A stretch of DNA of 64,000 nt from the NCBI RefSeq assembly GCF_947623445.1, contig NC_135241.1:22136501-22200500 (forward strand), in the 5' to 3' direction. The position numbers and the translations under genes were made by a program. Below are positions 1 to 64,000 of the stretch, piece by piece. Positions within the stretch are counted from its first letter, which is position 1; every line of letters begins with the position of its first letter. Source of the stretch: Clavelina lepadiformis. Lineage: Eukaryota; Chordata; Ascidiacea; Aplousobranchia; Clavelinidae. The notes under the pieces are model-generated. The model searched no databases and had not been told where the DNA came from. It saw only the letters and a program-made list of their open reading frames with translations.

Positions 1-1822
1 TCGCTATTAAGCGTTATTGAAATGACGCCGTTTTGTTTCGCGCGATACTCAGAGTCGTACAGCCTCCACGCATGAGCGTGTCCCAGAAGCATTGTCCGGG
101 ACACTTGATAACAACCGGACATTGGGTCTGACGTGAAAAAACAAATTAAAAGTTAAGGAAGAAAACTGTTGCAGAGAGCAGTGTATATGAAGAATATATC
201 CTATGTGTAGGAACAAGTTAAAGATAACGCCAGATTCTAGTAGATTATAGCGATGGTTTATCGTAAAAATGTGGCAATACTCCAGGTATCATTGAGTTTG
301 AATTATGACTTAAATGCGTATCTGTAACTTAGACTGTAAGTCAACATCTTAAAAAAGCTTTACATGCCATGATGTGGTCGTGCCAGTTCTGTTTAAGATA
401 AAACCTGACCTTGAACACCCGGGGCATGTATCCCAGACCCATAACCAAATGCAGCAACCACATGGGGTTCATTTATCGTGATCCACATTTTAACACGATC
501 TCCAAAATGATCAAAACAAAACTTTGCATATTCCTTGAACTTTTCAATGATGAAATCATCTTGCCATCCCCCTTTGTCATGAAGACTAAAATAAAAATAA
601 AATGAGTTAAAAAAGAAAGGGCCAACGCAAGTAACTTGTAACTGGCCAACATTTGGCATGAGCCACTCGCACAATCTTATGCTTGTGTTTTTGTAGAGAT
701 TTAAACCAACTTACCACCGCGGTAAATCCCAGTGAAAGAGTGTAACACAAGGCTCTATGCCATTGGCAAGCAAACCATCTATGAGTTTGTTGTAATATGC
801 GACACCAGCCATGTTTGGTGCTGAACTATCAGCAGTCGGAAGAAGCCTTGACCATGACAATGAAAACCGGTAATGCGTGTTTTTCATTTGCTGAAAAGCA
901 CAGCATGAGAATGCTACATCTACTTATGATAAGATACCACGAAGAATTTACGATGCAATTTATGTAACTCACACCATGAAATACCGCCTTGGGCTATACA
1001 CTGTAAAACTAGAATATGTAAATATCAATTATATATCCATGCACAACAAAATGTATGATGTATACGCATCTATTTGTATACACATATATATACAAAAACT
1101 GTGTATATCTACATAGTGCAAGGCAAGTAAAATTGTGGCGTATAAAATCTTGTGATGCAATTTTTGCCCAACACAATGCCTGCTTTAAATACTTCCAAAA
1201 AACGACATGTAACTAAGAACCAAGCGCTTTGGTAAGCTTATCAAAAAAATTATTTCCTCAATAGCTTTCTGACTGAGTGCAGTAACTTATCAACCTTTTC
1301 TCATGTACCTAGTTCTACGAATCAAAAAGCCTTACTTTGATCAGTTCTATGTCATCTTTATAGTTGTGGTACGAGTCGCATGTGATGTCCCCATTGCAAC
1401 CATCCACGATGGCTCCCTCCTTGTGGGCGAACATGTCCCACACACTGGGAGACTTGCCATCTGCGTCATGTGCACCTGTAGGGGCAAAGTAGCAATTATT
1501 CAATTTAAAAAACTTAAATAAACACACTATTAAATATAATTACTAAATATTTACTGAAAACTAACATGCTAAGCTTCCTATTACCAATTTAAACTTTTAA
1601 TAACACCGAATTTTAAAATTACAAAAACAAAGCTACGGCCTACTTAAGTGAAGTTATTACACTTATGTGTCATACCCAAGAGAAACCAAACATAATGTGG
1701 TATGTCATACTTTGACAGAACTATCATGCATAGAAGGTACCTTCTATCTGGTAAGATGCAGTGGCAGTTCCCCACATAAAATCTACACGGAAATGGCCGG
1801 CGATAGCATCACTATCAGACAT
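1..1822 (-). CDS. GH1 family beta-glucosidase / lactase-like protein, 5' part (partial)
   Basis: Glycoside hydrolase family 1, which hydrolyses beta-glucosides or galactosides by a retaining two-glutamate mechanism. Five exons on the minus strand: 1741-1822, 1336-1475, 715-890, 410-585 and 1-127, the last running off the window. All have GT-AG borders and matching phases. Exon 1 starts with ATG at 1822 and carries the GH1 N-terminal signature [14 protein letters not shown]. Exon 2 gives [11 protein letters not shown] and [15 protein letters not shown]. Exon 3 gives [12 protein letters not shown] and [10 protein letters not shown]. Exon 4 gives the acid/base motif TINEP and HAPG. Exon 5 gives [16 protein letters not shown]. 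Only about 10 residues precede the domain and no signal peptide is visible, so a cytosolic GBA3-like enzyme fits better than a secreted lactase. The nucleophile motif (usually ENG) lies outside the window. The family is certain; the exact orthologue is not. Confidence 0.93.
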
Positions 1823-2768
1823 CTTTATAAGTTAATTATCCTAATACTGCACCTAATATTAAAAAAATCACTGTATAAATATAAAAGTGTATTACAATTC
1901 ATAAAAATTCCATAACACCATCAGCTTTAAGTTGCTAAAAGGTAGAAAATACTATTAAAATCCAATTAAAAACATTAATCTTTCACACCAAAAACACTTT
2001 CATACACAATGTCACAAAATTAATACCGTACTGCGACATCGAAGCATGCAGACTATTTATTGCCAAGAATTAAAGATTTACTTGTCAGCAATTTATAAAA
2101 GTTTGCAGGTCACCTTGTGCAACAAGGAAAGCTTTAAGAGCTACTTGACCTCACCAGATGCCTGCTGATAAAACTCCACTCATTTCGCAAGCAGGGTGTC
2201 ACAGACGAACACCAACTGACCACTGGTTAATAATTTGCTGAGTAAACAAATTACAAATGCCATCAATCAAAGACGGATCATAGTAATCAAACAAAATTGT
2301 TTGCGTTGGTGTACACAGCCGTAAATCACGATGCTACGAGTTATTTGCAAAGCCAAGATCTGAAGTATCTACTTGCTTGTTACAACCAATAGCTGGTCAA
2401 TCATTTACAGAATTTTTTTACTCAAAACCCTAGCAGATACCGATATGAAATTCAAAATTGCACTTCAGGTTTGGTAAATCATTGAACCTGGCTATTTTTA
2501 TAGCTTGACCCAGCCAAAAGTATCAAATTAAATTCCTCTTACGTTTCTATAGTAGCAGGGCGGTTTCAATTAGTTGCAAATAAACTAAACAATATCCAGT
2601 ATCGCTGATTGATTTTGTAAAAAAAACAAATTAAATTGAATCCTAATTCAAGTTTTCACAGGAAATTTGCAATAGCAGCTGATCAATGACGATCGCACAA
2701 CTTTAACAGACAATGACCACGTTACATTTTCGGGGAGTCCAAGATATTCTCTTTTGGTTCTTCCACCG
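1823..2768. other. Intergenic: 3' flank of MYND-UBL-UBA gene and upstream of GH1 gene
   Basis: No coding exon is recognised. The stretch is AT-rich and must hold the 3' UTR of the minus-strand gene that ends at 2769 and the promoter of the GH1 gene. No clear core promoter motif can be defended by eye. Confidence 0.5.
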
Positions 2769-4765
2769 TTACAATTTATCACCAACGAATAAAATTGCAT
2801 CAATGAGATCTCCTTTACACTCCTTTAATCCACGCACAGCTCTGTTTCGGTCAACATGAAGTTGTTCCATGATTGTTTCAATATCACCAGAATGAAGTCC
2901 ACTTTCATCTTCGCTCTCTTCACCGAGTGCCTGAAAATTTAGGGACAGAGGGAACACATCTGAGCTTATGTTGAATTTAAACACTTAGGGAAAAACTACA
3001 AATTTCAGGTTTTATTTTGGCAACATATTTAGTAAAACTTAACTAATTAAGACCTAAGCTATGAACATTATGATAATGAAACACAAGGCAAGCTTAGCTA
3101 TACCTGAACAAAAACATCGATATATCAAATTTTCTTAAATTTAAATGTAATAAACATTCAACTTAACGTTTTGATATCAAAACAAGAAGATATTTACCAT
3201 GAATATTTTGGACCCTTCTGAAAATACAAATGCTGAAAAGTTGTCTTCAGTTACAACTTTTCCTTTGCATATGAGTTTCAGTTTATTTAGTGGTATTTTT
3301 ACAGTTTCTGAAACAACTTTCATTGCATCTTTAGCGCAGTCAGTAACAGAAATCTTGTATTTTTTCCGATTACATTTCATAGTCACCACTGTACTTTTTT
3401 GAGGAAGTTTATCACGATTTTCTTTTCCTCTTTCTTCTGTTGCTTTTACAGGAACAGCTGATTTTACTGTGGAATTAGCTTGACCACCGTTACATTGTAG
3501 CTTGTGAGCTGGCCAATCTTCAACTTGGCATGCTCGAGAACTAGTAAAAACAACAGTTTAAGTCGTCACAAAACGAATGTTGCTTAATGTAAACTGTGTG
3601 TACAACAATGTGATTCTATAAATCAGTTATGACCCATCTTTTCCCAGTGTACACACAGTAAATGCACACAGTATATGGATCACAAAAGGAGGAAATTGAC
3701 ATCCTGTGTGCATTTGGCCAGTGTCATGTTAACGATTTCCATAATAGTGTTTCCTTTAATTTCCAGGTGTGCAAATATTTCCATTCTGACAGTGCTTACA
3801 TTAAATTATTAATTACACATTGACTCTAACTAAATCTCTTAGTATTTAAGACATTTCGGTTCCATTCAAGACTTCGCTTTGTATTCTAGTTTCAAGTGGA
3901 ATTGAATGAATAGAGATGTTAACAAAATTAGTCGTTATGCGGACATCAGTTGAAGAGTCAAAAGCGAGGAAAAAATTGTCATGAAGAGAGAGTTCATGAT
4001 ATGATATGAGATTTATTCACATGATTTGATATGAGATTTATTCACCAGAATAAAGCAAGACGCAAACTTCAGTCATCTGTGTAATAAGTTGACAGTCACC
4101 AACACCTCAGATTGGTTGAAAATTTCATCAATATTTATATCCATGTTATGATTATGATCAGAGTAAATGGCAAGTATCTAGTATCTAGTTTACTTATGCA
4201 CATAGTAACATATCTTACAACATAAGCACAAACAATAATACAAATTTTCCAATAAACTGTATAATGAGTGTGTAATTAGGTTAATTATATGTACATTGGT
4301 TGCTCCCATGCCTATCTATACCTCTATTAATAATTTTATCTGAAAATTTATGCACTGTATCTACTTCACAATAATGTTACGTGTTCAAGCCAGTCTGTTA
4401 AGTTCATAAGATCAAACTTACGAACAAACATACAAACTTAGCTTCTTTTTAACTTGTAGCACTTAATTCAAACAATGCAAAGTGATAAGGTTACCCATTC
4501 CACGTTTTGGGTAATTTATGACTTTAAGAATATGGTACTACACATTCATACTGGTAAAAATTAACACAAACAAGCCCATGTAAAATTAAAGCTCAATTAT
4601 TTGCTAAAATATGTATAGCTATTACCACCAAATAGAATTTAGCCTTCTAAAACAAAAATAATGCCTTTTACATACAATTACTCACCAATAGTAGATACTT
4701 TTGCATCTTACACAGCGCTTCATAATATTTTGCTGCTGTTTGCATGTTTTACATTCAGCAACCAT
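2769..4765 (-). CDS. MYND zinc finger + ubiquitin-like + UBA (HYPK/NAC-type) small protein
   Basis: Three exons: 4686-4765, 3198-3540 and 2769-2930; 585 nt, 194 residues plus stop, all phases agreeing. Residues 1-43 form a MYND-type zinc finger: CKTC, CVRC, YYCSRAC and HKLQC supply the Cys/His ligands. A polar linker follows. A ubiquitin-like fold (about residues 80-140; KYKISVTDCAKDAMKVV, then LKLICKGKVV and GSKIFM) comes next, then an acidic linker (GEESEDESG). The C-terminal helical segment (DIETIMEQLHVDRNRAV...GDLIDAILFV) resembles the UBA-like domains of HYPK and NAC-alpha. MYND fingers bind proline-rich peptides, and UBL plus UBA suggests a shuttle in ubiquitin or nascent-chain handling. 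I do not recognise this domain order as a named vertebrate gene, and the function is inferred only from the domains. Confidence 0.85.
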
Positions 4766-6827
4766 GACGACTGAAGGAAATAAATAAATGCAAAATATAT
4801 GTCAGTATTTTGTCTTTTTCCTCTTTCTAGCAACTCACCTAAAAGCAACTAAAGTTATCACCTTTACCTAAATACAATTTTACACAAGTGAACTTTGTCA
4901 CAAGTTGATTACTATATATAGTCTGTAGGTAGAACAATTTATTGGCGGTTACGTCCAAACGGGAAAGCTTCCATTATAGCCGAAAAACTAGAATGACAGT
5001 ACATTCCACAGAAAACCAACGCGTAGGTCTTAATTAACAAGCGAAGCGCCGCTTCAAACCTATCAGCTGCACTTCAGGCACAAAACAGAATCAGCTCAGG
5101 AATGAAAATGGTACACAAATGAAGCAAGTAACGCCACAAATACTTGCAAAACACTCAGGGGCTTACTGCCTCACATGTGCAATATATTGGTTGTGACACA
5201 CTTTTACTTTAAACAGTCAAAATATTGTCAGACAATTAGCCGTGTCTGACCATTCTATCCAAATCTAATTTGAAATTCTTGCAAGTGAACGCACAACATG
5301 GTTTGTCGATGTAAAAGGTTTATGTGCATCAGCGGGGAATAACCTGTTTCAAAACTTTTTTAATGAGTAACAACTTGTTGATGAAGTACCACAAAAAATA
5401 TGCAGCTTATTACAAAATACAAAGGTTTTTACATAAATAAACATTTAGTAAATCAGTTTATATAAAATTATGTTCGTTTTAAAGGTAAAAGTTACATAGA
5501 TGTTGTCCGTTTTTAAAAAATCATTAATTCTTACATATATGATTTATTACGTTTCAGACGGGACAGCTAAGTATTCGTAGTTAAGGGTGACTGACGTCAA
5601 CAAGCACGCAGTTAACTCAAAAAGTTTTGCTTTGCGATCAAGTTTACACGAATAATAGGGCTGGCTACTAAGTTCATTGTAGTATATGAGTATGCTGTTC
5701 GTCAACAAGGAAAAAATTGTAGTTTGAAGTTTTAGATCAATACCTTTAAATGAAGACAAGACATGCCGGAACTGGGAGTATAGCCTACTGCTTGGAATAA
5801 GGCAGCTTTCGGCAAGGTCTTGCGTGCACCAAACAACCCAAACTGACAAGTGCGAGTTCGCAAAAATGCTTGGACGCACAATTAAACAGTAATGTACACA
5901 GTTCGACTTATTCAATATCTGTAAATTAATTAAAATTGGGGTCTAGTGCAGAAAAACTCGGCTCATGAAAAACAGTATTGAGTGCACTTATGACAAACTC
6001 TGCAGTCTGGATGACATGTACAGTACCAGACCGTCAAATTCCGGGACCAAAAACAACTAGTTCTTTTACGAGGATTTGATTTGAATTAAACTTGGCCAAC
6101 TTATGTCCACATGTGATATTTTTCAGATAAGATCCTCATTTGCCAAGTAAGCAAACTACATATCTTGATAGTGGCATACTGTTGCGGCACGAAATTCTGT
6201 TCATTTTTTTCTGTTGTCATAACCAAACTAGTAATGTAAGCCAAGAGACATGAAGCGTTAGCAAGGTGATTAGATATTGGTCTGTAAACAGAGGCTGTTA
6301 CTTTAATGGAACTAGATTTAAAAAGCTAGTCCTAATGTGTGTAAAAAGATAGAAAAATGCAACTAAATAGAATAATCTTGTAAAGGAGATTCCCTAATGG
6401 AAAGTCTGTATGATGTTTGTATGATTTCACCGGCTCATGAAGTAAGCTTCTGCATCAGTTTTCTGGCGCAAATATTCCATTTTGCCCTATATTCTATATA
6501 ACAAGTATAAGGTTGGCTTGGCGCATATTTTTGCATGACAATTTTTGGCGGGTTTCTCCGGCGCACTAAAAGCAAACTTTCCAGTAGGAAACTTTCCAAA
6601 TAATTAATATTCTGATAATTGAAAAAATTTTTAAACTATGAAGTAAAGAAGTGAGGTAGAGTTTTTGTTTGATTTTTACACCATAAATATAATTTAGTAA
6701 GCTTCATCTACAGTCCTGCTTAAATATGTTTTATCTTTAATTTTCCCATTATGATGTTTGTAATAGAATTTTAAATTTGTGCTGTTGAAAGAAATATTAA
6801 AAGTTAAAAGCACCAGAAGACAAGAGG
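4766..6827. other. Intergenic region, about 2 kb
   Basis: Lies between the minus-strand MYND gene and the plus-strand membrane protein gene, which are divergent, so it should hold both promoters. An open frame of 122 codons at 5547-5915 (minus) has no recognisable domain and is probably chance. No repeat family was recognised. Confidence 0.45.
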
Positions 6828-7850
6828 ATGTGGTTTTACTTCTTTCCACACTGCATTTACCATCTGACAAAATGGTTTCCACAAAATAACCGCATCAAAT
6901 TGTAAGTTTTACGGAAGTTTTGCCTCAAAATATTCACTTGTTATATAACTATACATGTTATAAGATGTTATTTTGCAGCCGGGTGGTGGTTTTTTTACTG
7001 TCAGCAGCTCTTTTGGTGCCAGAATTTATTGTTTTATCTCTGCCCACAACCTCTCGCGCATGTGATCAGCCTCTTCTAAATATCTTGGTGGCAGGCATTG
7101 TTTTTCTTTTTATGTCAGTGGGTGAGTGAGATTGTTAATTTTAGTTCTCATTGTTTTAACATTAGTTGTATCGGCATAACATGTTTTAAATGGTACAGGC
7201 CGTCATAAGAATTGTGTGAAGCTGTTGCCGTGCTTCAGTGGAATTGGAACAAAACTGCTCATTGTTTTGTTCTTAACAGGTTTCGCGATCATTTTTTCAC
7301 TTATGGATCCTGTGCCAAGGATTGTTAAAATTCTTTTTCATCTTTTTGGTGTCGGATCATTAATTCTGGGTCTAATGTCAGCTTTCTACACATTTGAGGC
7401 TCCTGCATGCGTGAGTTGAAAGTCTTTCAAAAACATCTTTTAATTTCATTAGTCTGCTGACAGAGACATTATAATAAATGTCTTTAACAGAGTGACTCCA
7501 CAACTGAGCTCTACTACTGGTGCTATGTCACTTCAGTTCTGGCTTTGATCACAACAGGTAATACACCATGTCATATTTTAGCCGCACCATGTCATACACC
7601 TTTGTAATGGTATTACTGCACAAGCTAGTACATGATTGCAGCTGTAGGAACAGATATAGGGTACAGAAGCAACTACCTTAGCTGAAAGCTTATAATGACA
7701 CAGGTTCAAATTTTTGCAGGTTATTTTTTGCTAACTGTTCCATTTTGGCTCGCAAATAAAACAAAACCGAATTTGGTTTTGGATTGGAGAAGAAGAAGTG
7801 GAATTTGCTACGAACCAGTGGTCTACTGTTCCTGTGTCTGGCATGTATAA
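6828..7850 (+). CDS. Unrecognised multi-span membrane protein
   Basis: Model of five exons: 6828-6901, 6979-7121, 7199-7410, 7491-7557 and 7720-7850; 627 nt, 208 residues. Splice phases agree throughout and the stop is TAA at 7848. The predicted protein has four to five hydrophobic spans: VVVFLLSAALLVPEFIVL; LLNILVAGIVFLFMSVG; LLIVLFLTGFAIIFSL; a span around FHLFGVGSLILGLMSAFY; and VTSVLALITTGYFLLTVPFW. Cys residues occur in the loops (SRACDQ, CVKLLPC, EAPAC, YYWCY), and a short basic segment (DWRRRSG) precedes the Cys-rich tail. I do not recognise the family; a tetraspan or MARVEL-like protein is possible. The first exon (ATG 6828) rests only on phase and a good GTAAGT donor. The gene is convergent with eIF3F, with about 345 bp between the stops. 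Confidence 0.68.
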
Positions 7851-8195
7851 GACTACGAGATGATGACCACCTGCTATAGTTGCACTTAAGCAATAATCAC
7901 TGTCAGGATTTGCACTACTTTTGTAAGGAATTACGTAATGTGCAGTGTAACTTTTAATCTCGTGCACTAGTGTCTGTAAACATTTGATTCATCACACTGT
8001 AAATAACCATCTGCAATCATGCGTAGTTTACCATCTTTCACCAGTTGTCAATGTTAACTTACATTTGATTGCTCCACTCAGAAAAGAAGTCACAAAAGCG
8101 CTTTCAAACATCTTTTAATACAATTCCCAACCACAGGTGGAGCATCAATGCCCAGAAATATTTAATGTTAAACAACTAAACACTCATTTAAGTAT
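7851..8195. other. Convergent 3' intergenic spacer
   Basis: Separates the stop codons of the plus-strand membrane protein gene and minus-strand eIF3F. It should hold both 3' UTRs. Nothing else is seen. Confidence 0.5.
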
Positions 8196-10898
8196 TCATG
8201 TTGTTTGTATAGTTGAAGTGTTGATTAGTTTTTCATTTAGCGCTACTTGTGATTTGACCACATTCCCCAGATATCGCATCATTAAAAGATCCTAAATAAT
8301 CAAAAAGTGTCATAAGGTCTACAATTCTATCATAAAACAGTAACAACCATTCCACAAAATAAGTTAAACTTACATTAATGTTGCTGTTAAGCATGTCGTC
8401 GAATTCATCTTCTTCCATATGTGGAACAGTGCATACCAAGTCCATCAAATATCGGCCAATTTTTTGGTCAACAGGTGCAGACCCAGCCTATGGAGTATGG
8501 GTGATAATTATTGATAAGCTTTCTATGGTTGAATCATTGAATGACATGCGTCCGATAGCGGTACTAATATTTGGCCAGGGTGGTGACATTGCAGTGTTAT
8601 GAGCAAAAAAACGAACATTTTAGTATAATTCATAGCAGCAGGTATTTTGTTTTGCAAAATAAGACGTCTGTTCCTATCCTAAAGCAAAGCGGTTTCTCTA
8701 TTTCCACAGCAATTTCAGTGTAAATTTTCAAGAAAGCAAAGAGATCAAAGTGGTTAATCTCTATTAATTAAAAATAAAACTTTTTTCTCACCAAAACGTT
8801 GTTAACGTGGTCGGAGACTCCTTCCAACATTGTCTGCAGAGTCTTAGTCATGTCGAGGACATTTTCAAACTCGGTCGGTAACGAGATTAAATTTCCACGA
8901 CTTTGCGTGCGCTGTTACAAAAACAAACTTAAACACATTGCAATGGGTAAGGCAATCATGTATTAGTCAATGGTGAAAACAAGATACCACCTTTAAAAAT
9001 CCACAGTAAGTACTGCTGTTACTTTAACTGTGCATCATTCCAGTAAGAGTACACAAACAGTGAGCATACATTGTCAGAGCTACAAGCCATACGTGACTTA
9101 CATTTCTAATCCTGTCTATCCCCACTCTTTCAGCATTATAATATTCAACAACAACAGGAACCGGAGTGAACATCATCCCTTGAGTTTTGCCTGGGACACC
9201 GACTGTCGCGCTAATCAACAAAACCAAGGCAGGATAAGTCAATAAAAACAATAGTATGCATTTAATGATTAAATAATAAACACCTAAAGCTGCTAAGCAC
9301 ACTACAAAGAATCCCTTGTAAGTGATATTTTGATAAACTGTATTATTATTATTTACCTTAAAAATCCTTTAAAGCCAATTTCAGTATCTTTTAAGTCGGT
9401 ATCAACCACAAGATGAACAGGGCTTTTGCTCTCACGACTGTAGTACTCGTGAATTAAAACAGAGTGCTCTGTTATATCCTGACCAGTGGCATACCTGGAG
9501 ACAATAAAATATAATTCGAAGTAAAACATGGATCCATCTATGACACCGGGAGGCGTCATAACCAATTCCAGGTTGATTCAACCCACAAAGGATTCAATCC
9601 AGGATGATTGAACCCAGAACAACCCAACCAACATTTGTGGGTTGGATAATGCTCAGGTTAAATTATGTTGGGTTTACCCACCTATTAGTTAATTTGACAA
9701 ACTACCATTGTACCCTAATTTGTACTTGACACCTACCAACCCACGATCACTTCTCTTGGGTTGACTCTTCGGTGAAGGTCAAACATGTTCCGTGCAAACT
9801 CCATGTCGAAAGCAACTTCATCCTCTGATTCGGTGTGGGGGACACAAAACGAATTTGTTATCGTCACGGAGTTGGCATCTACCGTACCTGGTGGAAATCA
9901 AATGTAAATTTACGTTTCCTTAAAAACAGAATTTATTGATAAGTACTTAAGTAGTGATAGTGTCTGTCCAGAATATCAAAATTTTGGGGTCTAGTATACA
10001 AGTGCACAACCACAGGATGCCTTTGTATACTAGATCCCAGCTAATCAAACTGTTACGTCATCTGGTTGTGCACTTGTGTATTAGATCTAAAATTTGTAGG
10101 TCCTACAAACAGAAGAAAGTAGCAAAATATTTCTCATCAATAATGTTGTCTTGCTTAAAAGGATGTCTTTTTAAATAAAATTGTCTAGACAACAGTAAAA
10201 AGTCTACTGTCCCTGAGTGTACTTTGAAACTTGAATTGTCACAGCCATTATTATTTGTTAATTAATGGTGTGTTTCACACAGCTGACAGCTGAAAAAAAA
10301 GTTTTATGAAAAAATTACATTTTGTGAAAGTAGAATTCAATAGACTTAAAGTCTTATTGCATCACTGCAAGCAATGGGCTCACTCACAGTTTTGCACCTG
10401 CATGAAAAAGATCAAGGTTTAAAGTTTGCCTTGTCTCTGTGTCTAGAAAACTGCAGAAATTGCATGAAAACAGCTATAGATCAGGCTAACATTTGAGTTT
10501 GAAAAGGGATAAATGAAAGGAGAGATGTAGCTATAGTTAACATTACTGTTACGTTAACTTTTAAGCAAGGAAAGATGCTCCAAACGTATAAAATCTTCCA
10601 GTTAATACGACACTGGTACCAATAGGCATGCCCCTAACTTGCTAAGTAGCCTAATTTTAGACGATAAGCTATAACAGTAGGTTGGTTGATTCATAATAAT
10701 AATTGGGTTAATTTTATAAGCTAGGCCTATAGACAAAAAATTCATAAATTTTCACATGAAAAATGGATAAATAGCTAGCTTATACGTACCAAGTAAGGAC
10801 CCAATTACCCTTTTCGCATCTTCTTTCCTGCGCTCATAGCTGTCAATTATAGAAAATAAAACTACAGGATGAACTTTAACTTTTCTACCGTCAGCCAT
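8196..10898 (-). CDS. EIF3F: Eukaryotic translation initiation factor 3 subunit F
   Basis: MPN-domain subunit of the eIF3 complex, which recruits the 43S pre-initiation complex in the cytosol. Seven exons: 10790-10898, 9737-9887, 9357-9494, 9102-9210, 8792-8911, 8374-8487 and 8196-8291; 837 nt, 278 residues, phases all agreeing. The MPN domain begins at once ([44 protein letters not shown]). It continues through [34 protein letters not shown] and [10 protein letters not shown]. The C-terminal helical part has [20 protein letters not shown] and [21 protein letters not shown]. The start (ATG 10898) is directly before the MPN fold, so the long Pro/Ala-rich N-terminus of mammalian eIF3F is absent. 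The match to eIF3F is unambiguous along its length. Confidence 0.97.
9545..9720. repeat. AACCCA/TGGGTT-rich degenerate repeat in an eIF3F intron
   Basis: Several short copies of CAACCCA and GATTCAA-type words occur in both orientations. They include a perfect 11-bp inverted pair CAACCCACAAA / TTTGTGGGTTG. It looks like a decayed small inverted or tandem repeat within the intron between the exons at 9357-9494 and 9737-9887. No family is assigned. Confidence 0.45.
9978..10095. repeat. Small inverted-repeat element (hairpin/MITE-like) in eIF3F intron 1
   Basis: The left arm at about 9978-10018 contains GTATACAAGTGCACAACCA. It is the near-perfect reverse complement of the right arm at about 10057-10095, which contains TGGTTGTGCACTTGTGTAT. 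A third segment (about 10021-10040, TTTGTATACTAGATCCC) also pairs with the left arm. The transcript could fold into a long hairpin, and a small non-autonomous DNA element is the likely origin. No target duplication is evident. Confidence 0.6.
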
Positions 10899-12423
10899 TT
10901 TTACTGCAATACCTCCATGTGCCTTCTCAGCTCACAGCTTTGTAACATATTTTTTTATGATTTCTATGACATGAGTTTGCAAACCTGATTTGATTCCATT
11001 TTTTCCTAATTGATTAAAAAAATGATGAAAAATATTTATGTTTGCGCATTTGAGATAGGAATAAAAGTTTGTTTCTAAGGTAAAGCAACCTTTGTTTTCT
11101 AAGGATGCCTTGTAAACTTAACTTATGAAAAAGATGGCCTAAATACTTTAAAAATTTGCTGCTTTGTAGGTTCGTTGAAATGCAAGCAAAGAAACGATCG
11201 TAAGGTTTTTAACACTTTGCCCCGCGCAAAACAACGCAGAGCTTCTTGGGGCATAGTTGTACGCTTTTATGTTTTATAATCCCGTAATGTTTTTCTGAGA
11301 CAAGTTAACACGAAAAGGTTAAATAACGTTAATCAGCAATTCATTCAATGACAAAAACAAGCAGCCAACAGATAGTGTAGAAATATGCCTTTCGAAAGCA
11401 GTTTCTAAAGTTTTTTTATAATGTGGTTAATTTGGTTTGAGTCAATTTTATATTAAAAAATCAATTCTAAGAGCAGTTCATAATTTTGTTACTCCACCTA
11501 CAAAATATGTTTTAAGCATACTGCTTTTAATTGCCGTATAGATAATGCTTATTACTTGTAAAATTTGTGTCGTTAAGCTCATGCGGTTTTGTGTTGTCCA
11601 AGTTTTAGTAGTTGCGTGTGCAACATGTGCAAGCCCAAGTTGGCAGAGTGAAGTTTTCCTAGCACTGTAAACTGATTGTGTATCATACTGTATAGTTTTC
11701 ATGTTTTGTTAACGGAATACTTGTAATTTACGTTATTTTCAATCTGAGTTGACTGATTTTTTGTGCACTTAGGATATTGATTGTCACTTTAATCAAACTA
11801 TGTCACTTCGTATAGTTATTTCAGCTGTTAATATCCGTGTTTTTAACGTTAGGGAACATGCTCTCCACATCTTCCAATAGTGTAGTTGTTTGTGATATTT
11901 TGGTTTTGAATTCGTTAAGCTCGGGAAATATTTTGTGGGTTTGGTGGCCATGCTGACCTATCATTTTATAACACAATTCTATTATTGCTAAACCTATCTT
12001 GTATATTTTAAGTCACTTGGGTTTGCCTTTTTTTCCTGCTCGTTAGTTGTCCGTGAGCAAATGTTATATTGTGCTATAACTACTACGGTTAACATCGTAA
12101 CTTTCGCTCCGCACAGTTAATGGCGAAAACTGAACAATACAATACTCGAAGATTTTGTTTTAGTGTAATGGTATAGAATAGGCGTGGGCATTAATTTAGC
12201 CTAGCCTGTAGGCTATCTTTGATAACAATCTTATTAATTCCAGATTTTCGTAAATTTTTACAGATTGTAAGTTAAGGTGAATTAGAAATTTAATAAAATA
12301 TAAAATTAATTGTCTAAACAATTCACCTGTCACGATTATTTGTTAATTTTAAGCTGCATTTGAGCTCAAGTACAAATTTTTTCTTGAAAATTGCTACTCC
12401 ATTAATTCAGTTGCAGTAATAAC
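10899..12423. other. Divergent intergenic region between eIF3F and fibrillarin
   Basis: About 1.5 kb that must contain the promoters of two growth-related genes reading outward. A 53-bp segment at 12068-12120 is repeated at 36584-36636 (listed separately). No coding exon is recognised. Confidence 0.5.
12068..12120. repeat. Dispersed repeat, copy 1
   Basis: The words ATTGTGCTATAACTA, GTTAACATCGTAA and GCACAGTT recur in the same order and spacing at 36584-36636, with roughly 80% identity by eye. The two copies mark a low-copy interspersed repeat of unknown class. Confidence 0.6.
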
Positions 12424-15400
12424 ATGGGCAGGCCAGGTATGTTTTTCTTTTAAAGTAAAATATAAATAAAGATTTTTGCATACTAGGCTATATCCCGACT
12501 AAAATTAACAAATTAAAATTTATACGCCGAAGATTTACGTCAGCAATCAGAGTAGTTTATGTCAACGTGAATATTACATCAGAATAGTTTATTTAAAACT
12601 TATGTGAAAATATGTATGTACATCAAAAATTTGGTTTTCCGCCTAGATCTTCAGTGGAAAGACCCTTGATTCCAAACTGGAGCTGTATGAAGTTTTATAT
12701 TATGGATAAAAGTTTATGATAACTTAAATTTTTAATCATATTTATGTTTTCAGGATTTACACCGCGAGGTGGTCGCGGTGGTGGAGGCAGAGGAGGTGAT
12801 AAGCTTAGTTTTCTGGTTTAATTTATTTCCTGTTTTTTTATTTTATTATTTTGTTGTCTTGATCCAGATTGTAAAGTTTGCTAAGTGCGCAAGAGATAAA
12901 AAATCCATAGATTGCTTGGCGCGTACAAATGTTTTTGTGGTTACGCAGATTTTTTGAAAATATCTTTTAAAACATGAGCTATTCATACATAGTGTATATA
13001 AACAACAGTTTCAGAACGAGTCTGACAATGCTTCTAATGCAATTGACTAAAAATATCCTGCACAATTCTTTTGTTCAATAAACGAAGTTGAGTACTTTGC
13101 GATTATCATCATCTGTTTATCTTGTTGCCCTCTCCCAATAACAGCAAACTTTTCAATCTGGGTCTTGATTCACTTTCAAACCAAAACGCTTGTATAACTC
13201 TATTACTTGTGTTTAAATGGCAGAACCTCTTCGTCGGTTTTGAATTAAAACACATGTTTTATTTGTTTTTTAAAATGACATAAATTGGAATTTTATATGC
13301 ACCTACATCAATTCTTTTTTCCGTTGTTATACAGGAGGCGGTGGTTTCCGCGGCGGTGGACGTGGAGGAGGTGGTGGTTTCCGCGGCGGTGGACGTGGAG
13401 GAGGAGGTGGTTTCCGCGGCGGTGGACGTGGAGGTGGCCGAGGAGGCGGCGGCTTCCGAGGTGGAGGTATAAAAAATTCAATCAATTTTTTTGAGAATCT
13501 TCAGTGCAATATTCAGAAGGCTATTCTATTTCATCAAGAAAGTTGTGTGTTTGGAGCTATTCATTACAGTTTCTGGCTAACTTTACGTGATTATTATAAC
13601 TTAGCCACCCAAATCTACCTAAATCTAATTTAACTCCAATAAAACCTTAAATAGCTAAAATCAACTTTTTGCATACCCATTTGCTTAACCTAACTGCATA
13701 TCTTTAACAACCGGCTGCGTCACCTACTCACCAGTGAAATAGTCACATCCTATGCAAAACTGTAATAGATAATATTATCTGTTATTACTAGGGCCATTTT
13801 TATATGACCTTAAAAAATCAATAATATGACTTCATTTTTTGGAAAATATGATTTTATATGACTTTATGTGAAAATCGTGTATTTTTACATGCGAACAACG
13901 TCACTCACGGAACTAAAGAGTAAAACATACGCAACATAACAGTAATACACATCCATTTCTATTTTAAACCACTGTTGTAGTACAGTTTCATGTAGTGTGG
14001 AATGTTAGAGTCTTTCAAGTTACGATTTGGACGTAAAAATGACTTTAGTAAGGAAAATGAGCGCTCCACAGACGCTGATGTGGGTTGACACTTCTGCAGT
14101 TTTGCATAAAGCGCTGGTGAAATGTCTTGAAATGATGAAATGAAATTTTTTGCCTCTTAAATCTGTTTCATCCATCACAAAAAACAATTCTTTTTCACTC
14201 AATTTATCCAGCAGTTTTTGATTGTCTGCTTCACTCAATTCAAATACTTTTTGGCGACAGGCTGATTCAGAGGGTGCAGTTTTTCCCAAATCTACAAACA
14301 GCTTTCTAATTGATGGATATTGTACTTTTACCAATGGAATGTCACTTGATGCAAATGCCCGAACAAGTTGACTGGTAAAATCGTTTAGTTGCACCGGGTG
14401 AATGAATGCTTGTTGCAGAGCTGAGGAGCGGGTCATTCTTGCTTCAATCCCTTTCTTATGCTTGAGTGTTGCAAGATGCTGTTCAACAAAAAAACGTTTC
14501 TCATGCTTCACAATGCAACTGCATACCTGACAGAACAGTTAGTAGGGGAGATTGTGAAGTCCTTAAATTCATTTACAATCGCTTTGACTTTCGCTGCATT
14601 TGATTCTTTCACTTTTGGCATGCTGAACCAGATATTTTCTCTATGTCTAAGTCTCTGTATATATTTAACTGTTATATTCTTCAGTTTGCTACTAGTTGTA
14701 CTGTATTTGTATATAAGTAGACCAAGGTTGAGCTTTTTAGCTTGCCTACCCACTGACTGAACTTGACGTCCCACTTCAATGCACAGAAGTAGAACAGATT
14801 GTGTTGCAACACAATGCAATGTGTGAGGGTGACCTCATAATGCAATTTGTGACCTCATAAAATATAGGTCTGTGACTGTAAGTGTTATGTTCAATCAGAA
14901 ATTGCCTGACTTTCTTAGTGCTTCATTGCTTCACCGCTTAAACTGGTACTTTTTATTTAAAGTATATAACGATATGACTTTATAACTCAAAAATATAACT
15001 TAAAAAGCTGATTTATGACCTAATCAGGAAAATATGACTTTATATGACTTCATAACTTTTTTAATATACCTCATAGGGATGTGATTTTTGTGTTAAAGTT
15101 GATTTCACGACTTACTGATGCATAGAAAAAAATATGACTTTAATGACTTTAAATGGCCCTAGTTATTACTATCATCATATTTAGCAACACATTTTTGCTG
15201 ATAGTAATTTGGAGGTTTTCCCAAATCACACATCAACATATTTGAAATTACTGGGGATGTGCCGCGAGAAAGATTAATTATTCGAGTTCGTGCGAACCCG
15301 AATATCATGAAGGTCAACACGAACGAATCCCGAATCTATTCGTATTAGAACCAAACAATAAAATTTCATCCAAAAGCTGTCAAGTCTTGCTTGTAAAATG

Positions 15401-17538
15401 ATGTAATCGATAAACAAATGGCTTTGTTTCAAAAAATAATGTTTAAAAACAATTGAAAAAGCATAATCGTTAGGAAAACGACCTTCATTATAAGTACTAT
15501 TGGCTATTACTTTTGTTTAGCTTTGTCAGTAAACTAGATCATCATTTTTAACAAAAGTCAGTAAATTTATAAGTATAATATTGTACAGTATTCGGATTCG
15601 CCATTGTTGGTATTCGTGTTCGCCCGAATCTTCCATGAAGGCGATATTCTGCGAATCTATTCGGGTTCGCATCGGCCCATCCCTACAACTCACACATCAA
15701 CATATTTGAAACGTGCAATGACTAAACAACAGTGTGCTCTGTTGCACAACCAAGTTTTAATTTTTTACGCAAAATTAGTCATTGAAAAATTTTTGACATC
15801 GCCTCGTATATTAGAAATTTATATTTTAAACTAGAGATGTCTTCCGTGACACCATGATGGTTGTGATTGTATGCCTCTGGCATGGAAGATGCCATGAAAA
15901 CTTTAGCTTAGTGAATTCTTTAAAGCAACATGGATAATACGAAATTTTACAGTCATTTGGTTATAGTGCTGCAGTGTACAGAACGATCAATTGTTTTATC
16001 ATGTTTCTGCTTAAAAGATTTTGCATTACTTTTACCAGCTGCCTTTTTCGAGTCAAAAATGTTTTTTTGTTGCAATGTAAGGGTAGTTTTTAATTTTTGG
16101 GTGTAGATGTCCGTGTGCAAGCTTGGAAGACAAAAATTTCAAAATTTTTATTGTTTCATTTTGCGCAGGAAGAGGAGGGGGCAGAGGAGGATTTAGAGGA
16201 GGCAGAACAACCGTTGTGGAGCCACATCGACACAACGGAGTTTTCATTGCAAGAGGAAAAGAAGACGCTTTGGTCACGAAGAATTTAGTTCCCGGAGATA
16301 CCGTATATGGTGAGAAGAAAATTGAAGTGGAGGTATGTTTATTTTATGTTTATGTTTCTCTTAAGCAGTCTCATGAAGAGAGGTCAATTACTTTATCAAT
16401 TCTTACATAACTTTGCTCAATTATTACATATAAATTTGCAATGTTTTCACTAAATAAACCACTGTTGTTGACTTCAGTTGGAAGGCACCAAGATCGAATA
16501 CAGAGCATGGAATCCGTTTCGATCGAAACTGGCAGCTGCGATTCTCGGAGGCATCGAATCGATTCATATGAAGCCGGGCTGCAAGGTTCTTTACCTTGGA
16601 GCCGCTTCAGGAACTACTGTCTCCCACGTGTCAGATATTGTGGGCCCGGTTAGTTTCGTTATAAGAATGGAGTAATTTCATCTTTTTGTGTTTTGCGAAA
16701 ATTTGTGTATTGTGAAAATACGCCGATGAAAAATTACAACAGCGCAATCTTTTTCACTCAAATGCGAATGACTTGCTGCAATAACACGATGTCTATGTTT
16801 GTATCATACAGGAAGGTTTAGTCTATGCTGTGGAGTTTTCACACCGTTCAGGTCGTGATTTAATCAACGTTGCGAAGAAAAGAACAAATATCATCCCCAT
16901 AATAGAAGACGCAAGACATCCCCACAAATACAGGATGTTGGTCGGTGAGTTGTCACACTCTCCGCAAAAATACATACATTTTCTGTTACTGAAATAACAT
17001 TCATAATTTACAGCATGCCACATAGAGTGGTCTATTTGCTATAGGGTTTAAAGTTGTTGAAATGATTCAGGTATGGTCGACACCATATTCGCTGACGTTG
17101 CCCAGCCTGATCAAGCTCGTATCGTCGCAATCAACGCTCATCAGTTCTTGAAAAATGCCGGCCATTTTGTAATTTCTATAAAGGTACAAGTTGCTCTGTC
17201 TTGATTAACTACAAGTAGATTTTGAAATGTGAGCTGTAGATAGTTTGTCACTGGCCCTAGCTGGATACAAAGTGATTACGTGCAAGTGTTAACAGTTGAG
17301 CTGCATTACGACTTGCCACAAGTTAATAGCAGTTGTGTTAACACGTGTCAATGTTTTCGTATATCAGGCTTCATGTATCGACTCCACTGCCAAGCCAGAA
17401 GCCGTTTTCGCAGCTGAAGTGAAAAAGATGCAGGGTGAAAAGATGAAACCGCAGGAACAAATGACCCTTGAACCCTACGAACGTGACCACGCCGTTGTTG
17501 TCGGGGTGTACAGGCCCCCACCCAAGAACAAGAAATAA
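12424..17538 (+). CDS. FBL: Fibrillarin (rRNA 2'-O-methyltransferase)
   Basis: Catalytic subunit of box C/D snoRNPs in the nucleolus; it transfers methyl from SAM to the ribose 2'-OH of pre-rRNA and to histone glutamine. Eight exons: 12424-12436, 12754-12795, 13335-13466, 16169-16332, 16478-16648, 16812-16944, 17071-17183 and 17368-17538; 939 nt, 312 residues. The start is ATGGGCAGG. Exons 1-4 encode the Gly/Arg-rich domain, with repeated [10 protein letters not shown] in exon 3. The methyltransferase domain follows: [40 protein letters not shown], the SAM loop [60 protein letters not shown] and the C-terminal [10 protein letters not shown] polyadenylation signal AATAAA lies at 17791. Intron 3 (2.7 kb) is enlarged by transposon insertion; the other introns are 130-540 bp. 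Confidence 0.98.
13789..15161 (-). mobile_element. hAT-superfamily DNA transposon with CGBP1-like coding remnant
   Basis: The element is flanked by perfect 8-bp target duplications GTTATTAC (13781-13788 and 15162-15169). It has inverted ends TAGGGCCATTT, both hallmarks of hAT. Subterminal arrays of TATGACTT-like words occur near both ends. The minus strand carries two open frames: 14508-14819 (starting near [17 protein letters not shown]) and 14020-14511 ([20 protein letters not shown], then [21 protein letters not shown]). The second resembles the CGBP1-like N-terminal part of hAT transposases. Shifting one base where the frames meet reads [12 protein letters not shown], completing a Cys2-His2 (BED-like) finger, so a single-base frameshift separates the two. 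At 1.37 kb it lacks room for a full transposase, so it is non-autonomous. The perfect duplications suggest a fairly recent insertion. Confidence 0.88.
15226..15711. mobile_element. Non-autonomous inverted-repeat element flanked by 22-bp direct repeats
   Basis: The interior (about 15252-15686) begins GGGGATGTGCCG and ends CGGCCCATCCCTA, giving imperfect inverted ends of hAT type (TAGGGATGGGCCG). Subterminal TTCGGGTTCG / CGAACCCGAAT words occur in both orientations. It is bracketed by identical 22-bp copies at 15226-15247 and 15690-15711, which begin TCACACATCAAC. These are much longer than the 8-bp hAT duplication. No coding capacity is seen. It lies in fibrillarin intron 3, about 60 bp after the CGBP1-like hAT element. 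Confidence 0.7.
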
Positions 17539-18539
17539 AAACTTTGACCATAATGGCTGTACATAGCATGACATCACAATACGCTTTAAGGGCAACCAGA
17601 CTATTTGAATATCATAAAAAAAATCGCCAGTTTCATGGCTATATTTGCCCAAAGTAAATCTGCCAAAAAGACTTTTCAACCAACTTTTCTTGTATTTTAA
17701 AATGTGGAGAACCTTGTTCTTGGATTACTTGGTTTTACATCGTATGGGTGATCGTGTGTCCACTGCCGCGTATCTTTTTCTACTATTGCTAATAAAACCA
17801 GTGGTATCTGTCATGTTTCGTTGACAGTAAGTCGTATTACAAGCGGAGATGCAGGTTTATAATTTGTCACATTGTGGTGGTGGCCAGCTGGAGACGAAGA
17901 GAAATTATTCGAATAAGTAAGAACGAATTACAGCTCTACGACAAGCATAGTTGTATTCAAATATATTGATGTACAGCGCGGCTCTTCAAACTACACCTCG
18001 TTTGAGATGTATGAAAAGCCAATTGTTTCTACTGTAATGTTCTAACAATACGTACGCTTAAATTACATGAACAAAAAGACACAGAAAGTAACTGCTATAA
18101 ATGAAGTGAAACCACGTAAGGATGTTTCGTATCGAGTAGCAAATACAGTAGGCCTATTCTGAATATTTCAGTTGATGACATAACTGGTGAATATTTAATG
18201 AATGTTTTTTGGCAAATCTAAACTTTAATCAAAAACTTTGAGTTCAAGAATTTTTTTTAAGTGAGATTAAGAGAAAGGGTTGTTGTTTGCAATAACAGTT
18301 TGTAGTAGCTTACCCACTTTCCAGCTCAGATCGTGTTTTACAGGGCGAAAAATATAACTTATCATTAGATAATTTACCGAAACAACATAGGTTCATTGCA
18401 TAAAAGACTTTTAGATTATTTACAAAACCACATTTTAAACAATTTCTATTTTGCAGTCTACTAACTCGAATATCACTTCTTAACAAACTCTTGATTTGAC
18501 CAAGTTTACTTACGAGTCAAAAATCAAGTCACACTTACG
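17539..18539. other. Intergenic, fibrillarin 3' flank to small membrane protein gene
   Basis: Contains the fibrillarin 3' UTR with AATAAA at 17791 and then about 700 bp of AT-rich sequence upstream of the ATG at 18540. No coding exon or repeat is recognised. Confidence 0.5.
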
Positions 18540-19459
18540 ATGACTGATTCCGAGCTTTCATTGTCAGAAGAAGAGTACAAAGCTATTGCGCTGTTTATAA
18601 TTGTAGTCCTGGTGCTGGTCGTATTGTTTTTTATTGTCAAATCAGTCAGAAAAAACTCTAATGGTGAGCAAGAGTTTCATTTTTTATGATTAACCCTCAA
18701 TTTTTGAAATGAAACTGTTTTTAAGAGAAACTTTTGAGGCCTTTTTCCGGAAAGATAGAAAACTTTAGTATCGGGCTAACACAAAGCTAAGAAAATTTTG
18801 TCGTTTGTTTGAAGCACAATCGATTTTATGACGTGTTCATTTCAAATGCGACATGCATGAAATTGTTTCAAATATGTTTAAAATTTGCGGTAAACTGATC
18901 ATTTGTTGGTTTGTTTAACAAAAAACGGTTTGGCCTTCGCTCAGTGAACGCTGATTTAAATCATTTCATGATTTTTATAACGTATGAAACCTCGTTAGAA
19001 ACTTATAGACCAACTGTAAAATCTTGACCCGAACTTTGGAAACCAAAGTCCAAGTTGCTACTTACCGGAACCTCCAGTATGAAGTTTCTTATTGAAAAAT
19101 TAGGGTAACCTATTCTTGTTACAGATGTGAGGTTTTGTTGATTTTTTAAAATGGCCAGTGTTTTATAGAAGTCGCTTCTAGTACGCGGTCATTGACAGTG
19201 GAATACAGGGATGGACCTGCTAAGCTTGAGGCTTCTGGTGGGGAAGAATCACCGGTTGTAAGACAGAGACGAGGTAGACCTGACAAAGGTGTGCTTCGTT
19301 TAGACGTTTCATATTCCTTATAGCCTATAGCCCACTTGGGCATTTAATTTATTGTTTTCAGCATCCAATAGATCAGTAAATATTTCGGGAGACAGCGCAG
19401 GTTCAATCAGCTTAGGAGATAACAACTCAGGTGGAAACGTCACCAATAATCATAAGTAG
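18540..19459 (+). CDS. Small single-pass membrane protein with RHIM-like C-terminal motif
   Basis: Three exons: 18540-18663, 19169-19288 and 19362-19459; 342 nt, 113 residues, phases all 1. A short acidic N-terminus (MTDSELSLSEEEYKA) is followed by a strongly hydrophobic span (AIALFIIVVLVLVVLFFIV) and a basic stop-transfer KSVRKN. That predicts N-out, C-in topology without a cleaved signal. The cytosolic tail contains a basic RQRRGRPDK segment. Exon 3 encodes NRSVNISGDSAGSISLGDNN then SGGNVTNN. The I-x-L-G-D-N-N core resembles the RHIM amyloid core of RIPK3 (V-Q-V-G-D-N-N). The same motif occurs in the next gene, so the two are paralogous at least in this exon. No known family is recognised, and the amyloid or signalling role is inference. 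Confidence 0.72.
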
Positions 19460-19750
19460 GTTTCAAAAAAATTAATGCTAAATGTTTTATGCAAAACCTA
19501 CGAAAAGTACGGTCTTCTAAATCATGACCACATTTATTTTAAAATTCATTTCTAGATAACACAAAGAGGCTTGATGAAGAACACCTGTGTGCTCCGTATA
19601 TTTGTCTGTTTTTGTTTTATCACCCCATTATCTCTGTGATGGCTGACAGATATGAAATAACATTAGTAGGGTTTGGTGACACTTAATCACTAATTACACG
19701 AACTTAATAACTAACTTGTGACGATATTATATTATAGTATACCGTTTGAA

Positions 19751-20338
19751 TGCGGCATAGAATACTTGTTTACGGAAATCGGCTTTATGAAACGATTGTC
19801 GCCGGTGAATTTGTTCAGGGTCAATTGACGTGATCCCATAAATATCATACCGACGACTTTCTGTTTACCGCTTTGAGTCGTGATATAAATTTCGTGGTTG
19901 TCTATTTTGTGTTCCTTTTTATCAGTTGTTCATTCATTCGTGTACTGAGATTGAGCTGCAACATATTTGCAGCAGCAGCTCTTATGCTGTTGCGGGTGTG
20001 CCAATTTTTTGTCTAAATGTAATCGTTCAAAGAAGCTTTGAATATAACCAGTTTATACAGTTGTCATTCCCGTGTAACCATTGTTGAATTCAATTTTAAG
20101 AAGTTCAGTGTCAAGTTAGACAACTTTGTTTTCATCTTCGCAAGACAATAAACCGTTATAAACGATAAAAGACAATAAACGTGAACAATTAAGTCTGCGG
20201 GTGAGAAAAGCAGACAACGACCGTATGAGATTCATATACCATCACCCGCAATAAACAATTCGACAAGCAAACATTGTAGTGGAGTGAGTCAACCTGTCAA
20301 GTTCATCTACCATACCATACACCACTCATTCCATTACA
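19751..20338. mobile_element. Solo LTR-like fossil related to the Gypsy fragment at 43 kb
   Basis: Begins TGCGGCATAGAATACTTG and ends TTCCATTACA (TG...CA borders). It aligns over most of its length with 43098-43515, which lies beside the Ty3/Gypsy pol fragment. Shared blocks include GTTTACGGAAATCGGC, ATATAACCAGTTTATACAG and CAAACATTGTA. This is best read as an isolated old LTR of the same family. Divergence is substantial and no target duplication is clear, so the insertion is old. Confidence 0.5.
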
Positions 20339-21805
20339 AACTTAATAACTAATAATAACTTAATAACTAATCACACTAACACTTAATCACTAATCAATTA
20401 TGTGTCGCGTGATTTAATGTCCAAGTGATTATGTGTCGGTACACCCAATGATATACTGCATTGTTAAAAAAGAGCCGTGTGGTGGTTAGGCTCAATGTAG
20501 AAAAAATTAACACTGCAATTTTAAAATTAGGTTTACAAAACTACCGTGTATATCAAACAATAAAAATATTCTACTTCTACTGTTGCAGAGCTTATCTTAT
20601 CTTAAGCTATGTTAACTTAATTTACCTGTTGAATTATCTAATTCTATTGTTGCGTGCGGTTAGAATACTCTAACCTCTTGTCAGCCGAAAGGTTTTAATA
20701 TTATAACAGCAATAGTTTACAAGAAACGGTTTTTATTGTAGGTGCTGTACACTTTCTCAATATTACGCATAATTAAGAACATAGTAATACCACTGCTTAT
20801 AAGATGTCTATTGAGTTGTAATCACCATGACTAACGTAGACTAACGTTTCAGTAATTTTCTCTATCTGCCTCTGATTGCTCGCTGGTAGAAGTGCGAGCT
20901 TATAAGACGTGAAGCGATGGGAGTGAAAATGTACGACGAGAAAAACGCAGCATTTCATAACATGTGCAGCGAGCAAAACAATGCGTTGGCAATGGGAGTT
21001 ACATGTAGTTGAAGCTGACGCGTAGATAAATATAATCAGTATAAAGTTCAGAAGCGGGCATTTGCAATAAAGGTTTCTAATCAGCACAGATGCTGGAAAC
21101 AACCTGGGAACGTACTAAAAGGAGTTTTCACATGAAGTTATTTAGAGTAGGTTTCCAAATATCAAACGACAGTTGAAGTGTTATCTAAAAACAAGTTTAT
21201 AAACTTTAATCAATAACTGGAAACACTTTTCCAAGAAATGATGTAATGGTATTAAAAATGCCACCCAGCCCGCTACACTGTAATAGCTCAATACTAACAA
21301 AGTGTTTCATATCATACCTTCTATTGATAATAAACCGAAAAACTTTTTAGCGCTTTTGAACACAATATTTTTGTTACCGACTGGAGGTATAAAATCGCTT
21401 GTTCTAATAAATGTTTCCAACAGGGTTCAGTGTTGTTGTGTTTGGTGGGCACAAATTCCGCCATTTTGCTTTTGACAACCGTTGCTTTTTACGTCACATT
21501 AAAAAAAGTTTGTGTGCGTTGTCTGCGTGATAACTTTCCCACAAATAGGCTTTAGACTTAAACCTAGCTTTAATATATTCTACATATTGTATTCAGTATA
21601 TCCTCGAATGTTCTTGAAAAGACAATTGTGAATGGAAACCAGTCTCTCATTTTTATCATAATGCAAAGAACAGAATAAGTATGCTTTAATATACAAAAGT
21701 CTCAGAACATCTTTTGTCATTTTATTGTTATTTACTTAAAAATTTATTTACATCAAAGTATCTTTTCCATTTTTATACGTCTTATTTTTTTTCTTAATTT
21801 TTAAA

Positions 21806-21985
21806 TCAGTTGCGCAATCGTTTAAAATTTAAATGATTGCGCAAACTTTAACGTGGTTGCGAAATTTCTAAATCTATTGCGCAAACTTTAGATTGGTTGC
21901 CCAACCTTTAAATAGTGAAGTCTTACACCTATTACGCCACTTATGAATTGGTTGCGAAATTGTTCTGCGCAAAGTTTTCTTCATC
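21806..21985. repeat. Degenerate tandem repeat around ATTGCGCAAACTTTAAAT
   Basis: Four to five imperfect units share GATTGCGCAAACTTTAA / GGTTGCGAAATTTTTAAAT-like words. Unit spacing is roughly 35-40 bp, with strong divergence between copies. No coding capacity. Confidence 0.5.
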
Positions 21986-22483
21986 CACAAGATGTTTACA
22001 GAAAATAAGTAAAATGAGATAGTTTTCGCTAAAATAGTGACAGAAATACTAAAAGCTAAAAAGTGCCAAAAGTTTTGTGCGATTAATATTTTATGGGTTG
22101 TATGGTTGCAATTTTAGTCAAAAACTAGTTGAAAAACTTCTAAAGACATTATTTCTTTGGGCGGAAGAATACTCAACTTCTTCCGGCCGCCTCCATCTTG
22201 TTTTTGTCACATTCATAGACATCGAAAATATAAACACTAGATGCCTAACTAGATTACGTTGCTAAGGAAAAAAGTGGAGCAAGCATGGGATTAAGAAAAA
22301 AGCCCAAAAAACGCGAAAATACTGTTCATGAATTAAATGGTTTAAACTTTAAATGGTTATTATTTCTGCATTTTCCGACTCTGCTAAGTCTGAATATATT
22401 TATGTTTCAGTTCTTAAGATATTTGAAATTTCCTGGTGGTTTCAATAAAATATCGCAGCAGGACTTTAAAAGTATTTTAATAA

Positions 22484-25400
22484 ATGGAGTTAGTTGTCGC
22501 AGCAATTGGTTTCACAGTTGGCTGGGGTCTGAGGAAAGTTTTTGGTGAGTAAACTGATACATTTTGTTTTGGTTTTATATACGTACTACACAATGTGTAG
22601 TACACATCACCAGCATAAAATATAGATTTCAGATAATTATCAATATAGATGTGAATCATATTGTAAACCGAGTAAGAAATTTCGAAAACAATATAGGTTA
22701 CAATACTTAAAAGTATAGCATAATTAATATCAAAAGAAACTTATTATAAGCTAAATATATTATATTCACCGGCACTATTTTGTAATGGATCTTATCTTTA
22801 ACATTTTGCTCAATTACTATAATTTTAAGGCTCTTGTCAAGGAATCAGTCAATAAAGAAATACCGATATCTAATACCTAATAGTAATGTCTAATACCAGA
22901 AATATCTTTTTTTATGTCTTGTGTCGATTCTAAGATGCAGCAGAAAAACGAATGCCATCAAACGAAGGGAGTAGTTACAGAAACTACAATTACGGTAAGT
23001 CCTGATATGACATGTAAGTAAGTCCTGATAATGTAAGTCCTGATATGTCCTGACATTACATTATAGTAATGTCTAATACCTTAAAGAAATACATTTTTCT
23101 ATGTCTTGTGTCGATTCAAAGATGCAGCAGAAAAACGAATGCCATCAAACGAAGGAAGTAGTTACAGAAACTACAATTACGGTAAGTCCTGATAATATAA
23201 TAACTTTATAAAAACTTTCGTTATTTCGTAATAGTAAAAACAAGTTCAGAATTTATAAAATATGAAAAATTTCGTATTTTGTTCAATACGTCGCACTTCT
23301 TATTCATAAAAACATGGCATTTCTCAATATTCTTCAAAGATATTAAAACCGTGTTTGTTAGGATCGCAAACTTCAAGGGAGATAGCTCTAGACGGAGATA
23401 ACAATGGAGCCATTGTTCTGGGTGACGACAATCAAGGAGCCAACGTATCGATCTCAGGAGGTAAACAAAAATTTTTAAATCAATTGTTCTGTATAAAGTT
23501 GAGCTGTTTAGGCTGGCTCCAATATACGTAAGCTATGAGAGATGATTTGAAAGTATATGCCTATACAACCAGCACGTTTTGAAATACTTAGCAACATGAA
23601 AGTTAAATAGTCTAATAAGCTAAGTTGCAAATTTGCCGTTATTGGGTAACGCTATTAGGAAAAGTTATGTAAGTGACAACTCATTTCAAATTTGATAGTA
23701 ACACTCCGCTATTGGGCAAAGAAACAAAAATAATAAATTCACACATTTATGAATCTGTTAATGCTTCGCTGCAGAAAACAAATCCAAGCAGCCAAAGAAC
23801 GGATCAAATGAAACCAAAGTCAATGGCAAAGATAAGGCAGTAAGCAAAAACACAACCAATGGTGAAAGCGGAAATAAAACAAACGTAAAAAACTTTACCA
23901 ACGTCAACCTCGGTGAGTTTTAAGATTTTTTACCTCGTCAAGTGCCTGTTATTTCACATTTCTAATTTATGAATGGAAACACCGATGACTGTAATGACTG
24001 TAGTGATTGTTTAAAATTAGTTAAAAGTAAAATGTGAACTATTTCTCTGAATTACTAAATTGAAATTTTAATTGAAGGTGAACAGCACAGCAGATCGGTC
24101 AACGTTGCCGGTGAGAACACAGGCGCAATCAGTCTCGGTGACAACAACACAGGAGCAAATGTTAATAGTAAGAAAAAAGTTTACGTCATACTCTGGCCAC
24201 GTGCTCAAAAACGCATTAGAGTAGTCTTAAAGTAAAAAAAATATTTTTATGATTTGTTTGATTTTTTTTTGCAGACGGTTCAAATGGTCAATGTGCTTCG
24301 AAAGAAAACAATATCATAACAGAAAATCGCGAGCAAGACATTAATATTGAAAATCTAACACTCATAAACAACCCTTCTAGTAATTATTTTGAATAATAAT
24401 AATCTATTTTATAAGAATTAGGAAACTTAAAACGTATGACACTTTCTGTGAGCGAGCCATGCAAAGTCTATTAAAATTGCGTAATTCCACGTGTAGCGCT
24501 TAGCACCTCTATGAAGGATAACATTGATATATCTAGATTGAGATTTTACGAAATGTTAATTGTTGAATTGGTAAAGCCACAAAAAATAACAATTACAGAA
24601 ATGAATTACTGTTGACACAAAGTTAAAACCGTCAGCATGACTATTAGCGTAACGTAATATATTGATAATTCCTTAACACTTTGTTATGTCAATTATAAGC
24701 GTAATATTTCATATCAAATATTTTAGCGTCGTCTTCTGGCTCAAAAACCGATCAAAAACCAACAGCTGATGAAATAACAACAACTCAACCTAAAGAAAGT
24801 CATTGGGTAACAAATCTAATAAGCAAAGATGGCAAAGAAACAAGTAAAGATGGAGAACTTTTTCAAATAAAGAATGAATTTGCAACACCGCAAATGAAAT
24901 CCGCCAATCATCAAAGTGACATCTTGGCAGAGAAAACCAAAACGCGACATCTTGAGGTTCAACTTGAAAGAGAAAGAGATTCAAGTAATGATTAAGAATT
25001 AATAAGTTTTTAAAAATTTATAACTAGCTTCTTTTCAAAATGGTATACATATGACACAACTGTTTAAAATGTGTAAACAATATATTTCCTGTTTGTCCAT
25101 GTTGTTGTTCAGACAAGCAGTACTAAATGAAATCTATAGAAAAATATGGAAATACAGTATATCTGTAGAAATGTATACAAAAGTGCATTTGGTGATGAAC
25201 GTTTGGACCTTTTAAAATGATTTTTTAATGATACAGAAAATTTTCCATGTAAACATTGTGGACAAACAGTAGCCACAACTGAAGACATTATATGCCTGCC
25301 CAGCAGAAAAGCTTTAAAAAGTTCCAACAAAAGAGAGCATCTGTCCAACAAAAAGCAACGGCTTTATGCACAGAGTTTTATAATCAACAACAATTCAGTC

Positions 25401-25725
25401 GATGTAATCACTTTTTCGAATGCAACAAACATCACAGTTTCTGATGAGGTATATTTTTATACTAAACACGCATGTGTTTTTGCATCATATATGTATCACG
25501 TATCACATGCGTTCATACTACAAAAGGTTTGTTCGTTTTTTGTAGGTAAAACTTCAATCAAACAACTGGTTCCCTGGATACAATTATAAAATTTGCTATT
25601 GTTCCAAATGCGACAAAATGATTGGATGGAAAAATATTCTGGCTGATGCGAAAGTGGCTCAGCAGGAGTTTGACACATTTTTTGATTTTAAACTTGCTGA
25701 ACAATCCTTAATCGCAGATGTGTAA
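22484..25725 (+). CDS. Membrane-anchored protein with RHIM-like repeats and C-terminal CULT domain
   Basis: Ten exons: 22484-22544, 22935-22994, 23122-23181, 23362-23460, 23775-23912, 24078-24167, 24275-24379, 24727-24984, 25237-25448 and 25546-25725. Total 1263 nt, 420 residues. The first eight splice junctions are phase 1 and the last is phase 0. The N-terminus (MELVVAAIGFTVGWGLRKVF) is a short anchor or signal. Exons 2 and 3 are near-identical duplicates (AEKRMPSNEGSSYRNYNY). RHIM-like motifs follow: GAIVLGDDNQGANV (exon 4) and GAISLGDNNTGANV (exon 6), separated by a Lys/Asn-rich linker. Residues about 291-395 form a CULT domain: CKHC and CSKC zinc ligands and the WFPGYNYK...MIGW cage. W369, Y375 and W389 have exactly the spacing of human cereblon W380/W386/W400. 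Weak GTAATT/GTAATG donors after exons 7 and 8 would give stop-terminated forms without CULT if retained. Function unknown; ligand binding at the cage and amyloid-type assembly are inferences. Confidence 0.78.
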
Positions 25726-26852
25726 ATAGCGTCAAACCATTCTAAACGCAGCAAGCAATTGCAGTAAGCGCTTGCTTGTACAATCAATACACTCCGTACA
25801 AAATTCTGTTACTTAACCTAATTTGAAAGTTATCGTATATAAAATAGCATATATCCAGCAGTGATCTACTTATCCTCATCTTTAGCGTCGCGTAGCGGGT
25901 AACGTAAACCTTTAAACAAAACTCACTGCTGGTAACTCACAGTCACAAAACCCATATGACTATAAATATATCTGTGGAAATTCACAACTTGCAGGCAAGA
26001 CTTAAAATTGCTGGTGTCACTTACATTTTATGAGTAGGTTAGCTAAAATCCATCCAGCAATCACAGCCCAAACTCGGTTGTAATTTTGATTGACATAGAC
26101 GTATATATATTTGTATAAATGGTTTGCTTGTGTTATTTCACGTAAAGATATTCTATAACTACCGATATAAAAAGTTTAAAACTTCCCCGTGCTTTCAATG
26201 TTTGAAGTTTTTCATTGTGTTGTGCTGTTGTATTTGACTGGGTTTGTTGAACTACATCCAATGGCTGGCTATTTCTGATACAACCTATGACCAATGCAAT
26301 CTTTAAATTGAAGATTTATTTCCAAATTGATATGATATTGCGAAATACGTTGCATTTTCATATTTTAATGAAAAGCAGTATAGAAAGATTAAAAATAATG
26401 AGGGTACAATTTCAGCCACTTCTACAGCAAACAGATTTAGGAACTTTAACAGGCAATTAAAGACCACGTTTTAGCAGTCCTTAAATGTATTCTATAAATG
26501 TATGTATTCTGGATATGACAATAGCTTTGACAATCGCCCTTGTGCTGATAATTGTCACAAAAATAAAAACATTGACACTTCTTGCTTTGTAATAACTGGG
26601 GCAGATAAATTTACAAATTTAGTCATAGCGTCTGGTATACGGCTGACAACATTATATCTTATTATAATTTTCTTATTCGTTTGTTCTCTTTCTAGCCACA
26701 AACCACCAATCACATCTGCCAGTGGTGGAAGAAATGCAAAGATATTACGCGTAATTAAGAGATGTTTTGCTATTATCAGCGATCTAATTGCAGTTAATGA
26801 CGTCAATGTATAGAGAGAATAAAAATAACTTTTACGTTGGGTTATGTTATAA
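25726..26852. other. Intergenic
   Basis: Lies between the CULT-domain gene and a small secreted-peptide gene. Open frames of 103 (plus) and 109 (minus) codons overlap each other at 26502-26884. Neither has recognisable features, so nothing is annotated. Confidence 0.4.
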
Positions 26853-27425
26853 ATGTTTTCTTTCATAGTATTGGCTATTTCCATACTGGTTTCAAGTGAG
26901 TGTGATCAACCAACCCGTAGGGAACGTAACTATGACAAGCCATACTGGACAAAAAGTGAAAACCTTCAATTGTAAGGTATTGTGTGGGCCAAGTAGGACA
27001 AAAACACGAGATTACGCATTAACAAAGAACGGAGTTGTGGATTGGGATCGTTGTTGGCCCTTTTTTTTTGACGAAAATGTTGCGTAATCACCCACGATTA
27101 AGCGTATTTTGTCCCAATTGGCCAACCCAAAACCTTACAGGTAACGATATTCACTGTTGTCCAGTATGGTTTATACTTTATACGATCTGTTTTGTGTTTG
27201 TAAGACAATCCTAACTTTTAGCTGAATAAATCTCATGTTGGGTTTTAGTTAATTTAAAGCTCACAACAGGTTACATCATTTCTTCGTATTGATTATGCTT
27301 GAATTTGTAGAAAGAGAATATTTCCAGGTTACACTGACCCCGACACAAATGCAAAAGTTTTGACGAGATCTTATCCTCTACTGCCACCCGACGGTAAAAG
27401 TCGACTACCACCAATTTACAAATGA
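26853..27425 (+). CDS. Candidate secreted / neuropeptide precursor
   Basis: Two exons, 26853-26971 and 27311-27425; 234 nt, 77 residues. The start ATG is followed by a textbook signal peptide (MFSFIVLAISILVSSEC). The mature region is small and rich in basic and proline residues. It holds two dibasic sites, TRRERNY and QLKRIFPGY, that prohormone convertases could cut. Cleavage would release a peptide of about 17 residues ending ENLQL and a C-terminal peptide starting IFPGYTDPDTNAK and ending LPPIYK. An AATAAA signal lies at about 27515. No known neuropeptide family is recognised. The splice donor GTAAGG sits at the tip of an inverted-repeat element that fills the intron. Confidence is moderate because the model rests on phase, signal peptide and splice sites, not homology. 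Confidence 0.55.
26971..27139. mobile_element. MITE-like inverted-repeat element inside the small peptide gene
   Basis: The left end starts TGTAAGGTATTGTGTGGGCC and the right end finishes GGCCAACCCAAAACCTTACA. The arms of about 40-50 bp are imperfect reverse complements and include GGACAAAA/TTTTGTCC and GATTACGCA/TGCGTAATC blocks. There is no coding potential, and no clear target duplication could be found. The left arm overlaps the predicted 5' splice site of the surrounding gene. Confidence 0.7.
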
Positions 27426-30400
27426 TGCTAAATTTGAAGAATTGTCCGTTTTTTTGTTGTTTTTTTTCTTTAAATAATTGTAAACGTTGTACCCAACAGA
27501 ATTAAGCGTCGTGGAATAAATTTATACCACAATGTGAGTCTGAAAATTGTTATGCTTCGATATACACTTTAAACATGAAAATATAAATTTTCTATGCATG
27601 GTTAGATGTTGAATATTTTTAAATCGATTGTTTGTATGAAAAGTTTCACCAACAATTCTTCAAAGTCACTTTTCGTTTTTCTCGCTGCTTGTCGCTAAGC
27701 TAAGTAAAAATAAAAACTAAACCAGCAAATGTATGTTGACCGCAAATGATTTGCTTTCTGAAATACAGTATAGTAAGCAAAATATCTATTGAACGATTTA
27801 TCTAACAGATTTATTCACCCACCGCCAACAAAGGGTTCTAAACTGAAATAAGCACACTTGCACCGATGCTTAAATTAAACTGCCAAAGACAGAAATGTTA
27901 TGAAACATAATGGTAGAACAGGATATACGGTATGATTGTTTTATGGGTTGTCGGCATCAATATACACTGATGACGAAATCATTAAACAAATCGAGTCAAA
28001 TTGTGATCGTGACACCGACATTTATGACATCTATGACGTCATAAATGTCTGTGTAAATCATTGATGTCACCTCGATTTAAATATAATTAATTCAAAGGTT
28101 AACTATTTTACTACGCCTTGATTTATATTTACGTAAGAAGATTGTCACTGAATAAATGTCGAAATATCTATGCTTTGGATTAGTTATAGATATAGAACAT
28201 GATCATAGTTTCGTCACATAGATTTCCTTTATGACGGATTACGACGCCAATAAATGTATAAAACCATCGAAATATTTACACTGGTTCTGCCAACACCTGC
28301 ATTAAGCATGTCATAAAAACCGGTTCCAGTCGAGTTATAAAGCCGCAAAAGTTGTAAATCTACTTCACTGCGGCTGCTCAAAGTCTTCTGTGCCAAGGTC
28401 GTTTGGAGTTAAAGAAGGGTTCCATATCAAGCCACGTGGAAGGAAAACTGATAGCGGTACCTGTCCCTAATCACGTAGCGTCACGGTGACGTAATACTGT
28501 GATGAGGTCATCAAAAAGTAAACGAGTTCACTTTTCCTGATATAGTCTTCTGAGAAATCTTGAGCAAGCAAATTTAGGTCTATTGTTGTGAAAGCCAAAC
28601 AAGGAGCTTGTGTGCGAGCTGATAAAAGAAAACCACACAAGCTCCGCTCAAACATTGGATGCGTTCGTGCATGAACCGTATAAGGGGAATCTAAAAGAAG
28701 TACCCTCTGTCGCTGCTAAAGACTTGCAGATCTGCAAATGCTCGATTTGAACTGAAACATGCAGTTTTGTTAAATAAAGCAAAATTCGGGTTGGGGGGAA
28801 TACTTTGCATTTTCAATCATGTATAAAAACAAATTTCAAAAAACAATTTGTAGCGCGATAGAATTTTACAGATTTTTTTGGTGGTTGGTGGTTGTATGCT
28901 CACGTTCCGATTTCAGTTAGCCCTTTGCGATTTCGAAACACGGCAAGGCAAATTAAAATATCACCAAATTGAGCAGGAAATTTTCCCATTTTCAAGTGGA
29001 CGACATCATTCGAGGTTCGCTGATTAAGATGTCGTTTTCAGCAATGCGATGTCTCCTAGATTAGCAGCATATATTAGTCGCTTTAAGGCTAAAATTAGTC
29101 AACTGAAGAATGAACTTACATGCTCGTTTACAGCCGTCTATGTCACGTAAAGTACACATAGACAGATAAAGTAAATGGCGATGTTTGAGCTATTGCGGGA
29201 TTATTGCGGCAAGAAGGAACGTGCCAGGTAACATGCTCCAGTTTGTTACGAAATACGCCGATGGCTTTTAACATAGATTACAAATTGCTAGGTTGCAACA
29301 ATTCGACGAAACGGCCAGTTATTGACCAACTGCGCTATAAAGAGTACACGCTGTGGAAGGAAAAATTCGTGCATTAGCACCACCACCACCCGGCACCAGC
29401 CGGTATTTTTTGTCAAATAAAGTGAAATAAAGTGAATATTGAACAAAAAATTCGTCACAAACTTTCGCAGCGAGTATTTTTGGTGATGAATGATGGATAT
29501 TTAATCTGGTAAACGTTTTTAGGATGATTGCATCAAAACCTTATACGTTCCGAGCCCAATATACCAAAAATTCACTGATTACTCATACGATTACTCCATT
29601 TTTTTTTCAAGACACGTTCAACTATAGTTAATCCGGGATTTAGCAGAAATAATTGACCGGATTATGCCAAAACTTAAAATTAGCCAACGTTTCCCAAAAC
29701 ATCTGCATCTGATCAGAACATAGTCAGATGACGGAACAAGCTGCTTAACCTTAAAACAGCGGTATATTGTCGAAAAAAATGTCAAAATTTATTCGATTTT
29801 GACGCCAACTCCGATGCTCGGTGAACGTGATTAGCAAGAAATTGATGGGTAAAACGGCAATTTACGTACCGGGCACAGATTGGACTCATCGTTCAAAAAT
29901 GTAATGATATCACGAAAAAATTGAAAAAAAAACGCACATAAAAACGGCGACAACCACTTTATGACGGCGGGGCTATAGTTTGCACACGCGTGACGCCTGG
30001 TCACGTTAATTAGTTTTTATTTCGGGAGTTCCCCTTTGCAACCAACTTCGAGTCTGGAACCATTTATGCCACAACGACGCGCCGGCTTGAAAAGAACTGG
30101 GACTGGTAAGTGTGCGACTGCGGACCGGTAGACTTTATCTAGTGGTTTTTAGATAGACGTTTACGGATGATTAAAAAATTAATGTTTTTACTTCTTTCCT
30201 TATTTGGTGACAAAAGAAACTAAGTTGTTTCCGCTAAAACAAAGTTATTACAGCGCGATCCATTTCTTCGAAAAATATTAGTTTTGACACTGATCTGTTG
30301 GCAAGGTTGGGGTTTGTATGAATAACAGCAAGGAATAAGACGAATAGATGAACAAAAATCTAATTTATTACAATAGCACTGTCACTGGGTGGCCAAAAAA

Positions 30401-31965
30401 CCAAGACCATATTTAGATTAACTTGGAAGGATACAAGAACTCTCGCTTAGGTAGAGATGTTGGGTCCGTGTTGAACTAATTCCGCGGTATATACATTCTG
30501 ATAATCTGCTGATCTTGAAATAAAAATACGTCGTTGCAGGTAATATTCGGATTCGTATTTGATTGAGCATCTTCTCATACGATTAAGGTAGGATGGCGTG
30601 TCTGCATTAAATAGAACATCTCTCTAATCTTTTAATAAAGTTTATTTTTAAGTTCTGCGGAAAGTTTTTATTTAGTGAGATGTTCAAGTTTCCACCGAAT
30701 TTTTTAAGTTTCGGGAGATTTTTTGTAATAAGTTTCAACCGGTAATTAATCAACATTTAAAAGGAAAAAAATCTGAAAATCATATTTTGACTGGAAGTGT
30801 TCCAGCGACGTAGCTATTTGATGCATTTGATGCACTGAAACGTCTACACTTCCATCTGTTTGTCGACTAGTTCGGAGAAAATAAAGCAATCATCGAAGCG
30901 AAACCGTTGTTGTGGGGGCGTGAAATCTTCACTATTTTGAGAAGTAACAAGCGAGCATCGAGATATCGGCGATTAAATCGCGTTTTGAACAAAACGTGAC
31001 GCGTGCCTCATTCAATTATAGCTCAACAACAGGAAGTCGATTGGTCAATTGGGAACCAATGACACCCTAACTTTCTCCCTTGATTATGACAACACAAACA
31101 CGATTACGAAGGACTAATTGCTCTTGTTTTCAAATAGTTAAAGCTCATTCTAAATGGCAAGCGAGAATGCTCTTTTCAAGTTCTTGTCAAAATGAGGTTA
31201 ATGACATTTTAAGTACAAACAATTTTGACATTTTAAAATTTTTATTAGTTTCTGACCCACCATATACGATATACGTAATAAACCGTAACTTGTTGCGTGA
31301 TCTTACGGAAAAAAGAAAACTGTTTAAATTCAATTAGGTTTGATATTATTTTGCAATAAGCGTTTTTCCATAACTAACGAAATAGTTAATGAAGTTTTCG
31401 CTATCAATACTTTAAAAAACACTCTGATCGACATTTCTGATCCAACGTGAAGTTATGCGCGGGTGCGGCGTCATAACACCAGCGGTTGTAGTATAAACGA
31501 GCAAGATATCATTAATGCAGGATGGGTTCGTGTGTCCGCAAAGTTTCATGTTTGACTTATGTCTTTATGTCCCTGACCCTTTATGTCAATTTCAACTTCT
31601 GATAAACCTAATGACATCAATTAATTTTTAATTTTATTGTAGCGAAAAACCTCGAAATTGAATAGAAGCCTAAGGTCGAAAGAAACGAAACGTCGTCTCG
31701 CTCTTTATGCTATGTTCCCTGTAACAATACCTGCATCTTAGCGGCATATTGTTCTTCGTAATGCTATCATTGTTATTAAGCTATCAACGAGTGTACGCTT
31801 GTGGTATGCTTAATAACGGTAGACTTGCAGCTTGACAAAAATGGAACAACGGGACATTAAGTGGCGAAATTAGATAAATATCTCACGCCAGTTCTGCTTC
31901 AACAAAACCATATTTTATGCGTATACTTGCGCGCTATACCGTTAAGAAAAGCTTGTCTTGGCGAC
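27426..31965. other. Gene-poor intergenic region, about 4.5 kb
   Basis: No convincing coding exon on either strand. A short palindrome, ACATTTATGAC...GTCATAAATGT with a central TGACGTCA (CRE-like), lies at about 28018-28048. A possible isolated first exon (ATG at about 30067 followed by GTAAGT) could not be joined to anything downstream. Confidence 0.45.
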
Positions 31966-32198
31966 CAATGTTCCCTCTAATTTTTCACAAGTGTGAGCAA
32001 ACACACTAACTCTCTGAGCGGTCCCTTGGACCACTGTGAGCAACATCAGACGTGCGCAGTGCGCACTGTGGCCATTATTATGCGTTTATTTTCAATTCAG
32101 GTTGGATTTTTTTCTTGTGCGCAGCACAGTTTTTCTGTGCGCGAAGACCGTGACAGCAGTGCGCATTTGCGCACGCGCGCAGCTTAGAGGGAACATTG
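31966..32198. mobile_element. hAT-type MITE (233 bp)
   Basis: Perfect 15-bp inverted ends CAATGTTCCCTCTAA / TTAGAGGGAACATTG are flanked by 8-bp target duplications TTGGCGAC (31958-31965 and 32199-32206). The interior is rich in GTGCGCA-type words and carries no gene. The perfect ends and duplications suggest a recent insertion. The ends resemble widespread non-autonomous hAT families with TGTTCCCTCTAA termini. Confidence 0.9.
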
Positions 32199-32855
32199 TT
32201 GGCGACTAACATAGGTCTTTTATTTTGTCCGCTATTACGTTAAAATGTTCAGGTTGCATAGCGTATGGCTAAATGCAGAGTTATGGACCTGGTACCTTAA
32301 CTACGATTTGCTCGTAAATGGACCAGCGCAGCCGTGGAACAAGCGCCGGTGAGTTTCTTGCGAGTTTGTGGGGGTGCGGACAGAAAAAGTTTTCCCTTCC
32401 TTGGTTTTATACCGCCAAATAGGTCATACTGCCATTGATGATGTACTGATATACAAACTTTAAACAGAGTTCATTGACATACAAAGTTTTTATGAAAACG
32501 CTTAAAAAATTGGTGAAAAAAGTTCGAATAAGATACAGTTTTTGTTGATGAGTGTGTCGAATGAAATAGCTTTCGGGATATTACTATTTCGAAATATCAG
32601 TTTCGTGGAAGTCCATTTTAAACGTTAAAGGCGTCAATCACGTCATTTACGCGACCGTAATCGTTTAATACGCAACAGTCAGAGATTCCAGTAAAAGTTT
32701 AAACCGTGCGAACGTGAGTAAAGGAACGTTGTCAATCTGTCTTTGTTTCTTTTAATCCGCAAGTGGGCGTATCGATGTTTAACAGGTATTGCGCGAAATA
32801 TTTGATGTCGTAATAACGTTCTTTTTTCTTTTTGTCGCTTGCCGTCGCTATAAAT
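32199..32855. other. Upstream region of the GNAT gene
   Basis: No exon is supported. An ATG at 32318 followed by a GTGAGT at 32349 was considered as an extra first exon, but no in-frame acceptor was found before 32856. It presumably holds the promoter of the acetyltransferase gene. Confidence 0.4.
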
Positions 32856-34691
32856 ATGGATCACGTAGCTGACAATGGCCATTCTACCGACGAACAAACG
32901 ATACCAAAGCGATCTTTTGAAACGTTTGAAAGTTTGCAGAATTTGAAATTTCCGAGAACAATTTGCAAAAATGAGTTTGAATACTGTCAGCCTCAAAGCA
33001 TTCCAGAGTTCGAGCAAATTCATCCCGCTTTTGACGTCATCATCGGCGAATTCACTCCAGAAAGTTTCAACAACGTTGAAAAACGCGTTTCTCCGCTCAG
33101 AGGGATTCGTCGCAAACTCGATGAAACCGACAGATCCGACAGCTCCGACCAAGATCTTAATCCCGAAGCAAACGGTGAAAAGTCACGCAACGGCCGCATC
33201 GGCTCCGACGGTTCAAGCATCATCATCCAGCTGTCATCCGTGTACGATCAACGATCGGGAAGAGATGATCGACTTCATGTGCCGGCTCTTCGTGACTAGG
33301 GAGCCGCTGATGAGATCGATCGGAGCAACACCGACGAATTCGAGGGTGTACGTCAAATACTGCATCGATGTAAGTATATTTGATGACGATGACGATGTTA
33401 CTGTTAGTATTCGAGTGTGTTGAAGTAATGTTATTGAATTTGTTATATTAATTAGTTTCATTAATGATGATTAAATACGGAAACTGCGTCAAATTTCTGA
33501 TCTGATTGCTTAATATTAGAAACCGTCTTAACTTAAGGGTCGTTTTAAATATTCCGATTTGATTTACTTTGTAGAGAAAATTAAATTTTCAATTTTAAGC
33601 TGGTTTTATTTTTTTTTTTAATTTGATAAACTTTTTAAAGATAAAAATAAAATTGAAATCGTTCGTTCGTAATACAAAATAAATTGTCAAGAGTTGACTA
33701 GAAGCCACAAAAATAAATTTTTTGTACAGCTTATACCTTTTAGTTTCAATCTAATATTGGCGAAAATAAAAAAGTAAGTTTTAATACAAATAAAATTGAC
33801 TAAATCAAGATCAGATAAAATAGTTCTGAATCAATGCCCTTTGAGTTTTATTTTGTAAAAGTTTTATTTTCGTAACGTGGCATTAAGACACATCATGTAT
33901 TGATTGATGGCGAGTACCACGACCGGATACAATCGACATTTTCGCAAAATATCGGCCCTTTCTCCCCATTGCCCAATCAAAACATTAAAATTTTAGTTCC
34001 ACAAATATCGGCCATTTTGTCATAATTTTAATCGTTTTTTGTTTCTTTATTCCAGGAAGCTCTTGTCCATAATGCATCGTTTCTGTCGCGCGACGACGAC
34101 ACCGGAAAAATCTGCGGAGTCAGACTGAACGCGATCGGACCGGCAAGCGGGCACGATTTGGACAGCGACTTTGGGCCAGAAATGAACATCGTACCCAAGG
34201 TGAGCAGACATTTGGCATCACACAAACACTAACTAACTACGTCGAAAAATTTACCACGTATGTTTCGGATCAAAATATCCGCTCGCTACCCGGTAACGAC
34301 GAGGAAATATTCACCAACCACGCTCTTACTTTTACAGTTCTTGCACTACATGGAGGAAGACATCCCGAAGTTGCTGGGGACCGACCGATTTATGCGACAC
34401 GTCGCCATCTGCGTCGAACCGTCGGTTGCACAATGCGGGATCGCCACAAGTTTGATGAAAAAGTCGCTGAAACTCGCGAAGACCGAGCGACTCCGGCACC
34501 TGACAGCGATGTGCAGCTGGAAGCTTCCCTTCCAACTTGCGACAAAAATGGGATTCGAGAACGTCCGGGAGGTTGCGTACGCAGACTACGCCGAGAGACA
34601 GCGGAAGAGCGGAGAAGTCTACGAACCTTTTGAGAAACTCGCTGTCTCGGAAGGTGCTGCGAGGATGATGGTGAAAAATCTGCCAGCTTAA
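32856..34691 (+). CDS. GNAT-family N-acetyltransferase (arylalkylamine NAT-like), frame change in exon 1
   Basis: Acetyl-CoA-dependent N-acetyltransferase of GNAT fold, closest in style to insect arylalkylamine/dopamine NATs. Exons 32856-33369, 34056-34199 and 34338-34691. The catalytic domain reads TINDREEMIDFMCRLFVTRE, then GKICGVRLNAIGP, the acetyl-CoA core VAICVEPSVAQCGIATSLM, CSWKLPFQLATKMGFENV and the end MVKNLPA. The upstream part from ATG 32856 (MDHVADNGHSTDEQ..., acidic and Ser-rich) runs in another frame up to SSIIIQLSSV. Adding one base near 33240-33243 joins the first beta strand (IIIQLSSV) to TINDREEM exactly as GNAT domains require, giving 336 residues. Possible explanations are a sequencing or assembly indel, a recent disabling mutation, or programmed +1 frameshifting. 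A start at 32971 in the catalytic frame (MSLNTVSLKAFQ...) would avoid the shift but would lose the beta strand. Confidence 0.75.
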
Positions 34692-36514
34692 TCGACCTTC
34701 TTCCAATCAGCGATGTAGAAGACGCCAACTAATCGAACCGCGCCGAAAACGTTTGTGACGTAAGCGGATGGCAAACGACAAATTTTTGATGGACATGTTC
34801 GTGCTCATTGTTTACGTCAGTAAGTTATTATGACGTAAACAACCTTATTCCGGCTGGACTTATTGCAGCTTTGGCGCGGCCGTGCGGTCACAGTGCACTA
34901 CTGCCTCAGAAATAAGTAAGTAGTACCACTGTGACGTAGTTTGGCGGTGTTTTGATTTTCGACAACGAAAGGTTTCCTCGTCAAACGCGTATAGCCTATA
35001 TTTATAAAGTGTTGCATTTTTTTCCATTCCTGTCTTTACCTCAATCCTCTTCTTATATACTTATTTATTATTTAATCATATTTGCGTTTTTACAAACCGA
35101 CCGTTTTAGTAACAACTGTCTGTAGACTCTGTAAACACATTATACGTGTTAAACGTGGCTTAGCAGGTGCAAAGCACAGCTGCTTGTTCCGAACTTTTAT
35201 ATTTACATGGTGCAGATGTTCCTCTAACACAAAAGTTTGTTTTGTTTCTAATTAACAGGTGGGAAGTGAATTGTGCTTGATTGGACGCGTGTAGGCAACA
35301 GAAATCATAAATACCGACCAGTTAATCGGAAGTGGGACTTGCATTGTTAACTTTTCTATTTTCAGATCTGCGCAAAAGCATCGGGTCGGAGCGGCTCGCA
35401 AAAGCTTATCTTTAAACGAAAGTTTGACATCAATCGCACAAGGGTTTAATTACACACACGTGTCCCGGGTAATTTGAAGTTCTTTTGCCAAAGTGACCTG
35501 ACAGCTTTGTTTACTGCTCGGGTGCTTTTGACCTTTTTCCGCCGATTAATCCGTTCCCTTTTCCGTCCACTTTAAAACAAAATGACTGGGTCTAACACAA
35601 ATACCGGCGACCCTTAATCAGTCAATGTTTGAGTCGATGCGATTTCTTGCTGTGTTTGGTCGATTATCATATTGATACGCGTGTATTTGACATTATGCAC
35701 CGCGTCTCTGTGGCAGTTTGACATTTTTGAAACATTGTTCCTTTCCAATTATGTATTTGAAGCCCACAAATTGCTTGTTACTTGAATATTATTTATTGTA
35801 TTTGTGTTCATCGTTGACGTTTTTCGTATTTTAGAGCTTTTCTGTTTTCGTGAAATCTTCATTTTGTGTAGCCTATTTATTATAAGTGAAACGTTATTGC
35901 AAGATAAATAAACAAAGAAATCTTATAAAATGTATTATTCTGATAAATTATTTCAGCACAAAACAAGTCAAGGAAATAGACTTTGAATACAAATAATAGA
36001 CATTAGACATCACAAATAACTTTCAAGATTCTCTCTTACTCAATGAAAATTTTAGTTGCACGTCTTTATTCGCTTTAAAAACACGTTAAAAATTTTTCTG
36101 TGGTGTTTTGCGTCATAGCAAGACCGATAAAGCCTGCTAGAGAACAATATAAAATATTAAGCGGAACAAATTCGCAGTCAGCAATTAGCACGGCCAAGCT
36201 GTTGCTACCGATACTTGAAAAAATATGAGGTATAACCAAGCCTATCAAAAACGTTTGACGCAAAAGATCATCATTTCCAAATATTCTTTAAAATTCGAGC
36301 CTCACTTCCGGGTGCATCCAAAAGTTTACTCATTCGTTGAAAGAAATAAAAAATATTGTAATTCAGAGAAATATTTTTTTGTTAAAGGGTGTGTTGGCTC
36401 GGCTTGACACTGGGTGTCACAATTAACTTTTCTCCTACGAAAAAAACAGGAGACGACATCCAATTTTAAGAAAAAAAAACGTAATTTTCTGTAACAGTAA
36501 TTAGGCGAGTAACA

Positions 36515-36570
36515 TGGAGATCTGCGGCTCGCCAAACGAGATTGTGCGGCCCGCGGTGCCGTTTGGAATT
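36515..36570. repeat. Decayed hAT-MITE fragment
   Basis: The words ATCTGCGGCTCGCC and GATTGTGCGGCCCG match, in order and spacing, the interior of the intact element at 50712-50887 (CCTGCGGCCCGCC and TTTGTGCGGCCCG). No terminal repeats remain, so it appears to be an old truncated copy. Confidence 0.45.
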
Positions 36571-36583
36571 ATAATTATTCTTC

Positions 36584-36636
36584 ATTGTGCTATAACTAAT
36601 ACAGTTAGCATCGTAATTTTCACTGTGCACAGTTCA
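36584..36636. repeat. Dispersed repeat, copy 2
   Basis: Matches 12068-12120 in sequence and order (ATTGTGCTATAACTA, CATCGTAA, GCACAGTT). It sits directly after the decayed MITE fragment, so both may belong to one composite repeat. Confidence 0.6.
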
Positions 36637-36968
36637 TAAAGGATACGATTAGACGGCACGTGATACTGCTAATTTATCATGGTCCGTAATAATCAAAGCG
36701 GCATATATGTAAATTTAATTTCAAGTCCTTTCAACCCAGCGAATATTTTACTTTTTATGTCACGTATTGCTTTTGGCTGTTGGTAATGTTAAAAAAGAAT
36801 TCGGAAATAGGAATTATTTTACGAAAGGAAATTCCCTCAAACGTTTCAAAGATTAGCTTTATGCAAAAGAGACTTTGTGAAAACAAAAAATGGATTTTGC
36901 AATCGGTTGGCTCATTATAATAGATAGGGATAGAGACTGCGCAAAACAAAAGGAATTGCAGCAATTCA

Positions 36969-37052
36969 GTCGCATACGTGACAGGATTTGAACAACCGAC
37001 CAAACACTGCAATGGATTACGCAGCTATAAGCGTTTGACCGGCTTACGAGAC
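36969..37052 (-). other. tRNA-like degenerate sequence (tRNA pseudogene or SINE head)
   Basis: Reading the minus strand, the two ends (GTCTCGTA and TATGCGAC) pair with mismatches like an acceptor stem. A T-loop-like TTCAAAT occurs about 20 bases from the 3' end. The length of 84 nt and the spare variable region suggest a Ser/Leu-type tRNA origin. The T stem does not pair well, so a functional tRNA is unlikely. Confidence 0.25.
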
Positions 37053-38729
37053 ACGATATTACCTTTCAATTTTATTATTACGTAGCAGGACGCGCGACAA
37101 AAGACGATCAACATACATCACGTGACTTCAGAGCAGACCAAAGTCACGTTTGAGATCCGACGAAATTTGATCCGATGATTTCGGTGTGACACCGACAGAA
37201 ATAAACCAGACAAACCAAAAATAAAACAATCATCTACAAAAATGACCACTACAATTTTTTTGTTCGTTTTATGCCAGTGATTGTATCGCAATGAACTTAA
37301 ATGGTAGGGTGATGCTTCCTCTCTTCAAAACAATTAAAAAAGAACAAAAGTTGCAAATAGAAGCCGTGGCTTGTGGAGCGACAGGAAAGCTCTTTTGTTG
37401 TTGATGTTTTTTTTTTGCATAACTACAGCAAACAAAAACGTATCACTGGGAATTTAAATTAACAGTTGTGTATTTTCAAAATGGAGAGCGTTCTTCTCTT
37501 TACGCTATAGCGCGTTCGCAAAACCGAGAAACGGTATTTGTATCAATAAAAAGAACAGAATGGTATCGCAACAACAAACAAACCTAACGCAGTGATTTCC
37601 CAGTTTAATAATTCCACAAAAACATTGCAAATATGCTGCATCACAAATAGTCTGTTTGCTGTTAAAATAGGAGGCAACGTACAGGTCATGTTCCAAGCTT
37701 GTGGAATCTCCACCCGTTGCAGTCCTCATTCTATAACAGAATTAATACAGCCACAAAAGATCTTGGTTGGAGTATGTTTATCACAATGCAGGACGATTGA
37801 TGCATTTGCGAAGTGACATTCTCAAATTTAACAAAATGGCGAGCGTTAAGGGTTTGGGAAAAGGTCGTTGTTATGCCCGTGTTTGAAGGAAGCCATTGGC
37901 CGTTATATTTAGACGATGTACACGAGCCGTGATGACGCAGAGACCCCGATATAGCTCTACAAACAAGCAATTCTAAAGTTTAATAGAAGCCCATTGTTTG
38001 GATCCAGATGAAAGCAAAATAATCCCGGACTTATAATCTTGACAGGAATCGTACGGTGCTGCCTTTTCCCAGCGGAAGTATTTTAGCCTGTTTTGGCTGA
38101 GGTCGATGAGCGCTGCATTTGCAGCTGATCGTCCAATAAAAAGGCAGTTCAAAGCGCTTCAAACAATTGCTAATCGTTTGATGACCATGTAATCGTCACC
38201 AAAGCGCACGCTACAGACGTATAGTACTAAATCGGTCCGGAACGAAAATAAACACAAAATTACTTCATACGCAGGCTTTGCTCAGTAAATCACGCTTTGC
38301 CAGGCTTTGAAAAGTAAATACTTCTTCGTGTGCACGTAGTCAATAGCAAAGCGGGGACGGGTAACCAACCGTCACAAAGAGTTCGGTAAACTTAGCGTTG
38401 CCCCATTTGTCACTGCGTTCAATTTGCCGATCTGTTGTAGCAAAAAAACCTAGACAGTAAACGTGATCTTAGTCTCGCGGAACGGTCTTAGTGTCTTGAG
38501 GAGGAACGGTTAACTCCAAACGACTTACAAAAATGGGGGCGGATTTGCTTCGCTATTGGATGAAGTCGACAAATGAATCACGTGATCGGATTCGATGCCA
38601 TCGCTTGTAACAAAACACTTCACAAACTATGACGTCAGAGGTAATGTCAAGAGAGGTCAGCGCCGAAAGTGACGCATTTGCTGATTGGTTTTGACTTCAC
38701 ATAGTCGCTTAATTAGCGATAATTCAAGA

Positions 38730-41679
38730 TCAGTTATGACGTTTGTAGACGCGCACCGTGAAGTGCGGCGGCCGAAGCAGAATTCCGCTGCCACCGCGAA
38801 GCTCTTTATCGTGACCACAAAAATCCAGGCAGAGCCGGAAGCGCGAAAAGATACAAGCAAGAGCAAGAAGGAATTCCATTCTGGCAAGATGAGACCCAAT
38901 ACACGCTCTCCTTCCTATTGAAAAGGGAATTACCCGTTCGGAAGAAACAAAACACCCGTTTTCGTCCAAATGACGACCAGGACGGAAGATACCCGGGTCA
39001 GGGGACCAGTAATCGGGGTCATGGTGCACCGCCCAAATATTGGGAATGCAAGCGACCCCCTTCGGGATGTGATAACCCATTATCTTCACTGCGTTGGTTG
39101 TACAGCGGGGCACGCCAGATGGCGCAGCCGGACGAAACCTCAGCACTTCTTGCATCACGGCGTGAGAAAAGGGCGCCACCTTGTGGTCCTGCAAATCAGT
39201 GCAGGCGCTGAGGGCGAGTTGTTAAATAAAGGAGCAAAGGGTCACACAACAGGGTTTAATCAAATAAACAACAGAGCCAATAAGGCGCACGTTAGCGACC
39301 GTTTTGTAACAGATGTTGCAATGAACTACATTTATGTTTGTAACGAGTAAAATATAAATTGAAACGCCCACTATAGTATGATTATCCGTGTCTTAGCTCT
39401 ATCGGTTATTCTTTGAAAATTAATGAACATTCGGGTGTTTTAATTTTTACGCCAATAAGACGCAGTTTCGTATATTGGGTCATGCAATTTTGCTACAGTG
39501 TCCTACCGTGATCATTTCTAGCTGAACAGTGGAAATCTCGTTCAAGAACCTCTGAAGAACATTTGGATGCTTCAGAAGAAGCAAAATTCCCCATAAGATT
39601 GTGTGAGCTGTGGTGTCTGTACCGGCAGATATGACGTCTGCTGCGGTTTGTATTAACTGGTCCTCAGTAAATCTGAGACATAACAAATTAAAAACAATAA
39701 ACGGTTGTTTTGACTTTTTCCTTTTTCTTGAAATTGAGAATCATTGATTTTTGGTTGGGGCCAAAAATAAACTAATAAAGTTTTACCGACCACATTAAAA
39801 GCGTAACTGCTGCATAAAGGCACACATAAGCCTAGTCAACAAAATGCTTACACTTGTCCAATCGTTTGGTAGCAACAAGTAAAAACATTCCCTAAAGTGG
39901 GTAGAAATGGTTTTAATTTTCAGTCACGATGAAATCCAGTATGCACATAACTTATACACAACAGCCTAGCGCACGAAAACTTTGGTGAAACTTAAAAACC
40001 TTAATTTTTCGATTCACCCGTTATTATCTTTTTCTTTTTGACTCGTTTCCTTGTTTATGACGTCAATAAAACTGTCCACAAAATCGCGCGGTTCGTCGTG
40101 CATCGCACGCGAAGTTTGATGCTCGTGAACAATCTCTCGAATCTGGAAGGCTCGTTGTTGGAACCTTTTCACACTTTTCTCGATTTTCCCTTTAAGAAAT
40201 GGTAGACGTAGTACTTCGTCGAAAAACAGCATTGCAAACAAAATTTTTTCTTGCCTGATCACGAAAAGGAAAGTGTTAACTGTATAGGCCTACTAACCTA
40301 TTTCAATAGCCCAGCGTAGATAACTAATATATCGTAAATTCTAAGTTTAAACCTCTACCACTACATTGGTAGATCGCTGTTAGCGAATAGTGAGGACATG
40401 AGACGTGCCCTATCTACACTATGTGTCGCCGACCCTGCACACAGTTACGGCAAAACGTGGCGTACAGTTGCACTGTTTGTTGTAGAAACTTGAAATTTGG
40501 TGACTATTCCCAAAAATGTTCAGCTATCTGTCCATGTTTGTTTTATAAAGTTTGATTCTTGTAATTTTTGAGGTATTGTCATATTTTTGCTCTCTGCTTC
40601 CACCGTGAGCGCATTGAAGCGTATCGTTTTCGTTTAATCGTTCACGCACAATTAACTCGATTAACTGTTTTCTTGTTTTCTCTTCTCGCGGTCAGCTGGT
40701 TTTCCAGCAATTAAGCACAGCGGGAGCGCGGCGAACAAAGAAAAACTTCTAGAAATATATCACTTGTAAGTTACAAATACTTACTATAATTTACAAAAAA
40801 TGCACTTTTTTTAGTTTTACAACCATGCTGTATACAGGGAGCCAAATGTTTTTGCTACTAACCTGTAAAAATCCGATCAGTTTGCGACGTATAGTTTTCG
40901 AGTAATTAACGATTGAAAACTTGTGTGCGGTATCGGCCACACATAGTTAAACTAGTAAAGTCGCTCACCCGGTGTAGGTAGGGTTAAGTGTTACCCTATT
41001 AGCTACCAGTGGACACTGGAAAAAACAGCTAATACGTTCGCGCTTACCTGAGCGTACGATTGCGAATGTCGGAGACGATTTGCTGCAAAATCGGGTTGTC
41101 GTCTTCAAACCTTTTCCCAAACAGTAATCTGCTGACGACGTTGCACGACATAACTCCCACTAGTAAATTTAAATCTATCCCGCCAAAATTCTTTCTCGCG
41201 GCTGTTGCCTCTATGGCGTCACATAGAAATCCAGCCTCATCGATAATATGATGTTTCATGTTCTGTTTTCCCATGCCGAAATCTTTCAGTGTGCGAAGAG
41301 CAAACCGGCGTTGACATCTCAGCTTGCGACCGTCGTTAGCGGACAATAAACCGTTATCTCCATCTTTAAGTTTTTCAGTAAGTTTGCTTTTCACACGACC
41401 GGAAAAGTCATGAGAGTGGCCATTAAACGCTTCATGGATAACTTTGAAACTATTTAAGACCAAAACTCGTTTCATACCTATTCGAACATAAAAAACGTCG
41501 CCAAATTTCTTGCCCCACTCTGTGAACGTCCTTTCCCGGTGATCACCCCAAAAGGGTATGCAGCCGAGAAGCGGCAGGCCATCCAGGCCGGGTGGAAAGC
41601 ATTTTGGCTTGAAGTAGAACCACTTCCACATTCCATAAACTACAAGACCCAGACCAACAAGAGCCACATAAGTAAGCAT
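38730..41679 (-). CDS. Cytochrome P450, CYP2-like (microsomal)
   Basis: ER-anchored haem monooxygenase of the CYP2 clan. Four exons: 41048-41679, 40018-40254, 39507-39672 and 38730-39188; 1494 nt, 497 residues, phases all agreeing and length typical of the family. The N-terminal anchor MLTYVALVGLGLVVYGMWKW is followed by the Pro hinge FPPGLDGLPLLG. The I-helix reads AGTDTTAHT. The K-helix ExxR is at EVLR (E359), with the FRPGRHLDENG region after it and the haem loop PFSIGRRACIG with Cys441. In the C-helix, GRKLRCQRRFALRTL has Leu where CYP2 enzymes usually have the Trp of WxxxR. I chose ATG 41679 because it starts directly at the anchor in an ACCATG context; an in-frame ATG at 41727 is also possible. 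The substrate cannot be told from sequence. Confidence 0.95.
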
Positions 41680-43097
41680 GGTTTCCAAAGACCAGCTACA
41701 AACAATAAAGCAAAACCTGGAGTGCATAAAAACTTAGTAAACCAAAGAAACAATAAGAGCAGAACTGCACCAGCAAGTCTGCAACTACCCTGCCTACGAG
41801 CCACAGCAAACTTCTAAGTACAGTACACTCAAACAATGAGACAAACGAAGCAGTCTCGTGACTGGTAAGCGGTCGTTATTGCTTACGGCATAGAAACGTG
41901 TTCACGTGCTCGCCAAAGCAGGTCAACAGGTCGACACCGTTAAAACCTCAGATAAACAGCATTGAAGGCATATCTTTGATTAGACGAGGATTTCGAAAGG
42001 AGGCCTAGTTGTAGCATTAGCCAGTGAATACGATAAGCGACCTGTCGAATTCAAGACTTCAATAAAAATAAATGTCTTCCGGCTTTGTCCCCTCAAAAGC
42101 AACACGAGCAATACCCGATCAAACGAGAGATTTATATGTCAAAGGGTAGGCGTGAAAATAGCAACATGCTATATCGGTTTTGAAGTGTTTTTATACAAAG
42201 GCTAATCATTACAAACACTATATAACGTCCCACCGATCGCAGAATATACTTGATGCAACACGGAATGAGCCTGATGATCAACTTCCTTCATAACAGAGGC
42301 AAATGATGTAGGAATATGAAGTTACCTCACGTCACTTTGGGTGATGTTTTCTGTTTGTTGCTCGTGTTTGGTTTTGCGTTGAGTAACAGTTTCTGTGATC
42401 CTTAGGTCATTAATTGCTCGTGAAAAACCCACCAGCGGTTTAATAATGTCTAGTTTTCAACGTTAAAGTTCTCTTTTTTAGAGCTGTAAACGGCAACGCG
42501 AGCTCATAATAACAACAACTAATGATGAAAAACATTTTAGTAGATTTAACTGGTTTGCAGTCAATGTCTCCAGAATCGGACCGTAAACGATTCAACGAAA
42601 AACTCAGAAAGGATATAGTATTAGCACAAAACCCTCGTCATACATCTGATACGTTCTATTGTTCTCACTCTTAGATTTACAGGCACATCTTTTATTTAAA
42701 AACAGTTTGGTTAAGTTTCGTTGACACAGCTCATCTCGGGAGCTCCAATGTAAAACTGACCGTGTAACTACCCAGTACCCACACAGGTCGAAAATGACAG
42801 ACGTGCTTAATCAATCAGGAAAAGGCGTAATCGGCCGCAAGGGAAAACTCACAGAGCACAAACAAGTGTAACACTCTCCCCCCTCCCACAAAAACTGTAG
42901 ACACTCAATAAATGTTACCCAGAAAAATAACGAATGTCCTGTAAAAAAAAAACGAATTGTAAACACTACTTACATGTGAAGTGAATCCTCATTTGCTGAA
43001 AGCAATTTTATAAGGTGCACTATGAACTATGAAGAGCTGGAGAAACATTGCTTGATATGAAGTTGTGATGATTTTATAAAATTGCTTGCAAATCGAA
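41680..43097. other. P450 upstream intergenic region
   Basis: Presumably contains the P450 promoter. No exon, tRNA or repeat is recognised. Confidence 0.45.
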
Positions 43098-45655
43098 TGC
43101 CGCATAGAATACTTGTTTACGGAAATCGGCAAAGCAAAGCATTGCATTACGTAATCGATTCCTCTCTGCTTATCGTATTAAGTCGTGACAAAAATGTCGT
43201 GCATGCCTGCTTTGCGTGTGTTGTTATTCATAGTTGTTCAATGCGTTACAGTCTACGAAGTTAACCCTAGAAAGTGGTCGACTTTATTATGTAGCTGTCA
43301 CAATGTCTTATTTAATGTAATCGTTTAAACAAGAAACAATATAACCAGTTTATACAGTTGTCATGGTATACAATTGATTCCAAGATTAAGAGAAGCGAAA
43401 CAACGACCTGAGACTCATTTATCATCGAGGACATTAAGCAATTCTACAGACAAACATTGTAATTGAAGTGATCGTCCTTACAGGCTAAGGAACGATAAAC
43501 AATCATTTCATTACAAAGTATATATGAAAACTAGTAAAAGAATAATGCAAAAATGACATACGATCACCAAACAGACACGCAAACAAGAATATAAATCGTC
43601 AGTGACTCAATAAAACCGTACAATCTTAGTATAAATAAACACGCATAAAACACGAAAACAAAATAAACGCAACAATATAAATTGGCAATTAATAACTATA
43701 TTTGTACATATACGTCCGTGAGTGAAGTGCAAAGACGCGCTTTTTATCGTACTCTACCTTTCAACATCTGGGTAAAAACAAGGTATACGTTTAATGCGTT
43801 GTGGACGGTTTGGAGGATGTAAAGCACCTTCGCTTACGAAATTATTATTCTGCACTGGGCTCTGACGAATACTTTCCGACACTATGTACACCCCCTGCCG
43901 CAGCTGGTAAGTGGAAGTGAGTGCCGGTTCCGGACTGCAGCTCTCACGAAACGGATGACGGTTTTTTGTTGAATTCGTTGATGGAGAAATTTTCCTCTCG
44001 TTCTCACTCTCACCTTCCGAAATAGGATAGCCCATGAATCTGTCAAAATTGCCATAACTCTTTTTTAGTCGATTGAAGTGTGCAGCACAGGTTTTACTTT
44101 CGCAATTTTTTGTCAAACAATTTACAGGGGGAATAACTTTAACAACGTAAGGGCTTTTATAAGGCAAGTGAAACTTTCTTCTTTCATCTTTTCGAAGAGC
44201 CTCGTCTCGCAACAGGACTGCATCACCTTCTTTATATTGATCGTCAGACGCCTTTTTGTCGTAACGCTTCTTCATTTGAAACCTACGTTGTTCCAACCTT
44301 GATTGAATTGTTTGGTTAACTAATTTCATTCGGTCTTGAAGATGAAGGATGTGTTCACATTTTGGGGTGAAAATTGGAGATTTACTTACAAGATCTTCGG
44401 GCAGCCTAAGCTTCCTTCCAGTGAGCAAGTAATGAGGAGAAACTCCAGTTTCCTCGTGAACACTTGAATTGCAAGAAGCGCTGACCGAGGAGAGTGCATC
44501 ATTTCAAGAGGTTGAATCAACCTGAAAATAATTTCTTAAAATGGCAATTATGGTCTGATTGTTTCTATCTACAGCACCGTTTCTCATTGCGTGATACGGG
44601 CTGGTTCTTGTCTTTTTGCAGCCCATTAAGCGTGAGAGCTCCTGAAAAAGAATATTTTCATAATTGCAGCCCTGGTCGTAGAGAATTGTTTTTGAGACAC
44701 CATCTGTCGTCCAAACGGTGGTAAAGCAAATAAGCAGTATCTTTGGCATTTTGGAATTTCATTGGCCAACACTGCATGTAGCCTATTTCGTGTAGGTGTC
44801 ACATACGACAAGAATGTAACGATTGCCGTTTCGCGTAGACCACTTAATACGTCGATTTCAACTTTCTGCATATAGGGGTGTTCTCCTCTGATGGAACTAA
44901 TGCGGCACGAGAATTTCGCCTTGATACTTTTCTTAAATCGCACAAGCAACACTCTTTGCAGTATGTTTCTATGTCATCATGGCAAAATGTCCAGGAAAAA
45001 CGCTCCTTTAGCCTGACAAACGTTCTTTTGACGCCCATGTGTTCACCTCCGTGAATGAAATCGTGAACAGACTTCAACGCAACATTCTTTGTTGTTGAGG
45101 GCGCCAGTAATTGAACATAACTTCTTTCATAGAATTCTCGATTCTACGATATAGCATACCATTATGTAGAAAAAGTTAACCAAAAATATTCCAATAGTGA
45201 CGCGCAGCTTTGCTGTCGTTTTCGACTTTTTTGAATGATGGTCGACGTTCCTGGCTCATCCACTGAAACAGGCTTTGCAACACAAGATTTTTTTGCAGCG
45301 TCTTAATAGTGTTTTCGATTGATCATCCAGATGCTTTTGACAAAATCCATCAAACACACCTGGTATTTTTGGCGGCATTTGTACTTTCATAGCTGCTGTC
45401 AGTTTGAAACGGAAACAAGGGATCTAATTACTCTGCCCTTATAGTATCATCGGAACAAGGTCGACGGTTAATCGAGTCGGCATTCGTGTGTTTGCTTCCT
45501 GCGCAGTGAACTAATTTAAATTTAAAATTGCACAAGAAATTGAACAAGCGAGCGTATTGTCCATATGTGTCTCTCGATTCCCACAGCCAACGAAGAGATG
45601 CGTGATCTGTTCTAAGCAGGAATTTTTCGGTTAAATAGCATCGAAAATCTTTCAC
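43098..45655 (-). mobile_element. Ty3/Gypsy LTR retroelement fossil (3' pol part plus probable 3' LTR)
   Basis: Several minus-strand stretches match Gypsy pol in order from right to left: RNase H-like sequence (about 45428-45655), integrase zinc-finger and core parts (about 44504-45077) and the integrase C-terminal region (43754-44428). A probable LTR lies at 43098-43515 with TG...CA borders and is related to the solo copy at 19751-20338. Gag, protease, most of reverse transcriptase and the other LTR are not seen. The copy is truncated and broken in several places, an old dead insertion. Confidence 0.8.
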
Positions 45656-46680
45656 ACGTGAATGACCGTTAGCAGCTCTTTCCTAGTTGTTGAGTAATTA
45701 CTAATTTCGCTCAGTTTTGATGAGCGACCTCCTACTATGAGATATGGAATGTTCTTATGTGTGTGTGCATCCATCAAAACTCTCGCTAAGACAAGCTCGG
45801 TAACCGGGGCTCAAGCGAAGACGGGTCATCGTTGAATTTACGTCGTGCAAAAATTTCCCTCAGCCCCTGGAAAATTTGATTTTAAGGAAGTTTTGATAAC
45901 CCATATGACAATTCAGCTTTTTTCAGTTCACAATTGAGGCTAACTTAAGTTTTGTTTCATTGAAAACACCTTTCATCGAAGCACAGGCTTAACTTGGCGT
46001 AAAGATGCATCTCTATTCCTAAGAAACGATTCTTTTTTTTGTCTGAAAAACGACAAACAATCATTTTAGAATAGGGAAAAACGACAGCCAATTAAAGGGG
46101 AATACCCTAATAAAGACTTTTTATTTAGGTTGAGAAAACTGGCATTTAGCTCATCGTCATAGCCTAGTAATCTAATAGCGGTACCCTAGCTTGTAAAAGC
46201 TTGAGGTCCAGTTCTCCATCTCCCGTAGTTGAGATTCGCCCAGATCGTAAACACAAACTCGTTTTAACTGCCTGTGAAGCCCCAGAACAGGCGTAGCTTT
46301 TACGTTTACAAAGTTCAGTAGTTGCAAATCTAGGGTTCTCCTTTACTTTTGCACTTTCATGTCAGAATTGGGTATTGAGAAGTTATTGCGTCATAATTTT
46401 TTTATTATCTCATGACTCCTTTCCATTCAGCAGAGCTACTTTCCTAATTTGAATAAAGTACTTAACAAATTAACCTGAGTACCAGTTTTGTAGTATTCGA
46501 CAGTACCTGAGTACTATTTTTCCAGTACTTGTGTGCACTTGATTGTTGTTAAAAGACTTGAATTGGTACTTATTTTGACTATTAAGTTTCATAGTTAATT
46601 TTTTATTGCATATTAATCTTAGTTAAATCGGTTTATTAAGCTACTCGACTGGAAAATACAACTGTTATTGACAAGATATC

Positions 46681-46869
46681 GTGCATGCAAAGATACAAAC
46701 TTTGGTTTGATGGCGTGGATTGAAGCCTCAAGTTTTTGGTTTATTTATGATAAATTAGCGTTTGAATAATCAGCATTTTTTTGTGTTTATAATAATTCGA
46801 CGTAAAAATTAAAAAGTTTGGTGTGTGCGTCGATGAGCCTTGTGTATACAGGTGCCACATTTTCCACTA
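46681..46869. repeat. Dispersed repeat family (three copies in window), copy 1
   Basis: Shares ordered blocks with 47164-47317 and 56595-56773: GTGCATGCAAAG, AAACTTTGG, TTTATTTATGATAAATTAGCG, AAAAAGTTTGG, GTCGATGAGCC, GTGCCACATTTTCCACT. The consensus is about 180 bp without coding capacity; SINE or MITE origin is undecided. Confidence 0.65.
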
Positions 46870-47163
46870 TGGTCAAATCATAAGCTTAAGCTGTGGTATA
46901 GTATGACCAGTTGTTTTTAACACTAATTACCCTTTTGACCATTAATAACCTACTACGTTTTAAAATGAAAGAATTAAAAAATTGTTCCGTAATTTTTATA
47001 TTACAATAAGGTATTTGAGTGCTTATGTACAGTACTTTGTATACTTACCAACTAGCTTGGCACTTGTACTCGAGTAGTAAAACTACCGATAGTATCCATA
47101 GCCAACTTGTGTACAGCTCTACTCGCGTGGAAAGTATAGCAAATTTCAATGAGACGAAACCAA

Positions 47164-47317
47164 TATAGTGCTTGCAAAGACGCAAGTTTTGGCATTGTGC
47201 ATCGATGGCGAAATTGTTTGTTTATTTGTTGCAAATTAGCGTTCAGAAAACCCACCTTTCTTGTTTTACAAAATCGATGTTAGGATAAAAAAGTTCAGCA
47301 TGTTGATGAACCTCGCA
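47164..47317. repeat. Dispersed repeat family, copy 2
   Basis: Starts TAGTGCTTGCAAAGACGCAA and continues with TTTGTTTATTTGTTGCAAATT, AAAAAAGTTCAGCATG and TTGATGAACC, in the same order as the other two copies. It is truncated before the terminal GTGCCAC block. Confidence 0.65.
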
Positions 47318-47446
47318 AATAATAGACCATTGACCAGCGTGTTAAATGGTTTGTTAATACTTCGAATTACAATTTAACTTTGCATATTCAATTCAAGATA
47401 TTTAAAGCTTATTGCGTTTATATCAGCTGCTTGAGGCTATAAGGCA

Positions 47447-51809
<4,363 letters not shown>

Positions 51810-51941
51810 TTTTGTTTTAATAACCTCTGTATAAATCTCCACGACCCAAATGAAACATAATGTGCATTTGCAATGCGCCGCAGGTTGCAACAGAACACAC
51901 TTTCATGAAAAGAAACAAATTTTATCATCGACTATTCGATG

Positions 51942-52929
51942 TTAGTACTTCCCCATGCCCACTGAGGAATCTTTCGACCTTTGGATATATGAATAAAATG
52001 CTTTTCTATCTACTATGTTGACATCATTTATAACAAATCCTGATTGTTTTCCACGGATTTTTATGGTGTTATTCACGAGAGAAACATTTCTCAGCGGAAT
52101 ATTTTTCATGTTGTTTTGTCCGAATAGTCTGTACAATGACAAAGAGAAGGTTTGTCTGTCCGTTGAAACGACAATATCTTTGATAATCTTGTTGATATTG
52201 TGGGATATGGCAAAATATACTGCAACGATCACACCAAGTAAAAACCCAGCAATTAGTTTTTGAGTCATTGGTCCAACTTCTGGAATTGCTTTGTTTCTGT
52301 CATCTGTAAAAATCAGGTGCAACTGAATGCCAGCGACAACTATACCACGCACTTTGTGAAAAGTCAGCCAATTTTCTATATCAGTCAGCAATAGATTCTA
52401 TTTAAGTTGAATACACAGTTTTTCTTGTAACTAACCTGATGAAACGGTAACCTTATCACCCTTTAATGGTCCAACTTTGATCCTGAAGTCCGTCCATAAA
52501 ACAAACGCTCCGGTACCAAATGAAAAGACCTGTTAAAGTTCAAATGAAAATTTGCTCTAGGTGAAATCTGTGCATGGAAACAGCTCAATATATTTAGTAT
52601 TAGCAGAATATACGTAAAACTGTTTATGAACATAGAAGCACTCAAAAGGTATTAAAGCTAATGCCGTGCCTACACTATACCATAATCATAGAACTTACTG
52701 TTGCGATGAATGCCATTTGACCCCATTTTCTCAATTCGTTGACCTGAGAACCCTTGTTTTGATAAATTAGTTTTGGGGATGAAAAACCTTTTGAAGGGTT
52801 ATTTATGAAGTTTCTTGAAAAACAAAGTCTTCCTAATCTGCTAAGTATATTGTGACGATAAGATGTGCTATTTTTTGGAATTAAATTTCCAAGGCACACT
52901 GGAACTGACCTACAAAATATACTAAGCAT
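51942..52929 (-). CDS. TMEM223-like mitochondrial membrane protein, copy 1
   Basis: Three exons: 52699-52929, 52436-52529 and 51942-52303; 687 nt, 228 residues. The Arg/Ser-rich N-terminus (MLSIFCRSVPVCLGN..., RLGRLCFSRN) looks like a mitochondrial presequence. Two hydrophobic segments follow, WGQMAFIATVFSFGTGAFVLW and KLIAGFLLGVIVAVYFAI. The C-terminal domain IIKDIVVSTDRQTFSLSLYR, then PLRNVSLV, matches the TMEM223 region after the second span (RSVVLRAGGQQVTLTTHAPF and PLKQVSC in human). TMEM223 is an inner-membrane protein involved in complex IV assembly. The next gene (53815-54913) is a paralogue in the same orientation. Family assignment is moderately strong, based on topology and the C-terminal domain. 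Confidence 0.75.
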
Positions 52930-53814
52930 CTAGGAAAAAGACATTGCGTTAAAACACTCATGCCAAAACACTATGTAACAAAGCATTTCACAACTTACAC
53001 TTCTGCCCACATACAATTTGGACAGTTACATATAGTAGAACGTCTTGCAAAATGTATTTCCTGATTTAGATCAACCACTACTCAGCGTTCTGTGACACTA
53101 AGTTAAGTGGATGATAAACCAATTTCAGATTTTCAAGAGAGTGACTTTTTCACCGTATGTAGATTGCATAACCCATTATTAAAGATATGCCGATACATAT
53201 GTAAAACGTTGATTCTAGCTATTTAAGGTTTTATTGAAGTTAGATTCAGATTAGAATGTTGATTTAGGTTAGATTACTATGTTATAACAGCTAAGTTAGG
53301 TTTACAAGAAACTATCTTTGAACGCAGGATTTTTTCCAGTAAAATAGCGGCAGCCTACTTTCAAATAAAACATCAAGTACATGCAACCAAAAAAGGAAAT
53401 CAATGTGAGCTGCTTCACTGATCAAAGTGTTACTTACAAAGTGAAATATAGAAAGAAACAGGTTTGGTTTGAAACAGAAATATATTTCAGCTAGAGGCAT
53501 CACCAGTCTGTCGCAATTAACTAAACAAAGGAAGGCACTCATATTAAGCTACAAACGAAACTCCTGCACACATACTTAAGCCTGTATATATAACTGCTCA
53601 AGACATTCGAATTGGAATGAGCAAACAAATACAAGTGGTTGGTAGTAGATGCACTGATTGTGGGACCCAAAATAGTAAACGAATTGCAAAATATAAGTCC
53701 TCATATTCTACTATTGCCCTGAATTCCATAAAAGAACGAAATTATTTAATATATAGATTATGATACAAAATGGTTTAAAGTAAGGACCAATATTGAATGT
53801 TAATCACAAACACA
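52930..53814. other. Spacer between tandem TMEM223-like genes
   Basis: 885 bp holding the copy 2 3' UTR and copy 1 promoter. A 76-codon open frame (53312-53542, minus) has no recognisable features. Confidence 0.45.
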
Positions 53815-54913
53815 TCACGGTTTTCTAATTGAGACTCCTCTGCTAACTCCAAAAGCAGATTCAAACAACGACTTGTTGAAAATTGTTCCCTGGTCTGACA
53901 CATAAAATGAGGAGGTGTGGTTCTTAATTTTAATTTTATTTCTTTGCAGTGAAGCATCTTCAGTAGGGAAAGTCAATACTTTTTGCCTGCCGATGAGTCG
54001 ATAAGACACCAAGGTAATTGTTTGTCTATCAGTTGACAGCAGTATCTTCTTTACTGTAGAGTTTACAAATCTTGTCGAAACGTAATAAATAAGACCGGCT
54101 GTTGCTAAAAATATATATGGAACAGCTCGTCCAAAACTGCCACCGTAGATTTTTCGTGAACTTGAATAATCCTTTGCGACTTCTTCATCCATATTTTCAT
54201 ACAACTCTCTCAGATCAATTGCTTGCAAAGCTGAAATCCCAAGAGCAATTACCTATCAAACATCATTATATGTCAAAGTTGAAGTGGAGTTGACCGCTGA
54301 TTGCGGAAAGTATAGCACAAAAACACGCAACATTTGACAACGCTTACACTGAATTTTTTTCATGCAGATTAAGATTTTTAATAAACAGGTACGTCAAATT
54401 TGGCTGTTTGAATTTCAATTTATTATAAACATGTTTAAGACCAATGACCCTATCATATTATGCTAATGCTTTAGACTCTGCATGTGCAATTTTGCACTGA
54501 AAACTGCGATGCTTTCCAGTCTCAGTAATTGTGGCATTTAACTGCTTTTGTTGTTCTGTTAATTAGTCATGATTTAATCTAAAATTTAGCAATGCAAAAT
54601 AAAAACTGGAAAATATATCAAAACTTAGTTATATATATATCAATAAAATAAATATCAAGAATTAACTCACCCCAGTCAATGCAAAAAGTCTAGGTAAGCG
54701 CAGAGAATAATTTAAATGATTGTAAATTAAAAAAGCTTTGTCTGCTGTTTGATTGTTTTCTGCCGGGGCACTGTAATAACGGCATGATCTTTTCCACAGT
54801 TGTTTTCGTAAATGAGCGGAACGTTGATGCACTATTCGCTGAGCACAAGTACACAATGTCCCAGAAGAAAATTTCAACGAAGTGCACGGAAGTTTGCGAA
54901 ACAGAACAATCAT
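53815..54913 (-). CDS. TMEM223-like mitochondrial membrane protein, copy 2
   Basis: Two exons: 54671-54913 and 53815-54252; 681 nt, 226 residues. The N-terminus (LRKQLWKRSCRYYSAP) has a mitochondrial presequence character. The segment AFLIYNHLNYSLRLPRLFAL, then TGVIALGISAL, aligns with the first span of TMEM223. A second span is AVPYIFLATAGLIYYV. The domain VKKILLSTDRQTITLVSYRL, then FPTEDASLQ, is the same as in copy 1 (STDRQT shared exactly). Exon structure differs: copy 2 has one intron fewer. The pair probably arose by an old tandem duplication, since similarity outside the C-terminal domain is low. Copy 2 looks nearer to canonical TMEM223 in its first-span sequence; which copy is the orthologue is uncertain. 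Confidence 0.75.
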
Positions 54914-55773
54914 GTTGCTGTTATTTAGACAGGCTAAGAATTTCGGATTTAGAAAATAATTAAGTTTAAATAGAGTAGGTAAGCAGAAAATTTACTAACA
55001 ATTCAAAAAAGCAGGATGAGCATCGAACGTATTGTTCGTGTGCCTACTTACGGCGATTTATCTCACTAACGCTGGTTTGCAAAACAATATTTCATGATGA
55101 TATTGACATTTGATATAAAACATAATACCAACAGTATGCTGAACAAAGATCATGGATATTGAACGCCAGAAACCTAACGCTTAATACTGAAATAAAAAAG
55201 ATTTTGATTCTAATGCCAAACATTCCCACATTGAGGGAATTACCCCATATACATTTTCATTAAAACGTCATTTCTGATCTCGTGCTGCTTGAAGTGGTCG
55301 CAAAGTGGACCTCATAATCATACTCATAAATGATACAAATTGATTTTTTCAATTGATTAAAACGTTTTGTATGTACCGCTTCAGTAGCTTGGCAAGCAAT
55401 TATGCAACAACCAAAACGTCACCTCTGATAGTATTGTTACCACAAACAAAAGCAAGTAGGTTATCGATTTTAATCCAACAGTAAAGTAATATTTTGCAAT
55501 TGTAGCTATTTTGATAATAGCAACCAGGCAAACATATTGAAACTGTAATATTACCAGCGTAAAAGTAGTATTTAAGGTTGTATTTCGAATAAAAATTTTC
55601 TCGCCTTGTCCACTTGCTGGTAAAAGATTTGTAACCTTTATGACATGCGCCTCTAGCGTCTGTTACTATTATCGTCTTGGAGATCGTAAGATGCTTGTTT
55701 TGGCTCAGTGAGGGGGAAATATGAAACGTTTTTGTTTTAAAATCTTGTAAAAGTTGTTTGTACAAGAAATACG
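54914..55773. other. Divergent intergenic region (TMEM223-like copy 2 / LEKR1-like)
   Basis: 860 bp that must include both promoters. A 145-codon minus-strand open frame at 55400-55837 overlaps the first LEKR1 exon and has no recognisable domain. Confidence 0.45.
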
Positions 55774-58700
55774 ATGAAGTCTGCCAAAGTACGATCACTT
55801 TCTCCAATAATGGAGCGCCACACGCCGCAGCATCCATTACCAGATGAAATTAAGGCAAGTCCTGTTCGGATTGTTTACTTTGTGGTTGTATTATTTCAGT
55901 ACTTATAGGCTAGCTGTAAATACCGGTATGTATGGAAAAAAAACATTGGCTAGGACAAGGTAGGCCTAAGCAATGGAAAGAATTAAACAATATTGTGTAT
56001 TCGGGTTTGTGTTTCAAGTAACAGGTTACACAGTATGGAACATTCTGTAATTCAAATAAAACTGAGCAGACTGGCAAATGTCTGAACGTGAATGTCCTTC
56101 TCAAAAAACGTTATTCAAAATTTTTAAGCTAGCAAGGCTATAACTTATGCTCTTCTTAAAGTCTATGATTGTTTGGATTATTGCGATTTTCGTAAAATAA
56201 GTTAAAAGTGATATTTGCTGAAATTCTTAACAAACGAACTAAAATTTGCAGAAGTTGCCTCAAGGTGAAACTGTTTGTCATTTCTGTGGAGTGAGCTACC
56301 TCATTCATCATGAGATTAAAAAACTGGAAGATCTTGTTGCTCAGCTGGAAGAGGAATTGGAAGAACGCAGAGGTGCAGTCGTGAGAGAGCAAAAACTGAA
56401 GATGGAGTTGGATAAAAATAAAAGTGCAATAGAAATCATGAACAAGCTTATTGCTGAAAAAGATTCAACGTAAGTCAATCTGTGGTAGGCTACACACCAT
56501 CAATTGTTACAATAGACATTTTTTGTCGTGTGATGACTGTTTAGTTTGGTTTAATGTTTGCCTGACTTAAAAGAATGTCAGTTTTCAACAAGAAATAGTG
56601 CTTGCAAAAACACAAATTTTGGCATAAAGGTATGCACGAATATCTAAACTCTGTGTATTTTATAAAAATTGGCATTCAAACAGCCGAATGCTTTGTTTGT
56701 TTATTACAAATTAGCAAAGTTTTGCATGTGTGTTGATGTGCTTTGTGTGAGCACGTGCCTCACTTTCCACTCGGGTATATTTGGTAAGGCACAATTGCTT
56801 TTACAATTTTACTGAATTGCTTCGTTTTAGAATTGAAAAAATTACAAGGGCTGTAGAAGAAACAAAATCAGAAAATGAACACTTATCTGAAGTAATTATA
56901 AAAGAAAAGCTTAAAACCGATGAAGCCAAACAAGCACTAAGGTGATTTAAATACTCTTAGAATGTTTTTTCAAACATTCAGTTAAATTTGTAAGCGTATT
57001 AGATTTTTCATAATTCACCAATTACCCTCACATTTAGGGCCTACTAATAATTTATAACTTATCGCATTGGAGTAGTTTTACAGTAGCAGCAGCTGTAATT
57101 CTGTTGTTTCAAGATTTTAAACCATGCCATGTTTTCACAGAAACTATAAAAAGGAGATTGCAGTGAAATTGTTGAACTTTCAAAATGCATCACGATTGTT
57201 AAAAACTGATCTGTGTGGTTTACACGAAGAAGTAAAGACAAATAAAAACCAGTTAAACAGTCACCTTGCTGAATTATTCTCCAAACTGCCCCTTTTGTCC
57301 GCTGCTTGTTCTGCAGGTATGGTTTACAAACAAAGCAACCAGCTAGACCATCTTGCGTGTTTTACGACTTGGGATTTTGCCATTTTATTAATTGTTCATA
57401 GACATGTTATAACTGTTGGCCTGGTATTTTGTTGCTTCACAAAGTTAATAATGAAAAATATATGACCTGATACCAAACTTGAGTTTTTTGAACTAATCGT
57501 GCATGTGCAGAATATCTGTCCGCCTTAAATACTGATAAAGAACTGAATGCGAGTATTCAGTCAATGGAGTCGGATTTACAGTACTGGCAATCCAAGTGTG
57601 CAGCTACGGAAAAGGAAATGACGAATTTGAAAAATGATTTTGAATTTTATAAAACAAACAAAGCAGCTTCTGATGAAAACTTGAAAAAGCAGTTGACCGA
57701 TTTACAGAATGTTAACCGAGGTATAATAATATCTGTACTTAGTAATGAAATTTCATCAATTAATTTCAAATAAAATAGGAAAAATACTTGCAGTTTTCGC
57801 TTTAATTTTACTACATCACTTTTCTCAGCATGGATTAAGTTTTTTTCTTTTTATCAGAACTTTCAAAGTCAGTAAAAGCGGCAGAAATGCTCGCAAAGTC
57901 TACTCAAGCAGATACGGCTCTACTGGAAGAAAAGTTAAGGTACAGTTTTTTGATCACATTCTCAATTGGCAAAGGTCTGCTTGAAAAACTAGAGTTCAGT
58001 GTTTTTTAATTGATACGCATAAGTGGTTACATATAACGTAGTGTGCTATGCGGTACTTTATAGGTGATAACTAACTACATAAGCTATGTGTATTTTTTCA
58101 GAAAGAAACAAACTGAGCTTCAAAATGCAACCATAAAATTACAGAAAACAGAAGACAACGCTGACCGTACTATTCAAAGGTATATGCTGTCGAGTTACAA
58201 GGCAATAAGTTCTAGTATTGCGTATTCTACACCCTTTATGCCAAGAGGACCCAGATGTTGACTGCGTGAATTTTACATAATAGATTAAACCAAGACTGTC
58301 GGGATTTGGAAAAGGAACTCGCTTCAGTTGAAGAAGAGTTAAAAAAGATGAGTTTAGAGCAGAAAGCGAGAGAAAAGAAAGAGCTTGAACTCTCGCGAAC
58401 CGCTTCTTTAAATTCAAGTCATCTGGTGGAAATGGAAAATGCTTTGGCCGAAGCAAAAGCAACCAACAAGTCTTTGATGGAAGAAAGGTTGTTTCACATT
58501 TTATTAACAATGGATTGATGCGTTTTTGCTGCATTTTTGTTTTTTTATAAAATGTTTGAACACAAATTTCTTAGGACAATATTTCTGTAGAGAGTAACTT
58601 TTGCATTTTAGTAACTGCTAGTTTGTTTGTTTGCTACAGACTAAATTCATTGTGCATGAACCTCATTTTGTCATGTTTTTTTTTAAATATTCGACTCAAT

Positions 58701-61008
58701 ATGTATCTTAAATTTTCTCCTCCTACAGAGAACTTATGGTGACCTCTCACCAAAATCAAATACAACAACTTCGAGAGAGTTTTAAGAGGAAGTTAGAAGC
58801 CTCCGAAGGTCTTCCGGTCAAAGCTCAGAAAGAGCTCCAGTTGGCTGAAGATCGTCATCGTGAAAATATGTCTGCCTTGGAACAAAAATTACGCGATGAA
58901 TTCAAAATAGAACTGTGTGTTGAAAAAGACAAGCACACAGAATCAATTCTGACTTTGAAAAATAAACATAAGATAGAACTGAACAAGGTAATAGTTTTTT
59001 GCCTTAGGTTCATAGTATTATTTCATAATATATACATTAGTTATTATTTTCATGTAATTGATAAAATTGAGTATCTTGCGTTTTTGCAATATGTCTTGCA
59101 GATTATGTCACAATTGTGATTCCATAATTAAATATTTTATTAAGTAAAATGGTCTTGTTGATTTTAGCAAATAGCTGGTTTGCAAAAAGAAATTAATCCA
59201 CTTCAGACTGAAATTGCCACATTACAACAAAAAGTAGAAATACTTACGAAAAATACCCAAGAAAAAGAAACTGAATTCGAAGAAGGTTGGAACAGCATAC
59301 ATTGCTATTGACTTTATTATTGATATTATTTGTAAACTTCTATTTCGTTGGCAAAAAGCATACATTCAAATTAATTGGTCTTGGTTATTTGCACTTTTAG
59401 TTTAACTTAAAAATCAAAATTCCTTATCTAACTTTAAACCTAACTTTTTTGAAATGAAGCCTAAATTTTTCGCTTTTTTTTTACCAATCTTGAACATGGC
59501 TATCTGTAAGTAAAATCATAATTTTAATAATTTTCGAACACAGAAGACATTCAGATTTTTGAAATACTGTACAAATTCTGCATCACCAATACATACAAAT
59601 GTGTTGAATAAATAACAACCTTGCAGAGAGGAGCAGTCTAAAGAAGATGCTGCACCAGCTGGAAGAGAGGATCACTCACATGACTGGAGAACAAGAAGAT
59701 GAAGTTGCTCTTTGCAAGCTGGAAGTTGCGACGGTAAAAGAGAAGTATCTGGAATCAGAGAAGCGAAATGAGGATCTGGAGAGGAAAACGATCTCAATGA
59801 AGGAAGAGGTGACCTGGGCAATTTTTAAGAAAGAATGCACAATACCCACCTCCACTGGCGTAATTGGCGGCTATTGTACGTATAAATGTGAGAAAAGTTT
59901 TCCCTTTGAGGCGGGCTGACCAGTAGTGAGGATTTTAGACGTGGCTTTTAATATGCCCAAGCATGAACCCTTCACTATACAGACTGTTATTATTATCATA
60001 ACGCAGAATGTACGGTGTGTATTGTGCATGGGCCAATGTTAGGAGACATGAAGATTTAAGATTGTTATTTTAAAACATCTTTTTTCTGGGTCTGTGACGG
60101 TATGTTCCCTCTTCTCAGATCAGCCTCCTTCAAGACACGGTTAGAAGGGAATGTGAGGAGAGGTTTGAGCTTACTGAGGCTTTAAGTCACGCAAAGGAAC
60201 ATTTTAAAACATGCCAGGTTTGTGCGATCTGTATGGAGTTGTCATTGAATTTCCTTATTATCTCCAGTACATGCTTCACGTCAGATACGTATGAGCATTG
60301 AATAAACACTTTATTTTATTAGTTGTGCCGGGCGTTTCAAAAAATGTGATGTCATATATGTGATATTTATGTACAAACAGTGTTTTTTAAAGTTGTTTTT
60401 GGGGACCGAAGCGGTCTTAAATTTCTCCAACTTTTTTTTTTAAACTTGGTACTTCTGCAACTACAGCATAAAATTATCATTTAATCTTTAAAATGCACGG
60501 TCTCGTAAGGTTCTTTATTCATATTTTCCAGGTGTCAAACCCAGTTGTTGCCAGCAACTCAAACAATGCATTCTACCCAGTGTCGGCCGTCAATAAACTA
60601 AACCCTTCCACGATCGACAGCGAACAGAATCGTTTGTCGAATAAAATTCTTCGGACATTAGAAATGGATTCTACGGCGTCACCCAGGGCTCCAGGGCAGC
60701 ATCTTCCGTCTTTGCGATCTTTGCCGGACGTGCTACCCAGGAGAGAGCTGCATCACCTGAACAATAACAAAACAACGCCGTCCCCACCTTCGGAAGCCAC
60801 TGCTATCAGCGCATCTGCCCATGTCAGGGATCTCTCCTTTGGTTCGGTTGAAATTTCACCAAAACGCAGTCTTAGCGGCGGTTCTCAGGTGAATGGGCAC
60901 GTAGCCGGCAAGACCTCGCTCTTTCCCAGCGCATTGCCGCATTCCAAATCGGCTGATAATGTCGATAATGTTCGCAGGCGAATAGCAGCGGCAATTAAAC
61001 GGAAATAA
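55774..61008 (+). CDS. LEKR1: LEKR1-like leucine/glutamate/lysine-rich coiled-coil protein
   Basis: Thirteen exons: 55774-55854, 56252-56469, 56831-56941, 57141-57316, 57511-57720, 57858-57939, 58102-58179, 58284-58487, 58729-58987, 59168-59285, 59627-59808, 60119-60217 and 60532-61008. Total 2295 nt, 764 residues, phases all agreeing. The N-terminal HPLPDEIKKLPQGETVC, then HFCGVSYLIHHEIK, aligns with human LEKR1 (HPLPEEIQKMLPQETVC...YCGVSYLILHEFK), with a conserved CxxC. Almost all the rest is heptad-rich coiled coil (for example ELLEERRGAVV-type and KLQKTEDNADRTIQ segments). The last exon encodes a Ser/Pro-rich unstructured tail ending RRRIAAAIKRK. Intron 1 has a GC donor (AAG|GCAAGT). Function is poorly known; a role in cilia or centrosomes is only a guess from the coiled-coil type. 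A dispersed repeat lies in intron 2. Confidence 0.9.
56595..56773. repeat. Dispersed repeat family, copy 3 (LEKR1 intron 2)
   Basis: Blocks ATAGTGCTTGCAAAAACACAA, TTTGTTTGTTTATTACAAATTAGC, AAAGTTTTGCATGTGTGTTGATG and GTGCCTCACTTTCCACT match the copies at 46681-46869 and 47164-47317 in order. This copy has both ends and helps set the consensus length near 180 bp. Confidence 0.65.
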
Positions 61009-64000
61009 ATTGTTCTTGTGTTTCATTTGTTGTTGTTGTAATAAGAATAAAAACGAGTCTTCCCCGGACGGGAATGTGTGTGACTGCCATCCAGTCGTTT
61101 GTTGAATATCGTGAAAAACTGAACTAATGCGACGGCACTTCGGCCCTGGTAACGTTTTGTTCACCGATAACACGTTTACAATGTGGTCTGCTCTTTTCCT
61201 TTGCAAATTGCTGGACTTATTTTTCTGAAATTATCAGTGAAAGTTTTATATCTTTGCTGATGAAATCACGAATAAGTGGTTCCATGAAAAACGTTGAAAA
61301 AAAAAGTGCCGTTAGGTAGCAGAAAAGAGCCGAGTTGCGATGTCTCATGTTTGTGTCGAGACGCCTGCAATCACAATTCGACCGTTTTTACGATGCACGG
61401 CCACGCCAAAAATGCCTAAAATGGCACCTGACCCCAACCCGGGAGCACCAAAGCAGTAATTAACGGATTTTCAGCTCACCAACTCCTTTTCTGGCGCCAT
61501 GTTGGCTGGCAACGTAATAAAGTTTGGAGTTGGTTGGTTTTAATCATAGAACGTTTTATTATGCGAAAGATAGTCAGATGAAATATCACAAAATAACTTA
61601 CACACGAAGCCCAAGACCTGGTTTTTATTTGAACACGCGTGTGGACGGGTTTGACGTGTTATATCATTCCAGAGGGAGCAAATTGACGGGCATCAATAAA
61701 AAACCTGATGTGGAAAGTTCCGGTTGCCTAAAGAAGATGAACCCTGATGAGGCGTAAACTAAAATGGAAAGGATTTCATCGCTCATTTCAAATCTTCGTT
61801 AATGCCGATATACGATTATTGAGCCATACTCGAAAGATGTTACGTCATCAAGTACAAAAAAGTAATATTTTAATGAGCGGCTGATGCTAGGAAAAATCTG
61901 GGAATTTCCGTCTTCGTGGCAATAAGCCGAAAATCAATTTCCAGCCTATCCACGTCATTAACGTGAAAGCAATTTGCCTTTATTGAAGCTGATGTTTTCT
62001 GGGCCGTGAGTCTTTTGTCGATTGATATAATATTTTTAAAAGCAGTGCTGCCTATACCCGGCATGACACGTACGTACGGTCTATGAAAATGGTAATTAAT
62101 TTCGACACGTCCAATCTAAATTTCAATTTTTTTACTCTCAAGACTTTGCAATGCACGATTTGCACGCGCATAAAACTTAAATTTTGCTTCAAATTTGCAC
62201 TGAAAAACTATTCTGTAGTAAAATTAGCTGTTACAAATTTTACCGATTAATTTGACGTCATACGCATGATTGCAAACCGTAGGATTAGATATTCGACTCC
62301 AAAGGGTCAGTCGGGGCTACAAGCCCTCTGCTTACACAGATCATTCTCCACAGCTACTTTAATTTGATTTCGCTAGACTAGTCTGGCTTCGTACTCATAC
62401 AAGGGAAAGGCTTCGGAGATCGGATTTTCTTCGAAATTCAATGCATTGATTTTTGATTACGCTGTAGACGAGTGCACTGCGCAAGTCTTAGCGCTGAGCT
62501 GATTTACAGGACAAACTGTAAGAAAAAAGTTGATCATGAAAACTATGGTTATTTGTATAAACTAAACATATATGTTTGTGTGTGCAAATTTGGGTAAACC
62601 ATTGAACTGGAAGTTTGTGAGTTAAATCTTGAATCAAAGCGCAAAAGAAAAAATTGTACAATAGTATTATTTATAATGGTTTTTGATGTTTGGTGGTTAG
62701 GTGCGGTTATTGTTAAAGATACTATACAGTTATTTTACTCAAACTATGTCTAATATCACAGATAAGCTATATCCGTTCAATCTGTGCTCAGTTTGCCCCC
62801 AACAAATAGTCCAACTCTTCGATAAAACACTTAAAAATCTCAAGTAAATGAAAGTTCCAAGCACCACCAACACCTTTCGCGCTGTATTTTCAATCAGCTC
62901 GTCTTGACCTATATCTTGACTTCAGCATTTTCAACGCAGTTGTTATACGAGGTCATGGAAGTTGGCTTGCTTAAGCTGTTACTTCAAGGCTTTTATTTTA
63001 TTTTATTTTCAGAAAGGCGGAAGTGTATTCTGGATGTTTTTTTTTCAACTGTGTTTGCACTTAGGATGAACTTTCCGAGTGACGGAATAACTTCTCGGAC
63101 GCAGGCAACGGCCTATCTAAATATTGAACAACATCACAATAGGCATAGACAACACACTATACTACCGATGACATGTTTAAAAAATCCTTTTAAAATAATC
63201 TTTTTTGTTGGTTCACAATAAAGACGGCAACTTACAGTTTAGAAATTAAAGTGAAATGGAGATTAAAGTTTGCTTTTGACACACAAGCAATATACTTATG
63301 ATTTTTTTCATTTTTTCTACTTTTGATTCTTTTGTTTGTCTCTTTACTTGACCCTATGTCCTATACCAAGCATGCTTTGGCTAAGGCCGTGTCCTGTTTA
63401 GTTAAGTGTCGTTCTCCTAGGTATAGGCGTCGCCACGAGCGCTCAAGTCAAATCGCTAAACTCCAGGAGTGCTTTTTTATTATTTTTGCAAGGACTTCGC
63501 CCGACGCGGGCTTCTAAATATAGCTTCAGACGCGGCAAAATTTTAATCAATTAAAGGCGTAGTCATACAGAACCTTGCAGCCTACAACCTTGAAGCTACA
63601 ACTGTTAACGCTGTTCTTAAAAATGATTTCGGCAAAACAATAACGCAAAAACTTCGCACAAAATTGACGCAAATATACGTTTTGCATCAACCAAGATTGC
63701 CATGTTCGAAAAACTGGCCCTTTCGGCAGAAGAAAGCTTATTGGATATATTTATAAAAATTTACAAAGCAAACTGACCACGTCTGTATTGAGTTGTCCAT
63801 AAAGTCAAACAAAAAGCCAAGATGGTTCCGTTCATCTTACGCCTTTGAGAAACAAAACACGCCTCATGGTTTGCCAAACAAAAAGCATTGTTAGATTGAC
63901 AATATAAGACCTTTGTTCCATCACTCAGAATCAGACACAATCCTTGGCACTCCATTGTCGTACGGCCATAATGACGCAAATCGACGCATTGTGATACGTC
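61009..64000. other. Right-end region without recognised genes
   Basis: Holds the LEKR1-like 3' UTR (AATAAA at about 61045) and then about 2.9 kb in which no exon could be supported. Open frames of 60-105 codons (61524-61757, 62904-63221, 63761-63979) show no domain, signal or codon pattern that convinces. Confidence 0.45.

What the first reader, a model, noticed from the sequence alone, without database searches (positions are those of the whole stretch)
18540..25725. Adjacent membrane-anchored proteins sharing a RHIM-like amyloid motif
Seen: the gene at 18540-19459 and the gene at 22484-25725 both start with a short hydrophobic anchor. Their tails contain GSISLGDNNSGGNV, GAIVLGDDNQGANV and GAISLGDNNTGANV. 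Known: RHIM cores have the form (I/V)Q(V/I/L)GxxN, and human RIPK3 reads VNIYNCSGVQVGDNNYL, strikingly like RSVNISGDSAGSISLGDNNS and RSVNVAGENTGAISLGDNNT. Inference: the pair could be a membrane-tethered prion-like signalling module in which the small protein and the CULT protein co-assemble. The usual Gln is replaced by Ser or Val, so this is RHIM-like, not a canonical RHIM.
Basis: partly seen in the sequence, partly recalled or inferred. Interest (0 to 1): 0.9.

Follow-up and report, generated by a model that had tools for sequence, protein, structure and literature searches.

The report
Paired sea-squirt genes sharing RHIM-like motif
Two neighbouring sea-squirt genes, one for a small membrane protein and one for a protein ending in a cereblon-type (CULT) domain, share a short strongly conserved motif that resembles the amyloid "glue" motifs of animal and fungal cell-death signalling, so they may form a new self-assembling signalling pair, though no fibril has been shown.

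Summary
Two adjacent, same-strand, intron-containing genes, otherwise unalike, share a 24-residue motif (core G-[AS]-I-[SV]-L-G-D-[ND]-N): once at the C-terminus of a 113-aa single-pass membrane protein, twice in the N-terminal half of a 420-aa protein ending in a CULT domain. In 209 Mb of the host genome (a tunicate, very probably Clavelina lepadiformis) the core pattern occurs four times, three of them here; a protein search finds only these three exons. Between copies, synonymous sites are near saturation (pS 0.74-1.0) while replacement sites are held (pN 0.17-0.34), so the motif is old and protein-constrained. Neighbouring genes sharing a short motif is the layout of amyloid signalling pairs. 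It is not a canonical RHIM: the tetrad's Gln is missing in 3 of 3 copies, Pfam's RHIM model does not match, and similarity to RIPK3 is weak against shuffles (23, 74 and 371 of 5000). Lack of Gln is not disqualifying: insect "cryptic RHIMs" lack it and still form amyloid. Best reading: a homotypic, probably amyloid, assembly motif coupling a CULT sensor to a membrane partner. The amyloid step, topology and ligand are inferred. Conservation outside this genome could not be tested.

The parts
18540..18663 (+). Gene 1 exon 1: acidic N-terminus plus strong transmembrane helix followed by K/R (read as N-out, C-in by charge, inference)
   Evidence: ORF and GT donor; hydropathy 3.9 over 15 residues
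19169..19288 (+). Gene 1 exon 2: linker, probably flexible
   Evidence: AG/GT borders, phase 1; 70% disorder-promoting residues
19362..19459 (+). Gene 1 exon 3: RHIM-like motif copy A at the C-terminus and stop codon
19370..19441 (+). Motif copy A (I-S-L-G-D-N-N core)
22484..22544 (+). Gene 2 exon 1: short, weakly hydrophobic N-terminal segment followed by R-K
22935..22994 (+). Gene 2 exon 2 (duplicated as exon 3)
   Evidence: the two exons differ at one base, a synonymous change by reading
23122..23181 (+). Gene 2 exon 3, tandem copy of exon 2
23362..23460 (+). Gene 2 exon 4: motif copy B (residues 66-89; I-V-L-G-D-D-N core)
23775..23912 (+). Gene 2 exon 5: N/S/T/K-rich linker between the two motif copies
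   Evidence: 62% N+S+T+K
24078..24167 (+). Gene 2 exon 6: motif copy C (residues 145-168; I-S-L-G-D-N-N core)
24275..24379 (+). Gene 2 exon 7: linker; if the GT donor at 24380 is not used the frame runs five codons further to a stop, which would give a short product without CULT
24727..24984 (+). Gene 2 exon 8: linker, probably flexible
   Evidence: 56% disorder-promoting residues
25237..25448 (+). Gene 2 exon 9: first half of CULT domain, first Cys pair (C-x-x-C)
   Evidence: Pfam Yippee-Mis18 E 3.6e-7 for exons 9 and 10 together; alignment to secreted-type CULT paralogue
25546..25725 (+). Gene 2 exon 10: second half of CULT domain, second C-x-x-C and ligand-cage aromatics W/Y/W
   Evidence: cereblon chains of the PDB, best E 4.6e-4

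Best explanation
The two genes encode a membrane-associated pair that recognise each other through a shared homotypic, RHIM-like assembly motif. Shown by computation: the motif is found only in these two genes of the genome, is old, and is under strong protein-level constraint; gene 1 has a strong transmembrane helix; gene 2 ends in a CULT domain closest to a secreted-type CULT gene of the same genome. Inferred: the tails are cytosolic. Binding of a ligand (by analogy with cereblon, a C-terminal cyclic imide or similar small molecule) to the CULT domain clusters gene 2. Its two motif copies then nucleate a cross-beta stack, which templates the single motif of gene 1, so that gene 1 is drawn into clusters at the membrane and passes the signal on. 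This works like the insect PGRP-LC/IMD cryptic RHIM and the fungal receptor/effector pairs.
For: Motif shared by adjacent, otherwise unalike genes: gene 1 without its motif exon is no more like gene 2 than its own shuffles (323 of 500 reach the score). Motif confined to this locus. Purifying selection: pS 0.74-1.0 against pN 0.17-0.34 over 24 codons in 3 of 3 pairs. I-x-L-G satisfies positions 1, 3 and 4 of the RHIM tetrad, with flanking D and N. Pseudo-palindrome centred on the Gln-equivalent position, as in the PP motif, in 2 of 3 copies (133 and 20 of 5000 shuffles). No competing family: 0 Pfam matches for 3 of 3 motif peptides, no significant solved chain (best E 0.96; none), and no secondary structure in the AlphaFold2 model of copy C. 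Basic residues just after the gene 1 helix favour a cytosolic tail (inference). Published precedent: pairs in neighbouring genes (PMC12261475); insect cRHIMs without Gln that form amyloid (PMC9496462; PMC9531809). Ligand analogy: cyclic imides as cereblon ligands (PMC11974815, start of abstract in listing).
Against: No Gln in 3 of 3 copies; no Pfam RHIM match; weak RIPK3 similarity; palindrome not significant in copy A (1134 of 5000; another centre scores higher). The AlphaFold2 model of one 30-residue exon, from 3 sequences, is uninformative (pLDDT 69.5, pTM 0.16). The CULT domain is closest to a secreted-type paralogue and N-glycosylation sequons are slightly above shuffles (gene 2: 13 against 8.3, 247 of 5000 reach it; gene 1: 4 against 1.7, 343 of 5000), so the tails might be luminal. 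The gene 2 anchor is weak. No NLR or known effector domain in either protein. A Yippee-Mis18 search of the genome, exon by exon, did not list the gene 2 CULT exons among its 5 matches. No expression data and no relatives were available; motif in prokaryotes and viral contigs: 0 confirmed.
Confidence: 0.45

Rival explanations
1. The motif is a non-amyloid linear docking motif: both proteins bind the same third protein (or each other one-to-one) through it, without fibrils.
For: A short, exon-encoded, conserved motif next to linkers is equally what a docking peptide looks like; no match to the RHIM model.
Against: A Gly/Asn-rich, partly pseudo-palindromic h-x-h-G core is more typical of amyloid motifs than of docking peptides, and presence in two neighbouring genes suggests self-recognition (both inference).
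Confidence: 0.27
2. The proteins face outward: gene 2 is a modified member of the secreted CULT family, and the motif is an extracellular or cell-surface self-adhesive beta-rich element.
For: The gene 2 CULT domain aligns best with a paralogue whose first exon looks by eye like a signal peptide (43 of 130 identical; same intron site); 13 sequons in gene 2.
Against: Basic residues directly after both hydrophobic segments favour C-in (inference); the sequon excess is marginal and the reversed sequon is also frequent (9 in gene 2); gene 2 shows no convincing signal peptide (by eye; no predictor was run).
Confidence: 0.13
3. The two genes are alternative products of one locus: the gene 1 first exons can splice in frame to gene 2 exons, giving a strongly anchored CULT protein, and gene 1 as modelled is a short isoform.
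For: 10 of 11 introns are phase 1, so most exons of the two genes could be exchanged in frame; same strand, about 3 kb apart.
Against: Gene 1 has its own stop codon and gene 2 its own ATG. Not exclusive with the main reading.
Confidence: 0.12
4. Exon-duplication relics or low-complexity tails without function.
For: A near-identical tandem pair of 60-base exons shows that the locus duplicates exons.
Against: Synonymous sites near saturation with amino acids held in all three motif copies.
Confidence: 0.03

Closest known systems
Insect cryptic RHIM (PGRP-LC, PGRP-LE, IMD)
   Same: Core of the RHIM tetrad kept without the conserved Gln; membrane receptor and a partner share the motif (PMC9496462; PMC9531809; passages seen)
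Vertebrate RHIM (RIPK1, RIPK3, ZBP1, TRIF)
   Same: I-x-L-G-D-N-N against V-Q-V-G-D-N-N of the RIPK3 letters in the finding; partial pseudo-palindrome
   Different: No Gln, no Pfam RHIM match, no kinase, TIR or death domain; RIPK1 homologues were reported as not found in tunicates (PMC12119088, passages)
Fungal PP / HET-s type and bacterial BASS receptor-effector pairs
   Same: Neighbouring genes share a short motif; two copies in one protein and one in the partner, as R1/R2 and R0 (PMC7885112, introduction part 1; PMC7889193, passages)
   Different: No NLR and no HeLo or Bell domain found by Pfam; the organism is an animal
Secreted animal CULT proteins and cereblon (PMC4287342, passages)
   Same: Two C-x-x-C pairs, W-F-P-G-Y and G-W; intron site shared with the secreted-type paralogue
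   Different: Middle cage Trp is Tyr; the motif-bearing N-terminal part has no counterpart in the paralogue stretch read

Membership tests
RHIM | Core tetrad (V/I)-Q-(V/I/L/C)-G (definition from PMC9444067) | tested here: not met
   I-S-L-G, I-V-L-G, I-S-L-G: positions 1, 3 and 4 fit in 3 of 3, Gln in 0 of 3
RHIM | Match to Pfam RHIM PF12721 | tested here: not met
   Not listed at E up to 10 for 2 proteins or 3 motif peptides; in the genome 2 matches, 0 over cut-off and neither in this window. HMMER filters may hide very weak matches
RHIM | Sequence similarity to a known RHIM beyond composition | tested here: inconclusive
   RIPK3 letters of the finding only: 23, 74 and 371 of 5000 shuffles reach the score
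RHIM | Forms amyloid fibrils | not testable with these tools
   needs ThT, EM or NMR
Insect cryptic RHIM | RHIM-like core lacking Gln that still forms amyloid | not testable with these tools
   Core shape fits; amyloid and direct alignment not done
Amyloid signalling pair (fungal/bacterial type) | Same short motif in products of neighbouring genes | tested here: met
Amyloid signalling pair (fungal/bacterial type) | NLR receptor and HeLo/Bell-type effector | tested here: not met
   Pfam lists neither in the two proteins; the rest of the genome was not searched for NLRs
PP motif | Pseudo-palindrome centred on a conserved Gln | tested here: inconclusive
   Palindrome in 2 of 3 copies, Gln in 0 of 3
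CULT domain | Two C-x-x-C zinc pairs | tested here: met
   CKHC and CSKC; Yippee-Mis18 3.6e-7, over its cut-off
CULT domain | Three Trp ligand cage | tested here: inconclusive
   W, Y, W against W, W, W in cereblon and the secreted-type paralogue of the same genome

The most novel reading that the evidence does not exclude
A signalling-amyloid system of a chordate outside the vertebrate RHIM family: a ligand-sensing CULT protein with two amyloid motifs templates a dedicated membrane partner, in a lineage where RIPK1 was reported as not found. It would answer 'no' to the published question whether RHIM is the only signalling amyloid of animals, and would give CULT domains a role outside ubiquitin ligases.
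Probability: 0.27. Interest if true: 0.85.

Novelty: new variant of a known kind. Interest (0 to 1): 0.6.

Why it matters
[quoted passage not shown] A two-gene, motif-sharing pair in a close relative of vertebrates makes that question testable with three short peptides. It also joins a CULT domain, the drug-binding domain of cereblon, to a self-assembly-like motif; a search for 'CULT domain' together with 'RHIM' found 0 papers (open-licence PMC only). It hints at a function for the secreted-type CULT family.

Tried and rejected
Pfam RHIM search of the genome gave 2 sub-threshold matches: L003 lies in a dynein-like heavy-chain gene (by eye); L004 was not inspected. A first, cruder DNA pattern gave 2 matches (copy C, and L002, not inspected), with 2 for its control. 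The fourth genome match of the core pattern (L023, C2:25.31 Mb) looks like chance: none of the frames of 45 aa or more listed there covers it (sequence), and the control pattern also gives 1. Search of prokaryote genomes and viral contigs with the motif: 14 and 46 stretches matched a pattern, 0 confirmed. PDB searches with the motif: 2 chance-level hits with the profile (E 0.96 and 2), 0 with a single copy. Gene 1 gave 10 Pfam listings, all under their cut-offs (best E 0.015). COX1 search to name the phylum found nothing, so GH6 was used instead. Further degenerate motif copies in the window: the next best score was 24.3, overlapping copy B, against 87.7-95. Rfam and tRNA scans of the window: 0 and 0. 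No fold search was made, as the one model had no structure.

Spliced proteins were not handed to structure prediction, since that tool states that it takes only proteins given letter for letter by the DNA.
Full report
What is there. The window is animal DNA on contig C2 (26,529,800 bases) of a 209-Mb, 95-contig genome. Two matches to glycoside hydrolase family 6, over the family's cut-off only with their neighbours in the frame, point to a tunicate (recalled: the cellulose-synthase genes of tunicates carry such a domain). Contig lengths C4, C6 and C8 equal chromosomes 4, 6 and 8 of Clavelina lepadiformis to two decimals (25.07, 20.77, 19.51 Mb) and C2 is within about 0.01 Mb of chromosome 2 (26.54); the published assembly is 210.1 Mb in 102 scaffolds against 209.06 Mb in 95 here (PMC10884593, passages). 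The name is an inference.

Gene 1 has three exons (18540-19459, 113 aa): acidic N-terminus, strong membrane helix, basic flank, linker, motif, stop. Gene 2 has ten exons (22484-25725, 420 aa): weakly hydrophobic start, a 20-residue exon present twice, motif copy B, an N/S/T/K-rich linker, motif copy C, two further linker exons and a C-terminal CULT domain. All 11 introns are GT-AG and 10 are phase 1. The models come from frames and splice sites alone; there is no RNA evidence here, and a read-through of exon 7 would end five codons later without CULT.

The motif. Copies A, B and C align without gaps over 24 residues; 11 of the 29 columns of alignment A1 are invariant. Each pair scores above all 5000 shuffles. 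In the whole genome the core pattern occurs four times, three here, with one match of the reversed control; the fourth lies in no listed open frame of 45 aa or more. A protein search with copy C returned exactly the three exons, and a search with the whole gene 1 product returned its own three exons and copy C. Outside the motif the two proteins are not alike (323 of 500 shuffles reach the best score). Nei-Gojobori counts give pS 1.00, 0.74 and 0.77 against pN 0.34, 0.17 and 0.27 for A-B, A-C and B-C. The copies are therefore old and their amino acids are held. With 24 codons and saturated synonymous sites this is strong qualitatively, but no exact ratio should be quoted.

Is it a RHIM? By definition, no. 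The tetrad (V/I)-Q-(V/I/L/C)-G (PMC9444067, passages) is I-S-L-G, I-V-L-G and I-S-L-G here. Pfam RHIM does not match. Against the RIPK3 letters printed in the finding, scores are reached by 74 (A), 371 (B) and 23 (C) of 5000 shuffles: suggestive for A and C, weak for B, and RIPK3 was picked after the fact. The fungal PP motif is pseudo-palindromic around its Gln (PMC5485727, passages). The copies centred at the same position, over 8 residues each side, give 1134 (A), 133 (B) and 20 (C) of 5000; the RIPK3 letters, over 7, give 0 of 5000. Missing Gln is not fatal: insect cryptic RHIMs are described as missing a conserved Gln and still forming amyloid (PMC9496462), and in Aedes only PGRP-LC keeps it in the core (PMC9531809). 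RIPK1 homologues were reported as not found in tunicates (PMC12119088, passages).

Does it work like a signalling amyloid pair? The literature describes such motifs as working in pairs or triplets typically encoded by collocated genes (PMC12261475, passages; PMC7885112, introduction part 1), which is what is seen here. Two copies in one protein and one in the other recalls R1/R2 of HET-S and R0 of its receptor. The usual NLR and pore-forming domains are absent from both proteins. The AlphaFold2 model of exon 6, with the other two motif exons as alignment, has no secondary structure, pLDDT 69.5 and pTM 0.16. It shows no alternative soluble fold, but says nothing on fibrils.

Topology is the weakest link. 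Charge bias favours cytosolic tails in both proteins. The ancestry of the CULT domain and a marginal excess of sequons (gene 2: 13 against 8.3; gene 1: 4 against 1.7) point the other way. If the tails are luminal, an extracellular self-adhesion role replaces signalling.

Novelty. No paper in the held library has both 'CULT domain' and 'RHIM'. A search with 'RHIM' and three tunicate terms, any two required, matched 3,254 papers; of the 15 listed only one contains the string 'rhim', once, and its title is off the subject. PMC7889193 (passages) poses as open whether RHIM is the only signalling amyloid of animals. I rate the pair as a new variant of a known kind: RHIM-like pair logic with a CULT sensor, amyloid step unproven.

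Noticed in passing
22935-22994 and 23122-23181, with some flanking intron: Tandem duplication of a 60-base exon of gene 2; the exon copies differ by one base, and intron just upstream is alike too (by eye).
   Followed up: partly
L018 (C2:16,883,159-16,886,296): A small CULT gene on the same chromosome with a signal-peptide-like first exon, the likely source family of the gene 2 CULT domain.
   Followed up: partly
38730-39194 and 41044-41727, minus strand: Cytochrome P450 exons (Pfam p450 8.4e-44 and 7.9e-26).
   Followed up: no
51942-52391 and 53815-54228, minus strand: Two neighbouring ORFs matching the TMEM70/186/223 family (the first is below the family's cut-off), possibly tandem paralogues.
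   Followed up: no
22285-22548, plus strand: An open frame of 87 codons from an ATG, in another frame over gene 2 exon 1, with a hydrophobic stretch; it does not join in frame at the gene 2 donor.
   Followed up: partly
L033 and L034 (contig C9, near 12.56 and 12.57 Mb): Two glycoside hydrolase family 6 matches about 15 kb apart, a tunicate hallmark (recalled).
   Followed up: no
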